Source of the DNA: Methanoculleus thermophilus
GTDB taxonomy: Archaea; Halobacteriota; Methanomicrobia; Methanomicrobiales; Methanoculleaceae
Reading direction: 5' to 3'
DNA: 64,000 nucleotides
Assembly (NCBI RefSeq): GCF_001571405.1
Contig: NZ_BCNX01000003.1
Span: 186,001 to 250,000 of the forward strand
Shown: positions 1-64,000 of the stretch, in pieces
How positions within the stretch are numbered: the stretch's first letter is position 1
How the letters are laid out: the number at the start of each line of letters is the position of its first letter
Notes under the pieces: generated by a model
Databases searched by the model: none
Seen by the model: only the letters and a program-made list of their open reading frames with translations
What the model was told of the DNA's origin: nothing
Translations under genes and position numbers: made by a program

Positions 1-824
1 GGCACCCGGATGTCGAGATCCATCCGGCACTGCTCCGCCACAATGTTCGCCTTCTCTCCGCCCTCGATGCGCCCAGGGTTGAACATCAACCTGGTGAGGA
101 TCTCTTCTCCCCCCTCGATACCGAAGACGTCGCGGAAGACCCGGGCGGACTGGGTGATAAGAGGCTGCAGGTCTTTTCCTGGCGGGAAGGGATGCGCGTG
201 GAGCTCCCGCAGGTAGCCGATGAGATCGAACGCCGCCATAACAGCACTCTTCCCGACGATAGGATAGAGCGAACTGTGTCCCGGTTGGCCGCGGAACGAG
301 AGGTTGATCCGGTAGAGGCCTTTCTGGCCGATCCCCGGGCTGAGTGCCGGAGTTGGTTCGGCGATCAGGCATTCGCGGGGCTTGAGCAGATCCTGTGCAA
401 GCAGCGACCGGATCCCATATTCCCCGCCGGTCTCCTCGTCGCAGACGAAAGCAAGCTGCACCTTTGGGTCTATTCCCTCCTCGATCAGGTCACGGTACGC
501 GGTAAGGAGAGCGGCACACCCGCCTTTCATATCGGTAGCGCCCCGCCCCCAGACGTAGCCGTCGCCAATCTCCCCGCTGTAGGGGTCGTGTCTCCAGTCA
601 TCGGGGATGGCAGGGACTACGTCGACGTGGCCGCAGAGGAGGAGCCGGGGATCGGGTTCGGTCGTGACGAGGTTATCACGCCCGCCAGGGTTTGAGACAA
701 TCCGGCTCTTCACTCCAAGCGCATCAAGGAACTCCCCGATGAATGCGACGATATCTGCGGTGTTCCCTGGCGGGTTCTCGCTCCTGATCTGGACGAGCGA
801 TGAGGTGAGGCGGGCGACATCCAT
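1..824 (-). CDS. M20-family metallopeptidase (ArgE/DapE-like), partial
   Basis: Deacylase of the M20 zinc-peptidase family (acetylornithine deacetylase / succinyl-diaminopimelate desuccinylase group), cytoplasmic. It was read by translating the minus strand from an ATG at 824; the gene runs off the left edge, so about 274 N-terminal residues are visible. The N-terminus holds the family signature LVQIRSENPPG, followed by CGHVDVVP (first metal ligand), GRGATDMKGG (bridging Asp) and DEETGGEYG (catalytic Glu and ligand). A clear Shine-Dalgarno AAGGAGA precedes the ATG. The gene lies 12 bp downstream of the unknown 169-aa gene, so the two are probably co-transcribed. The substrate cannot be decided from sequence alone, so no symbol is given. 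Confidence 0.85.
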   Translation of the reverse strand, partial: MDVARLTSSLVQIRSENPPGNTADIVAFIGEFLDALGVKSRIVSNPGGRDNLVTTEPDPRLLLCGHVDVVPAIPDDWRHDPYSGEIGDGYVWGRGATDMKGGCAALLTAYRDLIEEGIDPKVQLAFVCDEETGGEYGIRSLLAQDLLKPRECLIAEPTPALSPGIGQKGLYRINLSFRGQPGHSSLYPIVGKSAVMAAFDLIGYLRELHAHPFPPGKDLQPLITQSARVFRDVFGIEGGEEILTRLMFNPGRIEGGEKANIVAEQCRMDLDIRV

Positions 825-836
825 ATGCGGGTCTCC

Positions 837-1346
837 TTACGCAGATCTGCTTGCTACATATTCGTCAAAGAGGCGGGCGAGTTTCGAGGTCTTGTAGAGC
901 TGTTTGATAAACTTCGGGTCGAAGAACTCGTCGATGAACATCGAGAGGTACTCAGCCGGGATAGCCTTTTTCTCGTCGGGGTTGAGCACAATGCGGAAAC
1001 TCCGATACTGAGCAGGGTCCTCACGGTCGTAGATGCCGGACCAGAGGATCGGGAGTTCCTCGAATACGTCCGGGTGCTTTTCTTTGAGCCAGTTGATGAA
1101 TTCGGGGAAATGCGCCCGCTCACCGACCTTCTCCTCGTCCAGGCGCCACCGCATGTACTCCATGCTCATGATGTTTCGAGGCGACATGTAGTTGTAGGCG
1201 AGAACACTGAGGGTGTAATCAATGTGGGCAAGAGCATCAGTGAAGTAGAAGTACAGGACCGGGTGAAACTCGCTGGGATTTTCTAGAATTAACGATTTGT
1301 TGTAGAACATCTGCATGACGCGAGCATACTCGTTCATTTCTAGCAT
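837..1346 (-). CDS. Conserved hypothetical protein, 169 aa
   Basis: I do not recognise a family. The protein is acidic and rich in aromatic residues (many Tyr, Phe and Trp) with no signal peptide, membrane helix or cysteine pair, so it looks like a soluble, mostly helical protein. The start is ATG at 1346 behind AGGAAG. It ends 12 bp before the M20 peptidase start, which suggests an operon. Codon use matches the neighbours and the opposite-strand frames look like shadows, so it is likely real, but its function is unknown. Confidence 0.7.
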   Translation of the reverse strand: MLEMNEYARVMQMFYNKSLILENPSEFHPVLYFYFTDALAHIDYTLSVLAYNYMSPRNIMSMEYMRWRLDEEKVGERAHFPEFINWLKEKHPDVFEELPILWSGIYDREDPAQYRSFRIVLNPDEKKAIPAEYLSMFIDEFFDPKFIKQLYKTSKLARLFDEYVASRSA

Positions 1347-1458
1347 ACTTCTTCCTATTGGGAAGAATGGTACAAAAAAGTACCCCTCTCATACAGTGGT
1401 GGGACCGGCAATCCCGGACAAGGGGGAGGGGTTATCCATTGCCTGTTGGCAGGTTCTG

Positions 1459-1476
1459 GCCTTGCCCAGGCAAGGC
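1459..1476. terminator. Perfect 8-bp hairpin with 2-nt loop downstream of moaA
   Basis: GCCTTGCC-CA-GGCAAGGC is a perfect dyad lying 58 bp beyond the moaA stop and upstream of the 169-aa gene. No oligo-T follows immediately, so it may be a transcript-end structure or a processing signal rather than a classical archaeal terminator. Confidence 0.35.
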
Positions 1477-1533
1477 GCATGACCCTGGTTCCGTCTGTCG
1501 CTTCAGTTACGGTTCCGCCTATGATGACGGTAT

Positions 1534-2412
1534 TCACGTGAAGAACGGCTTACGCCTGCTCACGGCTTCCCTGAATGCATCTTCAAGTTCTTTGCCGTGC
1601 TTGCCTCTGGTATCCACCAGATTGTCGCTTCGCAGAAGACAGGGCTTGAGTTTGCCATCCGACGTCACGCGCAGGCGGTTGCAGAATGCACAGAATTCCG
1701 TGTTGTGGAGAGGCCGGACCACCTCAACCTCAGCACCATCGAGGCAGTACTTTTTGCGGTGATGCATCCTGCGGGTGACGACCCGGGTTGCCTTCTCATT
1801 GAGTTCCTGCTCGACGCTGTCCACATCGCCGTGGAACTTGCACTCGTTGAACTCCATCAACTCGATGACCTGCAGGATGAGGTCACGCTTGCCGCGGACA
1901 AAGGCCATGAAGTCGTCTACCTCATCCTCGTTGATGCCTTCAAGGAGCACCATATTGATCTTGACCGGAGTGAGGCCGACCTCGATCGCCGCATCTATCC
2001 CGGCGAGGACATCAGCGAGGCAGTCCTTCCCCGTAATCTGGCGGTAGCGCTCGGGGCGGAGCGTATCGAGACTGACATTCACTCTGGCAAGACCGGCAGA
2101 TTTGAGTTCAGCCGCCATTTTTGCAAGCAGCGTCCCGTTCGTCGTAAGGGAGGACTCGACGCCCGGCGGCACCGAACGAATGATATCCACGAGATCGCGG
2201 CGGAGCAGGGGCTCCCCGCCGGTAAACTTGACACTCTTGACGCCGAACTGTACGCCCACCCGTATCAGTTCGGCGATATCCTCAGCGCTCATCTGCTCCT
2301 CCGGGCTCACCTCGCCCTCAGCATGGCAGTAGATGCACCGCAGGTTGCACCGGGAGGTCAGACTGATCCGGAGATTGGTCACGGTTCGGTTATAGGGGTC
2401 CTTCAGCACCAT
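1534..2412 (-). CDS. moaA: GTP 3',8-cyclase MoaA
   Basis: Radical SAM enzyme that makes 3',8-cyclo-GTP, the first step of molybdopterin/tungstopterin synthesis; methanogens need this cofactor for formylmethanofuran dehydrogenase. It has 292 aa. The N-terminal cluster motif CNLRCIYC places Cys at 22, 26 and 29. A C-terminal second cluster is seen in CAFCNRLRVTSDGKLKPC (CX2CX13C). The GTGRRG-type arginine tail is absent; the protein instead ends in RRKPFFT. A start at 2412 (MVLKDPYNR) is preferred over the upstream in-frame GTG/ATG codons because homologs begin at this point. The gene overlaps the rlmE end by 23 bp, so the two are translationally linked. Confidence 0.93.
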   Translation of the reverse strand: MVLKDPYNRTVTNLRISLTSRCNLRCIYCHAEGEVSPEEQMSAEDIAELIRVGVQFGVKSVKFTGGEPLLRRDLVDIIRSVPPGVESSLTTNGTLLAKMAAELKSAGLARVNVSLDTLRPERYRQITGKDCLADVLAGIDAAIEVGLTPVKINMVLLEGINEDEVDDFMAFVRGKRDLILQVIELMEFNECKFHGDVDSVEQELNEKATRVVTRRMHHRKKYCLDGAEVEVVRPLHNTEFCAFCNRLRVTSDGKLKPCLLRSDNLVDTRGKHGKELEDAFREAVSRRKPFFT

Positions 2413-3001
2413 CGCATGTTCCCTTGAAGTTCTTCGCAATTATGTAGGTCTCGGCACTCCCTCGCCGCGTCGCCTTCGTTCGATACCCGCGGACAGAGTG
2501 GAAGTGCTTCCTTACTTCGGCAATCAATTCCCCGAAGAGCTCGCCCTGGAACGATTTGATCACCATATTTCCGCCAGGCTTTAAGATCGTGCATGCAAAC
2601 GCTAGGGCCTCCTCACCGAGCCCAATCGCACGGGCCTGGTCGTAACTCTTCTGGCCGGAGAGTTTCGGCGAGGCATCGGAGACCACAACGTTGACGACGC
2701 CGTCAGCCTCCTTTCGGATGCGTTCCTGGACAAGTGGGTCGGTGAAGTCTCCGACAATGGTGGTGACCCCTTCGAGTGGAGCAATTGGGTTGAGATCCAC
2801 GCCGATGACCTTGCCTTTCGTCAGATCGCGGAGTACCTGCAGCCAGCTTCCCGGTGCCGCCCCAAGGTCGACGATGTTATCGTCGGGCCTGATGATCCCG
2901 TTGCGCTGCTGGATCTCCAGCAGTTTGTATGCAGCCCGCGCCCGGTATCCGGCCTTCATCGCCTTTCTATAGACGCTATCTTTTGTCCATTGAGAACCCA
3001 T
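2390..3001 (-). CDS. rlmE: 23S rRNA (uridine-2'-O)-methyltransferase RlmE/FtsJ
   Basis: FtsJ-type SAM-dependent 2'-O-methyltransferase of 203 aa acting on the large-subunit rRNA A-loop uridine. It shows the SAM-binding motif VDLGAAPGSW, the catalytic-tetrad regions VVSDASPKLSG (Asp) and MVIKSFQGE (Lys), and a final SAETYIIAKNFKG (Glu). The start is set at MGSQWTKDS (3001); an alternative six codons upstream at 3019 would add MGGDLA. It overlaps the start of moaA by 23 bp. Confidence 0.93.
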   Translation of the reverse strand: MGSQWTKDSVYRKAMKAGYRARAAYKLLEIQQRNGIIRPDDNIVDLGAAPGSWLQVLRDLTKGKVIGVDLNPIAPLEGVTTIVGDFTDPLVQERIRKEADGVVNVVVSDASPKLSGQKSYDQARAIGLGEEALAFACTILKPGGNMVIKSFQGELFGELIAEVRKHFHSVRGYRTKATRRGSAETYIIAKNFKGTCDGAEGPL

Positions 3002-3149
3002 CGCAAGATCTCCCCCCATTTGGGCTGGCAGGCGGTTGCCTGTACTATCGAAGTAACCAGAAGATTATGTATAATGTATGATTCAGGTCATCATGAAGGC
3101 AATGGTTCCATCTGGTTCGCGGAGCGCATAGCAATTGGCGCATATCGTA

Positions 3150-3183
3150 AAGCACTATAATGAATAACGCGATTATATACTCT
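3150..3183 (+). promoter_or_regulatory. TATA region of the pcn-priL operon
   Basis: Two AT-rich boxes, CACTATAATG around 3153 and GATTATATACT around 3171, lie in an otherwise GC-rich gap divergent from rlmE. The first would start transcription near 3180 and give a short leader containing AAGGGGT before the ATG at 3210. Confidence 0.5.
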
Positions 3184-3209
3184 AGACGAGATTTTGATAA
3201 GGGGTCAGA

Positions 3210-3953
3210 ATGTTAAAGGCAACGATTGATGCAGAAATATTCCGGGAATCCATCGACGCAATCGCCGCACTGGTGACGGAGTGCCGCCTGCACACGGCAG
3301 AAGATCAGATCTGGACGCGGGCCGTCGATACCGCAAACGTGGCCATGGTCTCCCTGAACCTCCGGAGCACGGCGTTCAACTCGTTCTCGGCGACACCCGG
3401 GGAGCTGGGTCTCGATATCGCGAAGATGAAGAACATCCTCGGTATGATGGGGAAGGGCGACGCGTTGACGCTCAATCTGCTCGATGACGAGCGGAAGCTG
3501 GAGATGAGTTTCGGAGGCTACCGCTACTCGGTCACGCTGCTTGACGTCAACACCATCCGCAAAGATCCAAATCCGCCGGGGATCGAGCTTCCCGGAAAGG
3601 CAGTCCTCTCGGGCGACGCGCTGAACAACGCCATCAAAGCGGCTGCCGTCATCTCCGATAAGATCGCGCTCGGGATCGACCCGGATAGCATGACCTTCTA
3701 TATGGAAGCGGAGGGGGACACCGACCATATCAAACTCGCACTCGGTGAGGACGAACTTGTTGCCTTGAACCCGGTTCGGGCACGTTCCCTCTTCTCAATA
3801 GATTATCTGAAGGATATGGGCAAGGTCATGGCACGCGCTGATGAAGTGGAGGTCTATCTCGGCATCGATCACCCCGTACGGTTTGCCTTTGACATTGCGG
3901 ACGGCAACGGCCGCGTTGAGTATCTCCTTGCTCCTCGGATTGAGGCTGATTAA
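3210..3953 (+). CDS. pcn: DNA polymerase sliding clamp PCNA
   Basis: Archaeal homotrimeric sliding clamp of 247 aa, the usual length, that tethers DNA polymerase and other PIP-box proteins to DNA at the fork. The N-terminus MLKATIDAEIFRESIDAI, the central loop with LGLDIAKMKNIL, and the C-terminal VEYLLAPRIEAD are typical. It is followed at once by priL, with start and stop overlapping in TAATG, so the clamp and the primase subunit are made together. Confidence 0.97.
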   Translation: MLKATIDAEIFRESIDAIAALVTECRLHTAEDQIWTRAVDTANVAMVSLNLRSTAFNSFSATPGELGLDIAKMKNILGMMGKGDALTLNLLDDERKLEMSFGGYRYSVTLLDVNTIRKDPNPPGIELPGKAVLSGDALNNAIKAAAVISDKIALGIDPDSMTFYMEAEGDTDHIKLALGEDELVALNPVRARSLFSIDYLKDMGKVMARADEVEVYLGIDHPVRFAFDIADGNGRVEYLLAPRIEAD

Positions 3954-4957
3954 TGGATGTCGTACTGGACCATAAAGAACTCACCAAATACCCATTTTTA
4001 AAAGAGTCACAGCAGCTGGCCCGTCGGCACGTCGAGTCGCTCGAGGAATTTCTCGCAAGTGGTTCGGGAGCCATGGCGCTCGAACGGGCAAAAGATCGGA
4101 TCATCGCCGCTCTGAACTCAAAGAGAAGTTTCCAGGACGAGACCACACAGAACCTCAAACCCGAGCTTGAGATTGCGAGTTACGCCCTTGCCCGGGTGCT
4201 GGTCTCCTGCATCGGAGATCGCTCCCTCATCGATCGGCTTGCCCGTTACGAGGCAGAGCGCGCTTCGTTCTTTCTTGAGAACGACGATCCACTGATCCGG
4301 CAATTCGTTGCCTGGAGCATCGGGATCAATACCGAGGCAACAACCCTGCCGGTCACCGAATACGTCGAACTGGTCTCCCGCATGCGCGACCGGCGTTGGC
4401 GGCTCGTGAACAGGGATGTACGCCAGGGTGCGGTCCGCCTTGAGCCGGGCGATATCGATGAGTTGATCCGGGAGCGGATCCGGTTCATCCTCGTAGATCA
4501 GCTGCCGCTTCGGATCCCGCCCGCGATCTGCGAGCGCCTCCGTCCGATTGCAAACGAGATCACTGCGTTGCAGCAACAACAGATTCTGGAACAATTCGGC
4601 GATATCGAAGAGGAGGCATTCCCGCCCTGCATAAGTGCGCTCATCCAGGCGATCGGTGCAGGGACAAACCTGACACACATGGGTCGGTTTGCTATCACGT
4701 CGTTCCTCCATACGATAGGTATGAACACCACCGGAATCGCGGAGATCTTCTCACGGGCGCCCGACTTCGACCTGGATATGACGATGTACCAGGTGGAGCA
4801 CATCTCCGGCCGTGGGGGGACAGAGTATACGCCGCCGTCATGCGCCACGATGCGCACCTTCGGGCTCTGCACCAACAAAAACAAAGACTGCGAGCGGATC
4901 AGCCATCCCTTGAGTTACTACCGTTTCAGAAAGAATAGCAAAAAGAGACCTAAGTAA
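3953..4957 (+). CDS. priL: DNA primase large subunit PriL
   Basis: Non-catalytic large subunit (334 aa) of the archaeal/eukaryal heterodimeric primase; it modulates RNA primer synthesis by PriS. The C-terminal iron-sulfur domain shows the four spaced cysteines: FPPC, PPSC, GLC and KDC, with the intervening helix containing HTIGMNTTGIAEIF. Its start overlaps the pcn stop by one base. PriS is not in this window. Confidence 0.95.
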   Translation: MDVVLDHKELTKYPFLKESQQLARRHVESLEEFLASGSGAMALERAKDRIIAALNSKRSFQDETTQNLKPELEIASYALARVLVSCIGDRSLIDRLARYEAERASFFLENDDPLIRQFVAWSIGINTEATTLPVTEYVELVSRMRDRRWRLVNRDVRQGAVRLEPGDIDELIRERIRFILVDQLPLRIPPAICERLRPIANEITALQQQQILEQFGDIEEEAFPPCISALIQAIGAGTNLTHMGRFAITSFLHTIGMNTTGIAEIFSRAPDFDLDMTMYQVEHISGRGGTEYTPPSCATMRTFGLCTNKNKDCERISHPLSYYRFRKNSKKRPK

Positions 4958-4975
4958 CTGATCTTTGCTGAGCAG

Positions 4976-5827
4976 TTACTGATTCGCGATCCAGTGCCGG
5001 GCGATGAATTCTCGAACGATCTGCGCGGCCACCGTTGCCGTCTGTCCGGTATCGAACGGAGCGACCTCGACATAATCGAACCCGACAGCATCCGGTGCAA
5101 GGGCCCGCACGATCTCGCGGATATCAAGCGGTGTCAGCCCGAACGGTTCAGGCGTGCCGAGGCCGGGCGTGAGGCAGCAGTCGATCGCATCGGCGTCGAT
5201 CGAAAGATAGGTCCTTCTCCCGCCGATATGCTCCCGGATCTCGCGGAGGATATCGGATATGCCTCGCTCCCGCACCGTATCGGCGGTATAGAGCCGGGTC
5301 TCTTCTGTTGCGAACTCAAACTGTTCACGGTCCCCGCTCCGTGCGCCGATGATGACAATATCCTTGACCGTATCGAGGACGCGCCGGGTGACGCAGCCGT
5401 GGCTGTAGGGTGTCCCATCGAGTTCGTCCCGGAGATCCAGGTGCGCGTCGCAGACGACGTAGACCTCCGGCCGGACGGCTCTCACCGTGCCGATTGTGGC
5501 TGTATGCTCGCCGCCGAGCATCACCGGGATCTTGCCGTCGCCGACGATATCGCCCGCAACGTCAGCCACCTGCCCAACAACCTCCTCCGGCAGCCGGGAG
5601 ACTTCAAGGTCGCCAAGATCCACGACCGGAACCTCGAAGAGGTCTATCCCGGTCGACGGCTCGTAAGACTCAAAGTTGAACGAGAGTTCTCGAATCGCCC
5701 TCGGTCCAAATCGCGTTCCCGGTCTAAACGACGTCGTGCCATCGTAGGGAACGCCGAAGATGGCGTAGCGGGCGTCCTCATAGGACGCATCCGCGTCCGC
5801 AAAATGGAGATGAGCAAGCTCATGCAT
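4976..5827 (-). CDS. speB: Agmatinase (ureohydrolase family)
   Basis: Mn-dependent hydrolase that converts agmatine to putrescine and urea, for polyamine synthesis. Metal-site motifs visible are LGGEHTATIG, CDAHLDLRDE and the pair LSIDADAIDCC with GFDYVEVAPFD. The start is set at MHELAHLHF (5827, 283 aa); an in-frame TTG at 5860 would overlap the aIF5A stop and add 11 residues of doubtful value. It lies directly behind the aIF5A gene, which is notable because aIF5A needs a polyamine-derived modification. Confidence 0.9.
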   Translation of the reverse strand: MHELAHLHFADADASYEDARYAIFGVPYDGTTSFRPGTRFGPRAIRELSFNFESYEPSTGIDLFEVPVVDLGDLEVSRLPEEVVGQVADVAGDIVGDGKIPVMLGGEHTATIGTVRAVRPEVYVVCDAHLDLRDELDGTPYSHGCVTRRVLDTVKDIVIIGARSGDREQFEFATEETRLYTADTVRERGISDILREIREHIGGRRTYLSIDADAIDCCLTPGLGTPEPFGLTPLDIREIVRALAPDAVGFDYVEVAPFDTGQTATVAAQIVREFIARHWIANQ

Positions 5828-5852
5828 GCCCGTCTTTGATAGCCAGTATTGG

Positions 5853-6230
5853 TCACTCAAGTTTCTTCTTACCCAGGGATGAGATGTACGCGATCTCCTG
5901 ACCAGGCTCTAGACCGGCGACCTGTTCCTCACTTACGGTCAGCTCGAACATCTCAAAGTCCTTGACATCCATGAGCTGGAGGGTTGTACCGGCAATCGAG
6001 ATAACCTGCGCAATCTTTCGCTCTACTACGGGGACGTAGGTCTTTGCCGAGACCGGCTGAACGATCGAACGCTTGACGCCGTCAAAGATGCCGATGCAGT
6101 CTATTCTGGATTTTGCTGCCCCATGCTTCCCTGGTTTGGATGTAGCGATGGCGACAATCTTGCACGGCTCATCATCAACGACGACATAGCGTCCCTCTTT
6201 CAGCTTTCCAACTTCAGTCTGTTCCTTCAT
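5853..6230 (-). CDS. Translation factor aIF5A
   Basis: Archaeal homolog of eIF5A (125 aa), which relieves ribosome stalling and is hypusinated on one lysine. The modification loop TSKPGKHGAAK is present, the target being the Lys in GKHG. An N-terminal SH3-like KOW domain is followed by an OB fold (VVERKIAQVISI onward). It is transcribed divergently from the FBPase gene and followed by agmatinase. The start is ATG at 6230 with GAGTGA upstream. Confidence 0.95.
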   Translation of the reverse strand: MKEQTEVGKLKEGRYVVVDDEPCKIVAIATSKPGKHGAAKSRIDCIGIFDGVKRSIVQPVSAKTYVPVVERKIAQVISIAGTTLQLMDVKDFEMFELTVSEEQVAGLEPGQEIAYISSLGKKKLE

Positions 6231-6273
6231 ATTGACTCACTCGATAAAACGCGTGATTAATGTATCTGGATTA

Positions 6274-6290
6274 CATTACATAAATACACC
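6274..6290. promoter_or_regulatory. Shared AT-rich box between aIF5A and FBPase genes
   Basis: TTACATAAATACA reads as a TATA-like box on the plus strand (start near 6306, 14 nt before the FBPase ATG). On the minus strand it reads TGTATTTATGTAA, about 25 nt upstream of a plausible aIF5A start site. One box may serve both directions. Confidence 0.4.
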
Positions 6291-6319
6291 GTAGAACGAG
6301 GGAAGGTACGAGGGCTTTG

Positions 6320-7096
6320 ATGGAGTTCATCCGGGCATGTGACGACCTGGCCGGGGCCGTCCGGGATGCAGTGGCCGGCATGGTCGGAACGCCGGAAGCA
6401 GGGGAGTATGTAAAGATGGGCGCAGACGGAACGCCCACCAAAAAGATCGATCAGGTTGCAGAGGATATCGTTGTCGACTACTTTACGCATCATCCGTTCT
6501 GCCGCCGCCTGATCAGCGAGGAACTCGGATGTGCCGAGATGGGCGGCGAGAGCGGCACTATCTTCCTCGATCCGATCGACGGCACCTATAACGCTGTGGT
6601 TGGGATCCCCTTCTACGCCATCTCCATAGCGTATGCTGAGGATGGCGTCGTACAGGCGGGATACGTCCAGAATCTCGCCACGGGAGAGACATTCCATGCC
6701 GTCCGGGGAGAAGGCGCTTACCTTGACGGGCGTGTCATCCACGTCTCGAAGGTATCGCTCCTCGAGAAGAGCGCCATGAGCGTCTACGGCCGGAAGTTCG
6801 ACCCGACCCGTGTTCTCGGGATCAACCAGAAGATCCGGCGGTGGCGCCTCCTCGGCGCATCCGCGCTCGAACTCTGCTACGTAGGATGCGGCCGCATCGA
6901 TGGATTTATCGACGTGCGGGGGACACTCCGCGTCACGGATGCGGCCGCCGGAATGCTGGTCTGCGAGGAGGCGGGTGGGAGGATCTCCGATCTCGATGGA
7001 AACACCCTTACCTTCCCTGACGAGGTCTCCGTCGGGAGGAGCCTCGTTGCCACGAACAGCATCGTGCACAACAAAGTCATCGAGTATCTGAGGTAA
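6320..7096 (+). CDS. Bifunctional inositol-1-monophosphatase / fructose-1,6-bisphosphatase (archaeal type IV)
   Basis: Mg-dependent phosphatase of the IMPase superfamily (258 aa), used in archaea both for gluconeogenesis and to release myo-inositol. It has the metal-binding motif DPIDGT at residues 84-89, preceded by ISEE (Glu ligand). The second signature is [17 protein letters not shown], in place of WDxAAG. An in-frame TTG three bases upstream (6317) is a less likely start. The gene pairs with nadK (7-bp gap), a common archaeal arrangement. An inositol-phosphate synthase at 12.3-13.4 kb would make its inositol substrate. Confidence 0.9.
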
Positions 7097-7103
7097 CCTT
7101 GGA

Positions 7104-7916
7104 ATGAAGGCTGTACTGGTATCCCGTATCGACGATACGGACGCGCTCCGTTACACTGCTGAACTTGCCCGGGATCTCGAGGCTTTGGGGCACGAGGTTG
7201 CTCTCGAGGAGGGAACGGCAAGAGAGATCGGAGAGAAGGGCATCCCCTTTGAGGACTTCTCGGGCGACCTGGTCGTGGTCGTCGGGGGCGACGGATCGGT
7301 CCTCCTCACCGTTCATCAGATGAAGACGCAACTCCCGGTCATCGGAGTAAACTGGGGTGAGGTGGGGTTTCTTGCGGACCTCGAGCCCGACGAAGCGCGT
7401 GCGTTCTTTGCCGCACATAAAACTGGATTCCAGGTCGAGCGCCGGATGCGGATCAGCCTCTCGGTCGATGGAAGATACTTTGGGGATGCCCTCAACGAGG
7501 CGGTCATTGTCACCGATCGGCCGGCAAAGATGCTCAGATTCACCGTCTACGTCGACGGGACGCCTGCAGAACGGGTCAGGGCCGACGGCCTGCTTGTATC
7601 AACCCCAACCGGATCGACTGCATATGCTATGAGCGCAGGAGGGCCCATCATCGATCCGCAGATCGAGGGGATCCTCATCATTCCGCTCGCTCCCTACATG
7701 CTCTCGTCCCGACCGCACCTCATCAGCACGAGGAGGGATCTTGAGATCAGGCTTGAGACCGAGAAACCGGCTCACCTCGTCATCGACGGGCAGAGCACGT
7801 TCGAGCTCGAGCGAAATGCCACCGTAACGGTCAGGAAATCGGACCAACCGGCCCTCTTCGTCCATACTGACAAGCCTTTCTTTGAGAAGGTGAATCACAA
7901 ACTGCGCAATCTCTGA
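7104..7916 (+). CDS. nadK: NAD kinase
   Basis: ATP- or polyphosphate-dependent NAD kinase (270 aa) that makes NADP. The nucleotide-binding GGDGS motif is at residues 61-65; the NAD-site region [10 protein letters not shown] and the glycine-rich [17 protein letters not shown] are both present. It sits 7 bp behind the FBPase/IMPase gene and is probably translated from the same message. No long terminator follows before the DUF169 gene. Confidence 0.95.
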
Positions 7917-7983
7917 CCCTGTTGATACCCAAACAGAGATTTTATGAATGACCACGGGGACTATCTCCACAGAGGAGTGAGAT

Positions 7984-8697
7984 ATGGAAGACCAGATGCG
8001 TACGAAGATCCCGTATGCGGAGATCGCAAAGACGCTGCAGGGAATCCTCAACCTGCGAGGCTCTCCAGTTGCGGTCAAGTTTGCAAAGAGCCCTGAAGGT
8101 ATTCCCGAAGGAGTCAAGCCGATCGAGGAGACGATCCGCCATTGCCAGATGATCAGCAAAGCCCGATTCGACGGTGAGATCTTTTACGCGACCGGCGACA
8201 AGCACGTCTGCGCGGGGGGTGGGTGGGCCCTCGGGCTGAAAGAACTCACCAAAAGCCTCCGCAGCGGGGAGTTCTACCACAAACTTGGCAAGTTCGAGAG
8301 TTGGGCCGCCTGTATGCGGACCATCCAGCAGGTGCCGCACGTCCCCGAACTTGAGACCTACGCGACGGTCTATGCGCCGCTTGAGAAGACGCCGTTTGAC
8401 CCACACGTCGTCGTCATCGTCGCCCAGCCCCGGGAAATGCTCAAACTCGCTCAAGCCACGCTTTACCATCTTGGCGGCCGGATCGAGTCCTCGATGTCGG
8501 GGATTCAGTCGGTCTGTGCGGACGCGACCGCGCAGCCCTACCTCACGGGCAGAATCAATTACTCCCTCGGCTGCGATGGCTCGCGCCGGTTCTCCGGAAT
8601 CGAGAATGACGAGCTCGTTATGGGCATTCCCGCCGAGATTCTCCCGGAGTTTACCCGGGCTCTCTCGATCGTCGCCGGTGCTCCGGGATCGGTGTAA
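7984..8697 (+). CDS. DUF169 family protein
   Basis: Member of the DUF169 family (237 aa), common in methanogens and anaerobes and of unknown function. The family hallmarks are SPVAVKF near residue 27, a conserved cysteine in RHCQMI, the CAGG segment (HVCAGGGWALGL) and C-terminal CADATAQP and GCDGSR. Conserved cysteines spread through the chain suggest metal or cofactor binding, but that is inference. No membrane segment is seen. The start is ATG at 7984 with GGAGTGAG upstream. Confidence 0.85.
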   Translation: MEDQMRTKIPYAEIAKTLQGILNLRGSPVAVKFAKSPEGIPEGVKPIEETIRHCQMISKARFDGEIFYATGDKHVCAGGGWALGLKELTKSLRSGEFYHKLGKFESWAACMRTIQQVPHVPELETYATVYAPLEKTPFDPHVVVIVAQPREMLKLAQATLYHLGGRIESSMSGIQSVCADATAQPYLTGRINYSLGCDGSRRFSGIENDELVMGIPAEILPEFTRALSIVAGAPGSV

Positions 8698-8810
8698 CGA
8701 CCAACCCCGATATTTCACTCATTTTTGCAAGCGGGAACCTCAACGGTTGGCCTGCTGAATTGTACAAGGCTTATCTTCCCAGCAGGTCAACTATTCAGCA
8801 GGTGGTTTTT

Positions 8811-9311
8811 TTGCGGGTATCCATGAAGCTCGAGATGAAGGATCAGCCCGGACAGCTGGTCGCGGCCCTCAAACCGATCTCAACTGTCGGAGGAAATATC
8901 ATTGCAGTTATACATCAAAGGGAGATCTCCACGGCCGCAGAGACTCTGGATGTCCAGATCGTGCTGGAACTCCCTGAAGGGCGGCTGAACACTCTTCTCG
9001 AACTCCTCCGGGAGCAGGGTGTCAGCGTCGTGCGCATCGGCGAGGAACGTCTCCTCTACGAATGCACGCTGATCATGATCGGCCACCTGATGCACACGGA
9101 TCTCTCCGATACTGTCGACCAGATCGACAGGACCGGTTCTGCGGAGGTGACCGAACTCTCCCTTGTCATGCCTGCCATAGACTCCCCCTCCTCGGCCCGT
9201 ATCACCATTCGTTCGACCACCAGGGCTGAGGCAAAGAAGGCGATCGAGATCCTGCGTGGCGTCGCGAAGCAGAAAAACCTCCTCATCATCGAACCTCTGG
9301 AGGAAGCATGA
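8811..9311 (+). CDS. ACT-domain amino-acid-binding protein upstream of hom
   Basis: Regulatory protein of 166 aa with an N-terminal ACT domain (MKLEMKDQPGQLVAAL) and a second half containing another alpha-beta repeat ending in AKKAIEILRGVAKQKN. Its stop overlaps the homoserine dehydrogenase ATG (ATGA), so it probably senses an amino acid for that pathway. Start choice: a TTG at 8811 has AGGTGG five to six bases upstream and gives the N-terminus (M)RVSMKLE; the next ATG at 8823 lacks a ribosome site. Confidence 0.85.
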   Translation: MRVSMKLEMKDQPGQLVAALKPISTVGGNIIAVIHQREISTAAETLDVQIVLELPEGRLNTLLELLREQGVSVVRIGEERLLYECTLIMIGHLMHTDLSDTVDQIDRTGSAEVTELSLVMPAIDSPSSARITIRSTTRAEAKKAIEILRGVAKQKNLLIIEPLEEA

Positions 9312-10297
9312 TGCGGATCGCCATTCTTGGATTCGGCTCCGTCGGCCAGGGGGTTGCCCGGGCGCTCCTTGCAAAAGACCTCAATATCACCGTCACCGGT
9401 CTTGCCGACTCGAAGAGCGGGATCATCGATGCCGAAGGGATCGACCTTGCGGCGGCGCTCGACCGGAAAGGGAACGGCACTCCCTGCGGCAATCCAGGGA
9501 TCAGCCCCATGGATGTGGTGGCAAAGGCGGACTACGATGTTCTCGTTGAGGTGACCCCGACGAACGTGGAGACTGCCGAGCCGGCACTAAGCCACATCCG
9601 GGCTGCCCTTCAACGCCACAAACACGTCGTCACCTCAAACAAAGGCCCTATAGCAATTGCCTACCCGGAACTCCGGGCTCTTGCAGAGAAAAACGGCGTC
9701 TTCCTGAAGTATGAGGCGACTGTCTGTGGGGCGATCCCGCTCATCCATGCCCTGCAGGAGGGGCTCGCGGGAAACACCATCTCCCGACTATACGGGGTCT
9801 TCAACGGTACCTGCAATTACATCCTTACCCGGATGGCTAAGGACGGCCTCACCTACGAACAGGCTCTTGCCGAGGCCCGGGAACTCGGGTATGCTGAGGC
9901 GGATCCGACCTACGATGTCGAAGGCATCGACGCGGCGATCAAACTGGTCATCCTTGCAAACACCATCCTTGATATGCAGACCACGCTTGACGATGTAGAG
10001 CGGACGGGGATCACCCTTCTTACACCCGACGCCTTGCGGCTTGCCGAAGATCAGGACTGCACCATCCGGCTCATCGGCGAGATCGTTCCGGAAACCGGGG
10101 TGCTCCGTGTCTCACCGAGGCTCATTCCAAAAGATCACCCGCTCGTCGTCGAAGGAACACTCAACGCCGTCACAGTTGAGACCGATCTCGCCGGGGACCT
10201 GACGTTCATCGGAAGGGGCGCGGGCTCCACGGAGACTGCGAGTGCTGTGATTGGCGATCTCCTCTATCTCCGGAACAGGCATGTCCAGGGTTCTTGA
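9308..10297 (+). CDS. hom: Homoserine dehydrogenase
   Basis: NAD(P)-dependent reductase of aspartate semialdehyde in threonine/methionine synthesis, 329 aa. The N-terminal Rossmann motif is ILGFGSVGQG; VTSNKGPIA carries the conserved catalytic-region lysine; the substrate region has YEATVCGAIPLI, and the family signature ADPTYDVEGIDAA lies near residue 200. It has no C-terminal ACT domain, which fits the separate ACT protein encoded immediately upstream. Confidence 0.95.
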   Translation: MMRIAILGFGSVGQGVARALLAKDLNITVTGLADSKSGIIDAEGIDLAAALDRKGNGTPCGNPGISPMDVVAKADYDVLVEVTPTNVETAEPALSHIRAALQRHKHVVTSNKGPIAIAYPELRALAEKNGVFLKYEATVCGAIPLIHALQEGLAGNTISRLYGVFNGTCNYILTRMAKDGLTYEQALAEARELGYAEADPTYDVEGIDAAIKLVILANTILDMQTTLDDVERTGITLLTPDALRLAEDQDCTIRLIGEIVPETGVLRVSPRLIPKDHPLVVEGTLNAVTVETDLAGDLTFIGRGAGSTETASAVIGDLLYLRNRHVQGS

Positions 10298-11408
10298 ACG
10301 AAGGAAAGAGTACCTGCGGCTGATGCGTCAGATGACGCTGGAGAAGGGCTTCTTTACGGTGGTCGATGTTGCGGAGGCCACCAACACTCCCCGGAGCACG
10401 GTCCAGGACTGGGTGAACCGTCTCATCGAGGAGGGGTGCGTCGTCATCACAGAAGAGCAGCGCGGGCGGCATCCGGCCCGATACGCTGCAAGCAGCGTGA
10501 TGCCGGAGAGCGCCTGCAGACGTGTCTTCACGACCGTCGACGGCAACGAGGTCGAGATCTACCACGAATGCATGAGCGGGGGGTGTGCCGCCTTTTGTGA
10601 GTTCCATCACGCCCGCGCCGGCGGTCCCTTGCAGTCAGTCCGCAGGGACGGAACCCTGCTCAGGGAACGGGCGGTCATCGGGCGTCGGGAGGTGGCCGTC
10701 GGACTCGATCCCGCCCCGGCGGTCGGGATCATCGGTGTCTACCACGATGGCGACTATATTCGCCAGCAGATCCGGTGCATCGGTGGCCCGGCCTACTCCC
10801 TTACGGATATGCTCTCTCTCGCCGAGGGCGTCTGCGAGGTCACTGTCCACCGCCAGGGAGCGGTAGTCGAGGGTGAAGTGGTCACCCGGGCGCTCACCTA
10901 CGTCGCCATCGGGCTCGACGATACCGACACCGAGACCGAGGGGGCGACGTTTGCCCTTGCTCTTGCCCTCCTCCAGCACCTTGCGGAACTCGATGGCGTC
11001 ATGCCGATCGGTCATCGGGTTGCGATGCTCAATCCCCGGTTCGAGCCCAGAACCGCGGGAAATTCATGCAGTTATATCGAACTCGCGGTGGAGCCCGACC
11101 TTGTGCCGCAGATCGAGGAGGTGGCTGTGCGGTTCGTCGCCGATGAGGCGGTCTCCCTGGAGTGGGGCATCGCCGTCCGGCCGGGGTTCCGGGTGCCCGG
11201 TGCGCTCCGGGCCTATGGCAGGAGCGCGAGGGAATCGGTGCTCACCCGCGACGTGGCTAAGGAGACCGCCGAACGATTCGGGGCGCACCTCCACGGGGGT
11301 CGGGGCGTCATCGGAGCGCTTGCGGCGGTCGCGCTCATCGGGCTCCCGCACGACGTCCTCCTCGACCCGAAGAGGGACGTCTGCACCGGGTGGGAACCGG
11401 CGGGGTGA
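10281..11408 (+). CDS. Winged-helix protein fused to a TiaS/MMP11-like domain
   Basis: A 375-aa protein with two parts. Residues 1-75 form a winged helix-turn-helix (FTVVDVAEATNTPRSTVQDW, then a basic wing RGRHPARY). The rest resembles the methanogenesis marker 11 / tRNA-Ile2 agmatinylcytidine synthetase (TiaS) group: a cysteine-glycine segment CMSGGCAAFCEFHHARAG, the nucleotide-type motif GLDDTDTETEGAT, and GRSARESVLT near the end. I chose the ATG at 10281 (MSRVLERRKEYL), overlapping hom by 17 bp. DNA binding is inferred from the fold; what the second half binds or modifies is unknown. Such proteins are sometimes labelled TrmB-type regulators. Confidence 0.7.
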   Translation: MSRVLERRKEYLRLMRQMTLEKGFFTVVDVAEATNTPRSTVQDWVNRLIEEGCVVITEEQRGRHPARYAASSVMPESACRRVFTTVDGNEVEIYHECMSGGCAAFCEFHHARAGGPLQSVRRDGTLLRERAVIGRREVAVGLDPAPAVGIIGVYHDGDYIRQQIRCIGGPAYSLTDMLSLAEGVCEVTVHRQGAVVEGEVVTRALTYVAIGLDDTDTETEGATFALALALLQHLAELDGVMPIGHRVAMLNPRFEPRTAGNSCSYIELAVEPDLVPQIEEVAVRFVADEAVSLEWGIAVRPGFRVPGALRAYGRSARESVLTRDVAKETAERFGAHLHGGRGVIGALAAVALIGLPHDVLLDPKRDVCTGWEPAG

Positions 11409-12310
11409 GGGCGGCGGGCTTCGGTTTTTGGGATGCTCTTTTTAAGTGGTTTGCGCCCTTACGATCTGTCCGGTTTTTGATTTATCGTCGCATATCTGCT
11501 GAGTTGGTTTCCCATGGGCTATCGCCACCCACTGCCCCCGCCAGATGGGCGGAACGACTCTCCCAGAGAGGAAGGAGTTGGAACATCGACAGGTGCAAGT
11601 TACGACGGCCGGAACGGCAGGAGTTGGAGCACCGGAGGTGCGACTTATGACGCTCGGAAAGAGCGGAGCATGAGCAAGGCCGGGTGGGGTGGTGGATACT
11701 TACGTACAACATAGAGACAGGGAGGAGCGAGGATCAAGTTTGAGTAAGACCGGAAGTAAGCGGCAAAACCCAGCACACTGGACCGTGGGGACATCGCATT
11801 TCGGGGGGGAGGGGACAGGGGAGGGGGGATGCTCCCCCCTCGCACCTAACGGTGCTCAAGCTCCGCTCTTTCAGAGCGTCGCACTCCTCTGAAACCCCAC
11901 CCCCTAATGCGATACCCCCATGGAATCCGTATCAGGACTGGGTATCAGCACGTTTCAAACGGCCCTGACTCGAAAAGTTTCAAGGGGAGCATCCCCTCAC
12001 CCGCCAGACCGCCGTTTCTTCCCACGCTACCTATACACGCCGAACAGCCACCAGCGGCGCCGTCGCTGATGAATGGATGAGATCCAGTCGGTACGGATTG
12101 GGCTACGAGAAGCATATCTCCCACCCTGCGCCACGGCCGAGAGATGCATCTCGACCGTCAATGGAGATGCGGGAGCGATTGTCTTTTCATTACACGAAAA
12201 TGGAGTGGGATCTGCACGTCATCCCATGTAGAAATCTCAAATACAACGGGATTGAGCATCGGCAGATCTCGGGGGATCTCGCCCTCATTGAGAGGATCTG
12301 CCGAAGGCTC
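11409..12310. other. 902-bp gap without a gene, between converging genes
   Basis: It holds an oligo-T stretch just after the fusion gene (GGTTTTTGGG and CTTTTTAAG, 11432-11453) and a 423-bp repeat element (listed separately). About 380 bp of unstructured sequence then reach the inositol-phosphate synthase stop. Short frames here (for example 11514-11714) run through hairpin repeats and are not credible genes. Confidence 0.7.
11506..11928. repeat. MITE-like non-coding element, copy 1
   Basis: A 423-bp block bounded by imperfect 21-bp inverted ends (11506-11526 and 11908-11928; consensus GGATTTCC, five variable bases, then TATCGCC). The interior is a chain of small hairpins: GCCG-GAA-CGGC, GCACC-GGA-GGTGC, a CGCTC/GAGCG dyad, GAGGGGGG-ATGCT-CCCCCCTC (11821-11841), GCACC-TAAC-GGTGC (11842-11855) and CGCTCT-TTC-AGAGCG (11864-11878). 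The right third matches copy 2 at 24207-24604 in reverse orientation. No transposase gene lies inside, and I saw no clear target duplication. Confidence 0.6.
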
Positions 12311-13414
12311 TCACTCATCTCGAAGACCCCGGATGAACTCTTCCGTCCTGCGATAGGCGTCATCGTCCCTGATCTGGACCGGAGGGTGCTTCATGAAGTA
12401 GGCAGACGGGGATATCAGCGCGCCACTGATTCCCCGGTCGAGGGCGAGTTTGCAGCACCGGATGGCATCGATGACGATCCCTGCGGAGTTGGGCGAGTCC
12501 TCGACGGAGAGGCGGAGATCAAGATGCATGGGAACGTCCCCGAAAAGTCGCCCTTCCATTCTGAGGAAGCAGACCTTGTTGTCTTTCTGCCAGCAGACAT
12601 AATCGCTCGGGCCGATGTGGATATTCTCATCTTCGAGCGGCTCTTCGAGGACAGATTGCACCGCTTCGGTCTTGGATGCCCGCTTTGAGGCAAGGCGACT
12701 GCGGTTGAGCATGTTTAAGAAATCGGTATTACCGCCGGTGTTGAGCTGGTAGGTCCGATCCAGCCTCACCCCCCGTCGCCGGAAGAGGTCGGCGAGGACC
12801 CGGTGGGTGATCGTCGCGCCGATCTGGGCCTTGACGTCGTCGCCGATGATCGGGAGGCCCTTCTCACGAAATCTCTCCGCCCAGGCAGGATCGCTTGCAA
12901 TGAAGACCGGCATGTTGTTGATGAGGGCGACGCCCGCTTCAAGCGCACACTCGGCGTAGAACCGTGCAGCCTCGTCCGATCCCACCGGCAAGTAATTGAG
13001 CAGCATCTCTGCGCCGGATTCCTTGAGCGTCCGGACGACCTCTTCACGGGATGCCTCCTCTTCGCTGGCAAGCACGAACCTGCACTCCTCCGGATACTCT
13101 TGCATGTGCTCGGGGAACCCGTCCATCACCCGCCCCATCTGGACGGTCACCCCGGTCCTGGGCATGTTTGGATAAAAGATTGTGGTGCAGTTTGGAGGTG
13201 CGAAGATTGCCTCGGCGAGATCTTTCCCGACCTTCCTTGCATCGATATCGAAGGCTGCGACCACCTCGATATCAGACGGCAGGTAGCCGCCAAGGTCCCA
13301 ATGCATCAGTCCGGTTGCGACATCCTCGCTTTTCCCGCGGTAATATTCGATTCCCTGGAGCAGCGAACTGGCGCAATTCCCGACGCCAACAATTGCAATC
13401 CTGATCGAATCCAC
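12311..13414 (-). CDS. ino1: myo-Inositol-3-phosphate synthase
   Basis: NAD-dependent cyclase of 367 aa converting glucose-6-phosphate to inositol phosphate, the precursor of archaetidylinositol lipids. The Rossmann motif is IAIVGVGNCASSL. NYLPVGSDEA, GDDVKAQIGATITHR and YQLNTGGNTDFLNM are the conserved blocks of archaeal/actinobacterial-type synthases, with LDLRLSVEDSPNSAG near the C-terminus. The start is GTG at 13414 preceded by a G-rich ribosome site. The lipid genes carS and tes lie elsewhere in the window. Confidence 0.93.
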   Translation of the reverse strand: MDSIRIAIVGVGNCASSLLQGIEYYRGKSEDVATGLMHWDLGGYLPSDIEVVAAFDIDARKVGKDLAEAIFAPPNCTTIFYPNMPRTGVTVQMGRVMDGFPEHMQEYPEECRFVLASEEEASREEVVRTLKESGAEMLLNYLPVGSDEAARFYAECALEAGVALINNMPVFIASDPAWAERFREKGLPIIGDDVKAQIGATITHRVLADLFRRRGVRLDRTYQLNTGGNTDFLNMLNRSRLASKRASKTEAVQSVLEEPLEDENIHIGPSDYVCWQKDNKVCFLRMEGRLFGDVPMHLDLRLSVEDSPNSAGIVIDAIRCCKLALDRGISGALISPSAYFMKHPPVQIRDDDAYRRTEEFIRGLRDE

Positions 13415-13751
13415 GAAAGCCCCCCAATTGATTCAATATGCCTGACGCAACCATTATCTTCTGAATGCGTTCAAGCATCCCTATGCGGACACGACTGTGA
13501 AGACCGTTGCGTTTTAACCTATAATACGGAGCGAGGGATATAAGGGTATGGTTTTGAGAAGCATCAGAGGTTTACAGACAGCCCTGCCGTTCATGCCTCG
13601 GAACGAGGAACGAGACCGATAAGGGGCCGATGCCCTCTCGCCGCTCGAGAGGCACTCGAGTCTCCTCTGCCAAGAAAAGGGATGTATTTCATAACATTTT
13701 TCCTTCCAGATACTCCATTACCATCATTCACAATTCTTGGAGTGTGAGACT
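13415..13751. other. 337-bp gap between ino1 and fae with hairpins
   Basis: It contains a TATA-like ATTATAGG on the minus strand near 13525 (possible ino1 promoter, giving a leader of about 80 nt). It also has a CCTCG-GAA-CGAGG hairpin (13596-13608) of the same GAA-loop type as the MITE-like elements, and a 7-bp CCTCTCG/CGAGAGG dyad around 13634-13652. A ribosome site GGAGTG precedes fae. No gene is evident. Confidence 0.55.
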
Positions 13752-14255
13752 ATGGTCAATATCGAACATGCACTCATCGGAGAAGCACTGGTCGGCGAAG
13801 GGCCGGAGGTTGCCCATGTCGACCTTGTCATCGGGAAGAAGGGAAGCAGCGTGGAGCAGGCCTTTGTTTCGGCGCTTGCATCGCCGGCAAAGGGCCACAC
13901 GCCGCTCCTTGCTGTCCTCACCCCCAACGTTCCTGCAAGGCCTTCGACACTGATGGTCAACAAAGTCACGATCAAACACGCAAACCAGGCTCTCCTGATC
14001 TTCGGCCCGGCACAGGCCGCCGTCGCGAAGGCGGTGGTCGACAGCGTCGCGGAAGGCATCATCCCGGAGGAAGAGGCCGATGACCTGCTGATCATTGCGT
14101 CGGTCTTCATCGAGTGGGATGCGTCGGACAAGAAGAAGATCTATGACTGGAACTATGAGGCGACAAAGACCGCCATCCGCCGGGCGATGACCGGCGAGCC
14201 GAGGATGCGAGAGGTGCTCGCCCAGAAGGACACTGCAAAGCACCCCTTTGCGTGA
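13752..14255 (+). CDS. fae: Formaldehyde-activating enzyme Fae
   Basis: 5,6,7,8-Tetrahydromethanopterin hydro-lyase (167 aa), which condenses formaldehyde with the C1 carrier tetrahydromethanopterin. The N-terminus contains the catalytic His at residue 22 in GPEVAHVDLVIG, and the family blocks LTPNVPARPSTLMVNK and FGPAQAAVAKAVVDS. ATG at 13752 is chosen over an upstream in-frame ATG (13737) because GGAGTGTGAGA sits just before it and homologs start here. In a methanogen it probably handles formaldehyde from ribulose-monophosphate or detoxification routes. No Hps domain is fused. Confidence 0.95.
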   Translation: MVNIEHALIGEALVGEGPEVAHVDLVIGKKGSSVEQAFVSALASPAKGHTPLLAVLTPNVPARPSTLMVNKVTIKHANQALLIFGPAQAAVAKAVVDSVAEGIIPEEEADDLLIIASVFIEWDASDKKKIYDWNYEATKTAIRRAMTGEPRMREVLAQKDTAKHPFA

Positions 14256-14265
14256 TATGATACGA

Positions 14266-14285
14266 TTTTTTTCCCTCTCTTTTTA
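14266..14285 (+). terminator. T-rich terminator after fae
   Basis: Two runs of T (seven at 14266-14272, then five around 14280) directly follow the fae stop, the usual archaeal intrinsic termination signal. Confidence 0.6.
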
Positions 14286-14554
14286 TTAGCGGGGTGACTT
14301 TGGTCCACACGAATGCGCCAGGGAGATGGAGAGCGATCCGGCCCTTTGGGAGTACGACCGACGCTTCTGTAGCATCTGGTTGACCGGTTCGAGCAGGTGA
14401 TGAGGCAGATGTGGCTATCGATGGCCAGCGAATCCGCGATATGGACCAAAGCATCGCATCTGCCTCTACGGCCGTCATGATGACTGCGACAAAAATCTTG
14501 AGGGCGGCGACCGGGTCCATCGGCTGCTTTTCCATGAGCGGGAGGAGACGGGTG

Positions 14555-15952
14555 TTATCCCCGAGTCCATCTCAGAATCCTGTGGATGAGGTTCAGGAAG
14601 TTTGCGAGGTAAGTCTCCTTTGCCTCAAGCCGTCGCAGGAGCACGGCCTCCTCGGAGAGGAAGAGATCTTTGAGGTGGCGCATATCTGCCTTCGGAGAGT
14701 AGTAGAGGTAGACCGGGATCCCTGCGAGGACAACCAGGGCCCCCGCGACTTTATCGAAGGTTGTGGTGGAGAAGAGGAGAAAAAGGCAGATTGCGATCCC
14801 TGCGAGGGGGAGGATGCGCTGGCCGCGGAGGCTGGTAGCCCGGTCGCTCCGGAGAACGATGAGGGAAAAGCAGGTAAGCAGGAACGAGAACGCGAGGTTG
14901 AAGACAGCAAACGATATCATCCCGGGAAGGTTCCCGATGTTCGAGAGGACGAACGCGAGCACCCCCTGGACAATGAGAGCTACGTACGGCGTTCCGTAGT
15001 TCGGGTGAACCTTCGCAAACGCACGGGGAAAGAGCCCGTCAATCGCCATCGCATATGCGAGCCGTGCGCTGCCGAGCATTCCCGATTCGTCCGACCCCGC
15101 AACCGAGAAGAGAGCGCCGACCGTCATGATGAGCGCTCCTATCGACCCGAAGAGGATGGTGCCGGCTGTGACAAGCGGCACGGGATTCTGTTCTAGTTGG
15201 GTCCAGTTGACGAGCCCGAAGAGGACGAAGTTCGTCGAGAGGTAAAAGAGAGCGACGATCAGTATTCCGCTGATGATGGCTCGGGGGATGGCCTTCTGCG
15301 GGTCCTGTACTTCGCCGGCTGGAAGTGTCCCCATCTCGAACCCGGCATAAGCCCAGAAGATCAGGACCAGAGCGTGGGAGATATTCTCGAGTCCGAGAGG
15401 GAGCAGCGGGGTGTAGTTTCCGATGAGCATCTCCGGCCGGAGGATGAAGATACCGAACCCCGCTATGATCAGGAGGAGCAGGGGAAAGAGTTTGATGAGC
15501 GTCAGGACATCGTTCAGTCTCCCTGCTGCCCGGACGCCGACTATGTTGACGAGCGTCAAGGAGACGACGAAGGCTGCTCTCACGGTGACTCCTGCAGCCG
15601 GGGTGAGGGGGACGAGAGTCTGGAGATAATTCGTAAACGCGATTGCAAAGACTGGAAGAGCGAGGAGCTCCGCGACCCACATGCTCCAGCCGGCAAGAAA
15701 ACCGTAAAAGTCATCCAGCGCCTCAGAAACGTAGGCAAACGGCCCACCGACCCTGGGGGTGTAGTAACTGCAGTAGGCAAAGATCATCGCAAGCGTTATG
15801 GCAAAGAGGCCGGCCACCACCCAGAGAACGATTGAGAACGGGCCGACCAGGCCGGCCGTGAGTGCTGAGGCTATGTAGATATCGGCACCGACGATCGCCC
15901 CGACAATGATGCTCGTCAGGTCAAACTGGGAGATCTCCCGCTGTAGCCCCAT
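14555..15952 (-). CDS. APC-superfamily amino acid permease
   Basis: Polytopic membrane transporter of 465 aa with about twelve hydrophobic segments, in the amino acid-polyamine-organocation superfamily. TM1 carries the broken-helix motif IIVGAIVGADIYIASAL (the usual GxG is here GADIY), and TM6 has FWAYAGFEMGTLPAGEVQDP, the family signature with the conserved Glu-Pro replaced by an EVQDP variant. A soluble C-terminal tail of about 45 residues (DMRHLKDLFL onward) is charged and probably cytoplasmic. The substrate is not predictable. It stands alone between fae and tRNA-Gly. Confidence 0.88.
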   Translation of the reverse strand: MGLQREISQFDLTSIIVGAIVGADIYIASALTAGLVGPFSIVLWVVAGLFAITLAMIFAYCSYYTPRVGGPFAYVSEALDDFYGFLAGWSMWVAELLALPVFAIAFTNYLQTLVPLTPAAGVTVRAAFVVSLTLVNIVGVRAAGRLNDVLTLIKLFPLLLLIIAGFGIFILRPEMLIGNYTPLLPLGLENISHALVLIFWAYAGFEMGTLPAGEVQDPQKAIPRAIISGILIVALFYLSTNFVLFGLVNWTQLEQNPVPLVTAGTILFGSIGALIMTVGALFSVAGSDESGMLGSARLAYAMAIDGLFPRAFAKVHPNYGTPYVALIVQGVLAFVLSNIGNLPGMISFAVFNLAFSFLLTCFSLIVLRSDRATSLRGQRILPLAGIAICLFLLFSTTTFDKVAGALVVLAGIPVYLYYSPKADMRHLKDLFLSEEAVLLRRLEAKETYLANFLNLIHRILRWTRG

Positions 15953-16127
15953 CGTAGCAGGGGGAGGAGGCAGTAGATGAGATAAGTATTCCGCGTCGAT
16001 CTATCGGGGATATCACCGGATGCTCATGAAGGTAGAGCAACGGGAATGCTGGCGCTCTCCCTTGAAATAGCGGATACTTGTGCAAGTGTGCTGAGTGGAT
16101 AAAAAACTCAAAGAAGAAGTTCCCCAG

Positions 16128-16199
16128 TGCGCCGACCGGGACTCGAACCCGGGTTTAGGCGTTGGCAACGCCTAGTGATAACCACTACACTATCGGCGC
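16128..16199 (-). tRNA. tRNA-Gly (GCC)
   Basis: A 72-nt gene on the minus strand. The acceptor stem GCGCCGA/TCGGCGC is perfectly paired with discriminator A, the D-arm contains TAGTGGTTATCA, the anticodon loop is TTGCCAA within an AGGCG/CGCCT stem, and the T-arm is CCGGG-TTCGAGT-CCCGG. Anticodon GCC decodes GGC/GGU. CCA is not encoded and there is no intron. Confidence 0.97.
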
Positions 16200-16239
16200 A
16201 CGCGTGTTCTCGCACCTGTGTGCCTTACAACATGGCACT

Positions 16240-16254
16240 CACTTGGTAATAAAT
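16240..16254 (-). promoter_or_regulatory. TATA-like box for tRNA-Gly
   Basis: On the minus strand AGATTTATTACC lies about 45 nt upstream of the tRNA 5' end in an otherwise GC-rich stretch, a fitting distance for an archaeal TATA box with a short 5' trailer. Confidence 0.35.
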
Positions 16255-16369
16255 CTATCGAATGACGCCGGGACTCTGGGGGTGTCGTCCCCGACGGTTT
16301 CACACCCTCAGGCTGGGTTCAAGCCCTGTGGGCCGCCCCAAGATGATGATTACACTCCCCACCGCGCAT

Positions 16370-17104
16370 CTATTGCCGCCCATAGCGAAGTGCGGCTGCA
16401 ATGTTGCGGTTTGCCAGTATCCAGAGCCCGGGGGTCAGAATCAGGATGAAGATGATCATGGTATAAGCGAAGATCTCAGCGGTCATGAGCAGGAAGTTGA
16501 AGGCGCCGTGCAGGGCCATGCCGAGAAGAAGCCCTCCGATGATGATCCGGGGGCGCCGTTCGGGCGCCATGAACTTGGCCCGGCCGAGGGCGTAGCCCCA
16601 GGCACTGGCAAAAAGCGCATGCCCCGGAACGGAGAAGATTGCACGGACGACGATCGTGCCGAGCGCAAGTGCCGGCGAGGTAAGATAGGCCGTAAAGACA
16701 TAGAAGACATTTTCAAGCGATGCAAGCCCGAGGGCTGCGGCAGCGGCATAGACAATCCCGTCCATCGGCTCGTCGAACTCCGTGTCCTGGTAGGCAAACT
16801 GGCGCACGACGTAGAACTTGCCGTACTCCTCGACGATGGGCGCAACGATGGCACCCATGATCAGCGGAGATGCGATGAAGAGGCCGAAGAATCCCTCAAC
16901 AAAAGCCACGGGAAACGTGACGAGGGCCCCGAGGAGGAAGATCTTGGCGATCAGGGCCGCCGGTTCGGGTTCATACCTATCCCTGCGGTAGAAATACCAT
17001 GCCCAGAAGACTCCCGGCCCCAGCGCCAGGGCAAGGATCACCAGCGGCTCAACCTCAACCATGCTGGTGGAGGTGAGGGTGCCATTGTGGAAGAGTCTTT
17101 CCAT
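16370..17104 (-). CDS. PrsW-family intramembrane metalloprotease
   Basis: Membrane protein (244 aa, about eight hydrophobic segments) of the PrsW/CPBP-related superfamily. It shows the expected active-site motifs: EEYGK (EExxK type, APIVEEYGKF), ASLENVFYV and the His-bearing SVPGHALFA, then MALHGAFNF. In bacteria PrsW cleaves anti-sigma factors; the archaeal role is unknown. The start is uncertain: ATG 17104 or ATG 17062 (MVEVEPLVIL), and neither has a good ribosome site. Its neighbours are tRNA-Gly downstream and a polytopic membrane protein upstream. Confidence 0.85.
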   Translation of the reverse strand: MERLFHNGTLTSTSMVEVEPLVILALALGPGVFWAWYFYRRDRYEPEPAALIAKIFLLGALVTFPVAFVEGFFGLFIASPLIMGAIVAPIVEEYGKFYVVRQFAYQDTEFDEPMDGIVYAAAAALGLASLENVFYVFTAYLTSPALALGTIVVRAIFSVPGHALFASAWGYALGRAKFMAPERRPRIIIGGLLLGMALHGAFNFLLMTAEIFAYTMIIFILILTPGLWILANRNIAAALRYGRQ

Positions 17105-17235
17105 TTATGACGATTGCAAAGCACCCTCTCCGCGATGGAGGGGTGACGCAGAGTACAGGACGGCCCTCATCCTATCATGATGGGAGGGCATGTGTGGTGG
17201 TGTATGGCTGGATGTGGACAGCCCGAAAAAAAGAG

Positions 17236-18171
17236 TTACTCCGGAAGGAGCCGGTACTCCGGGGCGAGACCCTCAAGCACCAGCAGACCATAGTACCGGA
17301 AGAACGTGACGAACGGCACCATGATCAGGAGCGTGACCGGGATTGCGATGACGAGATAGGGAATGAGGAGCGCAAGGAGCAGCAGGATGTTTGCCATGGG
17401 TGCGGCAAGGAACACGAACCCTATGAGAATGAACGGTATCGCGATGACCATCATTGCCAGGACGATCAGGACTATCTGAACAATTCCGGCGATGAAAGCC
17501 AGCACCAACCGGAGAATGATATAGAGGAGAGTCTGCCAGACGTTGGTAGAGATCACCCCGATCAGCCTCCGCCACCCCTCGATGACACCGCAGTCCTCGC
17601 GGATCATGATCGGGACGACAAAGTCGGTGGTCAGGAGGAAGATAATCCCGAATATGAGGCTCAAAACCAGGATAGCCGGGATGAAGACGAGGAGGAGAAG
17701 CGGCGCACCGGGAACGCGTCCCATTCCGGAAAACACAAAGAGCAGAACGGCGAGCGCCGCGACACCGAGTACCAGGAGGATCGCAAAACCCGCCTCGAAG
17801 AGAAAGAGCCGCAGCCCTTTCCCGAGTCGCTCTCCAAAGAAAGGCCGTATGTGGACATCCCCCGTCCTCAGCATATCGACGAAGACAAACTGCATCACCG
17901 CGCCGACGATCATCCAGATCAGAACGAGTGCCAGTGCGGCGAGGATGATGACCCCAACGAGCGGCAGGATCCCGGGAAGGGAGCCTTCGATCCCGGGCGG
18001 AAGATCGCCCTCCCCGAAGTTATAGTCGGAAGTGCCTGGGAGGCTTACACCACCAATAAAGAGCGCGATCAATGCCAGGCGGAGCCAGACACCCCACCGG
18101 AACGGCCAGAGCAGGCTTTTCGTGCGCTTAAAGGCGCCATCCAGCCTGCTGAAAGCATACGTCTCATCAGC
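17236..18171 (-). CDS. Polytopic membrane protein (DUF7847/GDPD membrane-domain-like)
   Basis: Hydrophobic protein of 311 aa with six or more membrane helices and no catalytic motif that I can name. The amphipathic N-terminus (SRLDGAFKRTKSLLWPF) followed by repeated Leu/Ile/Val helices, and the mid segment IREDCGVIEGWRRLIGVI, resemble archaeal membrane proteins related to the membrane domain of glycerophosphodiesterases. The start is placed at MADETYAFSRL (18171); an upstream in-frame start at 18291 would add 40 non-conserved-looking residues. Function unknown. Confidence 0.75.
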   Translation of the reverse strand, partial: ADETYAFSRLDGAFKRTKSLLWPFRWGVWLRLALIALFIGGVSLPGTSDYNFGEGDLPPGIEGSLPGILPLVGVIILAALALVLIWMIVGAVMQFVFVDMLRTGDVHIRPFFGERLGKGLRLFLFEAGFAILLVLGVAALAVLLFVFSGMGRVPGAPLLLLVFIPAILVLSLIFGIIFLLTTDFVVPIMIREDCGVIEGWRRLIGVISTNVWQTLLYIILRLVLAFIAGIVQIVLIVLAMMVIAIPFILIGFVFLAAPMANILLLLALLIPYLVIAIPVTLLIMVPFVTFFRYYGLLVLEGLAPEYRLLPE

Positions 18172-18325
18172 CATAGATCTCATGAAGAAGAGGAACTTCC
18201 AGCCATTAAATCCTTCTTTAAGCGCATTGGCCCAGCAGCCGGGACCCGGGGTGATATCTGCCCGATCCAGGGATGTGGGGCCTTTCAACATCTTAATCTA
18301 GTCCGTTCACCAGACTATAGAACAA

Positions 18326-18952
18326 ATGATCCCTCTCATGCTTGACCTGACGGGCAGGAGGGTGCTCATCTTCGGGGGAGGCGACGTCGGTGCCAGGAAG
18401 GCTGCATACTTCGAGCATGAGACGGAGGTAACGGTGATCAGCCGTTCGTTCTCGCCGGATCTTGAAGGTCTTGCAGTCCAGCGGCAGGAGGCCGACCTCT
18501 CATCCCTCACGGACGAAGCGCTCCGTGGCATCCTGCAGGGTGCGTTCCTCGCCGTAGCCGCGACACAGGATCCGGTGATTAACAACCGCATCGGGAAATT
18601 ATGCGCTGAGATGGGAGTTCTCTTCAATAACGCCGCCGGAGAACCGGGTGACGTCATCATCCCTTCGATCGTCCGGGGCAGCAACTACCTGGTCGCGATC
18701 AGCACCCGCGGAAAAAGCCCCGCCGTATCCCGCTACCTCCGCGAAAAGCTCGAGGCTGAGTATGCAGATCTCGACCGGATGATCGACCTGCAAGAAGAGG
18801 TGCGTTCGATGCTCAAGAAGACTGAACCGGTGCAGGAGGAGCGATCCCGTATCCTCTGGAAGATCCTTTCGGACGACGAGATCTGGGAAGCGCTCGCCTC
18901 CGATTATAGCCGGGCACGCGGACTGGCCATCAAGAGGTATCTGCATGCCTGA
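18326..18952 (+). CDS. Precorrin-2 dehydrogenase / sirohydrochlorin ferrochelatase-type (CysG N-terminal domain)
   Basis: NAD-dependent oxidation of precorrin-2 to sirohydrochlorin, the branch point to siroheme, F430 and corrinoids. The protein has 208 aa: Rossmann motif VLIFGGGDVGARKA near residue 13, a second block NNAAGEPGDVIIPSI, then TRGKSPAVSRYLRE and a helical dimer domain. It is the first gene of the tetrapyrrole operon and overlaps hemA by 8 bp. No ribosome site is evident before the ATG, and a TTAATCTA box about 30 bp upstream suggests a leaderless or near-leaderless message. Confidence 0.9.
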   Translation: MIPLMLDLTGRRVLIFGGGDVGARKAAYFEHETEVTVISRSFSPDLEGLAVQRQEADLSSLTDEALRGILQGAFLAVAATQDPVINNRIGKLCAEMGVLFNNAAGEPGDVIIPSIVRGSNYLVAISTRGKSPAVSRYLREKLEAEYADLDRMIDLQEEVRSMLKKTEPVQEERSRILWKILSDDEIWEALASDYSRARGLAIKRYLHA

Positions 18953-20216
18953 TTCACTCACGATCCCGCTCGCGCTCGCGGGTATCAGTCACCACACTGC
19001 AGATATCGCAACGCTCGAAGCGTTCCGGTTCCCCGATGAAGCGGCGTTCCTCCGTGAGGCGCGGGAGCGATTCCAGGGCGCCCTCCTGCTCCAGACCTGC
19101 AACCGCGTCGAGGTGCTGGTGCAGGGCGATGCGCAGAGCCTTGAGGGGTTCCTGCAAGAGCATGGCAGGCGTGACTTTGCGGTTATCGAAGGCGAGGCCG
19201 TCCCGCGTCACCTCCTCGAGCTCGCTGCCGGCATCGACTCCCTGATCGTCGGGGAGGACCAGATCCTAGGACAGCTCAAACGGGCGCTTGCGGCCGCAGA
19301 GGAAGCGGGGACAGCAAGCAGCATGATCAAGCTCTGTATCAACAAAGCGGTCCACGTAGGGGTCAGAGTCCGGCGTCAGACTCGAATCAACCGGGGTTCG
19401 GTCTCGGTCGGTTCTGCGGCCGTGACACTTGCAGAGAGGCTTCTTGGGACCCTTCGCGACCGGCACATCCTGGTCGTCGGGAGCGGTGAGATGGGGGTGC
19501 TCGTGGCGCAGGCGCTCGCCGCGAAGGGCCTTACGGCCATCTACGTTGCGAACAGGACCTACGATCGCGCGGTGATGCTTGCAGAAAAGATCGGAGGGCG
19601 AGCGGTCAACTTCAAGGACCTCTACCGTTACATTGCGCTCTCTGATGTCGTCATCTCCTGCACTGCAGCGCCGCACCCGGTCATCCGAACCGAGGATATC
19701 ATGGGAGTGATGGAGGAGCGTCTCTGGCCGCTCGATCCGCACCCCCGCCACCTGATCCTGATCGATATCGCCCAGCCCCGCGACATCGAAGATGGGGTTC
19801 GATCGATCGATGGCGTACACCTCTTTACAATCGATGACCTTCGGAGCATCAACGACGCCGCCATGGACTCCCGAAGGAGCGAGGCGGATCGGGCACGCGA
19901 GATCATCGATGAAGAACTCGACCATTTCATCCGGCTCCTCCGGCGAACAGCGGCAGATGAGACGCTTGCTCTCCTGTATACATGGGCGGAGTCGATCCGG
20001 GTGCGTGAACGGGATCGGGCGCTTGCCCGCCTCGGGGAGATGGACGACCGGACGGTGGAGGTCATCGACGACCTCTGTCGTGCGCTCACCAAAAAACTCC
20101 TCTCCGACGTGACGATGGCCATCCGAACAAGCGCAGAGCGTGGTGATACTACGACAGCAGAAGCCCTGATGAGGGCAATTACCCAGGGGGAGTTATGTTC
20201 CCAGAACGAAGAATGA
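18945..20216 (+). CDS. hemA: Glutamyl-tRNA reductase
   Basis: NADPH-dependent reduction of glutamyl-tRNA(Glu) to glutamate-1-semialdehyde, the first step of C5 tetrapyrrole synthesis. It has 423 aa: catalytic Cys52 in LLLQTCNRVEVL, the GEDQILGQLKRAL signature, Rossmann motif VVGSGEMGVLVAQ, and a C-terminal helical dimerisation domain ending around ALTKKLLSDVT. It overlaps both its upstream neighbour (8 bp) and hemB (22 bp), indicating tight operon coupling. Confidence 0.97.
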   Translation: MPDSLTIPLALAGISHHTADIATLEAFRFPDEAAFLREARERFQGALLLQTCNRVEVLVQGDAQSLEGFLQEHGRRDFAVIEGEAVPRHLLELAAGIDSLIVGEDQILGQLKRALAAAEEAGTASSMIKLCINKAVHVGVRVRRQTRINRGSVSVGSAAVTLAERLLGTLRDRHILVVGSGEMGVLVAQALAAKGLTAIYVANRTYDRAVMLAEKIGGRAVNFKDLYRYIALSDVVISCTAAPHPVIRTEDIMGVMEERLWPLDPHPRHLILIDIAQPRDIEDGVRSIDGVHLFTIDDLRSINDAAMDSRRSEADRAREIIDEELDHFIRLLRRTAADETLALLYTWAESIRVRERDRALARLGEMDDRTVEVIDDLCRALTKKLLSDVTMAIRTSAERGDTTTAEALMRAITQGELCSQNEE

Positions 20217-21178
20217 GGCGGATGCGGCGGCGGATCATTCAGCCGCTCCTCCGCGAGACAGAACTTAGGAAGACCGATCTTATTGCGCCGATCTTTGTCG
20301 ACGCATCGATAGACGCACCGCTTCCGATCGCCTCTATGCCCGGGCAGTTCCGCTACCCGGTAGACGGTGTCGCCGACTGCTGCGAGCGCCTCTGGAACGC
20401 CGGCATCCGGGCTGTGATCCTCTTTGGAATACCGGCCGCCAAGGACAGCGCGGCGACGGAGGCATACGCGGCGGCCGGCGTTGTCCAGCAGGCCGTCCGG
20501 AGGATCAAGGAGCGATTGGCGGAGATGGTTGTTGTGACCGATGTCTGTGCCTGCGAGTACACCGACCACGGCCACTGCGGGATCGTCGGGGAGACGGCCG
20601 ACGGTCCAGACCTCTTAAACGATCCCTCGCTTGACCTGATGGCTAAGATTGCCGTCTCTCACGCGGAGAGCGGCGCTGATATCGTCGCACCGTCGTGTAT
20701 GCTCGATGGGATGGTGCAGGCGATCCGGCGGGCTCTCGATGAGGCCGGATATCAGGATGTTTTGATCATGTCCTACTCCTCGAAGTTTGCAAGCGCTCTC
20801 TATGGGCCGTTCCGCGATGCAGCAGACTCGGGGTTTGCGTTCGGCGACCGGACGACCTACCAGATCAATCCGGGTAACGCGAGGGAGGCAGTGATGGAGT
20901 CGGAGCTCGACGCGGCCGAAGGGGCGGATATCCTGATGGTCAAGCCGGCAGGGATCTACCTCGACATCCTCGCGGCCATAAAAGATCTCGGGCTGCCGGT
21001 CGCGGCCTACCAGGTCAGCGGGGAGTACGCGATGATCAAGGCGGCCGCAGAACGCGGATGGCTGAATGAGCGTGCCGTCGCCCTCGAGAGCCTCACCGCC
21101 ATCAAGCGCGCCGGGGCCGACCTGATCATCACCTACTTTGCAGAAGATGCGGCGAGGTGGCTCGATGAAGAGCAGTGA
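20195..21178 (+). CDS. hemB: Porphobilinogen synthase (delta-aminolevulinate dehydratase)
   Basis: Condenses two 5-aminolevulinate molecules to porphobilinogen, 327 aa. The active-site zinc site is of the cysteine type: [14 protein letters not shown]. Schiff-base lysines sit in [16 protein letters not shown] and in LMVKPAG. GGGGGAG before the ATG at 20195 supports this start, which overlaps the hemA end by 22 bp. Confidence 0.97.
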
Positions 21179-22412
21179 CCTCTTTAGTCGCGCTAAGACC
21201 CTGATGCCGGGCGGCGTCAGCAGTCCTGTCCGGGCGATCAAGCCCTACCCGTTCTACGTGGAGCGCGCCGCAGGGTCCCGCCTCACGACCGTCGACGGAG
21301 TAGACCTCATCGACTGCTGTCTCGGCTACGGGCCCCTCATCCTCGGCCACGCGCACCCGGAGATCCGGGAGGCGATCGAGCGGCAGCTCGCGAAGGGGTG
21401 GCTCTACGGCACGCCGACGCCGCTCGAACTCGACCTTGCGGGGATGCTTGTTGACGATCACCCCGCCATCGAGATGGTCCGGTTCGTCTCGTCGGGATCC
21501 GAGGCGACGATGGCCGCGATCCGGCTCGCCCGGGGCTATACAGGGAGACAGGACATCGTCAAGGTCGAGGGTGGGTTTCACGGCGCCCACGATGCTGTCC
21601 TGGTCAAGGCCGGGTCGGGAGCGACCACGCTCGGGGTGCCTGACTCTGCAGGCGTCCTCCCGGACCTTGTAGCACACACCCGGCAGGTCCCTTACAACGA
21701 CCCCGAGGCGCTGGAAGACCTTCTTTCCAAAAACGACGATATCGCCGCGTTCATACTCGAGCCGATCATGGGGAACGTCGGCCCGGTCCTCCCCGATGAC
21801 GGCTACCTCGCCGCCGTCCGGGAGATAACCGCGGCTCACGATGTTCTCCTCATCCTCGACGAGGTGATCACCGGGTACCGGGTCGGAATCGGCGGCGCGG
21901 AGGTGCTGTACGGGGTAAAGCCGGACCTTGCAACGTTTGGAAAGATCATCGGCGGCGGTCTCCCCATCGGGGCGTTCGGGGGGCGGCGCGAGATCATGGA
22001 ACTGGTTGCCCCCGCAGGCCCGGTCTATCAGGCCGGAACCTTCAGCGGCAACCCGGCGAGCCTCGCGGCGGGGTATGCGACCCTCCGCCACCTCCACGAG
22101 CACCCGGAGATCTACCGGCGGCTCGACGAGGCCACGCGGGCGATCGGAGAGGTCGCCACAGACGCGCACCGCGGCTCGTTCGTGAGAATTGGCTCGCTCT
22201 TCAAGCACTTCTTCCGGGGCGAACCTCCGCGGAACTACCGGGAGGTCAAGGAGTGCGACACGGAAGCGTTCTCGCGGTTCTGGCGGGCGATGCTTGATGC
22301 CGGGATCTTCCTCCCGCCCTCGCAGTTCGAGACGAACTTCCTCTCCGCCGCCCACACGAAAGAGGATATCGAACAGATAGCAGACGCATACGGATCATGT
22401 CTCTTCGCATAG
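21165..22412 (+). CDS. hemL: Glutamate-1-semialdehyde 2,1-aminomutase
   Basis: PLP enzyme (415 aa) converting glutamate-1-semialdehyde to 5-aminolevulinate. The PLP lysine is K260 in [14 protein letters not shown]; the N-terminal [12 protein letters not shown] and the [15 protein letters not shown] block are typical. ATG 21165 ([10 protein letters not shown]) is preferred over an in-frame ATG at 21138 that would overlap hemB by 41 bp. Codon composition is somewhat more GC-rich than early window genes, as it is for the hemC and cobA genes that follow. Confidence 0.96.
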
Positions 22413-23281
22413 GCACACGGGGAAGCGCTCTCGCGCTTGCGCAGACAAAGAAGGTGGCCGGCCTCCTCGCCGACCGGGGTATCGAGACGGAGATCATCAC
22501 GATCACGACCGAGGGCGACACCGCAACCGGCGTCCCGCTCCATGCCATCGGCGGGCAGGGGGTCTTCGTGCGGGCGCTTGATGAGGCGATCATCCGCGGC
22601 GAGATCGACGCTGCGGTGCACAGTATGAAGGATATCCCCGCAGCCCGTCCTGCGGGAACCGTCTGCTGTGCGGTGCTTGAACGGGACTCGCCTGCGGATT
22701 TTCTTGCGCACGAGGGTCCCCTCGATGCGGTCAGGATCGTCGGGTCCTCGAGCACCCGCCGCCGCGCCCAGCTCCTCCGCGAGGAACCGGCGCTTGAGGT
22801 GAAGCAACTGCGGGGGAACGTCGATACCCGGATACGGAAGCTCCGCGAGGGGCAGTACGACGCCATCGTGCTCGCGGAGGCGGGCCTCCAGCGGCTCAAC
22901 CTCACGCTCCCCGGCGAGCCCCTCCCGACCGACCGGTTCGTCCCGTCCCCAAACCAGGGGACCATTGCGGTTGTCTGCCGGGACGACCCGGCCGTCGCCG
23001 AGGTCTTTGCCCCCCTCGACCACGCGCCCACCCGTCTCGATGTGGAGATCGAGCGTGCCGTCATGGAGGAGGTCGGCGGCGGGTGCTTTACCCCGCAGGG
23101 GATCTACTGCCGGAACGGGAACCTGACCGCCGAGGTGCTCGCGCTCGACGGCTCCCGTTGGGAGCGGATCGAGCGACACATAACAACAATCGACGAGGCG
23201 CGGGAGTGCGGGCGCGAACTGCGCCGACAGGCGGCCGACCTTATCCGGGAGGCATATGCAGCACTGGGGATAAAACCATGA
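22397..23281 (+). CDS. hemC: Hydroxymethylbilane synthase (porphobilinogen deaminase)
   Basis: Polymerises four porphobilinogens into hydroxymethylbilane. 294 aa; the dipyrromethane cofactor Cys is C230 in [12 protein letters not shown], and [10 protein letters not shown] and [12 protein letters not shown] are the conserved substrate-binding blocks. It overlaps hemL by 16 bp and its TGA stop overlaps the cobA ATG. Its product needs HemD to give uroporphyrinogen III, but hemD does not follow here. Confidence 0.97.
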
Positions 23282-24006
23282 CAGGAAAAGCGTATCTTGT
23301 GGGGTCTGGCCCGGGCGGGCTCGGCCTCCTGACGATGAGGGCCCGCGAGGTGATCGATGCGGCGGACGTAATCCTCTACGACCAGCTCCCCGGCGAGGAG
23401 ATCCTCGCATCGCTTCCTAAGAGCGCCGAACTCATCGACTGCGGGAAGTACGGCGGCAACCACACCATGGAGCAGGACGAGATCGAGGCGCTGATGGTCG
23501 AGCGTGTCAAGGCAGGGAAGACCGTTGTCCGCTTAAAAGGAGGCGACCCCTTCCTCTTCGGCCGCGGCGGGGAGGAGGTCGAGACCCTCCGGGAGCACGG
23601 CATCCCCGTCGAGGTGGTACCCGGAGTGACGAGCGCCATCGCCGTTCCCGAGATGGTCGGTATACCGGTCACTCACCGGCGATACGCGTCGCAGGTGACG
23701 TTCATCACCGGCCACGAAGACCCCACGAAACCCGAGTCCGCCCTCGACTGGGAGGTCCTCGCCCGCCTGAAAGGGACCCTCGTCGTTCTGATGGGCGTAA
23801 AGAACCTCCCCGCGATCGCGAAAGCCCTCACGGCGAACGGCAAGGACCCCGCGACCCCCGTGGCTATCATCGAGCGGGGGCTCCGGCCGGACCAGCGCGT
23901 GACGGTCGGGACCCTTGCCGACATCGCCGAGAAGGCCCGCGCCGCAGGTGTCCGGCCGCCGGCGGTGATCGTGATCGGGTGGGTGGTGGAACTTTACGAG
24001 GGTTGA
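23278..24006 (+). CDS. cobA: Uroporphyrinogen-III C-methyltransferase (SUMT)
   Basis: SAM-dependent double methylation of uroporphyrinogen III at C2 and C7 to precorrin-2. 242 aa; N-terminal YLVGSGPGGLGLLTMRA, LKGGDPFLFGRGGEEV, the P-loop-like VPGVTSAIAVPE and IPVTHRRYASQVTFITGH are diagnostic. Its start, ATG 23278, overlaps the hemC stop (ATGA). The product feeds the dehydrogenase encoded by the first gene of the operon. Confidence 0.96.
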   Translation: MTGKAYLVGSGPGGLGLLTMRAREVIDAADVILYDQLPGEEILASLPKSAELIDCGKYGGNHTMEQDEIEALMVERVKAGKTVVRLKGGDPFLFGRGGEEVETLREHGIPVEVVPGVTSAIAVPEMVGIPVTHRRYASQVTFITGHEDPTKPESALDWEVLARLKGTLVVLMGVKNLPAIAKALTANGKDPATPVAIIERGLRPDQRVTVGTLADIAEKARAAGVRPPAVIVIGWVVELYEG

Positions 24007-24053
24007 AGGAGATTTGGGGGGCGGATGATCCCCTGCGCTGTTCTAGCATCTTC

Positions 24054-24060
24054 TTTTTTT
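24054..24060 (+). terminator. T7 run after the tetrapyrrole operon
   Basis: TTCTTTTTTTG lies 48 bp beyond the cobA stop, an archaeal-type oligo-T terminator. Confidence 0.5.
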
Positions 24061-24206
24061 GCACTGATTATTCCGGGTTGGTGGTGTTTTAAGAAGTGTT
24101 GGCGAGAATTGGGCGGCTCTATAGGGCATGCCCTTCAGGGGGTGACGTGAGGGCCTTTGTGCTTTTAGTCCTCTGTTTCTGCTCGTAGTCATTCACACCC
24201 ATGCAC

Positions 24207-24604
24207 GGATTTCCGGTGGATATCGCCATTGGGGGAGGGGCCGACGGGGAGTGCGATGGTCCGAAGGACCGGAGCTCGAGCACCGTTAGGTGCGAGGTGC
24301 GAGCGAAGCGAGCTTGAGAAACTCGAAGAGTTTCGAGAACGAAGGGCGGAACGCCCTGAGTTCGAGCACCGTTAGGTGCGAAGGGGGCTTGCCCCCCTCC
24401 CCTGTCTCCGCACCTAAAATAGATGTTCTGTGTGATTCGTTGACATGACGAAATTATCCCCTCAAGAAGAGATGTAGAATATCTGTGGGGCTTTGAGGGT
24501 CCTTGCCTGCGAGATGATGCCGCAAACCCCCACCGCCCGCGCTTCGCGCTCCTCCCGCCCCCTCAAGGGGGCGGGCAGTGCATGGCGATAGCCGCTGGAA
24601 ATCC
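24207..24604. repeat. MITE-like non-coding element, copy 2
   Basis: A 398-bp block with inverted 21-bp ends (24207-24227 and 24584-24604, 18 of 21 positions matching). Inside is a run of short hairpins: GGTCC-GAA-GGACC (24258-24270), GCACC-GTTA-GGTGC (24280-24293), a GCGAAGC mini-hairpin near 24303, AAACTC-GAA-GAGTTT (24319-24333), GGGCG-GAA-CGCCC (24344-24356), a second GCACC-GTTA-GGTGC (24366-24379), GGGGGC-TT-GCCCCC (24383-24396) and GCCCCC-TCAA-GGGGGC (around 24557-24572). It is homologous to copy 1 at 11506-11928. No coding capacity. Confidence 0.62.
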
Positions 24605-24787
24605 ATGTTCGGAACGTTCGAACCGTAAAATATGAGTCCTTGAGGAGCGGGCGAGGTAAGGCGTTCTCAAACACGAGTATTCTTACCCTCAACTATGCCG
24701 GAAAATTTCTCCATCCTATCCGTGCACCACTCCCTGCAACCGGAATCCTCTTTTCCCCTCGCACGCTTACCTCCTATGAGAATTACC

Positions 24788-26431
24788 ATGCGGAGTGAGA
24801 CGGTAAAGAAAGGCTACCAGCGTGCTCCGAACCGGGCGCTGCTTCGGTCGCTCGGCGTGACCGACCGGGAGATGGACCAGCCCTTCATCGGGATAGCGAA
24901 CGCGTACAACACGATCGTCCCCGGGCACATCCACCTCCGGTCGCTCTCGCAGAAGGTGCAGGAGGGTGTCGCGGCCGCGGGCGGCGTGCCGTTCGAGTTC
25001 GGGACCATCGGTATCTGCGACGGGATTGCGATGGGCCACGAGGGGATGCGCTATTCCCTCCCCTCGCGTGAGAACATCGCCGACGCCGTCGAGCTGATGG
25101 TCGAGGCGCACCGGTTCGACGGCCTCGTCTGCATCGGGACCTGTGATAAGATCGTCCCCGGGATGCTGATGGCGGCGGTTCGGTGCAACATCCCGACGAT
25201 CGTCGTCACCGGCGGGCCCATGCTCCCCGGCTATTCGGCGGGCCGCGAGCTCTCCCTCATCGACGTCTTTGAGGGTGTGGGCCGCATCGCCGCCGGGACG
25301 ATGTGCGAGGAGGAACTCGGGGAACTCGAGTGCGCGGCAATGCCCGGGTGCGGGAGTTGCCAGGGGCTTTATACCGCAAATACCATGGCCTGCGTGACCG
25401 AGGCCCTCGGCCTCTCCCTCCCGGGGACTGCCGCCATCCCTGCAGTCGACGCGGCAAAACTCCGCATCGCCCGGGAGAGCGGGGAGCGGGTGGTGGATCT
25501 GGTCCGGGAGGGCATCCATCCAAGAGACATCGTCACCGAAAGAAGCATCAAAAACGCCATTCGCGTGGACATGGCGCTCGGCGGGTCGTCAAACACTGTG
25601 CTCCACCTGATGGCCATCGCCCGGGAGGCGGAGGTCCCCCTCGAACTTGAGACTTTCAATACCATCGCCGAGGAGACCCCGCATATCTGCCACATGCAGC
25701 CCGGGGGACCGCACTCGATGCTCGCGCTCCATCGGGCGGGAGGAATCCCCGCGGTCCTTTCGATGCTCGAGCGCTATCTCGACGACGCCCCGACGGTCTC
25801 GGGACGCTCGATCCTCGATATCGCGAAAGCCGCGAGAGTCACCAACCCGGAGGTGATCCACACGACCGATGCTCCTGTCAGCCCCTCCGGCGGCCTCAAG
25901 ATCCTCAGAGGAACGCTTGCCCCCGACGGCGCCGTCATCAAGTGCGCGGCCGTCTCCAAGGAGATGTGGCGTCACCGCGGTCCGGCACGAGTCTTTGACG
26001 GGGAAGCGGCCGCGATGAAGGCGATCCTCAACCGTGAGATCGCAGAGGGCGACGTCATCGTTATCCGCTACGAAGGACCTCGGGGAGGGCCGGGGATGCC
26101 CGAGATGCTCTCGCCGACCTCGGCGCTGATGGGTCTCGGCTATGCCAGGGTCGCACTGGTGACGGACGGACGTTTCTCGGGCGGCACCCGGGGCCCGTGC
26201 ATCGGGCACGTCGCTCCCGAGGCCGCGATCGGTGGGCCGATCGCTCTTGTGGAGAACGGCGACAAGATCGTGATCGACCTCTACGAGAAACGCCTCGACC
26301 TCATTGTCGATACGGCGACCCTCGAGGAGCGGCGGCGAACCTGGAGACCGCCGGAACGTCGGCTTACCGGGGTGCTCGCCCGGTATGCGCAGACCGTCGA
26401 ACAGGCTAACCTGGGCGCCGTCCAGAAGTAA
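24788..26431 (+). CDS. ilvD: Dihydroxy-acid dehydratase
   Basis: Iron-sulfur dehydratase of valine, isoleucine and leucine synthesis, 547 aa. Cluster and substrate motifs are [16 protein letters not shown], the [15 protein letters not shown] block and the C-terminal [26 protein letters not shown] (24788) is taken as the start, matching the family length; ATG 24776 and an upstream ATG at 24695 are alternatives. It is a single gene followed by a T6 run. Confidence 0.95.
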
Positions 26432-26784
26432 CCTCTTTTTTGCTAGAACGGGCGGAATGACCTTTATTTTCCCATCCGGGATGAGCGCATGGACTTTTCC
26501 CGTGCAACGGCTCCCGGCGGCGATCTATTTTCGTTGATAGAGAGCCCCGATTGGATAAATATACCCTATAATCGCGATGATTTTGTACCCTGCATCCCTA
26601 AACCGCACGTTGACGAACAGGAGTGTTCATAAATGCCTGAAGCAAAATCCAGCAGGTTACTGCCTTTATCTTTGGCCATCTCTTTGCAACATCCCGGCGA
26701 ATATGTTTTTAATCTCAGGACGCAACCTCCACGGTAGGCGCATCCGTCCAGGACGGTCGCCAATATTGACGACGGAGTTTACGG
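26432..26784. other. 353-bp gap between ilvD and carbonic anhydrase gene
   Basis: A T6 terminator (26436-26441) follows ilvD. AT-rich boxes occur at GATAAATATACCCTATAATC (26554-26573) and at ATATGTTTTTAATC (26701-26714). The second would give a leader of about 50 nt to the ATG at 26785. No gene is seen. Confidence 0.55.
26436..26441 (+). terminator. T6 run after ilvD
   Basis: CTCTTTTTTGC begins four bases after the ilvD stop codon; an oligo-T archaeal terminator. Confidence 0.45.
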
Positions 26785-27366
26785 ATGATTGAGAAGTTTC
26801 TTGAGGGCAACAAGCGCTTCGTAAAGGAAGACTTTGCAAAGGACCCAGAACATTACGGCCCGCTTGCATCGGCCCAGCATCCAGAGGTCCTCTGGATAGG
26901 ATGCTCCGATTCAAGAGTGAATCCCGAACGCATAACCGGCGCAAAAGCCGGCCAGATCTTCGTGCACCGCAATATCGGGAACATTGTCCCAATCCACGAC
27001 TGGAACTTCGCGACAGTGCTTGAATACGCGGTCAACCACCTCAAGGTCGGGGATATCGTCATCTGCGGGCACTCGAACTGCGGCGCTATGAAGGCGCTCG
27101 GCCATGAGACCGATGACGTATACATCCCGCTCTGGCTGAATAACGCGATGGAGGCGAAACACCGGGTTGATGCCAGGATCCCTGCGCCGAAGACCCCCGA
27201 AGAGGAAAAGTACCGGCTGCGCGAGATCGAGATTGAGAACGTTGCCCTGCAGATTGAGCACCTCCGCACCTACCCGACGGTCAAGGCTGCGGAAAAAGAG
27301 GGACGAATTGGGGTTCACGGCCTCTACTTCGATCTTGCGACCGGAGAACTGGAGAAGATATTCTAG
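26785..27366 (+). CDS. Beta-class carbonic anhydrase
   Basis: Zinc enzyme interconverting CO2 and bicarbonate (193 aa). Ligands are C40 and D42/R44 in GCSDSRV and H96 and C99 in CGHSNCGAM. Bicarbonate is a substrate of carbamoyl-phosphate synthetase, encoded 1.4 kb downstream, and CO2 is the methanogenic substrate, so it probably balances the two pools. The ribosome site is GGAG seven bases before the ATG. Its stop overlaps the stop of the convergent thioredoxin-fold gene by four bases (CTAG). Confidence 0.95.
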   Translation: MIEKFLEGNKRFVKEDFAKDPEHYGPLASAQHPEVLWIGCSDSRVNPERITGAKAGQIFVHRNIGNIVPIHDWNFATVLEYAVNHLKVGDIVICGHSNCGAMKALGHETDDVYIPLWLNNAMEAKHRVDARIPAPKTPEEEKYRLREIEIENVALQIEHLRTYPTVKAAEKEGRIGVHGLYFDLATGELEKIF

Positions 27367-27707
27367 GATTCCTCCAGGGCATAATCAATCTCTTCTTTTA
27401 TCAGATCGAGCGAGATCCTCCCGATCGACGTCAGCCTCCCGTTGACGAGGATGATCGGGATGGGGGGGTGACGCTCCTCAATGATCTCCCTCACGTGGTC
27501 GGGCATCTCATCGTCGAGCAGCGTCATCTTCACCTCGACCTTATCGCCGTAATCGTAGAGGAGTTCATCACGCAGGGCGCTGACGGCGTCCATCAGGCTA
27601 TTTGACGGGTAGCAGGTCTCAAGGCCGCAGGATCGCGTCTCATCGCAGGGAAACGGACCGCATTCGGACTCCATAAACCCGACTATCTCAACAGTCACTT
27701 CTGCCAT
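27363..27707 (-). CDS. Thioredoxin-fold protein with CGPFPC motif
   Basis: Small protein of 114 aa predicted to have a thioredoxin/glutaredoxin-like fold: an N-terminal beta strand VTVEIVGFM, then ESECGPFPCDETRSCGLETC with four cysteines (CX4C followed by CX4C), and a conserved cis-Pro-type segment PPIPIILVNGRL. Cysteine spacing differs from ordinary CXXC thioredoxins. ATG 27707 is chosen; upstream in-frame starts overlap the flavoprotein gene. It follows the flavoprotein gene by 28 bp, suggesting the two work as a redox pair (inference). Confidence 0.7.
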   Translation of the reverse strand: MAEVTVEIVGFMESECGPFPCDETRSCGLETCYPSNSLMDAVSALRDELLYDYGDKVEVKMTLLDDEMPDHVREIIEERHPPIPIILVNGRLTSIGRISLDLIKEEIDYALEES

Positions 27708-27735
27708 GTACCTTCGGTGAGGGATTCGGGCTATA

Positions 27736-28617
27736 TTATCCTTCGTCCCGGGGAGTGAGCAGAGCACGGAACGCCGCCCTGATATCGTCCTCAGCTCCAG
27801 CAATCACGCCTACATCACCCGCCCGGTCGAGATCGCCGATCAGCACCGGTGCGGCGGGACGGATCCCCAGGTTCTTCATGAACATGTCGACCACACGCGT
27901 CACACAGACGAATGGCTCGGCTCCCCGCCTGCCGGCGACCGTGACGAGAAGCCCACGGGCGTGCACCTCCTTCCCGAGTATCTTCTCCCGGGCATGGAGC
28001 CATTGGCAGCGGTCCATCAGCGCTTTGAGGGGAGCCGGGACGGTCCCGGTGTAGACCGGGGTGCAGACGACGAGGACCGATGCGGTCTCAAGCGCCCGGA
28101 TGATCGCGGGCATATCGTCATCAACCGGACAGTAGCCATGGTTGTAGCAGACGTAACAGCCGATACATGGCCTGATATCCATCTCGTGCAGATAAAAGGC
28201 CCGGGAGGTGAGACCCATACGGGTGGCCTCGTCGTAGCACCACGACGCAACTTTCGCGGAGTTCCCGAACCGGCGCGGACTCCCCTGCAGAATGACGACG
28301 TCGGCCGCGCCGGTCCCCGGGAGCGGGCGGGTGAAGAGACGTGGCCGCACATAGGCCTCGGGGCGGGAGGCCACGTCGTGAACGAGCCGCGCAAAGACGA
28401 TCTCCGCCGCCTTCCGGGTATCAAAGAGGGAGATCGGCGGCGCCTCGTAGGAGTTGATTGCGTAGGTGTATACTGTCGTCGTGCCGTGGAGGACCTCGAT
28501 CGTGTACCGGATCATGCCAGGATAGATGCTCCCAAGGTCATCGAGGGTGAGTTTGACCGTAAACGTCCCCTCAGGCGTCTCGATGATCTCAGTCAACTCT
28601 CTCGCGCTCTCACCCAC
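27736..28617 (-). CDS. Iron-sulfur flavoprotein of the NADPH-dependent FMN reductase family
   Basis: 293-aa protein with an unusual N-terminal domain of about 95 residues (acidic, beta-rich, no known motif) fused to a flavodoxin-like FMN reductase. The flavin loop is LQGSPRRFGNSAK, and a cysteine cluster CIGCYVCYNHGYC resembles the compact cluster of archaeal iron-sulfur flavoproteins (Isf). VVCTPVYTGTVPAPLKALMDR is the flavodoxin loop. The start is GTG at 28617. The thioredoxin-fold gene follows it. Confidence 0.82.
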   Translation of the reverse strand: MGESARELTEIIETPEGTFTVKLTLDDLGSIYPGMIRYTIEVLHGTTTVYTYAINSYEAPPISLFDTRKAAEIVFARLVHDVASRPEAYVRPRLFTRPLPGTGAADVVILQGSPRRFGNSAKVASWCYDEATRMGLTSRAFYLHEMDIRPCIGCYVCYNHGYCPVDDDMPAIIRALETASVLVVCTPVYTGTVPAPLKALMDRCQWLHAREKILGKEVHARGLLVTVAGRRGAEPFVCVTRVVDMFMKNLGIRPAAPVLIGDLDRAGDVGVIAGAEDDIRAAFRALLTPRDEG

Positions 28618-28761
28618 GGCATGCCATCTGGCGCTCGGCCGCCATCAATATTTCGTGTTTATGGGACTCTTTGTTTTAGGTTTCAGACGCGGTGACCGGG
28701 GGCGGTGCGCGATCGGTCATTACCGTTAATACGGAATCCGATCCACATGGTATGGTAATTC

Positions 28762-29814
28762 ATGAAGGCGGTTCTGGGTCTTGAAGACGGAACATTTGTT
28801 GTAGGGGATGGTTTTGGCGTTGAGGGGACATGTTCCGGGGAACTCGTCTTCACGACGCAGATGACCGGTTACATGGAGGCATTGACTGATCCCAGTTATG
28901 CCGGGCAGATTTTGATGTTTACGTATCCTCTCATCGGGAATTATGGTGTAGATTATCAGAATTTTGAGAGCGCACGGGTGCACGCGCGGGGTTGCATCGC
29001 GCGCGAGATCGCTCGCGCGCCTGCAATGCGCCCTTCAGTTGCGGAGTTTTTTGAAGAGAACGGTCTGCTCGGGATCTCAGGCGTCGACACCCGCAGCCTG
29101 ACGATAAAGACCCGGACGGTCGGGACGCTCCGGGCCTCTCTCATTGTCGGAAGCACGGATGGTGAGGAGGCTGTCCGGCGCGCTCGGGCGGTCCCTCCGA
29201 TCAGCGAGGTGGATCTTATCGGGAGCGTCTCCTGCCCTGAGCCCTACCGGATCAGTGGGTCAGGAAAACGGATTGCGGTCATCGATCTCGGTGTAAAACG
29301 GCATATCCTTGAGAGTCTCAGATCTCGCGGCGCCGATATCTACGTCTTCCCGCACAATGCCGTACCCGACGAGGTAATGGCAGTAGAGCCTGATGCGCTC
29401 TTCATCAGTAATGGACCGGGCGATCCGAAGAGGGCAACAAGCGCCATCAGGTGCGTCCGCGATCTTGTGGGTGAGGTGCCGATCATCGGCATCTGCATGG
29501 GTATCCAGGTAGCAGCGCTCGCCCTCGGTGCCGAGACCTACAAGATGAAGTTTGGTCACCGTGGGACAAACCAGCCGGTTCGCTACCGGGACGGGAGCAT
29601 CTACATCACGACGCAGAATCACGGGTTTGCGGTGGACGAGGAGACGCTGCCCGAGGGATGCATAGTCTCATACCGGAACGTGAACGACGGAACCGTTGAA
29701 GGGTTCGAGGATGACGACCTCAACATCACCTGCGTCCAGTTCCACCCGGAGGCGCACAGCGGCCCCCGGGATACGGAGATGTGCTTCTTTGACCGCATCT
29801 ATAGGGGGCTCTAA
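28762..29814 (+). CDS. carA: Carbamoyl-phosphate synthase small subunit
   Basis: Glutamine amidotransferase subunit (350 aa) that delivers ammonia to CarB for arginine and pyrimidine synthesis. The C-terminal class I amidotransferase domain has the nucleophile in GICMGIQVAALAL and the His-Glu pair in QFHPEAHSGP; the N-terminal domain has TTQMTGYMEALTDPSYAGQI. carB starts one base after the stop. argF, argG, pyrC and pyrE in this window use the product. Confidence 0.97.
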   Translation: MKAVLGLEDGTFVVGDGFGVEGTCSGELVFTTQMTGYMEALTDPSYAGQILMFTYPLIGNYGVDYQNFESARVHARGCIAREIARAPAMRPSVAEFFEENGLLGISGVDTRSLTIKTRTVGTLRASLIVGSTDGEEAVRRARAVPPISEVDLIGSVSCPEPYRISGSGKRIAVIDLGVKRHILESLRSRGADIYVFPHNAVPDEVMAVEPDALFISNGPGDPKRATSAIRCVRDLVGEVPIIGICMGIQVAALALGAETYKMKFGHRGTNQPVRYRDGSIYITTQNHGFAVDEETLPEGCIVSYRNVNDGTVEGFEDDDLNITCVQFHPEAHSGPRDTEMCFFDRIYRGL

Positions 29815-29815
29815 C

Positions 29816-32800
29816 ATGCCAAGGAATCCTCGTATTAAAAAAGTCCTCATCATCGGGTCTGGCCCCATCCAGATCGGGCAGGCGGCCGAGTTCGATTTCT
29901 CAGGTTCGCAGGCCTGCCGCGCCCTCCGGGAGGAGGGTGTCGAGGTCGTCCTCGTCAACTCGAACCCCGCGACGATACAGACCGACCCGGATACTGCAGA
30001 CGTTATCTACATCGAGCCGCTGAAGGCCGAACTCATTGCAAAGATTATCAAAAAAGAGAAGCCCGATGGAATCTTGAGCGGGATGGGCGGCCAGACCGCT
30101 CTCAACATGACCGCAGAACTCGCGGAGATGGGTGCGCTTGAGGGCGTCGAGATCCTCGGAACACCCCTCGAGGCAATCTACCGCGGCGAAGACCGGGAGC
30201 AGTTCCGCGACCTGATGAATGCCATCGGCGAACCCGTCCCCCGGAGCATGATCCTCGAGAGCATGAGCCAGATCGACGAGGCTATTCGCGAAGTTGGTCT
30301 TCCGGCGATCATCAGGCCGGCATATACGCTCGGCGGCTCGGGAGGCGGCGTGGCGCACACACCCGAGGAGATGCGGCGGATCTGTGAGTTAGGGCTTGCC
30401 CGCTCCCGGATCCACCAGGTCCTCGTGGAAGAGAGCGTCGCCGGGTGGAAGGAGATCGAGTTTGAGGTGATGCGAGACGCGGCCGATACCTGTATCATCG
30501 TCTGCGGGATGGAGAATGTCGACCCGATGGGCATCCACACCGGCGAGAGCATCGTCGTTGCACCTATCCTCACCCTGCGCGATGATGAGTTCCAGATGCT
30601 TCGAACCGCCGCGATAAAGATTATCCGGGCTCTCGGCGTCCAGGGCGGGTGCAACATCCAGTTCGCCTACCGCGACGGCAATTACCGGGTCATCGAGGTG
30701 AACCCCCGGGTCTCGCGATCGTCGGCGCTCGCATCCAAGGCGACCGGCTACCCGATCGCCAGGGTTGCAGCAAAGATCGCGATCGGGCTTCGGCTCGACG
30801 AGATCATGAATCCCGTGACCGGTGTCACCCCTGCGTCATTCGAGCCTGCGATCGATTACGTGGTGGTAAAGGTGCCCCGGTGGCCGTTTGACAAGTTCAA
30901 GTCGGCGGACCGGACGCTCACCACGGCGATGAAGAGCACCGGCGAAGTGATGGCAATCGGCCGGACGGTCGAGGAGGCGTTCAAGAAGGCGCTCCGGTCG
31001 ATCGATACCGATATGCAGCGGCATACGAACCCGAGCGAGATCCGGATGATCCTTACATCTCCGACGGACGAGCGGTTCGGCTGTCTATTTGATGCCATCC
31101 GGGAGGGGTTCACGGTCGAGGAGATTGCTAACCTCACCTCCATCGCGCCGTTCTTCATTGAGAAGATCAAGAACATCGTGGATCTCGAATGGAAACTCAA
31201 GAATGCCTTTGAACCCGGAGATATCCAGGTTGCAAAGCGTTACGGCTTCTCAAACGAAGAACTGCAGGCACTCACGGGGAAGACCGCCGCCGAGATCGAG
31301 GCCATCGCTGGAACCCCGACCTACAAGATGGTGGACACCTGCGCCGCAGAGTTCCCGGCCACAACCCCTTACTTCTACTCAACGTGGGAAGATGAGTGCG
31401 AACTCACCAGGAGCGACGCGAAGAAGATCCTGATCCTCGGTTCCGGACCGATCCGGATCGGGCAGGGGATCGAGTTTGATTACTGCACCGTCCACGCGGT
31501 GATGGCGCTCCGCGAGGAGGAAGGGATCGAGGTCCATATCATCAATAATAACCCAGAAACGGTCTCGACCGATGCTGATACCTCAGATAGGCTCTTCTTT
31601 GAGCCGATGCAACTTGAGGATGTCGTAAATGTCCTCAAAAAGGATAACTACTACGGTGTCATGGTCCAGTTCGGGGGCCAGAACTCGGTGAACCTGGCCG
31701 TGCCCCTGGAGGCGGAGATCAAACGCCTCGGTCTCTCGACGAAGATCCTGGGGACGTCGCCCGATGCCATGGATGTGGCGGAGGACCGAGACCGATTCAG
31801 CCATCTCCTCAACCAGCTCGGTATCCCGAGCCCGGCGAACTCTTCTGCGCATTCGGAGGAAGAAGCGCGGGAGATTGCCCGATCGATCGGCTACCCGGTG
31901 CTGGTTCGGCCGTCCTATGTCCTTGGCGGGCGGGCGATGGAACTCGTCCACGACGAGACTGAACTGGAGAGTTACATCAAAGAGGCTGTCCGGGTGAGCA
32001 GGAAACACCCGGTGCTGATCGACTCCTTCCTCCAGGGCGCCGTCGAGATCGATGTGGATGCGGTCTGTGACGGGACCGATGTCCTGATCGGCGGTATCAT
32101 GGAGCATATCGAGTGGGCCGGGGTCCACTCCGGCGACTCGGCCTGCGTCATCCCCCCGCAGTCCCTCTCTCCCTCGGTGATTGCGCGGGTCCGGGAGTAC
32201 ACAAGGAAGATTGCCCTCGGCCTCGGGGTCGTCGGGCTGATCAACATCCAGTATGCCGTCCAGAACGACATCGTCTACGTGCTCGAGGCAAACCCACGGG
32301 CAAGCCGGACCGTGCCGTTCGTCTCGAAGGCAACGGGCATCCCCCTCGCGAAGCTTGCGGCGAAGGTGATGGTGGGTCGGAAACTTGCCGATATGAATAT
32401 TGTCGAGCCCAAGATCGAGCATGTTGCGGTGAAAGAAGTGCTCCTGCCGTTCAACAAACTCCCCGGCGTCGACACCGTCCTTGGGCCGGAGATGAAGAGT
32501 ACCGGCGAGGTGATGGGGATCGATTACGACTTCGGCCGCGCCTACTACAAGGCAAGCACCGCTGCGGACAACACCCTGCCGACGAGCGGGAATATCTTCA
32601 TATCAGTGACGGACGATCAGAAGGAGGAACTTCTCCCGATTGCGCGCAAGCTCCGGGAACTCGGCCTCTCGCTCTATGGTACGAGCGGGACGGTCGATTT
32701 CCTCACCCAGAACGGCGTTGAGGCGAATCTGGTCCGGAAGGTCCAGGAAGGATCACCGAACGTCATCGACGTCATGCGCTCTGGCGGGATCCGGTTGATC

Positions 32801-32986
32801 ATCAACACCCCGGCAGATAAGGCGTCCCGGCAGGATCACATCCAGATCATGCGGGCGGCCGTCGATTACGGCATTCCTTACATCACCACGCTTCAGGCGG
32901 CACGCGCTGCTGCGATGGCGATTGATGCTATCAAGCGCGAGGAGATCACCATCGAGCCGCTTGGGCACTACCACGGGCTGGCGTAA
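29816..32986 (+). CDS. carB: Carbamoyl-phosphate synthase large subunit
   Basis: Undivided two-ATP-grasp large subunit of 1056 aa. Both halves begin with the same nucleotide motif (KVLIIGSGPIQIGQAAEFD and KILILGSGPIRIGQGIEFD) and each has an ATP-grasp core (RPAYTLGGSGGG and RPSYVLGGRAM). The C-terminal regulatory MGS-like domain begins near FISVTDDQKEELLP. Some archaea split this gene; here it is intact. ATG 29816 is used rather than a spurious upstream ATG in the carA reading region. Confidence 0.97.
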   Translation: MPRNPRIKKVLIIGSGPIQIGQAAEFDFSGSQACRALREEGVEVVLVNSNPATIQTDPDTADVIYIEPLKAELIAKIIKKEKPDGILSGMGGQTALNMTAELAEMGALEGVEILGTPLEAIYRGEDREQFRDLMNAIGEPVPRSMILESMSQIDEAIREVGLPAIIRPAYTLGGSGGGVAHTPEEMRRICELGLARSRIHQVLVEESVAGWKEIEFEVMRDAADTCIIVCGMENVDPMGIHTGESIVVAPILTLRDDEFQMLRTAAIKIIRALGVQGGCNIQFAYRDGNYRVIEVNPRVSRSSALASKATGYPIARVAAKIAIGLRLDEIMNPVTGVTPASFEPAIDYVVVKVPRWPFDKFKSADRTLTTAMKSTGEVMAIGRTVEEAFKKALRSIDTDMQRHTNPSEIRMILTSPTDERFGCLFDAIREGFTVEEIANLTSIAPFFIEKIKNIVDLEWKLKNAFEPGDIQVAKRYGFSNEELQALTGKTAAEIEAIAGTPTYKMVDTCAAEFPATTPYFYSTWEDECELTRSDAKKILILGSGPIRIGQGIEFDYCTVHAVMALREEEGIEVHIINNNPETVSTDADTSDRLFFEPMQLEDVVNVLKKDNYYGVMVQFGGQNSVNLAVPLEAEIKRLGLSTKILGTSPDAMDVAEDRDRFSHLLNQLGIPSPANSSAHSEEEAREIARSIGYPVLVRPSYVLGGRAMELVHDETELESYIKEAVRVSRKHPVLIDSFLQGAVEIDVDAVCDGTDVLIGGIMEHIEWAGVHSGDSACVIPPQSLSPSVIARVREYTRKIALGLGVVGLINIQYAVQNDIVYVLEANPRASRTVPFVSKATGIPLAKLAAKVMVGRKLADMNIVEPKIEHVAVKEVLLPFNKLPGVDTVLGPEMKSTGEVMGIDYDFGRAYYKASTAADNTLPTSGNIFISVTDDQKEELLPIARKLRELGLSLYGTSGTVDFLTQNGVEANLVRKVQEGSPNVIDVMRSGGIRLIINTPADKASRQDHIQIMRAAVDYGIPYITTLQAARAAAMAIDAIKREEITIEPLGHYHGLA

Positions 32987-33008
32987 CCCGGCCCGGGAGA
33001 CTTTTTTT
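32987..33008 (+). terminator. GC dyad plus T7 after carB
   Basis: CCCGGCCCGGG followed within five bases by a run of seven T (33002-33008); a good terminator for the carAB operon. Confidence 0.6.
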
Positions 33009-33087
33009 CATCGCTCTCATCCACCGTTTCTGGGATCAGCTACCTGGACGAAAAGATCCCGGAAGATTCTGCTCAAAAAAAGGAGGA

Positions 33088-33963
33088 TTATGCGTACCCT
33101 AGCCACGCATCAACCTTGTCGCGGTTGGCATCAATCCACTTCTGTGCGGCTTCCTCTTCTGACATGCCGTCAGCGATATCGGTCATGACCGTGGCGATAT
33201 CCTCGCCGGTCCACTCAAACCGGGTGAGGATCGCATAAGCCTCCGGGTCGTCAGTCGCGAGACCCTGTCTTGCGAGGGTCACGATATCCTCGGCCCCACC
33301 GTAGACACCCTTCGGATCATCGAGGAACTTGAGGTCATAGCGGCCGAACTTCCAGTGCGGCGACCACCCGGTCACCACGACCCATTTCTCGCGCTCGATG
33401 GAGGAGGAGAGCTCAGCTGCCATACCGGCACTGCTGCTTGCAACCAGTTCATAGTTGAGGCCGTACTCATCGATGGCCTGTTCGGTCCGGGTCATGATCC
33501 CCGCACCAGGCTCGATGCCCACGATCCTGCCGCCGAACTGATCGGCCACGCCGTTCATCTCCTCAATCGAGTCGATGGTTACGTAGGTCGGAACAACAAG
33601 CCCAATACGTGCCGCTCCGGGGATGTTCTCCTTGACATAATCGATCCGGTCGCCGTACTGCTCCCAGTAGTGCTCATGCGTGTGGGGGAGCCATCCGGTT
33701 GTCGTAAAGTCGACGCTCCCACTTGCAAGCGCCTGGAAGAGCGGTCCTGCATCGACGGCAATCAGTTCGACGTCGTATCCTGCTTCCTCAAAGACCAGTT
33801 TCATCACGTTGCTGCTCGCGATGGCACAGTCCCAGGTGACATAGCCGATCCTGATCTCTTTCTTGGGCTCAGTTGCCTGTGTGCCGGTGCAACCGGCAGA
33901 GAAGAGACAGAGCACCAGAACAATACCTGTCAGTGCGAGCAGGTTTCCTGTTTTTCGATTCAT
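33088..33963 (-). CDS. proX: Glycine betaine/choline-type ABC transporter substrate-binding lipoprotein
   Basis: Periplasm-facing binding protein of the OpuAC/ProX family, 291 aa. An N-terminal hydrophobic segment ends in the lipobox LFSAGC with Cys25, so it is membrane-anchored by lipid. Conserved aromatic and loop motifs are IRIGYVTWDCAIASSNV, TTGWLPHTHEHYWEQYGD and VVVTGWSPHWKF; these Trp residues form the cation-pi cage of the family. It has its own promoter and long leader and follows the permease gene. The substrate is probably glycine betaine or a related osmolyte. Confidence 0.92.
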   Translation of the reverse strand: MNRKTGNLLALTGIVLVLCLFSAGCTGTQATEPKKEIRIGYVTWDCAIASSNVMKLVFEEAGYDVELIAVDAGPLFQALASGSVDFTTTGWLPHTHEHYWEQYGDRIDYVKENIPGAARIGLVVPTYVTIDSIEEMNGVADQFGGRIVGIEPGAGIMTRTEQAIDEYGLNYELVASSSAGMAAELSSSIEREKWVVVTGWSPHWKFGRYDLKFLDDPKGVYGGAEDIVTLARQGLATDDPEAYAILTRFEWTGEDIATVMTDIADGMSEEEAAQKWIDANRDKVDAWLGYA

Positions 33964-34147
33964 GATTTTACCTCAACATCGGTATCTATTCGCTTTCAGC
34001 GAATAGATCGCGTTCAGAATCCGGCTTGTGTGGGGTTCCGGATTCTCACAAACAATCCAGCTTGGCAGCAAGTTACCAGCAGTCTGGACATAAGCAGAGG
34101 TGGCGAAGTATGCCACTCCTGGCTTGCTTGCACCCCAGGGCAAAAAG
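33964..34147 (-). promoter_or_regulatory. Structured 184-nt 5' leader of proX
   Basis: Between the predicted start site and the ATG, the transcript can fold into four stem-loops: CCTGG/CCAGG (34118-34139), GTGGC/GCCAC (34099-34117), a 9-bp AGAATCCGG/CCGGATTCT (34016-34046) and a perfect 11-bp ATCTATTCGCT-GAA-AGCGAATAGAT (33984-34008). A GAGGT ribosome site sits between the last hairpin and the ATG. This is much longer than other leaders here and is a candidate cis-regulatory RNA. Confidence 0.5.
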
Positions 34148-34165
34148 GCCAGATGTTGACCGATT

Positions 34166-34182
34166 CAACATATAGATGTAAC
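34166..34182 (-). promoter_or_regulatory. TATA box of proX
   Basis: On the minus strand ACATCTATATGTTG is the only AT-rich box near the gene and predicts transcription from about 34147. It shows that proX is not dependent on the proVW promoter. Confidence 0.45.
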
Positions 34183-34367
34183 ATTATTTAGGTTTTACGA
34201 GTTCCGATTGGCGAATGAAGCCTTTTTGAAACGAGATTTGAACGGAGATATGACGACGATCCCCTCTATTATACGCTGATCATCCGCCGTCTCTTCGGTC
34301 AATATGACGATGAATGCCGGAAGATGAGCCAGCCTCCCGTTCCCCTCAAAAATAATATTGAGATGGA

Positions 34368-35210
34368 TCACTGGTTCTCGTGCTGGGGTACAAGATTCTG
34401 GGTGATCCGGTCAAGGATGATCGCAATGATCACGATAGCGAGCCCCGCCTCAAATCCCATACCAATGTCTACCCGCTGGATGCCCACAAGCACCTGATAC
34501 CCAAGACCCGCTGCTCCGATCATCGATGCGATGACGGTCATCGAGAGGGCAAGCATGATGCACTGGTTCACCCCGGCCATGATGGTGGGCAGAGCAACCG
34601 GAAGTTGCACTTTGAGAAGTTTCTGGCCGGGTGTTGAGCCGAAGGCATCCGCAACCTCGATCAACTCCTTGGGCACCTGTCGGATCCCAAGGTTGGTGAG
34701 GCGCAGCGCCGGCGGCATCGCAAAGACGACCGTCGCGATGGTCCCCGGCACGTTCCCGAGGCCGAAGAAGATCACTGCAGGGATCAGGTAGACAAACGAG
34801 GGCATCGTCTGCATGAAGTCGAGGATCGGTCTGAGTACAGCATTCAGCGGTTCACTCCTTGCAGCCGCGATCCCGAGCGGGATCGATATCGCGAGCGCAA
34901 GACCTGTTGAGACAAGGACGAGCGCCAGGGTGAGCATGGCGAGATTCCAGAGCTGGAGGTTCCAGATCAGCAACAGACCGAGCGCCGTGAGTGCCGCCAG
35001 TTTGATATCGCGCCGGGTGACGAACCAGACCAGCACGCTTACAAGGACGATCAGGACCGGCGCCGGTATAGCGAGCAGGAGATCCTGCAGTCCGCTGATG
35101 AGGAATCCGAGCGCATCACTGACCCCATCAAGCAACCAGCCGAAGTACTGCTCGATCCAGTCCACGAGCGCTTCAATTGCATCTCCCACAGGGAGTTTAG
35201 GCAGTTGCAT
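34368..35210 (-). CDS. proW: Glycine betaine/proline-type ABC transporter permease
   Basis: Membrane subunit of 280 aa with six to seven hydrophobic segments and the binding-protein-dependent transport EAA-type loop (IEVADAFGSTPGQKLLKVQLP). An N-terminal periplasmic/amphipathic stretch (DAIEALVDWIEQYFGW) precedes the first helix, as in ProW/OpuAB. ATG 35210 overlaps the ATPase gene by 14 bp. It is followed by a 220-bp gap and then the proX promoter and leader. Confidence 0.93.
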   Translation of the reverse strand: MQLPKLPVGDAIEALVDWIEQYFGWLLDGVSDALGFLISGLQDLLLAIPAPVLIVLVSVLVWFVTRRDIKLAALTALGLLLIWNLQLWNLAMLTLALVLVSTGLALAISIPLGIAAARSEPLNAVLRPILDFMQTMPSFVYLIPAVIFFGLGNVPGTIATVVFAMPPALRLTNLGIRQVPKELIEVADAFGSTPGQKLLKVQLPVALPTIMAGVNQCIMLALSMTVIASMIGAAGLGYQVLVGIQRVDIGMGFEAGLAIVIIAIILDRITQNLVPQHENQ

Positions 35211-36435
35211 TGATATCCTCCCCCTTTCGTGCCAGGGCAGCGAGTATGGCACCCCGGAATACTAATCCCCGAAGTCTGTTTTCGTCATCAACCACCGCAA
35301 CAGGATAAGGACTCCCGGCGATTACTGATATGATGTCGGTAAGTGGGGTGTCAAGCGCCACGGTCGGGATCTCGGTGTTGATGATCTCCTCAAGCCCCTT
35401 GCCCGCACGTACTGCTTTGAGAGTATCTTCGAGCGTAACGAGACCTTTGAGGCGGCGATCGCGGTCGACCACAAATACGCTCCCGATATCGTGCTCTTCC
35501 ATGAGGTGCAGGGCAACCCTCGGTCCCGCGGTGCACCGGGCGACCGGTTCGGGGTGGCGCATCACGTCGCTTGCCGAGAGGACCCTTGTCAGGTCGACGT
35601 CGGCGACGAACTTCTCGACGTAAGCGTTCTCGGGATTCGTCAGGATCTCCTCAGGTGTCCCGATCTGCACGATCGCACCATCTTTCATCAAGGCAATACG
35701 GTCGCCGAGCTTCAAAGCCTCATCCAGGTCGTGGGTGACGAAGATGATCGTTTTGCTGAGCCGCTGCTGAAGATCGAGCAGTTCATCCTGCATATCCCTG
35801 CGGATGAGGGGATCGAGGGCACTGAACGCCTCATCCATCAAGAGGATATCGGGGTCGCTCGTGAGGGCACGGGCAAGCCCAACACGCTGCTTCATGCCAC
35901 CGGAGAGTTCACTGGGCATGCTTTCCCCATAACCGCCGAGTCCCACTAATTTGAGCGTTTCTTCGGCTTTCTTGCGGCGCTCTTCTACCGGTACACCCTG
36001 GATCTCAAGACCAAAAGCGACATTATCAAGGACCGTCCGGTGTGGGAGGAGAGCAAAGTTCTGAAAGACCATACCCAACTTCCGCCGCCGGATCTCCCGG
36101 AGTTCCTCGCGGTTCATCTCGACAATATTTTTGCCGTCGATCCATACCTCGCCCTCAGTTGGGTCGATGAGCCGGTTGATACAGCGCAGAAGCGTTGATT
36201 TTCCACTCCCGGACAACCCCATCAGGACGAATGTCTCGCCCGGCATAACCTCAAACGAGACATTATTGAGGGCCAGCGTCATACCTGTCTCTTCATAAAT
36301 CTCCTGTTTTGAGCGTCCGGAACGATGGAGTGCCAGCACTTTTTCAGGATTCTCACCGAATACTTTGGTCAGATCTCTGACGCTGATTATTGGTTGTAAT
36401 AATTTTGTGTCCCCTACGGGTAACTTTTCAAAAAT
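35197..36435 (-). CDS. proV: Glycine betaine/proline-type ABC transporter ATPase, with apparent AUU start
   Basis: ATP-binding subunit of 412 aa. Walker A is MGLSGSGKST, the signature is LSGGMKQRVGLARAL, and Walker B is ILLMDEAFSALD. Two C-terminal CBS domains (from about DVMRHPEPVARC) probably sense ionic strength as in OpuA. The first ABC strand, IISVRDLTKVFGENPEKV, lies upstream of every ATG/GTG/TTG in the frame, which is closed by a TGA at 36454-36456. A GGAGGG site lies seven bases before an ATT at 36435, so AUU appears to be the start. A GTG at 36339 would remove that strand. Confidence 0.85.
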   Translation of the reverse strand: MFEKLPVGDTKLLQPIISVRDLTKVFGENPEKVLALHRSGRSKQEIYEETGMTLALNNVSFEVMPGETFVLMGLSGSGKSTLLRCINRLIDPTEGEVWIDGKNIVEMNREELREIRRRKLGMVFQNFALLPHRTVLDNVAFGLEIQGVPVEERRKKAEETLKLVGLGGYGESMPSELSGGMKQRVGLARALTSDPDILLMDEAFSALDPLIRRDMQDELLDLQQRLSKTIIFVTHDLDEALKLGDRIALMKDGAIVQIGTPEEILTNPENAYVEKFVADVDLTRVLSASDVMRHPEPVARCTAGPRVALHLMEEHDIGSVFVVDRDRRLKGLVTLEDTLKAVRAGKGLEEIINTEIPTVALDTPLTDIISVIAGSPYPVAVVDDENRLRGLVFRGAILAALARKGEDINATA

Positions 36436-36442
36436 AACGAAA

Positions 36443-36448
36443 CCCTCC
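36443..36448 (-). promoter_or_regulatory. Ribosome binding site that decides the proV start
   Basis: GGAGGG on the minus strand, seven bases upstream of the ATT codon at 36435. The alternative GTG at 36339 has only GAAAAA before it. The position therefore favours ATT initiation. Confidence 0.6.
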
Positions 36449-36472
36449 AGTTTTCACAATTACTATTTCATC

Positions 36473-36488
36473 TATTTTATAATTTTTG
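36473..36488 (-). promoter_or_regulatory. TATA box of proVW
   Basis: AAATTATAAAATAG on the minus strand, about 25 bp upstream of a start site near 36455, would give a leader of about 20 nt that contains the GGAGGG site. This supports initiation close to 36435 rather than 100 bp further in. Confidence 0.5.
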
Positions 36489-36887
36489 TTTATCCAAAAG
36501 ACTCTATATTCAGAATTATTTTTATTTTTACGCCATTTTTTGGAGTTTTTTGAGATAGAATATAATCATGAGCGCCATTCCGTAATTCACTCACAGTTTG
36601 AGAATTATTCCTCATATTATGTCCATTTTCCCAGATTCCGAACTTTCGCTCATCTGCACTGGAAGTCCCAGTCGCGCAATAGGATCCTGATGCCTAGGCA
36701 GGCTCATCTATACCCCTCAGGCACATACTCCCAGATATCCCCGAGCCCCAAGAGATACTGAAAAAGGCTCAGATTCCACCCAGTGTGCCCGTCCATACCA
36801 TTTCTTTTATTGTGTGAAAGGTCATACAATTGTAGATTACTCCAGACAGTCTGACTGACTGAGATCAAGAACGCGGAGATCAGTACC

Positions 36888-38075
36888 ATGGAAAAGGGAA
36901 AAGTCGTCCTTGCATTTTCCGGAGGCCTCGATACCTCCGTCTGTATCCCCCTCCTGCGCGAGCACTATGGATTCGATGAGATCATAACCGTCGCAGTCGA
37001 CGTTGGCCAGCCCGAGGAGGAGATCGTCCGGGCAACAGAGAAAGGCCAGATGCTCGCGGACAAGCACTACACTATCGATGCCAAAGAGAAGTTTATATCC
37101 GACTGTATCTTCCCCTCGATAAAAGCGAACGGGTCGTATGAGGGTTACCCGATGGGCACGGCGCTCGCACGCCCGCTGATTGCCGAGGAGATCGTAAAGG
37201 TCGCACAGCAGGAAGGCGCCTCGAAGATTGCACACGGCTGTACCGGAAAAGGAAACGACCAGCTCCGTTTTGACTTCATCTTCCGGTCCGCAGGCTACGA
37301 TATCATCGCACCGATGCGGGAGATGAACCTGACACGCGAGTGGGAGATCTGCTATGCACAGGAGCACAACATTCCGGTTCCCGTAGCAAAGGAGAAGCCC
37401 TACAGTGTCGACGAGAACTGCTGGAGCCGGAGCATAGAGGGAGGCAAACTCGAGGATCCGGCCTTCCACCCGCCCGAGGAGATCTACGCCTGGACTGTAT
37501 CGCCAAAAGACGCCCCGGATACCATGGAAGAGATTCAGATCGAGTTCGAGAAAGGTGTCCCGGTTGCCCTCAACGGCAAGAGGCTCCCCGGCATCGCCCT
37601 GATCCGGGAGCTGAACCAGATTGCAGGCAGAAACGGCGTCGGCCGCAACGACATGGTCGAGGACCGGATCCTGGGCTTGAAGGCCCGCGAGATCTACGAA
37701 CACCCGGCCGCAACCGTTCTCCTTGCCGCGCACCGGGACCTCGAGCACCTCGTCCTGACCCGTTCGGAACTCGCGTTCAAGCATATCGTCGACGACAAGT
37801 GGTCCGAACTCGCTTATATGGGGCTTGTGCACGAGCCGCTCTTCCACGCTTTAACCGCATTCATCGATACAACGCAGGAGCGGATGAACGGCACCGTGGA
37901 CGTCGGTCTCTATAAAGGCAGCGTCAAGGTCCTCGGTCGGAGTTCGGATGCCGCGCTCTACTCAGACGATCTGGTCTCCTTCGACTCGAAGACGATCGAT
38001 CAGAATTACGCTGTTGGGTTCTCGCATTTCTTTGGACTGCAGGCACGCCTGCTCAAAAACCTCAAGAAGTGCTGA
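36888..38075 (+). CDS. argG: Argininosuccinate synthase
   Basis: ATP-dependent ligation of citrulline and aspartate, 395 aa. The ATP pyrophosphatase P-loop is [14 protein letters not shown], followed by [13 protein letters not shown] and the citrulline/aspartate-site segments [16 protein letters not shown] and [14 protein letters not shown]. It is single, convergent with a PPOX-fold gene nine bp away. Together with carAB and argF this covers most of citrulline-to-arginine synthesis; argH is not in the window. Confidence 0.97.
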
Positions 38076-38084
38076 GAGAGGTGC

Positions 38085-38489
38085 TTACAGCACCTTCTTC
38101 CCCGCCTCTTTTCCCGGCGTGCACTCGAAGACGTCGGTGATCTTGATGATGATGAGGGACTTCGCCGGGAACTTATCGTTCTTTGCCTTCATCTGATCGC
38201 GGAACTTTTCGTACTCCGGGCCGGAGGTCCGGATCTCGGCTGAGCCTTTTATCTGGAAGCACCGTTTGGAGTCCTGGTCGTAGAAGTAGAGAGCAACAAG
38301 AGGATTTTCTTTGAGGTTTTCAAGCGTCTTTACCATGTAATTATCCATAATCCAGATTGTGTCGTCGGCCGCGAGCTGGATCGATGCCATTGGCGCCACG
38401 TTCGGGACGCCGCTCTTTGAAGCAGTGGCCATCGGCATGACTTTGGTCTTTGTAAATATCTCCTTAACTTCGCCTGAAAGCGCAACCAT
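38085..38489 (-). CDS. Pyridoxamine-5'-phosphate oxidase-fold (flavin-binding split barrel) protein
   Basis: Small FMN- or F420-binding split-barrel protein of 134 aa. The pattern TASKSGVPNVAPMASI, DDTIWIMDNYMVKTLENLKENP and ALYFYDQDSKRCFQIKGSAEI is that of the PPOX family found in many methanogens. The enzymatic substrate is unknown. ATG 38489 with GGTGA upstream is preferred over GTG/ATG codons a few residues earlier. Confidence 0.85.
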   Translation of the reverse strand: MVALSGEVKEIFTKTKVMPMATASKSGVPNVAPMASIQLAADDTIWIMDNYMVKTLENLKENPLVALYFYDQDSKRCFQIKGSAEIRTSGPEYEKFRDQMKAKNDKFPAKSLIIIKITDVFECTPGKEAGKKVL

Positions 38490-38565
38490 GCGATTCACCA
38501 TCCTGGGGGGCGGATCGGGCACGGCGGGGTGCCTCAACCCGTCCGATAGTCTGGTTATCCGTGCT

Positions 38566-38580
38566 GTGCGTATATAACAC
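38566..38580 (-). promoter_or_regulatory. TATA box of the PPOX-fold gene
   Basis: GTGTTATATACGCA on the minus strand predicts a start near 38545 and a leader of about 55 nt. Confidence 0.5.
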
Positions 38581-38929
38581 CTCTGCCAATGGCGTCGTCA
38601 TGTGGAGTATGGTTAACAATCGCGCGAGTTTTGCATTTTCAGAGTACAACAGAATCATTCAATCGTAAATACCACGTCTTTTGCGCCGTTTTGTGAGTCG
38701 ATAGTGGGCGTAGTGAACGATTCAGGTGCAACGAGGGCGCGAAGGCTGCATAGGGAGGAGTTTAAGCAGACCTGAAGTTATGCTTGACTACACCCGCCTC
38801 TGACTGGCGAATCCAGCAAATTCTGCAAACACTCCATAAAATGCCATCGTCCTGTTCCTTGGCCCGGATCAAGAGATCCTTTGAGCGGCTTATCTTTTCT
38901 GAGTCCCGATACCGTATGCGGGCATGGAA

Positions 38930-38940
38930 AGATATAAAGT
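38930..38940 (+). promoter_or_regulatory. TATA box of the MMP14 gene
   Basis: AGATATAAAGT lies about 30 bp upstream of the ATG at 38963, implying a very short leader. It also argues against the in-frame ATG at 38924, which would place the TATA box inside the coding region. Confidence 0.5.
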
Positions 38941-38962
38941 AAGAGACGGGAAAAAAACTACT

Positions 38963-40459
38963 ATGTGTGCCCGATTTTTGGAGCGCTTTTTCAAACCTAC
39001 TCCGCATATCGTCGAGAGCCCCCCTCCACCATCTATCTCCCATGGAGCGGGTGCAGGTGTTCCCGAGTACCGGGTGAAGCCCTATTTTATCGTGGCATCC
39101 GTCGAGATGGGCAATACGACGACCAAGTGCATCCTGACCGGCACGAACCTCGAGACGGGCAGATCGTATATCATCAACAAGACCGTGACTATGAGCCGCG
39201 ACGTCCGACCCCCAAAGCCGGGTGAGACGATCTTTGGGGAGACTCTGGACGGCACGAAGTTAACAAGGGAGTCGGTCACGGAACTGGTGCGTGATACTCT
39301 GATCCAGTGCCACAACGAGGCACACCTGAGTATCAAGGATGATCTCGACTTCGTCGTCAGGAGCACCGGCGTTGTGGCGGCGATGGACTCCCCGGACCAG
39401 GTCGGGGACTTCATCATCGCTCTTGCGAACGGCTGTCTTGCGGCGGGGGTCCCTCCGCGGAAGATGACGCCGCCGATGTCGATCGACAACCTCCCCCCGA
39501 AACTCCGACCGTACTCGTTTGCAGATAAACTGGTCTTTGTCGGTGCCGTCGCTGGCGTGGTGCCGCCGGTAGGGTGCACCGGCGTTGAGATGGTTGCAAA
39601 CGAGATGGAAGGGGAACTCGCGATGGCAGGCATCAAGGAGGGGGCCAAGTGGACGCCGGTCGACTTCCGGAATCCCTGCATATCGATCGACTTCGGGACC
39701 ACGCTGGATGGCCGGATCACGAGCGATGTCGCCCCGGACGATCCGAACCCGTTCGCCCAGACGATCGGGAACTTCTGCGGGCTTGCCGGCGCCATCCCCG
39801 ACTCGATCGTCCGTGGAACCGGGCTTGTGAAGGAGCGGACTGGAACAGCCCTCGACCTCTTTGGCGACCACAGCATCAAGGGCGCATTCGGAGGCCGGAA
39901 ACGCTCCATCGTCGAGGAGTACGTCGATCGGTGCCACGAGCATATCGATATTCGCATCGTTCCACCCGACAGGACGAGGTTTGGGCGGGTCCCGGTCTGT
40001 GCCGACGTAGCCGACAAGTCGGGCGTCGCTCTCATCGGGTGTGACTGCGGTGTCAACGGCAGCGATATGCCCGTGCTCGAGGAGATCGGGCATGAGATCT
40101 ACCAGGAGCACGGCACGGGAATGCTGGCCGAGGTCGTTGACAGGGTCTGTGCGAGGATGGCGCTCCGGCTCATCGATGTTGCCGTCGAGAAGGGAATGGT
40201 CCCACCGAACTCATCGATCGGATTCACCGGAAGGGCGGCAATCTCTGGGAGAAAACCCGAGTATATCCTCGAGGGGATCATGGAGCGGAACCTCTATGAT
40301 AACCCAAACGACCACCTGGTCTTTGTAGACGATGGTCTTGCCCGGGGAGCGGCGCTGATGGGGCGGTGTATGAACTCTCTCGGTAAACCCAAGGCCCCGC
40401 TCGGCGGAGTCCGGGGAGGGCCATGTATTATGTCCCGCCGGATCAAAATAGGAAAGTAG
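38963..40459 (+). CDS. Methanogenesis marker protein 14
   Basis: Member of the methanogenesis marker 14 family (498 aa from ATG 38963), restricted to methanogens and related archaea; its role is not established. After a variable N-terminus comes an actin-like/ASKHA ATPase region (FIVASVEMGNTTTKCI). The conserved blocks TVTMSRDVRPPKPGETIFGE, GCTGVEMVANEMEGEL and NPCISIDFGTTLDGRITSD resemble the reductive-activase (RamA-type, DUF4445) fold. The motifs suggest ATP-dependent activation of a redox or corrinoid protein, but that is inference. A 77-aa gene follows after 12 bp. Confidence 0.88.
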   Translation: MCARFLERFFKPTPHIVESPPPPSISHGAGAGVPEYRVKPYFIVASVEMGNTTTKCILTGTNLETGRSYIINKTVTMSRDVRPPKPGETIFGETLDGTKLTRESVTELVRDTLIQCHNEAHLSIKDDLDFVVRSTGVVAAMDSPDQVGDFIIALANGCLAAGVPPRKMTPPMSIDNLPPKLRPYSFADKLVFVGAVAGVVPPVGCTGVEMVANEMEGELAMAGIKEGAKWTPVDFRNPCISIDFGTTLDGRITSDVAPDDPNPFAQTIGNFCGLAGAIPDSIVRGTGLVKERTGTALDLFGDHSIKGAFGGRKRSIVEEYVDRCHEHIDIRIVPPDRTRFGRVPVCADVADKSGVALIGCDCGVNGSDMPVLEEIGHEIYQEHGTGMLAEVVDRVCARMALRLIDVAVEKGMVPPNSSIGFTGRAAISGRKPEYILEGIMERNLYDNPNDHLVFVDDGLARGAALMGRCMNSLGKPKAPLGGVRGGPCIMSRRIKIGK

Positions 40460-40471
40460 GATCTGGTAGCA

Positions 40472-40705
40472 ATGGCTGATGAAGAACTGTTTGATCTGCT
40501 TGTCCCCCCGGGCGTGCCGAGGAAGATGATCTACGATGTCGTCGAGAAGTACGACGTTGAAGTGGTCCGGCGGCCGCAGAGACTATCGTTTGCAAATATG
40601 GACGGGGATGTGAGGGAGTTACTGGCATTCCGCGGCAAGAGAGAGGTCGTCGAAGAGGTGCAAAAATACCTCTTTGAGCAACTCAAAGAGTTCATCGCGG
40701 AATAA
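40472..40705 (+). CDS. Small conserved protein co-transcribed with MMP14, 77 aa
   Basis: A 77-aa protein 12 bp downstream of the MMP14 gene, followed by a T8 terminator, so the two are one operon. The sequence has a beta-alpha-beta look: VPRKMIYDVVEKYDVEVVRRP, then LAFRGKREVVEEVQKYLFEQ with a C-terminal helix, reminiscent of NIL/ferredoxin-like folds. No cysteines or catalytic motif are present. I do not recognise a named family; it may be a partner subunit of MMP14. Confidence 0.75.
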   Translation: MADEELFDLLVPPGVPRKMIYDVVEKYDVEVVRRPQRLSFANMDGDVRELLAFRGKREVVEEVQKYLFEQLKEFIAE

Positions 40706-40711
40706 ATACAC

Positions 40712-40719
40712 TTTTTTTT
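40712..40719 (+). terminator. T8 run after the MMP14 operon
   Basis: Eight T residues start seven bases after the stop of the 77-aa gene, a strong archaeal oligo-T terminator. Confidence 0.6.
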
Positions 40720-40890
40720 GAATCGCTGCACCGGGATTACCCGGCTAGGATATAGTCCCGGGTTATTGTGTTCACCTCTCAAAAAAAAGTCTGCGGCCGG
40801 GTTCAATCAGGGATCCGCGGCAACAGATCAGGGGTATCCAGGATCGACTCCACCCCGTTGAACTTGCGGGTGGAGCGGTCGCGAGATGGT

Positions 40891-41820
40891 TTAATCCGTC
40901 TTCGGCATTTCGCCGGCAATCAGCCGCACCAGGAGAGCCTTCTGTGCATGGAGCCGATTCTCAGCCTGGTCCCAGACGATGCTCTGCGGCCCTTCCATCA
41001 CCTCATCGGAGATCTCCTCGCCCCGGTGGGCAGGGAGGCAGTGCATCACGAGAGCATCGGGTGACGCCAGTTCAAGAAGGCGGGAGTCTATTGTATAGTT
41101 CTTGAGGGCCCGCAGGCGTTCCGCACGCTCCTGCTCATCGCCCATGGAGACCCAGATATCGGTGTAGAGGATGTCCGCATCCCTAACTGCGTCAGCAGGA
41201 TCCGTGACGACGCTGACCCGGCTGCCCCGCGCCCGCGCCTGCTCGATGATCGCATCTTTTGGCTGGTAGCCCTTGGGGCTTGCGACCACAATCTCCATCC
41301 CGGTCAGGGACGAGGAGAGGATCCATGAGTTGCATACATTGTTGCCATCCCCGATCCAGGCGAGTTTTAAGTCGTGGAGGTCCCGGAACCGCTCGCTCAA
41401 GGTCATTATATCAGCCAGAACCTGACAGGGGTGCAGCCGGTCGGAGAGCCCGTTGATGACCGGGACAGTCGAGTAACGGGCGAACTCCTCGATGGTGGCG
41501 TGACTGTAGGCACGGATCATCACGGCATCGACATAGCGGGCAAGTACTCGTGCCGTATCCCGGAGTTCCTCACCACGCCCAAGCTGCATATCCTGCGGGT
41601 TCAGGAAGAGTGCATGGCCGCCGAGATCGGTCATCCCGACCTCGAACGAGACCCGGGTGCGGGTGGACGCCTTCTCAAAGATCATCGCAAGGCTTTTTCC
41701 TTTGAGATATTCGTGCGCGGTCCCTGAGCGCTTCAACCGCTTCAGGTGCTTTGCGTCGGCGATGATACTCTCCAGTTCGTCTTTGTCGATATCGATGATC
41801 GAAAGGAAGTCCCTTTTCAT
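40891..41820 (-). CDS. argF: Ornithine carbamoyltransferase
   Basis: Forms citrulline from ornithine and carbamoyl phosphate, 309 aa. Carbamoyl-phosphate site [14 protein letters not shown], ornithine-site block [16 protein letters not shown] and the C-terminal [11 protein letters not shown] are all present. The ATG at 41820 overlaps the purD stop by four bases; an ORF start further upstream (41844) lies inside purD. It is the last gene of the carS-pyrE-purD-argF operon. Confidence 0.97.
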
Positions 41821-43103
41821 GCAATCTCCCTCATATGCTGGCACCGCTTCTCGAGGATCTCACGGGTGCCGATATCCCTGCGGTGGAAGACACGACCAAC
41901 GACGGAGGATGCCGCCTTCTCGGCTATCGCCTCAGCCTCCTCAAGTGTATCGCCCCTCCCGACGAACGCGAGCGTCCGTGACGTCAGGGTGTAGAGCGTC
42001 CCGTCCCGCTCCTCAACATTTGCATAGTATAGGAGAGCGTCGCCGTAATCCCCGAGGGTGAGAGGCGCGCCTGTTACCGGGGCCGCCGGATAACCCTCGG
42101 GGACGAGGTATTTGCAGACCGTCGCTTTACGAGCAAACCGGACATCCGACGGCGAGAGGTTTCCCTCAGTAACATGATAGACGATCTCGGTGAAATCGGA
42201 CTCAAGGAGGGAGAGAACGTTCATTGCCTCAGGATCTCCGAAACGGGCGTTGAACTCGATGACCTTAGGACCGTCGCGGGTGTTCATGAACTGGCCATAG
42301 AGGATCCCCTTGTACGGAGTCCCTTCGGCGCGCATGGCAGCGACTGTATCCTTCATAATCTGGAGTGCTTTCTCATAGTCGGACTGGGAGACGAAGGGGA
42401 GCATGTGGTCTGGCAGGGAGTATGATCCCATCCCGCCGGTATTTGGTCCCACATCCCCCTCGTATGCACGCTTGTGATCCTGCACGAGCGGCATGGGCAC
42501 CAGGTGTTCGCCATCGACAAACGCCTGAAGGGTGAATTCCTCCCCGATGAGCCGCTCCTCAAGCACGACGTTTCCGCCGATCTCCCGGACGTACTCAATA
42601 GCACCCGCTGCATCGACGTGCTCGCCCATGATCCACACACCCTTCCCCCCGGTCAGGCCGATCGGCTTAATGGCGAGATCGCCGTTGTAGGTCTCGATGA
42701 ACTGCCCAGCCTCCTCGGGGTCGTGGAAGACCTGGTATTCAGGACATCCCTCGATCCCGTGCCGCTCCATCAGCCGGCGACAGAACGCTTTATCGGTTTC
42801 AATCCGGGCCGCGGCACGCGTCGGTCCGAGAGACGGTATCCCTGCCGCCGCAAGACCATCGACGATACCTGCTTCAAGGGGCGCCTCTGGCCCGATGACC
42901 GCAACGTCAACCGCGTTCTCGGTGGCAAACCGTATTATCTCTTGAATATTGGTCTCTTTTTCAAGGAGCGTTCGCTCTGCAATCCGGAATATTCCCGGAT
43001 TCTTGCGTGCCATAACAGAAAATATTCTCACGTCCCTGTTGCAGGAAAGCGCCCTGGTGATCGCATGCTCTCTGCCACCACCACCTACAACGAGTACTTT
43101 CAT
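41817..43103 (-). CDS. purD: Phosphoribosylamine-glycine ligase
   Basis: ATP-grasp ligase (428 aa) for the second step of purine synthesis. N-terminal [16 protein letters not shown]-grasp blocks [17 protein letters not shown] and [16 protein letters not shown], and [14 protein letters not shown] are diagnostic. Three extra in-frame residues (MMD) precede the chosen ATG 43103. It overlaps argF by 4 bp and lies 32 bp after pyrE, so purine, pyrimidine and arginine steps are grouped. Confidence 0.96.
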
Positions 43104-43135
43104 ATCCATCATATTCGCCTGCTCGAAAAAAATGT

Positions 43136-43648
43136 TTATCCGTTCAGTAGCTCACTGACCCGCACAAGCGCCATAAGCGATACGCCAATTTCAGCAAGCG
43201 CCCTATCAGCGCCCGCTTCCCGGTCAACAACGGTCACCACCCGGTCGACATGGGCGCCTGCGGCACGCAGCGCTTCAATCCCATAGAGGGCGCTTCCTCC
43301 GGATGTGGTCACATCCTCAACGAGCAGTACGTTTTTGCCGCTCACGTCGCCGATGATCGTCCCGGCCTTGCCGTGATCCTTTTCCGTTTTCCTGATGATT
43401 GCGTAGGGTCGCCCGCTTGCAAGCGAGACGGCGACAGCAATCGGGACAGCACCGACGGCCACTCCAGCCACCGTATCAAACTCCTGATCTTTGGCAATGG
43501 CTTCTCCGATTGCTGCAAGAACCGTAGGATTTGTTGTTGCAGCTTTGATGTCGATGTAATAAGAACTTCTGGCTCCGGACGCGAGGACAAAGTCCCCGAA
43601 CTCGATAGCCCTGCTCTCAATCAACAGTTTCGCGATTGGGTTTACCAT
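43136..43648 (-). CDS. pyrE: Orotate phosphoribosyltransferase
   Basis: Converts orotate and PRPP to OMP, 170 aa. The PRPP-binding motif is [14 protein letters not shown], with [17 protein letters not shown] at the N-terminus and the flexible-loop lysines in [13 protein letters not shown]. The first bases overlap the carS end by 7 bp. pyrC in this window and carAB feed the same pathway. Confidence 0.96.
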
Positions 43649-44184
43649 GGTACGTCTTTAACTCCGATGTAGTAGCCGATAATGTTCACTATTCGGTGAA
43701 GCAGAGGTGTCATGATGATGATCCAGACTGCAATGGGTAAGGTAATATTCTCGAACAACCACTGGGGGTAAATCAGGAGGATGAGCAGAAAGGAACCGAT
43801 AACTAAGTCATACTGATCGGCCAGGAACCAGGACTCGCCCCGCTCCTTGCCCAGCCTCCGCTTCAGGAAGCTCTTGGCAAGATCGCCAAGGAGCGCGCCT
43901 GACGAAAGCAGCGTAACGGAGAGGATGGTCTGGTGGGGAAGAGCTGTCAGGTCAAATGCTCTCCACGCCCAGATCTGTATGAGACCGACCAGCACCCCAC
44001 AGAGTACACCGCCGAAGAATCCTCGGTAGGTCTTACCGTCGCCGAAGATTCGCCTGCCATCACCGCATGTCTTACCAAAGTCGATTGGGGTCCCGCCGCC
44101 GAAGACTGCAGCCGCTGAATTCGGCACATATGCCGGAAGCATAGCCCATAACGCCGCAAATAGCGCTATGACCCAGTATCCCAT
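43642..44184 (-). CDS. carS: CDP-archaeol synthase
   Basis: Integral membrane CTP transferase that activates digeranylgeranylglyceryl phosphate (archaeol precursor), 180 aa with about five helices. The conserved loops PIDFGKTCGDGRRIFGDGKTYRGFFGG and SFLKRRLGKERGESWFLADQ belong to the CarS (DUF46) family and carry the charged catalytic residues. ATG 44184 is preferred over TTG 44205. It is divergent from the Tes-type gene and heads the pyrE-purD-argF operon. Confidence 0.93.
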   Translation of the reverse strand: MGYWVIALFAALWAMLPAYVPNSAAAVFGGGTPIDFGKTCGDGRRIFGDGKTYRGFFGGVLCGVLVGLIQIWAWRAFDLTALPHQTILSVTLLSSGALLGDLAKSFLKRRLGKERGESWFLADQYDLVIGSFLLILLIYPQWLFENITLPIAVWIIIMTPLLHRIVNIIGYYIGVKDVPW

Positions 44185-44218
44185 GTCCGTATTAACAATC
44201 GTCAATGTTCAGTATAAT

Positions 44219-44232
44219 CAGTAAATATAAAG
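44219..44232. promoter_or_regulatory. Bidirectional AT-rich box between carS and tes
   Basis: AGTAAATATAAAGA reads as a TATA box (ATATAAAG) toward the Tes-type gene, about 50 bp before its ATG. On the other strand it reads CTTTATATTTAC, about 40 bp before the carS ATG. A single box thus appears to serve two ether-lipid genes. Confidence 0.5.
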
Positions 44233-44280
44233 ATTAAAGTGTCGAAGTATGAGATACGGAAAGATGGGCACGGTGAGAGA

Positions 44281-45750
44281 ATGCTAATAAAAAAGACAAA
44301 GAGCCTCTGCCCAACATGTGGTCGCGTGCTCGACGCCGAGATTGTTGAGGAGGAGGGAAAGGTTTGGCTGGTCCGTACCTGCTCTGAGCACGGCATGTAC
44401 CGGGCCCTCTACTGGTCGGACGCGGAGATGTACAAGCGATTCGACGCCTATGAGCGTATCGGGAAAGGACTTTTAAACCCGCAGACGACCACGTCCCCCG
44501 CAGGATGCCCTCACGACTGCGGTGTCTGTCAGAATCATCGGTCAACGACGTTGCTTGCAAACATTGACCTGACAAACCGGTGCAACCTCAATTGCGACTT
44601 TTGCTTTGCAAATGCCCGAGCATGTGGTTTCGTCTACGAGCCAACCTATGATCAGGTTGTCGGAATGCTCCGCATGCTGCGCGAGGAGAAACCCGTCCCC
44701 ACACCAGCCGTCCAGTTCTCAGGCGGTGAACCGACGCTGCGTGAGGATCTCCCCGACCTCATCAGAAAGGCGAAAGAGATTGGGCTGTATCAGGTTCAGA
44801 TCGCGACAAACGGTATTCGGCTTGCGCAAGAGCCTGATTACGCCAGAGTGTTGAAAGAGGCGGGACTCTCCACAGTCTACCTGCACTTTGACGGCATAAC
44901 CAAAGAGACCAATACAAAGATCGCAAGCGACAAGCGTGCCATAGAAAATTGCGAAAAGATCGGTCTGGGAGTGGTGCTGGTGCCCACGGTCATCAAGGGC
45001 AGAAATGACCATGAGGTGGGCGACATCATCAGATATGCAGCAGAGCATATCAAGACCATCCGGGGTGTCAACTTCCAGCCGGTGGCGTTCACCGGGGCGG
45101 CGAGTGAGGATGACGTCAGGAAAGAGCGGATAACCATCCCGGAACTTACAGAGCGGATCGAGGAGCAGACAGGCGGCGTTATCAAGAAAGATTACTTCTA
45201 TCCTGTGCCCTGTGTCGTCCCGATCTCCGAACTCGTTGAGGCATATACCGGCAAACCCCAGGTCACGTTCACCACGCACCAGCACTGCGGAGCAGCGACG
45301 TACGTCTTCGTCACTGATGAGGGAATGGTTCCGATTAACAAGATGGTGGATGTCGATGCCTTCTTTGAGTCGGTCGAGAAGATGAAGACGAAACTCTCGA
45401 AAGGCGGGTCGCTGAATAAGTATATGACCCTCGTCGAGGGCGTCAAGGATCTCTACAATTCAACGAGGAAGGCGGAACAGAAGAATACCGGGGAGTTCCT
45501 GAAACTGATCGGAAAGACGCTCGTGATGCAGAACTTCGAGGCCCTGCGAGAGTTCCACTGGAATGCCCTCTTCATCGGCACGATGCACTTCATGGACAAC
45601 TACAACTACGACCTCTCCCGGGTGGAGCGCTGCTGTATCCACTACGCGACTCCAGACGGCCGTCTGATCCCGTTCTGCACATACAACAGTGGTCCCATCT
45701 ACCGAGAAAAGGTCTGGAAAGCCTTCGCACAACCCCAGAAAGACGAGTAA
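44281..45750 (+). CDS. tes: Radical SAM tetraether-lipid synthase-type enzyme (Tes family, MJ0619-like)
   Basis: 489 aa. The Tes family joins two archaeol chains between terminal carbons to make tetraether (GDGT) lipids. N-terminal cysteines CPTCG and the segment CPHDCGVCQNH suggest an extra cluster or metal site; the radical SAM motif is CNLNCDFC, and SGGEPTLREDLPD is the GGE motif. The last 100 residues hold CCIHYATPDGRLIPFC, another cysteine set. ATG 44281 (GGTGA upstream, family N-terminus LIKKTKSLCP) is used, not the GTG at 44239. Neighbour carS supports a lipid role. Confidence 0.85.
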   Translation: MLIKKTKSLCPTCGRVLDAEIVEEEGKVWLVRTCSEHGMYRALYWSDAEMYKRFDAYERIGKGLLNPQTTTSPAGCPHDCGVCQNHRSTTLLANIDLTNRCNLNCDFCFANARACGFVYEPTYDQVVGMLRMLREEKPVPTPAVQFSGGEPTLREDLPDLIRKAKEIGLYQVQIATNGIRLAQEPDYARVLKEAGLSTVYLHFDGITKETNTKIASDKRAIENCEKIGLGVVLVPTVIKGRNDHEVGDIIRYAAEHIKTIRGVNFQPVAFTGAASEDDVRKERITIPELTERIEEQTGGVIKKDYFYPVPCVVPISELVEAYTGKPQVTFTTHQHCGAATYVFVTDEGMVPINKMVDVDAFFESVEKMKTKLSKGGSLNKYMTLVEGVKDLYNSTRKAEQKNTGEFLKLIGKTLVMQNFEALREFHWNALFIGTMHFMDNYNYDLSRVERCCIHYATPDGRLIPFCTYNSGPIYREKVWKAFAQPQKDE

Positions 45751-45798
45751 CACTCAAATAAACGCTGGGATGGGCTCGATGATCCTTCCCAGGACCGC

Positions 45799-45805
45799 TT
45801 TTTTT
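45799..45805 (+). terminator. T7 run after the Tes-type gene
   Basis: GCTTTTTTTAG about 50 bp past the stop codon, in the convergent gap to the next minus-strand gene. Confidence 0.45.
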
Positions 45806-45974
45806 AGATTACAGGAGGCCGCTTCGTCGGCTGTTCCGGGCGTGGCGTGCTCAATCATAGGTGCCTTCAGGAAAAAGTTGCGAGTTTTGGTACCGGCTAG
45901 AGCAGCGCGCATATCACAAGACACAGATCGCCGATGACCACCCGGGGCCGGTGAGCGGACTTAACTGGCGCCAG

Positions 45975-46913
45975 TCAGGGGAACGGCAGTTCGTATCCGT
46001 CCTCCTCCCGCACGACGAGAGCAGCGATGGCGAGGTCCTGTATGGCAAGCCCTGTGGAATCGAATATCGTGATCGCTTCAGGAGACGACCGCCCAATCTT
46101 TCCGATAACCACCTCGCCGAGGGTTCCCGCAATCTGCGCCGCATTGTAGATCCCGGTGCTGATCGGGACGTTCACTTCTCCAGAGTGAACCGCCTGACCG
46201 AGATCGTCAACGAAAACCTCAGATTTTAGCAGGAGCGCAGGATCCAGCTCCTGTTTGCCGGGAGCATCCGCGCCGATGGCATTGATATGCGTCCCCTCGC
46301 GGATCCAGTCGGCTTTCACGATCGGTTTGGTCGACGGTGTCGTCGTAAATAGCACGTCGCAGTCACAGGCGCGCTCAATCGAGACGGCACGAGCATTGTA
46401 TTCGGAATATTTGGTAGCAAACGCTTCTGCACTCTTCTCCGTCTGACTCCAGACCAGGATCTCCTCGATCTTGAGCGCTGCAGCCGTCGCATCGACAAGC
46501 GCCTCCGCCTGCCGTCCGGCTCCGATGACGCCCAGGCTGACGGAATCCCAGGGTGAGAGGTGCTTTGCCGCGACAGCTCCCGCCGCCCCGGTACGCATTG
46601 CCGTAAGTTCGGTGGCGTTGACAAGCGCCTTCGGCATACCGGTCTCCACGTCGATGAGCACCGTGAGCGCCATCACGGTAGGAAGTCCTCGCGCCCGGTT
46701 GTGCGGGTGAACGTTGACGATCTTGACTCCGGCAATTCCGAGCGCAGGAAGGTAGGCCGGCATCGTCCTAAAGTCCCCCCTCTCAACAAACGTCACGTAG
46801 ACCTTAGGCGGCATCTGAACGTTACCTCTCCCGTGCTCAGCAAAAACCGCTTCAATTGCCAGATTTACTGCGGGGTACGGCGGATATCCAGACTGAACCG
46901 GGTAGTACTTCAT
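45975..46913 (-). CDS. Ornithine cyclodeaminase / mu-crystallin family enzyme (alanine dehydrogenase-like)
   Basis: NAD-dependent enzyme of 312 aa; archaeal members are often alanine dehydrogenases, others are ornithine cyclodeaminases. Substrate lysine region MPPKVYVTF, ATELTAMRTGAAGAVAAKHL and the Rossmann motif LGVIGAGRQAEALVDA are clear, with GADAPGKQELDP near the NAD site. ATG 46913 follows a GAGGTGAT ribosome site. Alanine dehydrogenase and ornithine cyclodeaminase cannot be told apart here. Confidence 0.87.
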   Translation of the reverse strand: MKYYPVQSGYPPYPAVNLAIEAVFAEHGRGNVQMPPKVYVTFVERGDFRTMPAYLPALGIAGVKIVNVHPHNRARGLPTVMALTVLIDVETGMPKALVNATELTAMRTGAAGAVAAKHLSPWDSVSLGVIGAGRQAEALVDATAAALKIEEILVWSQTEKSAEAFATKYSEYNARAVSIERACDCDVLFTTTPSTKPIVKADWIREGTHINAIGADAPGKQELDPALLLKSEVFVDDLGQAVHSGEVNVPISTGIYNAAQIAGTLGEVVIGKIGRSSPEAITIFDSTGLAIQDLAIAALVVREEDGYELPFP

Positions 46914-47082
46914 TTCGCGATCACCTCGCGGCAAGGTGGCCAAATCCTCCATCCGGGATGGGTTGCCGCAGGTAGAGATTGCGGTGCGGTAGAGAGATGC
47001 ATAGAGATCCTCTCCATACTCCGGGATGATTAACCTGGATGCAAAAAAGTCTAATGTGGGGGAGGAACCCCAAACACAATCG

Positions 47083-47754
47083 TCAGATTCGCCCGCCCTG
47101 CACGCCCCGTATCGAGAGCCGGATCAAGCCCAGGTTGGCGTCAGGCTCTGCGAGTATGCAGAGGGCAAGATCCCCGTAGGGTGCGATGATAAGTTTCCCT
47201 GCTGGGGTCTCAAGGATCATCTGCGATAGGTGCCCCATCTCCATATCGCCGGTTATCCGGGTGCCGGCCCGAAGCAAGTCCTCGGCGATCGCAGCCACCT
47301 GCTCAAAGTCGGCAGAGCCGAGCGACTGAAGGGGAAATCCCTCGTGAAAGACCGAGACGGCAACGACACCCGGCTGACGTGCGATCTGCTCAAGACCGTC
47401 CCTGCTCATCGGCCCGGAACCGGGAAGGGGCATGAGATCATTCCTGTTGACCATATACCCCATCTCTCGCGAGGTGGCCCGGGCAACCTCGATCTCTCTT
47501 GCGGTATACGCGATGAGTTCGTAATCAAGGGACGTCTGGCTGATCAGGTGCCTGTAGGCATCGTCTCCACCGAGCGACAGATCGCCGTCGGCGCTCTCAA
47601 ATGCCGCCGCATACGGGTTTCCATCCTCTGTCAGGATAAAGCCGGTCCCGGAGGGGCCATCAATTCGCACCGCTCCCGTGAAGTGAGGATTGATGGAGGC
47701 AAGGGCCGAAAGAGGCCCTTGTATCCGCCCGAGTGAGACGCCATCGGGTAGCAT
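47083..47754 (-). CDS. Two-domain protein: DUF2226-like N-terminus plus roadblock/LC7 C-terminus
   Basis: 223 aa. Residues 1-95 (LPDGVSLGRIQGPLSAL, HFTGAVRIDG) resemble the N-terminal domain of the 209-aa protein encoded at 52777-53406. Residues 115-220 (DGLEQIARQPGVVAVSVF, GDMEMGHLSQMILETPAG) are a roadblock/LC7 domain, a dimeric fold that often partners small GTPases. It is the last gene of the hydrogenase operon, four bp after a stand-alone roadblock gene. Function unknown; the context suggests regulation or positioning of the hydrogenase. Confidence 0.75.
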   Translation of the reverse strand: MLPDGVSLGRIQGPLSALASINPHFTGAVRIDGPSGTGFILTEDGNPYAAAFESADGDLSLGGDDAYRHLISQTSLDYELIAYTAREIEVARATSREMGYMVNRNDLMPLPGSGPMSRDGLEQIARQPGVVAVSVFHEGFPLQSLGSADFEQVAAIAEDLLRAGTRITGDMEMGHLSQMILETPAGKLIIAPYGDLALCILAEPDANLGLIRLSIRGVQGGRI

Positions 47755-47758
47755 CGTC

Positions 47759-48106
47759 TCACAGTGCAGCGATGATACGATCCTTATTCTTCTTCAGCTC
47801 GTATCGGATCCGCCCGACATTGACGTTCGCATTCGCCACGATGGCGATCAATTCGTCCTCAGTGAGCGGAGCGAGGAGGATGGGTCCGTTCTCCAGTTCG
47901 ATGAGCATCTGGTGCATCTCCCCTTTGCCGAGTTCGTTGCTCATCGCTTCGGAAGTACCCATGCCGGTCGAGGCCATGGCGCCCAGGGCCTCGACATCCA
48001 CGTCCCCGGCAACGACACTCTCGATCACAAAACCGTCCCGCCCAGCTACGACTGCGGCGGTAACGCCATCAAGTCTTAAGAATTCACTCAGGATCTGTTT
48101 TAACAT
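47759..48106 (-). CDS. Roadblock/LC7 domain protein
   Basis: Single roadblock/LC7 domain of 115 aa: an alpha helix MLKQILSEFLRLDG, strand VTAAVVAGRDGFVIES, central helix, then ENGPILLAPLTEDELIAIVA and a C-terminal helix. Roadblock proteins dimerise and in archaea are often encoded beside GTPases; here no small GTPase is present but a MinD ATPase is encoded nearby. It lies 9 bp downstream of the hydrogenase large-subunit stop, with GAGGTGA before the ATG. Confidence 0.88.
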   Translation of the reverse strand: MLKQILSEFLRLDGVTAAVVAGRDGFVIESVVAGDVDVEALGAMASTGMGTSEAMSNELGKGEMHQMLIELENGPILLAPLTEDELIAIVANANVNVGRIRYELKKNKDRIIAAL

Positions 48107-48115
48107 TCTTTCACC

Positions 48116-49483
48116 TCACGTTCGTCTGACGCATTCGATCCGGAGAGGCATACGCCCGATCGCATGGGTTGCGCATGAGATACAGGGGTCATACGCCCTG
48201 ATGATCATCTCGATGCGGTTTGCGGCTCCTTCGGTCAGTGCTCCGTTCTCCACCACCCGGCGTGCCATATCCTCCACACCGCGGTCGATCGCGTAGTTGT
48301 TCTGGCAGGTCGCTACAATGAGATTGCACCGCTCTATGATGCCGGCCTCGTTGACGGTATAGTCGTGGATCAGGGTCCCCCGTGGAGCCTCGATGATCCC
48401 GACGCCCCGCCTGTTCACGACCCCTCCTACCGGAGTCCGGGTATCCGATGCAGTGATACCGGGGTCCGAGAGCAGTTCCACCGCCCGCTCGCACGAAGCA
48501 ACGAACTCAATGTAGCGAGCCAGATGATAGGCGAGCGCAGCCTGGGTGACGGCGCCAAACCGCTCACGATATTCTTTGAGGGCGGCATCAGCGTGCTCTG
48601 TGCCCATCCTCTCGACGATGTTGAGCCGGGCGAGCGGCCCGACCCGGTAGTAGTCACCGCCCTTGAACCGGGCGAACTTCAGGTACGACCAGTCCTCCGA
48701 ATACTCCTCGATGAAGTTCGGATACTCCTCGCCGAAGAACGAACCGATCCTCCCCCCATCGGGCCCGAGCATCGCGACGGGCCCTTCGTAGGTTGAGTGA
48801 AGGCCGTGTTTGCTCATACCCATAAACCCGGTCCTGACAGCACCGATCTCCGTATCGACGCCGTCAAGGAGGGTGCGGGCGATATCCCAGCCTTCAAGGG
48901 CGATTTCGAGCGCCTCTTTAGCCATGCCAGCCAGTTCCGCCCTCTTGCCCTCGGTGAGCGGTGCCGACATCCCTCCTGGAATAGCATTTGCCGGGTGGAT
49001 GGGCTTGCCGCCGACGCCCTCCGTCAGGCGCTGGCCGAACTTCCGGACCGCGATTGCCTTCTTCGCAAGTTCCGGCGACTGACGGGCCAGCCCGATGACG
49101 TTCCTGCTCTCCACCGGGGCGTCGTAGCCCAGGATGAAGTCCGGGGCGGCGAGCATGAAGAAGTGAAGCGCATGAGAGTGGACGAACTGGCCGATGTTGA
49201 GGAGCTCGCGGAGCTTCTTCCCGGTCGCGGGCGGCTCCACGCCGAAGATCTGATCGGTCGCTTTCGCCGCCGCCAGGTGATGCGCCGACGGGCATATGCC
49301 GCAGATGCGGGGGGTGATCCGGGGGGCCTCCTCGATTGCAGCGCCGATGAGGAACTTCTCAAACCCTCTGAGCTCGACGACCTGGAAGTGAGCCGAATCA
49401 ACCTCTCCCTGGTCGTTGAGGAAGATCTTCACACCGGCGTGCCCCTCGATCCGGGTCACCGGGCTGATCGTGATCTCTTTCAT
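48116..49483 (-). CDS. mvhA: F420-nonreducing-type [NiFe] hydrogenase large subunit
   Basis: Catalytic NiFe-binding subunit of 455 aa. The L1 motif is RICGICPSAHH (Cys61, Cys64) and L2 is DPCISCATH (Cys434, Cys437, His440), followed by a 15-residue tail that the endopeptidase encoded at 53507-53986 should remove. The sequence fits the group 3 (MvhA/VhuA-like) branch rather than F420-reducing FrhA, since no FrhB or FrhD gene lies nearby. It overlaps the small-subunit gene by 4 bp. Electrons probably go to ferredoxin or heterodisulfide reductase. Confidence 0.9.
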   Translation of the reverse strand: MKEITISPVTRIEGHAGVKIFLNDQGEVDSAHFQVVELRGFEKFLIGAAIEEAPRITPRICGICPSAHHLAAAKATDQIFGVEPPATGKKLRELLNIGQFVHSHALHFFMLAAPDFILGYDAPVESRNVIGLARQSPELAKKAIAVRKFGQRLTEGVGGKPIHPANAIPGGMSAPLTEGKRAELAGMAKEALEIALEGWDIARTLLDGVDTEIGAVRTGFMGMSKHGLHSTYEGPVAMLGPDGGRIGSFFGEEYPNFIEEYSEDWSYLKFARFKGGDYYRVGPLARLNIVERMGTEHADAALKEYRERFGAVTQAALAYHLARYIEFVASCERAVELLSDPGITASDTRTPVGGVVNRRGVGIIEAPRGTLIHDYTVNEAGIIERCNLIVATCQNNYAIDRGVEDMARRVVENGALTEGAANRIEMIIRAYDPCISCATHAIGRMPLRIECVRRT

Positions 49484-50397
49484 ACGCTCCTCTCCTTAAC
49501 GAGGTCCCGTATCTTTGAGTTCTCTTTGTCCTCCATGATCAGGCTCCCGATGGTGAAGGCATACATCGTATGGGCAACATCGTAGAGTTCCTTCTCCACC
49601 TCTTTTGCAGGCTTATCGGTGAGATCCGATATCCTGCGCACCATCATGCTGTAGATATCCCGGCAGGGTTCGCGGAGAATATCGAGCGACGGTCCGTTGC
49701 ACCCATGGCATGGGACGTTGTTCTTCGGGCACGCCGCGGAACACCTCCCGAAGGTGACGCTCCCTAGGCACAAGTAGCCCTGTCCGAGGAGACAGTGCTC
49801 GCGGTCGGGAATACCCTCGTGTCGCCGCGAAAGCTTCCAGCCCTCGACCGGCCCCATGATCCGGTCACACTCGGAGCAGACGGACTTGCGCGAGAGTTCA
49901 AGGGTGTCCCCCTTGATCATCGCCGGGATGATCTGCTTTAAGAAGGCCTCTTTTGGCGGGCAGCCCGTGATATAGTAGTCAACCTTCACGAGGTCGCCCA
50001 CCGCAAACGCCCGGTAAAGGAACGGCGGCACATCCGTAGGGATAGCGCCGTTAGGTTTCACCGTATCCACACCCTGGTAGACGCAGGAGAAGAGGTCCTC
50101 GTTTGAGTTCAGCATTGAGAGACCCGATATGCCGCCATAGCAGGCGCAGGTCCCAAACGCCACCAGCGTCTTTGCCCGCCTCCGGATCCTCTCGAGGTGT
50201 TCCTGGTTCTCCGCGTTTCGGACAGCGCCGGTCACGAATGCTATGTCAATACCCTCAGGTGGCTCTTTTACATCCATGATCACCGGAGAGTAGACGATGT
50301 CAGCGTCCTTGACGATGTCAAGGAGCATCTCGTGGAGATCGAGCACTGCAATCGTGCATCCCGAGCAGCCTGCCAGCTCCTCAATAGCAATTTTCAT
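49480..50397 (-). CDS. mvhG: [NiFe] hydrogenase small subunit, MvhG-like
   Basis: 305-aa iron-sulfur subunit that passes electrons from the NiFe site. The proximal cluster is formed by CSGC (Cys11, Cys14), GTCACYGG and TGCPP. A second half carries SVCSECDRIMGP, LLGQGYLCLGSVTFGRC and CPKNNVPCHGC, the extra clusters seen in MvhG/HoxY-type subunits. Its neighbours are the V4R gene upstream (9 bp) and the large subunit downstream. MvhD, which normally links Mvh to Hdr, is absent from this locus. Confidence 0.9.
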   Translation of the reverse strand: MKIAIEELAGCSGCTIAVLDLHEMLLDIVKDADIVYSPVIMDVKEPPEGIDIAFVTGAVRNAENQEHLERIRRRAKTLVAFGTCACYGGISGLSMLNSNEDLFSCVYQGVDTVKPNGAIPTDVPPFLYRAFAVGDLVKVDYYITGCPPKEAFLKQIIPAMIKGDTLELSRKSVCSECDRIMGPVEGWKLSRRHEGIPDREHCLLGQGYLCLGSVTFGRCSAACPKNNVPCHGCNGPSLDILREPCRDIYSMMVRRISDLTDKPAKEVEKELYDVAHTMYAFTIGSLIMEDKENSKIRDLVKERSV

Positions 50398-50406
50398 CCT
50401 TCCACC

Positions 50407-50970
50407 TCATTTTAAAATCAGTTTCTTTAAGCAGGCATTCGGACCGGTATGAACGATCTCTAACTTGGCTCTCCTGCCGGTGATCTCCTCGATTGCGCCG
50501 ACGACGTAGCCAAAGAGCGTCTGGCAGAGCGGACCGCCCTGATCGAGGCCGTTGCGCCGGAGAGTCTGGCGGACGATGCAGTCGTGGAAGACGAGATAGA
50601 TGAACGTCTCTCCGTTCTCTTCGATGATGAACGTCTCCTTATCTTCGGGCTTCCAGATCTCAAAGGAGTACTGGCCCCGCAGCAGGTCGGAGAGTTCATG
50701 GAGCGCTCCCTCCACGTCATCGCGTTTCTGGAAGTACTTGGCCACCTCATGGCCGAACTTCTTCCCGGCACGATAGGTGACTGCGTTCGCTCCTCGCCCT
50801 GCGATCTCTTCCAGCGACCGGATCACAAGACCGTTGAGTTTCATCACGCCGTGAAGCGTCTGTTCCAGGTCCTTCGGCCGCGGCGAGCACTCAAGCGGGA
50901 TCTCCTCGGCACGATAGACGAGATCGGAGTGAAAAGCCTCGTGCAGCTCATCGACGTAGCCTGCACTCAT
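50407..50970 (-). CDS. V4R-domain-type protein in hydrogenase operon
   Basis: 187-aa protein. The C-terminal half (CQTLFGYVVGAIEEITGRRAK, then a hydrophobic end ACLKKLILK) matches the V4R fold, a small-molecule/hydrocarbon-binding domain found in many archaea. The N-terminal part has a helical stretch (GRGANAVTYRAGKKFGHEVA) and acidic loops. Only three cysteines are present. The ATG at 50970 overlaps the ferredoxin stop by one base, so it belongs to the ferredoxin-hydrogenase operon. It could be a ligand-responsive regulator of the hydrogenase; this is inference. Confidence 0.72.
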   Translation of the reverse strand: MSAGYVDELHEAFHSDLVYRAEEIPLECSPRPKDLEQTLHGVMKLNGLVIRSLEEIAGRGANAVTYRAGKKFGHEVAKYFQKRDDVEGALHELSDLLRGQYSFEIWKPEDKETFIIEENGETFIYLVFHDCIVRQTLRRNGLDQGGPLCQTLFGYVVGAIEEITGRRAKLEIVHTGPNACLKKLILK

Positions 50971-51212
50971 CAGATCACCTTCCGAAGCATCTCGCAGACT
51001 TTGATGTCGATATAGTGCCTTCGAGCCGGGTAGATGCCCCGATGCTCGAGTGCCTGGGCAGGGCAGATCTCGTGGCAGGACAGGCACCCCATACAGTTAT
51101 TCGGCCTGACCGGAACACTCACATTGTTCAGGAGTTCGTACACATGCATCGGGCAATCTTTGACGCAAAGACCGCACCCGACGCATGCGTCCTTATCCAC
51201 ACGTATATCCAT
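50970..51212 (-). CDS. Two-[4Fe-4S] ferredoxin-type protein
   Basis: 80-aa electron carrier with two cluster motifs, CVGCGLCVKDCP and CMGCLSCHEICP, then a 25-residue C-terminal extension (HRGIYPARRHYIDIKVCEML). It is the first gene of the operon leading into V4R and hydrogenase genes, so it is the likely electron partner of the hydrogenase in place of an MvhD protein. A TATA box lies about 50 bp upstream of its ATG. Confidence 0.93.
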   Translation of the reverse strand: MDIRVDKDACVGCGLCVKDCPMHVYELLNNVSVPVRPNNCMGCLSCHEICPAQALEHRGIYPARRHYIDIKVCEMLRKVI

Positions 51213-51257
51213 TTGTGCGCCTCTGAAAGTGTGGTTATCGCTTCCGATATTAAAACA

Positions 51258-51273
51258 TGGTTATATATGATTT
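51258..51273 (-). promoter_or_regulatory. TATA box of the ferredoxin-hydrogenase operon
   Basis: AATCATATATAACC on the minus strand within an AT-rich 200-bp gap. It predicts a start near 51240 and a leader of about 28 nt before the ferredoxin ATG. Confidence 0.5.
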
Positions 51274-51412
51274 ATTCCATTTAGTAAACAAATTTTCCAT
51301 GCAGAATATGTAATTTCATCAATTTTTATCGATTTTTTCTGATATTCAGTTCTGATAAAAATTTATTTCAAAATGATTGAACCGCTTCCCTGATACAGAT
51401 GGAAGCGACTCG

Positions 51413-52198
51413 TTACTTCGCCCTAAAGAGAGCCCGGGCGAGCCGATCAACAAACCCCTCACGTGGCGCTGGCACCTCCTCTTCGACGTACTCAATGCCG
51501 GCGATATCGGCGGCGATCCGCTTGAAAGCCCGTGACGCATCAGAATTTGGATATTTCACCACGATCGGCGACCTGCCGGCCGAGGCACGTCGAACGTTTC
51601 CGTCTTCCGGTATGATCCCGATCACCCGTACACCGAGGAGTTTCTCCATCTGTGCACGATTGAATTCGTCCCCGCCCCCGGCGACCCGGTTGACGATCAC
51701 TCCCTGGACGTGCCCACCGACAGTCTCGGTTAGGATCTTCGTCTTTAACGAGTCGACAATTGAGGAGATCTCGGGGTTTATAACGAGGATCACCCCGTCG
51801 GCGATCGTCAGCGGGATGACGCCGTCTCTGCTGATCCCCGCAGGAGCATCCAGGATGAGAACATCGAACTCACTCACGAGGTCGGTCATGACATCTTTTA
51901 GCCGGTCTGGATTTGATTGCTGAAAGCCCTGCAGAGAGAGGCCGCATGGGACCACCTTCACACCAAACGGCCCGTCGTAGATGGCATCTCTGATGCGTGC
52001 TTTTCCAGCCAGCACCTCGTGCAGAGTCACCGGCAGGTGCTCAAGTCCTAGAATGAGGCCGAGATTTGCCATCCCTACATCAGCATCCAGGATACATGTC
52101 CTCTTCCCATATTGGGCAAGCATCGGTCCCAGATTGGCTGTGACCGTCGTTTTGCCGGTCCCACCTTTACCGGACGCAATTGTATATACTTTTACCAT
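51413..52198 (-). CDS. MinD/ParA-type ATPase with C-terminal membrane-targeting tail
   Basis: 261-aa deviant Walker A ATPase. The P-loop is GKGGTGKTT at residues 10-18, the switch regions are DADVGMANLG and DAPAGISRDG, and a VNRVAGGG motif follows. The C-terminus GFVDRLARALFRAK is amphipathic, with Phe/Leu/Ala on one face and Arg/Lys on the other, like the membrane-targeting tail of bacterial MinD. ATG 52198 is used; a TTG 30 bp upstream (52228) is less likely. It is last in an operon with a TM-anchored roadblock-like protein and a DUF2226-like protein. MinE and ParB are absent. Confidence 0.85.
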   Translation of the reverse strand: MVKVYTIASGKGGTGKTTVTANLGPMLAQYGKRTCILDADVGMANLGLILGLEHLPVTLHEVLAGKARIRDAIYDGPFGVKVVPCGLSLQGFQQSNPDRLKDVMTDLVSEFDVLILDAPAGISRDGVIPLTIADGVILVINPEISSIVDSLKTKILTETVGGHVQGVIVNRVAGGGDEFNRAQMEKLLGVRVIGIIPEDGNVRRASAGRSPIVVKYPNSDASRAFKRIAADIAGIEYVEEEVPAPREGFVDRLARALFRAK

Positions 52199-52238
52199 AG
52201 AATCACTCGTTGGCTTTGAGTTCTCCAATTCTGATGAC

Positions 52239-52751
52239 CTACACCCAGCGCTGTAAGGCGTCGCGGGCGTCTTGTTTGAGTGCGCTCATCAAATCGGCAG
52301 GGAGGCGCTCCGAAGGACGAGCGATCCCGATCACCTTCTCTCCCCGGTGTGGGATGTCAAAAAGTTCCGCTCCGGTCTCATCGCGAAGCGTTCCCTGCGT
52401 GTAAAGATAACTATACTGTGCGGCCTCGTCCTGTGCTCCAGACCTCGTTGAACCGATGAGGAGGCCGTCTGAGGTTGCCAGCGTTAAGGAGGCAAGGCGA
52501 TACTTTTCACCGATCGCCCTCAGGTGTTCCTCCAGGCTTCCAATCGCCTTGGGATCGAACTCTTTTTGGGTCCGGGCGGGCGCTTGCGCCGGTTGCGCAA
52601 ACGTCGCTTTACCACTTGCGGCGATTCTTTGTTGTTCGCCGGCGAGCGCCCGATCAATTCTTTGAAGGAAGTAAAGAATGCCGGCGAATCCAACTATCAT
52701 CACTGCTGTAATGATCGTGAGGATTACCTGGATGATGCCTATCGGATCCAT
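52239..52751 (-). CDS. Membrane-anchored roadblock-like protein
   Basis: 170 aa: one N-terminal transmembrane helix (residues 5-29, IIQVILTIITAVMIVGFAGI), an Ala/Gln/Pro-rich linker, then a soluble domain from about residue 70 (LASLTLATSDGLLIGSTRS and GEKVIGIARPSE) with the strand-helix look of a divergent roadblock/LC7 domain. This would tether a roadblock-type module at the membrane. It lies between the DUF2226-like gene (25-bp gap) and the MinD ATPase (40-bp gap). The assignment of the soluble domain is tentative. Confidence 0.65.
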   Translation of the reverse strand: MDPIGIIQVILTIITAVMIVGFAGILYFLQRIDRALAGEQQRIAASGKATFAQPAQAPARTQKEFDPKAIGSLEEHLRAIGEKYRLASLTLATSDGLLIGSTRSGAQDEAAQYSYLYTQGTLRDETGAELFDIPHRGEKVIGIARPSERLPADLMSALKQDARDALQRWV

Positions 52752-52776
52752 TCAGTCTTCATCTCCTGCCAAATCT

Positions 52777-53406
52777 TCATGTGTCTTTGTCCTGGATGAG
52801 GTGATCGAGGTGAATTTTCCGGAGAATATCCTTGCAGTTCACCCTGAAATCGCTGACGAGCTGGTCAATGTCTAGGCTCTCCATGTCCTGCATGAGCATG
52901 CTGATCTCATCGCTCTCAGGTTGAGGGTCCTTCGCCTCTTTTACGGGTTTTAATCCCGGCGTGGGGATACCGCGTCTCTCAACGAGCGGCTCCGGGCGAC
53001 GTTTTGGCATGGAAGGCATATCAACTCTCCCTGGCCCCATCTGAGACTTCATCCTCACGGACCTGCCTTTAGACGGCGGGGTTTCCAGATCTTTACCGCT
53101 ATCAGCGACTGCAAACGGTTTGTTGAACTCCAGAGCAAGTTGAATCTGCTCGGGTGTCAGGGTGTTCAATTCAGCCGCTGCTTCGCTATCTCCGTCCTCT
53201 AACGCCATATCAAGTGCATGCTGCCCTTTCAGGCCCCCGTATTCGGCAAGCACCACTTGACCTTCATTCAGCACCAGGATGAGACTCTTACTGCCAAGGA
53301 CGATTGTGCAGATCCCGGTGAACCGTTCTGAGCCCATCTCTTCTATCAGGGCACGGGATTTCGTGGACTTGAGAAGACGATGGAACCGACCTCGTGGCAG
53401 TTGCAT
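52777..53406 (-). CDS. DUF2226-like protein, 209 aa
   Basis: Residues 1-100 (LPRGRFHRLLKSTKS, ERFTGICTIVLGSKS, LVLNEGQVVLAEYGG) form the DUF2226-like domain, sharing fold and order with the N-terminus of the 223-aa protein at 47083-47754. Residues 105-165 are Pro/Arg/Lys-rich and probably disordered; the final 45 residues (SMLMQDMESLDIDQLVSDF) are amphipathic helix. It is first in the operon with the TM-roadblock and MinD genes. Function unknown. Confidence 0.72.
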   Translation of the reverse strand: MQLPRGRFHRLLKSTKSRALIEEMGSERFTGICTIVLGSKSLILVLNEGQVVLAEYGGLKGQHALDMALEDGDSEAAAELNTLTPEQIQLALEFNKPFAVADSGKDLETPPSKGRSVRMKSQMGPGRVDMPSMPKRRPEPLVERRGIPTPGLKPVKEAKDPQPESDEISMLMQDMESLDIDQLVSDFRVNCKDILRKIHLDHLIQDKDT

Positions 53407-53439
53407 AAAGACTTCTTCAGCTCAGTGCTATTAACATAT

Positions 53440-53456
53440 ATCATATTATTTATAGA
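53440..53456 (-). promoter_or_regulatory. TATA box of the DUF2226-roadblock-MinD operon
   Basis: TCTATAAATAATATGA on the minus strand in a very AT-rich 100-bp gap, about 35-45 bp upstream of the ATG at 53406. It gives this operon a promoter separate from the hydrogenase operon. Confidence 0.55.
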
Positions 53457-53506
53457 TTTCTATATTGTTATGATGTGTATATCGCTTATAGTTACATTTA
53501 AACGTA

Positions 53507-53986
53507 TTAAGAAACGTTGTCTACCGGATCAGCCCAATCCCGCAGGATCATTTCTATCTCTTGCCTGGCAACCTCGATCGCTGCTTTGACTGCCTGGTCC
53601 ATCTCCTGACTGAATGCGCGGATCTCGCCCACCTCAATCCCAACCACCACAATCTCTGCGACATACCCGAGTTCACGGGCTATTGCTACCACCTCTCCAA
53701 TCCCGATATCATGGAGCGCGCATATCGGAAGATCCCAGGACGGCGGCACCTTGAGGACACGGACATCGCCAATATGGTCGCCGATACCCTGCATTGCATC
53801 GACAATCACGACCTTCTCGTATCCTTCCATCAGAGGGATCAAGCCCATTCCCCCGGATCCACCATCGATGGCGTCGATACCGGCAGCATCTCTCCCTTCA
53901 AAGTATTGCATCACCAGAATTCCTGCTCCGTCATCTCCCATGAAGGGGTTTCCACATCCTATGATGGCAATCCGGTTCTTTTTCAT
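53507..53986 (-). CDS. Hydrogenase maturation endopeptidase
   Basis: 159-aa nickel-dependent protease (HycI/HyaD/FrcD family) that removes the C-terminal tail of the hydrogenase large subunit after Ni insertion. Conserved metal and substrate motifs: GCGNPFMGDDGAGI (Asp/Glu site), DAMQGIGD and ALHDIGIGE with the conserved His. It is close to, but not in the operon with, the hydrogenase large subunit that still carries a removable tail; hypC, hypA and hypE lie 6-8 kb away. Confidence 0.92.
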   Translation of the reverse strand: MKKNRIAIIGCGNPFMGDDGAGILVMQYFEGRDAAGIDAIDGGSGGMGLIPLMEGYEKVVIVDAMQGIGDHIGDVRVLKVPPSWDLPICALHDIGIGEVVAIARELGYVAEIVVVGIEVGEIRAFSQEMDQAVKAAIEVARQEIEMILRDWADPVDNVS

Positions 53987-54075
53987 AATCTTCGCCCCTA
54001 TCGATTATATCCAGTAAGGTTCAAAATGATACTGAAGAGACCTTTGACTGTGAGCTGTGGTCCCGGGAGCAGGAT

Positions 54076-54879
54076 GTGAAGCGTATGATCCACATCGTAC
54101 CAAAACCGACCGATACGCCGGAAGATAACTCGACCGGTGCTGTTATGCGGGAACTGGAGAAAGCCGGTGCGCGATACCGTGTCCTCAATCTCGACGCAAT
54201 CGATCCCCTTGATACGGGGATTCAGGACGAACTTATATGGGTCTGCGGAATCCGCCAGGATGGTCACCAATTCGAGACGCTAAACGTGCTCTCGCTCGAT
54301 AATCGCGTGGTCAACACGCCCGAGAGTATTGTTACCTGCGCATCGAAGGTGATGACGTCTGCCCTTCTTCTGCGCCATGGGATAAGAACGCCGGAGACCG
54401 CATACATACGCTCGGAGGAACAGGCGCAAAAATTCCTTCTGCGGCATGGAAAAGTGGTGTATAAGCCGGTTTATGGGTATGACGGGAATGGGATCCGGCT
54501 CGTGACGACGCCGGACGATCTCGGGCCGGGGCCCTGGTATTTACAGGAGTACATTCCCAATGACCGGGACTTCCGCGTTTTTGTCCTCGGGGGAGAGGCC
54601 GTTGGCGCAATAACCAGGGTATCCGATAGCCTGACGCACAATATTCACCAGGGCGGGATCGGCACACCTGTTCCGATCGATGAGGAGATGCGCACCGTTG
54701 CTGAGGCTTCGGCATCGGCAATCGGGATTGACTACTGTGGTGTTGATCTGCTGCGGGACAGGGAGGGCTATACGGTTCTTGAAGTGAACGGGACGCCGAA
54801 CTGGCACTGCATGGCCGCACCCATCCCGAGCCTGCTCGCCGCGTACCTCATCCAATGTGAGCGCACGATGCGGGCCTGA
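54076..54879 (+). CDS. RimK-type ATP-grasp ligase (CofF/MptN-like)
   Basis: 267-aa ATP-grasp enzyme of the RimK branch, which adds glutamate-like residues to carboxylates: cofactor F420 tails (CofF), tetrahydromethanopterin (MptN) or ribosomal protein S6. Motifs: KPVYGYDGNGIRLV, LQEYIPNDRDFRVFVLGGE, NIHQGGIGTPV and a metal-site LEVNGTPNWHC. The GTG start at 54076 has GGAG six bases upstream; ATG 54085 (MIHIVPKPTD) is also possible. The substrate is not determined. Confidence 0.8.
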   Translation: MKRMIHIVPKPTDTPEDNSTGAVMRELEKAGARYRVLNLDAIDPLDTGIQDELIWVCGIRQDGHQFETLNVLSLDNRVVNTPESIVTCASKVMTSALLLRHGIRTPETAYIRSEEQAQKFLLRHGKVVYKPVYGYDGNGIRLVTTPDDLGPGPWYLQEYIPNDRDFRVFVLGGEAVGAITRVSDSLTHNIHQGGIGTPVPIDEEMRTVAEASASAIGIDYCGVDLLRDREGYTVLEVNGTPNWHCMAAPIPSLLAAYLIQCERTMRA

Positions 54880-54946
54880 GGAGAGCAGGGAAGGGGAAGA
54901 CCCCTACCCAAACTTCGCAGCGGCACCACGTGGGTACCGGAAACTC

Positions 54947-55231
54947 TTACTGGAGATACTCGATCTCTTTGAGAGTCTTCTCTGCAAGTTCCTTCATCCG
55001 GGCAGAGATCCTCCCGGATGACGAGAACTCCACATCCTTCATGGCGTTCGCAAGTTCCGTTCTGAGCACGAATATTGCATATTTATGTTCCATTTTGCTT
55101 TTATGCACCTGAGACGGCTCAATCTTCAGCGCATAATACTGCGAGAATTTTAACTCTGGATTCGTCATCTCAAAAAAATCCTTAATCTCTGTAAGAATCC
55201 CATGTAAGGCTATTAACTCATCCTTGTGCAT
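54947..55231 (-). CDS. UPF0058 family protein
   Basis: 94-aa archaeal protein of the UPF0058 family, function unknown. The family pattern MHKDELIALHGILTEIKDFF at the start, SQYYALKIEPSQVHKSKMEH and KYAIFVLRTELA is present. Histidines in the middle suggest metal binding, but no activity is known. ATG 55231 is used rather than an upstream ATG (55282), because homologs start with MHKDEL. Confidence 0.9.
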   Translation of the reverse strand: MHKDELIALHGILTEIKDFFEMTNPELKFSQYYALKIEPSQVHKSKMEHKYAIFVLRTELANAMKDVEFSSSGRISARMKELAEKTLKEIEYLQ

Positions 55232-55603
55232 ATTCTCTCCCGGAAATAAAAATAGTGAATATAAACATATATAAATTTGCACCCCAGATAATCCCAGTCT
55301 GATATATAGATCTATCTATTCGCTTCCTCCACGAGGATCTTCAAGGTAAACAGAGACACTCGGGGGTATGCTCTCGATGGACAGGGGAGGCATCGGTCTT
55401 GCCCCCAACAGATACGTTCCATCAACTGGGCAGCATCGCGCAATCGGCTGCAACCTGCCGCGTGAACATTTCAAAAAATATGTGGCCGGTATCCGGCGCG
55501 TCAGCAGTCATCTTGGGCACGGCACAATAAGATGAGGGGCTTGTTATGAACTTTGGAATGCCGTGCCGTCACCGGGTCCGGATCCCGGTTTTGGCGAAGT
55601 CCT
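55232..55603. other. 372-bp gap between UPF0058 gene and dnaG
   Basis: The UPF0058-proximal part is AT-rich and holds its promoter (a TATA-like TTATATATG region near 55262). The dnaG side holds the chain of hairpins listed separately. The middle shows nothing clear. Confidence 0.5.
55472..55589 (-). terminator. Hairpin chain and T6 downstream of dnaG
   Basis: On the dnaG transcript, from 14 nt past the stop: ACCGGG-TCCGGAT-CCCGGT (55571-55589), a 9-bp GGCACGGCA/TGCCGTGCC stem (55516-55567), and GCCGG-ATA-CCGGC (55485-55497) followed by a T6 run (55473-55478). The last looks like a terminator; the whole could be a stable 3' RNA. Confidence 0.5.
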
Positions 55604-56812
55604 TCACCCGATCTTTATAAGCCTGATGGAGAGTGGGCGTTTTATAATCCCTTTAAAGTCCCGGGCCGCCACAAACTCAAGGTTTTTCCCTCCGATCTGA
55701 TCCAGAAGTTTCTGATCGACAATACGATCGACGATCAGCCCCTCAACATCGCCATTTATGGTCTGAAGTGCGCCTTCAAGGTCGGCTGCCTTTGATTCTT
55801 GAAGGATGGTATAATCTGGTGAGAGGAAACGCGCGATCTTTTTGTCCCGCACATCGACCATATGTTCACCGAGTGTCGAGGGCGGTTTACGGCCCCCTTC
55901 ACCCGTATCTTTCTGCTGCTCTGCGGAGATCTCGTCCTCCATCAACTCAGAGACTGGGGCGGGCAACCGCTCTGCCGCCCCCTCGCTGAGGGTATGCTCG
56001 GCGATGACCTCCACGGGCACCTTGTTCCTGAGCGCCTTGACAATCTCCTTGCGGCTCATCTCCTCGACGCTCTTCCCCCGTGGGCAGTATGCTACAAAAT
56101 CGATCTCAGCGACCTGAAGAAGCTCGCGCAGGATCAATTCGCCGCCTCGATCGCCATCAAGCAGGGCCGTCGCAGTCTTCTGTGAGCAAAGATCGATGAT
56201 GATGCGCGGGATGTTGGTGCCCTCGACCGCAACTGCATTCTTGATACCGTAGCGGAGCAGGTTGATGACATCGGCCCGCCCCTCAACAAGGATGATGGCA
56301 TCGGATTCCATGACGTTTGGGCCAGCATGCACCCGTTCCTCACCGAGGTACTCGAGTTTCTCTATTCTGATGACCTCCCTGACCTCATCCAGCAGGTCAT
56401 CACTGTTGATGGTGCCCTCATCAAAGTCCTCAAGGAGGAGTTCTTTCGCACGTTCAACGATCTTGCGCCGTTTAGTCACACGGATATCCTCGATCCGGTC
56501 GACTTTGACGTGTGCAGTACATGGCCCGACCCGGTCAATCATCTCAAGTGAAGCGGCAAGGAGAGCTGTCTCGGCTCGGTCGAGCGATGATGAGATGAGT
56601 ATCTCACCTTTTGTCTCACCTCTTCTTGTAGTGATCTGGACGTCGATCCTGCCGACACGTCCGGTTCTTTGTAAATCACGCAGATCGAGGTCTTCGCCGA
56701 GCAAACCCTCAGTCTGGCCGAAGATGGCGCCCACTACGTCAGGTTTGTCGACCACCCCCTCAATCTGCAGAGTAAGATGAATAAGATACTTCGTGGTTTC
56801 GGATGAATACAT
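55604..56812 (-). CDS. dnaG: DNA primase DnaG (archaeal)
   Basis: Archaeal DnaG-type protein of 402 aa with a central TOPRIM domain: the catalytic Glu in VEGRADVINLL and the DxD in LLDGDRGGELILR. The N-terminal region (KYLIHLTLQIEGVVDKPDVV) is archaeal-specific and in other archaea links the protein to the RNA exosome. The ATG at 56812 is preferred over the ORF extension to 56908. PriL is also in this window, so both primase systems are represented. Confidence 0.95.
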   Translation of the reverse strand: MYSSETTKYLIHLTLQIEGVVDKPDVVGAIFGQTEGLLGEDLDLRDLQRTGRVGRIDVQITTRRGETKGEILISSSLDRAETALLAASLEMIDRVGPCTAHVKVDRIEDIRVTKRRKIVERAKELLLEDFDEGTINSDDLLDEVREVIRIEKLEYLGEERVHAGPNVMESDAIILVEGRADVINLLRYGIKNAVAVEGTNIPRIIIDLCSQKTATALLDGDRGGELILRELLQVAEIDFVAYCPRGKSVEEMSRKEIVKALRNKVPVEVIAEHTLSEGAAERLPAPVSELMEDEISAEQQKDTGEGGRKPPSTLGEHMVDVRDKKIARFLSPDYTILQESKAADLEGALQTINGDVEGLIVDRIVDQKLLDQIGGKNLEFVAARDFKGIIKRPLSIRLIKIG

Positions 56813-56886
56813 GGGAATGTTGCCCCTTTCGTGTAAGTCTGATCGCCATACGCCGTGCAGATATACTATGCGCGGGCATAGGGGGT

Positions 56887-56900
56887 CAATTATATATCTA
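56887..56900 (-). promoter_or_regulatory. TATA box of dnaG
   Basis: CTAGATATATAATT on the minus strand, about 75 bp upstream of the dnaG ATG, implying a leader of about 50 nt. Confidence 0.45.
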
Positions 56901-56965
56901 GGGTTCAATTACTTAAACCAGATGGCATCACAAGCATAAGATATTTCCAAGGCAAAAGCCAATGT

Positions 56966-57048
56966 GAGTGCCTATATGTCCGATTTTCGAAAATCTTTCC
57001 CATTATAAATTCTTAAAGAGTGCCTACCCCAATATAGGTCGGATTTTT
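56966..57048. promoter_or_regulatory. Perfect 14-bp palindrome and a degenerate direct repeat upstream of dnaG
   Basis: GATTTTCGAAAATC at 56982-56995 is a perfect palindrome. It overlaps the first copy of a direct repeat: GAGTGCCTA followed by TATGTCCGATTTT (56966-56987), repeated at 57018-57048 as GAGTGCCTA, a six-base insert, then TATAGGTCGGATTTTT. This could be an operator for dnaG or the neighbouring DUF167 gene. Confidence 0.4.
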
Positions 57049-57058
57049 GCCTGTAGGG

Positions 57059-57376
57059 TCAGGGATTGGAAGCGGAAAGGATTTTGAGGATACGAGATCG
57101 CGGTATGCCAGCAATGGCCACAGTCTTTGATGAGGATGTATGCCCCGCAATTATGCTCACATCAGTGCGAGGGACGCCGAATGTCTCTGCTACGAGGTCG
57201 ATGATAGCACGGTTCGCCTTCCCGCCGACGGCAGGGGCTGTCACCTGGCAGCGGATGCTCTTCCTCCATTCATTATAACCTGCTGGAAAAGACTGTTTTT
57301 TTGCGCCAGCCGTAACATCGAGAGCTATAGTCACGCCATGCGCGGTTTCCGTAACGGCGTCGGCATAGGGATCCAT
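57059..57376 (-). CDS. DUF167 (YggU-type) family protein
   Basis: 105-aa protein of the DUF167/YggU family, unknown function, usually with a basic beta-alpha fold. The family core TAPAVGGKANRAIIDLVAETFGVP and the C-terminal strand-helix segment SSKTVAIAG are present. AGGAGGT precedes the ATG at 57376. It appears monocistronic between dnaG and pyrC. Confidence 0.9.
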   Translation of the reverse strand: MDPYADAVTETAHGVTIALDVTAGAKKQSFPAGYNEWRKSIRCQVTAPAVGGKANRAIIDLVAETFGVPRTDVSIIAGHTSSSKTVAIAGIPRSRILKILSASNP

Positions 57377-57576
57377 AAGAAAAGACCTCCTGAAATCAGG
57401 AATGTCGCCTGACACTAACGATCCCGGATCACAGGCGGCGTTATGCCGATCCTCACCCAATCGTACCCATATGCCAGGCGTGCCTGTCGCGCACCTGGGT
57501 TGTCCCATGGATCATATCTGGCATCTCGCCAAGCAGTCACCCGGGGACCTATAAGGTGCGCATTATCGGCTTTATA

Positions 57577-58839
57577 TTATTTATTATTCAGAGATGAAAA
57601 TCCTTTCCCGGGATACCAGATCGGGCACGCCTCGCCGTATTCTCCGTGGGCATAGGCCTGCGTGCCCCGAATGATCACCACCTCCGGAAAGATCGCACCA
57701 AACCCCTCAAACGGCGACCAGCCGCACTTTGAGTGCAGAGCTGAAGGATCAATACGTACGACTTCGTCCGGGTAGAGGGCAAAGTCCGCCCGGTCGCCCG
57801 GCTCAAACCCTGCGCGCGGTATGCCGAGGATCTCGGCAGGCCGCCACGATGTCTTCTCGATCACGGAGGAGAGAGTGATCTCTCCCCGGTGCACCGCCGC
57901 CATCAAGAGTGGCACCATCGTCTCGACCCCGGGGATGCCGGAAGGCGCGGTATCGAACGGCAACGCCTTCTCCTGGAGCGTGTGTGGGGCATGATCCGAA
58001 GCGACGACGTCGATCATATCCCAGCAAGACCAGAGGTCGCGCCTGGTCCTCTCGTCACGGAGGGGCGGATTCACCCGGGCATGGGTCTCGTCCTCATCAA
58101 ACATCTCGTGCGAGAGGAAGAGATGGTGGGGTGTCGCCTCGACTGTCCCGCGTGCGGCCCTGACTGAAGCGGCGGTGCTTAAGTGGCAGAAGTGGAGCCG
58201 CATTCCAGCAGGAGCGAGAGCCTGGACGGCCTGGACGGCGCGTGCTTCCCCGGCTCCGGAACGGGCACTGTCGTGATCGGCGAGCGTTCTTGGGGCCGTG
58301 CCGGAGACCTCCTCGGCATGAACCGTGGCAAGCCCCCCGAGAGCCTGAATGCGGCAGAACAACTCCCGGAGGGTCTCCGGGTCGAGTCCCTCGCCGTAAC
58401 TTGACGGAGCAGCAAAAGTCTCCCCAAACGCCATCGCACCGGCGCTCCACATCCCGGCAAGGTCGGCGCCAGCGACGACGCCTGCATTCACCGCAAACCC
58501 ACAGAGAGCTTCGCTCTCCGCCTCACGGATACGGGCCGCAAGAATCTCGGGCGTGGTGATGGGCGGGACGGTGTTTGGCTGGTCGACGACGACCGTCACC
58601 CCCCCGGCGACCGCACTCGCCGTGCCGGTCCGCCAGCCCTCCTTCCCGGCCTGGACCCCGCCCCGCATGTGGACGTGCATATCGACCGCTCCGGGAAGGC
58701 AGGTATACCCGCTGCAGTCGATCGTCTCGTCGGCATGCACCGGTGCGCCGACGTGCCGGACAACCCCGTCTGAAATGGCAATATCAGCCTCGCGGCCCGA
58801 TGGGAGCCGCACGTTCCGGAGAACTATATCTGCGTTCAC
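57577..58839 (-). CDS. pyrC: Dihydroorotase
   Basis: Zinc amidohydrolase (420 aa) of pyrimidine synthesis. Metal site DMHVHMRGG (HxH), DQPNTVPPI, HFCHLSTAASV (His), and VASDHAPHTLQEK (Asp/His). The GTG start at 58839 overlaps the DUF2156 stop in GTGA; no ATG exists near the conserved N-terminus NADIVLRNVRLPSG. The spaced lysine of type I enzymes (usually carboxylated) is not obvious. carAB and pyrE in the window serve the same pathway. Confidence 0.93.
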   Translation of the reverse strand: MNADIVLRNVRLPSGREADIAISDGVVRHVGAPVHADETIDCSGYTCLPGAVDMHVHMRGGVQAGKEGWRTGTASAVAGGVTVVVDQPNTVPPITTPEILAARIREAESEALCGFAVNAGVVAGADLAGMWSAGAMAFGETFAAPSSYGEGLDPETLRELFCRIQALGGLATVHAEEVSGTAPRTLADHDSARSGAGEARAVQAVQALAPAGMRLHFCHLSTAASVRAARGTVEATPHHLFLSHEMFDEDETHARVNPPLRDERTRRDLWSCWDMIDVVASDHAPHTLQEKALPFDTAPSGIPGVETMVPLLMAAVHRGEITLSSVIEKTSWRPAEILGIPRAGFEPGDRADFALYPDEVVRIDPSALHSKCGWSPFEGFGAIFPEVVIIRGTQAYAHGEYGEACPIWYPGKGFSSLNNK

Positions 58840-59750
58840 CTGCAGTACGCCTCCAGGTCTTTGCGGGTCACGTAGTGCACTTCTACCATGTAGGCCGGGT
58901 GGTAGCGCGTCTTTGATTCTCGAAGTCCGGGCACGCCCATATCGCACTCCCGGTTGACATAGCGATAGCGGTCCCGGAGCCCTGCTGCCGTCTCGGTCAT
59001 GATGATCTTGTAGATGTCGCGGTAGGTCTCGGGAAGCGCCTTTTCGAAGTGAACGACCGCCATGGACTCGTTGACCGGGCCGACTATCGATATCGCCCCG
59101 ATGGTACCTCCAATCCTTATGATCCATCCCTCAAGTCCTATGGCAAAGAAGTTGTTGACCGCAAAAAGGATGGCATCCTTCTCGTAAGCGAGGATGGGTT
59201 CGGAGTCGCAGTCCCGCCACTCGCACCAGACGACCAGGAACTCCCAGACCTCGTTGATGTTCTCTTCGGTGATCTTTTCTACCGTGTATTCATACTCCCG
59301 CTCGAACCGATGAACCTGGCGTCGGATGGTGGCGTAGGGTTTCCCTGCAAGTTCCGCGAGGTCTTCGGTTCGGTAGATATAATCAAAGTAGTCCCGGCTC
59401 TCGTGCAGGGGGAGATCCGGATAGAGTTCCCTAAGCCACTCCTCGTTTGCCGGATCGAGGATGAACAGCGGTATCTCACCGCCCTCCCTGAGCGCGAGGT
59501 CTATGACGTCCTCGAGCAGTTCCGGATCCCGCGGCCCGATCGGCATCCGAAACCTCGTAACGTTCTCGATGGTGCTGGAGAGGACGATGGCGCCCCCGGT
59601 TTCTATGTATCGGTAGTCCGCATAGTGGTTCCAGCAGACCATATTTGCAAACGTGTTGTCGCTGTGCACCTGGGGGAACCGCCGGTAGTGCTCATCGAAG
59701 AAGTCGCGATCATCCAGGCTCACGGGTTTGAAGTCGGCAAATCTCAGCAT
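58836..59750 (-). CDS. DUF2156 (phosphatidylglycerol lysyltransferase C-terminal-like) protein
   Basis: 304-aa protein with the GNAT-like fold of the DUF2156 family, related to the aminoacyl-transferase domain of MprF. Conserved blocks: VHSDNTFANMVCWNHY, QVHRFEREYEYTVEKITEE and MAVVHFEKALPETYRDIY near the end. No membrane part is fused, so it acts in the cytoplasm on an unknown acceptor. It lies between a GNAT acetyltransferase gene (7 bp) and pyrC (4-bp overlap). Confidence 0.83.
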   Translation of the reverse strand: MLRFADFKPVSLDDRDFFDEHYRRFPQVHSDNTFANMVCWNHYADYRYIETGGAIVLSSTIENVTRFRMPIGPRDPELLEDVIDLALREGGEIPLFILDPANEEWLRELYPDLPLHESRDYFDYIYRTEDLAELAGKPYATIRRQVHRFEREYEYTVEKITEENINEVWEFLVVWCEWRDCDSEPILAYEKDAILFAVNNFFAIGLEGWIIRIGGTIGAISIVGPVNESMAVVHFEKALPETYRDIYKIIMTETAAGLRDRYRYVNRECDMGVPGLRESKTRYHPAYMVEVHYVTRKDLEAYCR

Positions 59751-59757
59751 ATCTCAC

Positions 59758-60186
59758 CTATTCTTGAGGATACCATCTCATGGGTACGTGATCCTCCATT
59801 CTCCGGAACCCGAGCTCGGTATAGAATGCCTCGGTCCCTGGTTCGGCGATAAGGCCGACCCAGGTGACACCTGCAGACTTACAGTAATTGAGCAACGTTG
59901 ATAAGATCATCGTCCCGATGCCCCGGCCCCGGTAGCCAGGGAGGACGACGAGATCTTGAACGTAGCCGTCCGAGACCCCATCGGAGATCACCCTGCCCAT
60001 GCCGACCGCCCTCCCTGCGGCAGAATCGATTGCGACGGCAAATGCGAAACTCCCGGCGATGAGATCCCGAAGTCCTGCAGGGTCCCACGCTTCGTTCCAC
60101 CAGCCGCCTGCACGATAGAGATCGGCGATCGTCTCCACGTCCCAGACATCCACGAGGCGCACCTCGATGTCTGTTTCCTCCATCAT
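59758..60186 (-). CDS. GNAT-family N-acetyltransferase
   Basis: 142-aa GNAT protein. The acetyl-CoA motif A is VVLPGYRGRGIGTMIL, followed by LLNYCKSAGVTWVGL and a C-terminal FYTELGFRRMEDHVPM. It starts with ATG 60186 and is the first gene of the GNAT-DUF2156-pyrC group. The substrate is unknown; archaeal members often modify amino acids or proteins. Confidence 0.88.
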   Translation of the reverse strand: MMEETDIEVRLVDVWDVETIADLYRAGGWWNEAWDPAGLRDLIAGSFAFAVAIDSAAGRAVGMGRVISDGVSDGYVQDLVVLPGYRGRGIGTMILSTLLNYCKSAGVTWVGLIAEPGTEAFYTELGFRRMEDHVPMRWYPQE

Positions 60187-60275
60187 TACACATGCCTCTC
60201 CATAGGACTGTGCTTATAGCACCGATTGTATATGACTGCAAGGGGTTTTGGGAATTTAAAAAAAGTATGGCACTA

Positions 60276-61271
60276 CTAGCAGACACGTGGGACCGGGTCG
60301 CCGATCGGCGGTTCGATAAACCGTTCCCCGCCGATCTCGGTTCGCATGATAACATGGGAGCCTTCGACGACCTCACCGATGATTGCCGCGTCCCGTCCGT
60401 AGGGGTGCTTCCGGATAGCCGCAAGGACCGCTTCGGCATCGTCGGGTGCGACCCCCATGACGACCTTGCCTTCGTTTGCCACCTCAAGGGGGTCGATCCC
60501 GAGCATCCCGGCGGCACTTCGGACACTCGCCCGGAGGGGGAGGGCTTCCTGCTCGATGATGACCCCCACTCCGCTCTTTCTCGCCATCTCGTTGATGGCG
60601 TTCGCAAATCCGCCTCTCGTCGGATCTTTCATGGCATGAATATCGCCGGCGGCGAGCGCCTGCTCGACAAGCGGCCAGAGTGGGGCGACGTCGGAGCGGA
60701 TCTGATCGCCGAAGTCGAACCCTTCACGGTGTGCCATGATGGCGATTCCGTGGTCGCCGATGGTGCCGCTGACCAGGATCTTGTCGCCGACCCTAAGGCC
60801 GTTATCCCGCACCACCCGCTCGGCAACGCCTATGCCGGCGGTGTTGATGACGATGGTATCAAGCGCACTCCGCTCGAGCACCTTGGTATCCCCCGTGACG
60901 AGGTTTGCCCCGCACTCTTCAAGAGTGGCGTCCATCGATGCGACGATGCGTTCGAGGTCGGCGACATCGAAGCCTTCGGGGATGACCATGCCGCATGAGA
61001 GGGCGATCGGTCGTCCACCCATCATCGCGAGGTCGTTGATGGTTCCACAGACGGCGATACGTCCGATATCCCCTCCAGGGAAAAAGATTGGAGAGACCAC
61101 ATGATTATCGGTCGTAAAGACGATATTTTGACCGTTGAGCGGGATGACCGCACCGTCGTCAAGCGATTCAAGACCTATTCCGCCAGCGTTGTTGTGCTTA
61201 AGGTTGGTGATGACGCGCAAAAGCTCGCCCATCACCTCACCTCCCGCACCATGCATGAGGTTGACTTTCAT
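60276..61271 (-). CDS. hypE: Hydrogenase maturation protein HypE
   Basis: 331-aa thiocarboxamide dehydratase that makes the cyanide ligand precursor on its own C-terminal cysteine. The protein ends in DPVPRVC with Cys331, as required. ATP-binding motifs of the PurM/SelD-like fold: GLESLDDGAVIPL, FTTDNHVVSP and MKDPTRGGFANAINEMA. It overlaps hypA by 4 bp. HypF, which supplies the carbamoyl group to HypE, is not in this window. Confidence 0.95.
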   Translation of the reverse strand: MKVNLMHGAGGEVMGELLRVITNLKHNNAGGIGLESLDDGAVIPLNGQNIVFTTDNHVVSPIFFPGGDIGRIAVCGTINDLAMMGGRPIALSCGMVIPEGFDVADLERIVASMDATLEECGANLVTGDTKVLERSALDTIVINTAGIGVAERVVRDNGLRVGDKILVSGTIGDHGIAIMAHREGFDFGDQIRSDVAPLWPLVEQALAAGDIHAMKDPTRGGFANAINEMARKSGVGVIIEQEALPLRASVRSAAGMLGIDPLEVANEGKVVMGVAPDDAEAVLAAIRKHPYGRDAAIIGEVVEGSHVIMRTEIGGERFIEPPIGDPVPRVC

Positions 61272-61609
61272 TCTTCGTCCACTTCTATCTCGATATTGGT
61301 GACTACAATCTCCATTCCTGCAACGATTTCCGGGAGTTTACCGCACTGAGGGCAGACAAACCGCTCATCTCCTTCATAGCCGCAGGAGCAGCGTGTGCGC
61401 GCTTCAACCTCTCGGCACGAGAGTCGTGCGTTCGCAAAGAGCGGGTCGTCCTCGATGATGACGTTAAAGAGGAACTCAACCTGTTCGGGGTTTACCATCG
61501 CCATCTTGCCGACATCCACCGAGACGCACTTCACCTCTTTTGCCTTATTCTCGATCGCAGCCCGGCGGGCCGTCGCGTAGATGTCGTAGGCGATGCTGTA
61601 CTCGTGCAT
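61268..61609 (-). CDS. hypA: Hydrogenase/urease nickel insertion protein HypA
   Basis: 113-aa nickel chaperone. The N-terminal MHEYSIA contains the conserved His2 nickel ligand; the zinc site is CSCGYEGDERFVCPQC. ATG 61609 overlaps the hypC stop. HypB, its usual partner GTPase, is not encoded here. Confidence 0.95.
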   Translation of the reverse strand: MHEYSIAYDIYATARRAAIENKAKEVKCVSVDVGKMAMVNPEQVEFLFNVIIEDDPLFANARLSCREVEARTRCSCGYEGDERFVCPQCGKLPEIVAGMEIVVTNIEIEVDEE

Positions 61610-61833
61610 CACTCCTCCATCGCAGCATAAACCTGCTTGAAGAGCTCACGGGTCTCAAGCCCTTCCTCTCTGCTGAGCCGCTGGATGGCAAATCCGACGT
61701 GGACGAGCACGAACTCCCCCACCTTTACATCAACGAGGTCGAGCCGGACCTCCTGCTGCAGGTCGCCGAAGTCGACGACGCCGATGTTCCCCTCCTTTAT
61801 CTCCAGGACCTCAGCGGGCATTGCAATACACAT
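61609..61833 (-). CDS. hypC: Hydrogenase maturation chaperone HypC
   Basis: 74-aa HypC/HupF chaperone that helps HypD assemble the Fe(CN)2CO group and deliver it to the large subunit. The essential N-terminal Cys2 is present in MCIAMPAEVL, with the core VRLDLVDVKVGEFVLVHVGF. It is the first gene of hypC-hypA-hypE, preceded by GAGGGAGAAAGG. Confidence 0.95.
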   Translation of the reverse strand: MCIAMPAEVLEIKEGNIGVVDFGDLQQEVRLDLVDVKVGEFVLVHVGFAIQRLSREEGLETRELFKQVYAAMEE

Positions 61834-62227
61834 GACCTTTCTCCCTCATCTGATCTTTCGCCTGAACATCAAAAAAGGTTGACCATACTGCAGGGAGGAA
61901 TCCGGGAGCAGCTGCATCGACCGGCGCGGCTCGCCATTCCTCCGTATTCAGTATGTATAGGTCGATTTAGGCGGGTGAAATAGATGTCTGCCTCAGATTT
62001 CAGGGTTTGTGGGGTTTGAGGCAGGGCCGACCTTGTTTTGCTCCTTCTAATGTTTCTATCCGGTGTATCTATGTCGGATGTGGTTGCCAGGTTGATCTTC
62101 CCGGGCAAAACGCGCTGAATAGATTGGGGTGCGGTCTGTGGTTGGTGGAGTTGAAATCCTCATCAGAGTACTACAAGGCTGCGCGGTCCGGGTTTCACGC
62201 GTCACTGATCTTTTGTAAACGAAAAAT
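61834..62227. other. 394-bp gap between hypC and the methyltransferase gene
   Basis: A minus-strand CTATACATAC near 61955 is a possible hypC promoter. The remainder (62000-62227) shows no credible gene or structure that I can recognise. Confidence 0.5.
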
Positions 62228-62857
62228 TCAGATTACCTCTCCCTTCCGGAACACCGCCTCGATCTCCGCCCGGGGGAGATCCCTGCCTCTGATCCGCATC
62301 GTCCAGCGGTGCGTCCGGACCGAGACCGGGGTGAGCGATGCGAAGAGTTCCGCCGCCTCGGTCTCGGTGAAGTAATGGGTGATGATGCCGTCACCCCGCT
62401 GGAAAGTCTGCGGCTCTACCTCCACACCCTTCCCGGCGCGCATGTCCTCAACGGAGAACTCCCGAAAGAACGCCGTGCCACCGGGCCTGAGCACCCGGCA
62501 GACCTCGGATGCAATGGCTCTCCGACCCGATTCGGTCAGGTGGCCGACGATATGAACCAGGAAGACCGCATCAAATGACTCCCGGGAGAACGGCAGACAC
62601 TCTGCGTCTGCAAGCACGAAATTGACTCCCGCGGTGCCGGGATGCCGTTTGGCTAGATTGATGGCATGGGGGGAGATGTCGACCGCAGTCACGTTCGGGG
62701 AGCGCCGGGTAAGGGCTGCAAGGGTCTTGCCGTTCCCGCATCCAAGTTCCAGGACGGCAGTATCGGCAGGGATGTCCGGGAGCGGCCCCGGTGCACCGCC
62801 CCAGAGAGCCCGGCGCTTTCGGTAGTCCTCGTCCCAAGCCGATGAATGAGTAGACAC
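62228..62857 (-). CDS. Class I SAM-dependent methyltransferase
   Basis: 209-aa methyltransferase. SAM-binding motif I is VLELGCGNGKTLAAL, the acidic loop is VTAVDISPHAI, then FVLADAECLPFSRESFDAV and VCRVLRPGGTAFFREF, the pattern of the UbiE/Methyltransf_11 type. The first residues WDEDYRKRRALWGG form a common N-terminal helix. The substrate is unknown. It is separated from hyp genes and followed by a gap, so it is probably single. Confidence 0.88.
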   Translation of the reverse strand: MSTHSSAWDEDYRKRRALWGGAPGPLPDIPADTAVLELGCGNGKTLAALTRRSPNVTAVDISPHAINLAKRHPGTAGVNFVLADAECLPFSRESFDAVFLVHIVGHLTESGRRAIASEVCRVLRPGGTAFFREFSVEDMRAGKGVEVEPQTFQRGDGIITHYFTETEAAELFASLTPVSVRTHRWTMRIRGRDLPRAEIEAVFRKGEVI

Positions 62858-62968
62858 CTCTCAGAGATCGGCGCTGCTCCGGGATAATGGTTGGTACGGG
62901 CGTGATAAGGTCTTTGGAACGCCCAAAATCCGGGGCGTTGGATTTCGAAGAAGTTTTCTCCCTGGAAA

Positions 62969-64000
62969 GTGAAGATCCAAGTTACTGTGGACTTCCCGGA
63001 CGCCGTTTCGATGATACTGGCCCTCCTGTTCTTCACCGCCTTCCTGCTCATTCCCTCCCCGGTGGTATCAGATGCCACCGGTTTGGGTACATCCGATCCC
63101 GGGCAAACGCAGCAGGCACCCTCCCGGGACCTCTCCTCCATCTTCACCGGAGTTGAGGAGCGGTTCCGGGACGGCCACTTCCTGAACCCCACACCCGTTT
63201 CAGTGCCGGGGGCAGCCGGATCGACCGTCACCCCGGACGGGAATGAGACCGCTCTGCGGACCGAGAAGATCACGCCGCCCGTCCCGAAATACGATGACGA
63301 TGAGCTTATGCAGCTGGTCGAAGAGAGCAGCGCATCACTGCTGCTCTCCCTGCAGAACTCCTACGCCCTCTACGTCTGGGATGAGAGTCTGGTAAAAGAG
63401 AGCGCTGCAGAACTCCGGACATTCGCAACGAGCCTTCTTGAAGAGGTGGAGGCATTAGATGTCTCTGGCAAATGCGATGTTCTGAAAACTTCATTCATCC
63501 GTGCTCTCGAGTCATATCGAACGGCAGGCACGGTACTCCGGGGAAACACTCCCCTCAACAGCACAATGGTGGATATTGCCCTCGACGCGAACAGAATGGG
63601 ATCACATCACCTTCGTGAGGCTTTTGAATACCTGCAATGCCCTGTGCAAAGGGTCCCGGAAGAGATCGTGGCTATCGATCTCTCTTCGTCCCTGCTGTAT
63701 GCCAAACCCGGAATCAGGGATGAACTGGAGCTCATGCAACGGTACGTCTATATGGATCGTAGCCGCGCAAACGAGATCTCCCTGATGCTGGAGTCTGTAA
63801 AGAGAATCGACACCATTTATTACCTCGATGGGAGTGGCAATAAGATTGAGGCAGAACCCGGAAGAATGTTCCTGCTCGTTAAGGTGAGGGTCACAAACCT
63901 GGGTCATATAGGGGAGGGTAGAATGTACAGGATACAAACCCCGGATCTTCGCGATTTTGCTCTCCAGTATCGCGGGACAACGTACTCTCCGATGAAACTA
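62969..64000 (+). CDS. Secreted/membrane-anchored DUF4352-like protein, partial
   Basis: Reading frame open to the right edge (344 codons visible). After an N-terminal hydrophobic segment (MILALLFFTAFLLIP) comes a low-complexity Thr/Pro/Ser region, then a helical region (SSASLLLSLQNSYALYV) and, near the end, FLLVKVRVTNLGHIGEG, the strand pattern of DUF4352-type Ig-like domains. A GTG at 62969 or an ATG at 63011 could be the start; I used the GTG because it adds a charged N-terminal segment. Function unknown; the C-terminus is off the window. Confidence 0.6.
   Translation, partial: MKIQVTVDFPDAVSMILALLFFTAFLLIPSPVVSDATGLGTSDPGQTQQAPSRDLSSIFTGVEERFRDGHFLNPTPVSVPGAAGSTVTPDGNETALRTEKITPPVPKYDDDELMQLVEESSASLLLSLQNSYALYVWDESLVKESAAELRTFATSLLEEVEALDVSGKCDVLKTSFIRALESYRTAGTVLRGNTPLNSTMVDIALDANRMGSHHLREAFEYLQCPVQRVPEEIVAIDLSSSLLYAKPGIRDELELMQRYVYMDRSRANEISLMLESVKRIDTIYYLDGSGNKIEAEPGRMFLLVKVRVTNLGHIGEGRMYRIQTPDLRDFALQYRGTTYSPMKL

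Follow-up and report, generated by a model that had tools for sequence, protein, structure and literature searches.

Covarying double-hairpin units with GNA/GNNA loops in Methanoculleus, probably a non-autonomous mobile element that inserts into a G-quadruplex-type repeat

The window analyzed here is a stretch of 64,000 nucleotides from the Methanoculleus thermophilus contig NZ_BCNX01000003.1. An intergenic gap, flanked by genes that Pfam assigns to a tetrapyrrole methylase (23083-24006) and to ilvD (from 24788), holds an array of three tandem hairpin units (24252-24382). The array is enclosed by a larger host element of about 404 bp, which the initial annotation of the locus had overlooked, and whose left terminal inverted arm (24204-24229, plus strand) is 85% complementary to the right one (24582-24607, minus strand) according to a repeat search; a second, diverged copy of this element lies at about 11505-11930. 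Comparison with unit-free orthologous copies assigns the first three G-runs of a repetitive G-quadruplex motif to the G-rich alpha arm (GGGGGAGGGGCCGACGGGGAG; 24231-24251, plus strand), and places the insertion point of the units directly 3' of this arm. The beta arm (24383-24407, plus strand), consisting of the GC hairpin GGGGGCTTGCCCCC and of CTCCCCTGTC, supplies the fourth G-run and a C-rich track, and an alignment of nine orthologous loci delimits a gamma block (24520-24590, plus strand) with the hairpins GCGCTTCGCGC and CCGCCCCCTCAAGGGGGCGGG plus CAGTGCATGG. As for the inverted repeats by which MITEs are recognized, the host element has inverted ends and single units are devoid of terminal inverted repeats.

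In the host element, the G-rich arm together with the C-rich track is the repetitive G-quadruplex/hairpin sequence (rPQS) of Methanomicrobiaceae as characterized in the available part of its description (Chashchina et al., 2021; PMC8044849), down to the CTGAC central loop and an equal orientation to genes, and the alpha arm is close to the [CTGAC]-loop rPQS given there. The double-hairpin units, the inverted ends and the insertions, in contrast, are absent from that part of the description. Unit-free orthologues possess four G-runs with a central loop of the CTGAC type, followed 3' by a C-rich track, whereas the window copy has three G-runs (central loop CCGAC), then the units and then the fourth run, and thus lacks four adjacent G-runs because the unit array splits 24231-24251 from 24383-24397. 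In this family, the G-quadruplex repeats described so far are thereby shown to be parts of larger composite elements that receive insertions of other elements. The spacer that separates the beta arm (GTCTCCACC) from the gamma block (TGTAACCCCCACCCC) of the host element is often about 13-16 nt long and differs in sequence in nearly every copy, although conserved sequence lies on either side of it (L186, L189, L199, L204 and further loci upstream of ilvD); the window (24408-24519) and L184 have about 110 bp in its place. A CGCGAAG-rich intergenic repeat (e.g., CCTCACGCGAAGACGCGAAGAACGCGAAG) occurs at the ilvD-upstream locus in L190 and L192, and often adjoins unit insertions (L222, L232, L145 and L088).

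Copies compared across many genomes give the unit the consensus CGA-H1-GAGYNYGA-H2-GA(A/G), a non-coding sequence of about 35-46 bp. The stem of its first hairpin (H1) has either 5-7 bp or 2 bp (GC-GNA-GC, AC-GNA-GT, CC-GNA-GG), and its second hairpin (H2) is either GCACC..GGTGC or of an A-rich type, e.g., GAAACTC..GAGTTTC or GAAGACC..GGTCTTC. All three units of the array lie on the plus strand. Unit 1 (24252-24296; covariance-model match at 24253-24295, 67.2 bits) starts with TGCGA, followed by H1 (T)GGTCC-GAA-GGACC(G) at 24257-24271, the linker GAGCTCGA (24272-24279), H2 GCACC-GTTA-GGTGC (24280-24293) and GAG (24294-24296). Unit 2 (24297-24337) starts with GTGCGA and bears the mini-hairpin GC-GAA-GC (24303-24309) as its H1, a two-base-pair class that is common across loci, then the linker GAGCTTGA (24310-24317), H2 GAAACTC-GAA-GAGTTTC (24318-24334) and GAG (24335-24337). 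Unit 3 (24338-24382; covariance-model match at 24339-24381, 53.0 bits) is composed of AACGA, H1 (A)GGGCG-GAA-CGCCC(T) at 24343-24357, the linker GAGTTCGA (24358-24365), H2 GCACC-GTTA-GGTGC (24366-24379) and GAA (24380-24382). The second host-element copy contains one unit on the minus strand (11840-11882, 66.2 bits), with H1 CGCTCT-GAA-AGAGCG and H2 GCACC-GTTA-GGTGC, that BLAST also links to the stretch 24205-24304. A further unit adjoins this copy on the plus strand (11602-11643, 44.0 bits; H1 with GCCG-GAA-CGGC), together with weaker partial units at 11554-11598 (12.0 bits) and 11651-11680 (14.0 bits).

The initial annotation had described a series of GAA-triloop hairpins, and each of them is present in the sequence: GGTCC-GAA-GGACC (24258-24270), AAACTC-GAA-GAGTTT (24319-24333), GGGCG-GAA-CGCCC (24344-24356) and the GCGAAGC core (24303-24309), as well as CGCTCT-GAA-AGAGCG on the minus strand within the copy spanning 11840-11882 and, at 11608-11618, GCCG-GAA-CGGC. 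These hairpins are real and above chance: the window has eight triloop hairpins of the GAA/TTC kind with a 5-bp stem, whereas 30 second-order Markov sequences average 2.3 and never exceed 6, and the folding z-score for 24200-24612 is -6.7 (RNA) and -5.3 (DNA). That description did not include the fact that each GAA hairpin is one half of a two-hairpin unit, nor that the second hairpin can have a GTTA loop, as at 24280-24293 and 24366-24379, which makes the loop rule GNA/GNNA and thus wider than GAA.

The unit is amplified genus-wide. Our genome searches, which give lower bounds, found about 60 units in this genome, at least 53-99 in most other Methanoculleus genomes, at least 33 in one, and at least 0-12 in a subset; incomplete bins account for some of the low counts. 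The element was matched in 33 of the 34 other genomes of the genus. One other Methanomicrobiaceae genus has at least 74 units and the rest of the order few. Pattern matches in named records fall nearly all in Methanoculleus or in Methanomicrobiales/Euryarchaeota bins, and many of the loci derive from metagenome-assembled genomes. A single pattern match on a contig labeled Acidobacteriota (L109) may be due to chance or mis-binning, and the matches to the unit model in three order-level relatives outside the family (10, 2 and 3 in G071, G077 and G056, respectively) could stem from distant relatedness, transfer or contamination. Some units form tandem arrays with a period of 46 bp, and in genome G020 (contig C1, 1429837-1430387) ten units of identical score, mostly spaced by 46 bp, form a minisatellite, which suggests a recent tandem expansion. 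A 45-nt satellite family has been listed earlier for M. marisnigri (PMC6749651); searches of the open-access literature on Methanoculleus repeats found no account of the units.

Covariation of the H1 stems was examined in 74 distinct H1 sequences gathered by their flanking anchors, with pairing not required, and aligned free of gaps. Paired cells amounted to 88.5% against 66.7% in shuffles (0/500), which keep the relatedness that exists among copies, and 82 cells were changed on both sides against 24. The covariation score was 0.582 against 0.216 when shuffled and at most 0.155 when slid, and Watson-Crick pairing stood clearly above shuffles at five of the six stem positions, the outermost being the exception. 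At position 4 an unpaired G-G is frequent (25/77 H1 sequences, e.g., CTGGCC-GAA-GGGCAG), as if this mismatch were tolerated or preferred. Between nearest-neighbor units the stem underwent about 7 changes per site, about 4 of which break or restore a pair, against 34 at the middle base of the loop; in this check, which the initial annotation had proposed as a refuting one, the stems thus change below the rate of the free loop base. The stems thus covary as had been proposed, yet the statement that they change completely while pairing and loop are kept applies in part to different units standing side by side and not to one hairpin evolving in place. The accompanying reading of this pattern as strong evidence for selected structure was overstated, because multiplication and recombination of the units, as mobile or tandem copies, may also preserve paired arms through copying or template switching; selection as the cause of the covariation is likely but unproven, and copying or gene conversion could also produce it.

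The loops follow a rule of their own. H1 triloops are mostly GAA, GCA, GGA or GTA, i.e., GNA with a free middle base (G first in 58/77 and A last in 64/77), the remainder of the rule being GNNA loops, 31 of 32 of which are closed by C-G. Two-base-pair H1 stems conform to the same rule (GC-GNA-GC in 53/64, AC-GNA-GT in 21/23). H2 loop statistics could be drawn only from units with other linkers, because loci L031-L150 were retrieved with a pattern that allowed only GNNA for the H2 loop and only GAGYTYGAG for the linker; in the CACC class with linkers outside this pattern (n = 69), nearly all H2 loops are GNA/GNNA (GAA, GTTA, GTCA, GCA, GCTA and so on). Loops of the form G..A, or their complement, make up 59% of triloops and 51% of tetraloops near units, compared with 15% and 12% elsewhere in the same loci. 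A loop of the GNA or GNNA type that is closed by two or more G-C pairs is known to give an extraordinarily stable, nuclease-resistant DNA mini-hairpin, GCGAAGC having a Tm of 78 C (Hirao and colleagues; PMC4686876). The pointer of the initial annotation to the d(GCGAAGC) mini-hairpin was therefore apt, given the GNA/GNNA loops and the stems of down to 2 bp, and by these sequence statistics the units have such loops on two or more G-C pairs, with A-T pairs in some stems. The same annotation had named both single-stranded DNA and RNA as options; since the third base of the tetraloops is usually a pyrimidine (GNYA), unlike the GNRA of RNA, DNA is favored.

The units are polymorphic between orthologous sites and nest within one another. 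Upstream of ilvD, the nine orthologous host elements have zero, one or three units at a single site bounded by GACGGGGAG and the GC hairpin. In the gamma block, where the window copy has no unit, two of them (L184 and L194) have one. An all-against-all comparison of loci showed that L041 and L072 are about 97-99% identical in their flanks and are distinguished by 94 bp corresponding to a unit with a nested unit, and that L072 has a 49-bp nested insertion of its own; other candidate clean insertions between relatives measure 36, 42, 44, 54, 81 and 96 bp. In L046, a 44-bp unit with GAAG on both sides splits a short gene, which has a weak HicB-like Pfam match below the curated cut-off and is intact in L240. 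This is the only unit within a protein gene that an uninterrupted orthologue confirms, most of the flagged cases that were read having the appearance of overlong gene starts or spurious ORFs. A scan returned 28 candidate nestings in H1 and 7 in H2, some of which are ordinary tandem arrays, and for 4 of the 10 nestings checked the exact uninterrupted recipient is present elsewhere. The 5' flanks of units are mostly TGCGA or AACGA and the 3' flanks GA(A/G): GA(A/G) follows H2 in 244 of 303 units and precedes the CGA at a distance of 0-3 nt in 243 of these 303, against 15% for background CGA. Among distinct contexts the flanking trinucleotide is the same in 63 and different in 34 (Fisher p = 0.004), the figures for isolated units being 26 and 16 (p = 0.12), and several empty-site cases have GAA or GAG on both sides of the unit, suggesting a putative 3-bp target duplication. 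Homing to hairpin loops was rejected as the general mode of targeting, since 27 of 80 reconstructed GAR targets are hairpins, compared with about 25 after shuffling.

Several explanations have to be weighed against one another. Were the hairpins to act as RNA, whether in intergenic transcripts, as terminators or as 3' structures of mRNAs, their stems would covary under RNA selection. In line with such a role, a strong RNA fold is predicted (z = -6.7), compensatory pairs include G-U intermediates, and units are more numerous in convergent than in divergent gaps (150 vs. 44, from approximate gene calls and with array units not independent). The lower number in divergent gaps is also what is expected of DNA tolerated away from promoters. 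Against a role as RNA, the orientation of units relative to co-directional flanking genes is even (83 same, 80 opposite, again from approximate gene calls and with array units not independent). Besides the preference for GNYA over GNRA, many H1 stems have 2 bp, for which ViennaRNA gave no fold with RNA or DNA parameters, an uninformative comparison between the two, and a scan of Rfam found no family at its gathering score (best match 17.7 bits vs. 48), all of which leaves a function as RNA improbable. The many units at one fixed place in the host element could instead mean that they are passive cargo, spreading only together with the inverted-ended G-quadruplex-type element. Orthologous host elements differ in unit content, however, 74 units are solitary by pattern and many stand in other contexts (some in or near host elements), and the unit in the gene of L046 occupies a site that never held a host element, so that we regard passive carriage as very unlikely.

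The search for a mover bears on the remaining alternatives. Y1 transposase (PF01797) is absent from this genome (G000) and from most of the genus, its matches occurring mainly in unit-poor genomes (G002, G014, G021, G022 and G023; G010 is an exception). Reverse transcriptase (PF00078) is absent from this genome and from 32 of the 35 genomes of the genus, on which ground a reverse-transcriptase route was rejected. An autonomous element with the ends of the host element was not seen in this genome in a search with one end type, the close matches falling at the host element's own short copies, and phages, plasmids and viral contigs gave no match. The short intergenic palindromes, high copy number and single-stranded hairpin logic recall REP-like repeats mobilized by a Y1 transposase of the RAYT/IS200 type, a route that is largely refuted and scarcely credible here, as PF01797 is missing from this genome and elsewhere confined mainly to unit-poor members, and the units have no terminal GTAG or CGTC tag (as defined in PMC3733652). 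The lack of Y1 transposase and reverse transcriptase in this genome would agree with a mutational origin, in which quasi-palindrome correction, slippage and template switching make, keep and spread the hairpins with neither a transposition enzyme nor structural selection. Tandem arrays with a 46-bp period and arms kept paired by template switching would also fit it. Such an origin is possible, but we consider it rather unlikely: clean insertions between orthologues are found at unrelated sites, one of them in a gene, and GNA/GNNA loops with free middle letters are not expected of arm correction alone.

On balance, the units are probably a non-autonomous mobile double-hairpin element of Methanoculleus in which the folding of one DNA strand is conserved. 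Copies of this element would spread to GAA/GAG targets, which may lie in the G-quadruplex-type element, in a hairpin of another unit, in further intergenic repeats or, now and then, in a gene, and tandem copies might then multiply by slippage. What is kept would be the fold of one DNA strand, i.e., two mini-hairpins with GNA/GNNA loops, mostly closed by C-G, which should be stable as DNA even with 2-bp stems and whose stem letters vary compensatorily. We infer that the folded single strand may be the form that is copied or inserted, for example at replication or repair. It would be unusual for selection or copying to act on the shape of chromosomal single-stranded DNA, as it would in a natural repeat family that obeys the rule of the most stable known short DNA hairpins and whose stems may vary provided that pairing is retained. 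The small size, genus-wide amplification, nesting and apparent absence of a transposase make the question of movement testable in culturable methanogens.

Among known systems, REP/RAYT elements (PMC3733652) are likewise short extragenic palindromes of high copy number, but the units differ from them in having two hairpins each, no GTAG/CGTC end tag and no Y1 transposase in this genome. The BOX elements of Streptococcus pneumoniae (PMC3049150), compared here by layout and not by sequence, are also composite and intergenic, with end modules, a variable number of internal modules and burst-like spread, whereas the units also move and nest independently and show covariation at the level of the mini-hairpin. 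With the d(GCGAAGC)-type mini-hairpins (PMC4686876) they share the grammar of a GNA/GNNA loop on at least two G-C pairs; those are synthetic DNA, whereas here the grammar is that of a genomic repeat family in which some 2-bp stems contain an A-T pair. By analogy of architecture rather than sequence homology, and with kinship by descent to any known system not being claimed, the nearest functional analogue appears to be the double-hairpin element (DHE) of Allomyces mitochondrial DNA, along with related organellar hairpin repeats (Paquin et al., 2000, as cited in PMC2800124, PMC4478555 and PMC7218506). As far as these citing accounts describe them, the units differ from the DHEs in residing on an archaeal chromosome, in their conserved GNA/GNNA loops and in a possible GAA/GAG target duplication, flanking duplications being reported as absent for the DHEs (PMC2800124). 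In the same accounts, DHEs are short, non-coding and mostly intergenic, sometimes lie in genes, and have a mobility that was deduced from optional insertions with no known enzyme; the unit is similarly a short non-coding repeat of two consecutive hairpins that is optionally present at orthologous sites, and the question of how such elements move is common to both.

Follow-up and report, generated by a model that had tools for sequence, protein, structure and literature searches.

The stretch of Methanoculleus thermophilus DNA analysed here (the window, 64,000 nucleotides) carries ten genes, all on the minus strand at 47083-53986, which bring a [NiFe] hydrogenase together with roadblock proteins and a MinD ATPase and raise the question of what a hydrogenase does in such company. 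Six of them form an operon in the order of a 2[4Fe-4S] ferredoxin (Fdx, 50970-51212, matched by Pfam Fer4 families), a protein with a predicted V4R fold (50407-50970), the hydrogenase small subunit (HydS, 49480-50397) and large subunit (HydL, 48116-49483), a roadblock/LC7 protein (Robl, 47759-48106), and a DUF4388/DUF2226-like domain fused to a roadblock domain (RoblFus, 47083-47754). The Fdx and V4R genes overlap by 1 bp and those of HydS and HydL by 4 bp, while gaps of 9, 9, and 4 bp lie between V4R and HydS, HydL and Robl, and Robl and RoblFus, respectively. Adjoining this operon are genes for a MinD/FleN-family ATPase (51413-52198), a putative membrane-anchored roadblock protein (mRobl, 52239-52751), a DUF4388-like protein (52777-53406), and a HycI-type hydrogenase maturation endopeptidase (53507-53986). 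The preliminary description of a tight six-gene operon beside MinD, roadblock, and protease genes is thus borne out by coordinates, spacing, and family matches.

Three roadblock-type proteins had been proposed, two of which are recognized by Pfam Robl_LC7 over its cutoff, namely Robl (66 bits) and RoblFus (34 bits, residues 122-202), and the same family was matched by 25 of 25 RoblFus relatives. The third, mRobl, matched no Pfam family, and its profile comparison with Robl by hhalign was negative (1% probability); it is assigned by predicted fold, since its AlphaFold2 model (pLDDT 79.6) has a long N-terminal helix and a roadblock domain, for which Foldseek returned MglB as the top match, then Roadblock/LC7 and Ragulator proteins (E ~1e-3). 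The DUF2226 label given earlier is hardly supported, with a trace match in two of 25 RoblFus relatives (E 0.03). The standalone DUF4388-like protein is homologous to the N-terminus of RoblFus (hhalign 92%, E 8e-7) and matches DUF4388 with an E of 0.04 in the window and of 0.0023 at best among relatives, and we lean to a DUF4388-type assignment for both (E 0.002-0.04).

The MinD protein scored 322 bits against TIGR01969 (cutoff 202) and possesses a deviant Walker A motif, GKGGTGKT, as well as a C-terminal amphipathic tail, GFVDRLARALF, which resembles the membrane-targeting tail of bacterial MinD; both are conserved in 20 relatives. Judging from orthologues, its start is most likely the ATG at 52198 rather than the TTG at 52228. 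MinD is the sole NTPase in the cluster, where no Ras-like or small GTPase was found, and one weak Arf-family match (24 bits) is located elsewhere in the genome, which beyond the window was searched by family and in selected stretches.

The V4R protein was not matched by the Pfam V4R model. Its predicted structure (pLDDT 70.5) was matched by Foldseek to PoxR with an E of 1.6e-5, and the V4R sensors of PoxR, MopR, and DmpR (E ~2e-5) as well as TRAPPC3 and MJ1460 were among the matches, pointing to a V4R fold. Alignments revealed the conserved residues C131, C149, H174, and C180, which could possibly form a metal or redox site. Moreover, the V4R protein and HydL displayed an identical presence pattern over 150 genomes.

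The neighbourhood is not accidental. The exact order Fdx-V4R-HydS-HydL-Robl-RoblFus was found at 52 distinct homologous loci, 50 of which carry MinD or a type IV pilus (T4P) ATPase in the fetched flank. Mean pairwise identity reached 77% for Fdx (25 relatives), 76% for the V4R protein, 80% for Robl (four families), 77% for HydS, and 68% for HydL, so that the V4R protein and Robl are conserved about as well as HydS and better than HydL. In the 150 genomes, Robl is present in 69 of the 71 that possess the V4R protein (one exception is an operon cut at a contig end), and a T4P gene in 95 of the 97 with Robl (both exceptions are fragmented assemblies). A few fragmented assemblies aside, presence is therefore nested: the hydrogenase occurs only with roadblock genes, and these only with T4P genes. 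In Methanocella, the six operon genes are followed by a DUF4388-like gene, an unknown gene, and MinD, while an Archaeoglobi-type locus (L146) has V4R, HydS, Fdx, HydL, mRobl, MinD, Robl, and RoblFus on one strand. According to the preliminary description, chance would be indicated by relatives with roadblock and MinD genes apart from any hydrogenase and with the hydrogenase apart from them. The former do exist; the latter was seen only at two f9 loci (L145 and L147) and some contig-edge loci, and this near-absence rules out chance. The genes form one evolutionary unit, and the functional neighbourhood suspected earlier is real.

The partner of this unit is visible in other genomes. In other Methanomicrobiales, the operon lies within a PilB3-type T4P locus: families f3 and f4 and some of f2 have it between a prepilin peptidase gene and genes for a PilB3-type ATPase and two T2SSF proteins. 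The T4P locus comprises a PilB3_C match over the cutoff, two T2SSF genes, an A24 prepilin peptidase, MinD, and roadblock genes. In the distant lineage f10, Fdx-V4R-HydS-HydL-PilB3-T2SSF form one run in two genomes (L144 and L193), with a divergent MinD gene beside it in L193; f10 is an independent case of hydrogenase-pilus gene linkage. An alternative drawn from this operon-like order is an electron exchange between the hydrogenase and a pilus engaged in extracellular electron transfer, for which the ferredoxin could be the outlet and which would suit the syntrophic life of methanogens and their relatives. However, no cytochromes or other electron-conduit genes were recognized in the clusters, the linked genes encode the pilus motor and switch rather than pilins, and neither V4R nor roadblock proteins carry electrons, making such an exchange very improbable.

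Other genomes separate the two halves of the unit. Hydrogenase-free f5 genomes carry Robl-RoblFus-PilB3-F-F with divergent DUF4388-mRobl-MinD; at loci L175-L181, roadblock, DUF4388-like, and MinD genes stand together at the T4P locus without a V4R-linked hydrogenase; and at L185 and L188 the hydrogenase has been deleted and the roadblock genes are left. MinD and roadblock proteins have been noted at archaeal T4P loci before, in a survey whose main text does not mention hydrogenase or V4R there (PMC4858521). The roadblock, DUF4388-like, and MinD genes thus belong to the T4P locus, at which certain lineages also have the Fdx, V4R, and hydrogenase genes, while other lineages lack them or have lost them. 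Mere hydrogenase subunits the roadblock proteins are not, since their genes persist in genomes without the hydrogenase. The preliminary description had suggested that the hydrogenase may be placed or gated at the membrane by a system containing MinD and the roadblock proteins, in line with the conserved amphipathic tail of MinD, the predicted membrane helix of mRobl, and the adjoining genes. However, because the set exists at the pilus locus without a hydrogenase and its roadblock genes outlast hydrogenase loss, the switch is part of the pilus system, and roadblock and MinD proteins do not have the hydrogenase as their general cargo; we consider that earlier suggestion improbable. The hydrogenase rather looks like an input to the pilus switch than its cargo. 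We would give about an even chance to the explanation that the cluster couples a hydrogenase-based input module to the switch controlling an archaeal PilB3-type T4P.

The hydrogenase has been read differently in the literature, as a metabolic F420-non-reducing hydrogenase (Mvh), which would pass H2 electrons to heterodisulfide reductase or ferredoxin. On that view, V4R and roadblock proteins would either help in assembly or serve as accessory subunits, and co-regulation would account for the linkage to pilus genes. Memar_1007-1008 were assigned to Mvh in a genome where MvhD adjoins HdrABC (Anderson 2009, PMC2686161), and the position of the locus, 993.9 kb of 2,478,101 bp, agrees with this gene number; likewise, MCP_2492-2493 were listed as Mvh (Sakai 2011, PMC3146512). 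The nearest families of HydL and HydS are indeed VhuA and VhuG, at 400 and 237 bits, about half of the equivalog cutoffs of 800 and 450. Both CxxC motifs of HydL are intact and its [NiFe] active-site motifs are invariant in the alignment, while HydS has the complete Mvh-type cluster cysteines in conserved columns. HydL also carries a 15-residue extension beyond DPCISCATH, and the protease, whose gene is a neighbour of the cluster in f1 and in some of f2, matches Pfam HycI (55.6 bits, cutoff 23) and TIGR00072 (101 bits, over the cutoff), all of which would fit a metabolic enzyme. However, none of the genes predicted up to 10 kb from the hydrogenase in the window was recognized as HdrABC or MvhD, and Hdr-type neighbours occur at nearly all fetched non-V4R hydrogenase loci. 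Both kinds coexist in Methanocella, where a second, Hdr-linked Mvh (L149 and L167) falls in a clade separate from the V4R-linked one. In addition, f5 and f6, which belong to the same order, Methanomicrobiales, and include H2 users, have no V4R-linked hydrogenase, and the metabolic role does not explain the close and old association with roadblock, MinD, and PilB3 genes. We regard this role as rather unlikely, though deserving of serious weight.

The H2-input explanation has difficulties of its own. The cluster encodes neither a kinase nor any other enzyme known from signalling, and HydL, like catalytic hydrogenases, is extended at its C-terminus and served by a protease of its own. The extension is present in the window and in methanogen HydL, and only f9 HydL ends at DPCLSC(A/S/T)H; selenocysteine at the in-frame TGA of f9 was considered and rejected, as this TGA is a normal stop directly after that motif. 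Within ~10 kb of the module, no pilus genes were found in Methanoculleus, whose pilus operon lies on another contig (C6:363-371 kb), in part of f2, or in Methanocella. At L145 and L147, the hydrogenase is accompanied by a divergent roadblock gene and no MinD in the flank. HydL forms a clade with the V4R-linked hydrogenases of Methanocella (support 100/100); a single clade of all V4R-linked hydrogenases, in which those of f9 and f10 would share one origin with those of methanogens, was neither shown nor rejected by the tree test (p-AU 0.20). Finally, no other Mvh-type large subunit better than 1e-60 was detected in the Methanomicrobiales genomes examined, so that a metabolic role keeps some probability.

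If the hydrogenase is such an input, it would oxidize H2 and pass electrons via HydS to the ferredoxin, and this transfer would alter the state of the V4R protein, which has three conserved cysteines and a conserved histidine. The V4R protein would then signal to the roadblock proteins, one of them predicted to be membrane-anchored, which would act on the MinD ATPase and thereby govern pilus assembly, number, or position. A probable use would be to adjust adhesion or partner contact to the H2 supply. Gene order and conservation, from which we infer that H2 is sensed and which way the signal runs, suggest that several methanogen and related archaeal groups may use H2 as a signal controlling pili. 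At somewhat below an even chance, the chain from a [NiFe] hydrogenase as H2 sensor through V4R, roadblock, and MinD proteins to the PilB3-type T4P would represent a new archaeal signalling device, one whose gene cluster encodes neither a kinase nor a receptor nor a small GTPase. Since it occurs in Methanomicrobiales, Methanocellales, Archaeoglobi-type genomes, and f10, such a device would be either ancient or broadly spread by transfer.

H2 is the main fuel of methanogens, and their motility and expression respond to H2 in experiments elsewhere. To our knowledge, no H2 sensor has been established in methanogens, and the cluster, if it is an H2 input, would name a testable candidate. In that case, the hydrogenase of Memar_1007-1008 and MCP_2492-2493 would no longer be counted towards energy metabolism in Methanoculleus and Methanocella, with consequences for models of metabolism in biogas and rice-field methanogens. 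Moreover, roadblock, V4R, and MinD proteins would be tied to a defined machine, the roadblock and V4R folds being shared with parts of the eukaryotic Ragulator and TRAPP. As the preliminary description had supposed, this make-up appears undescribed: the combination of a hydrogenase with V4R, roadblock, MinD, and T4P genes was not found in the literature searched.

Among known systems, the group 3c hydrogenases MvhAG/VhuAG are the closest sequence family and share the cluster cysteines and active-site motifs. Unlike them, the Methanoculleus hydrogenase scores below the family cutoffs, lacks MvhD/HdrABC linkage within 10 kb in the window, and is linked to V4R, roadblock, and MinD genes, with PilB3 linkage in relatives. 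To group 2b HoxBC/HupUV, the proposed likeness is that a hydrogenase feeds an H2 signal into a switch. Regulatory hydrogenases have a large subunit without the C-terminal extension, and f9 HydL is like them in this respect, whereas HydL of the window and of methanogens carries it. The cluster also differs from group 2b in belonging to another hydrogenase group, in having no histidine kinase among its genes, and in its proposed output, a pilus switch rather than transcription. With the euryarchaeal PilB3-type T4P loci containing MinD and roadblock genes (PMC4858521), the ATPase, T2SSF, peptidase, MinD, and roadblock proteins are held in common. The predicted fold of mRobl is nearest to MglB of the MglA-MglB polarity switch, in which a Ras-like GTPase is paired with a roadblock GAP; unlike that switch, the cluster contains no Ras-like GTPase. 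The V4R protein shares its predicted fold with the V4R sensor domains of PoxR/DmpR and with TRAPPC3-like proteins, and it has conserved cysteines, as do the zinc-bearing V4R/TRAPPC3 proteins (PMC10933270). It differs from these in being a stand-alone protein encoded within a hydrogenase operon, with neither a DNA-binding nor an AAA domain.

The minus strand of the window, in the 2.22 Mb genome of Methanoculleus, carries a [NiFe] hydrogenase cluster running from 53986 to 47083 in the order hydrogenase protease, DUF4388-like protein, membrane-anchored roadblock protein (mRobl), MinD, ferredoxin (Fdx), V4R-fold protein, hydrogenase small and large subunits (HydS and HydL), roadblock/LC7 protein (Robl) and roadblock fusion (RoblFus). 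A gap of 200 bp lies between MinD and Fdx, and the six genes from Fdx to RoblFus overlap or are at most 9 bp apart. Exactly this six-gene order recurs in 52 of the 59 distinct hydrogenases for which long flanks were available, and the flank of 50 of these includes MinD or a type IV pilus (T4P) ATPase; the seven exceptions comprise two contig-end cuts, two remote bacterial hydrogenases and three of the Archaeoglobi type (f9) with another order. The gene neighbourhood of hydrogenase, roadblock proteins and MinD pointed out in the preliminary description is thus real. As well, a radical SAM protein of 503 residues, presumably resembling the tetraether lipid synthase family, is encoded on the plus strand (44239-45750), and its divergent neighbour (43642-44205, minus strand) likely encodes a CDP-archaeol synthase. 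In Methanoculleus relatives, too, the radical SAM gene is found in the vicinity of the hydrogenase genes. In two genera (g17 and g31), an additional, diverged pair of Robl and RoblFus genes is oriented divergently from the hydrogenase operon (loci L035:5010-7163, L052 and L053); in L035 and L053 this pair comes with a HAMP-like membrane protein as well as a small protein of 74-79 residues.

The protein encoded after Fdx is predicted to be a V4R protein: among solved structures, its modelled fold (pLDDT 70.5) best matches the V4R domains of the sensors PoxR, MopR and DmpR, whereas TRAPPC3 and MJ1460 rank lower, and C131, C149, H174 and C180 are conserved in alignment. The mRobl protein combines a long N-terminal helix with a predicted roadblock domain nearest in fold to MglB, while profile comparison found one domain common to RoblFus and the DUF4388-like protein. 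Mean pairwise identity within the order Methanomicrobiales is 80% for Robl, 77% for HydS and Fdx, 76% for V4R, 70% for MinD, 68% for HydL, 43% for RoblFus, 39% for mRobl and 27% for the DUF4388-like protein; V4R and Robl are thus constrained to about the same degree as HydS and HydL.

In families f3 and f4 and part of f2 of the order, the hydrogenase operon is located inside a pilus locus, which consists of a divergent prepilin peptidase, the operon, a 200-residue protein, a PilB3-type ATPase and two T2SSF membrane proteins (Pfam matches T2SSE, PilB3_C, T2SSF and Arc_PepC_II), and which in f3 and f4 also includes DUF4388-like and MinD genes. The same T4P genes, without hydrogenase, are present on a separate contig of the Methanoculleus genome (L106). 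The pilus loci examined encode a protein of 200-235 residues with no confident Pfam assignment (L106:10832-11539 and orthologues), located ahead of the PilB3 ATPase or, in f5, next to the prepilin peptidase gene.

Orthologues of HydL are present in families f1-f4 and absent from f5 and f6, and V4R shares this distribution. Across 150 genomes, presence is nested, hydrogenase/V4R within Robl (69/71) and Robl within T4P (95/97), the non-nested cases being fragmented assemblies. In some twenty f5 genomes, Robl lies within about 4 kb of a T2SSF gene; the seven f5 loci read all have Robl and RoblFus, which in six are followed by PilB3 and two T2SSF genes (the seventh stretch is cut at that point), and DUF4388-mRobl-MinD is divergent to them. 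Part of f6 has pilus genes alone left (L182-L184). Two loci bear scars of loss: in L188 (genome G083; 8778-8990) the first 22 residues of Fdx adjoin the last part of HydL, V4R and HydS are gone, and Robl, RoblFus and the pilus genes are retained despite the hydrogenase loss; L185 (G075; 7984-10250) has lost hydrogenase, V4R, Fdx and MinD and retains Robl, RoblFus, mRobl and the DUF4388-like gene.

Outside the order, four Methanocella-type genomes carry the six-gene operon followed by genes for a DUF4388-like protein, an unknown protein and MinD. One Archaeoglobi-type genome (L146) encodes, all on the same strand, V4R, HydS, Fdx, HydL, mRobl, MinD, Robl and RoblFus, and in two relatives (L145, L147) the hydrogenase part is accompanied by a roadblock gene in divergent orientation. 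Two genomes of a distant lineage (f10) have Fdx-V4R-HydS-HydL-PilB3-T2SSF in a single run, adjoined in L193 by a divergent MinD; the surrounding gene order differs here, and the f10 case is independent support for the pilus link. Unnamed proteins of 241 and 258 residues, encoded beside the V4R-linked hydrogenases of L146 (6780-7505) and L193 (5454-6230) respectively, have C-termini alike by eye and are possibly a further shared part of the system. The HydL proteins of L145, L146, L147 and L174 (5641-6891) end exactly in DPCLSC(A/S/T)H, without a cleavable C-terminal peptide.

The main rival of the H2-input role proposed below is the published reading (PMC2686161; PMC3146512) of the hydrogenase as a metabolic F420-non-reducing hydrogenase (Mvh). 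The intact active site (all active-site and cluster cysteines in alignment), the dedicated protease and the fact that these Methanomicrobiales have no other Mvh would fit such a role. However, heterodisulfide reductase (Hdr) partners are missing beside it, other families of the order do without it, and the switch genes are conserved with it. Moreover, V4R-linked and Hdr-linked kinds co-exist in Methanocella, where at least two of the genomes have a separate Mvh adjoining Hdr genes (L149, L167); in the tree, the V4R-linked hydrogenases of the methanogens and of Methanocella group in a single clade (100/100) that is distinct from the Hdr-linked Mvh, with those of f9 and f10 as possible further members.

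The core common to these systems comprises hydrogenase, ferredoxin, V4R with its four conserved residues, roadblock proteins and MinD. Roadblock proteins regulate NTPases, and the NTPase of the cluster is MinD; a route from V4R through the roadblock proteins to MinD and the pilus is therefore proposed. Most likely, we infer at every link, H2 oxidation, with ferredoxin as the putative electron outlet, would alter the state of V4R, which may act via the roadblock proteins on MinD and, through it, on the pilus. The mechanism first suggested, in which the hydrogenase is placed or gated at the membrane, should give way to this proposed pilus switch with H2 as its input, and the observation of a hydrogenase island, itself sound, is of greater interest than was stated. 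In the literature available, no description of this combination was found; the parts of the system are already known.
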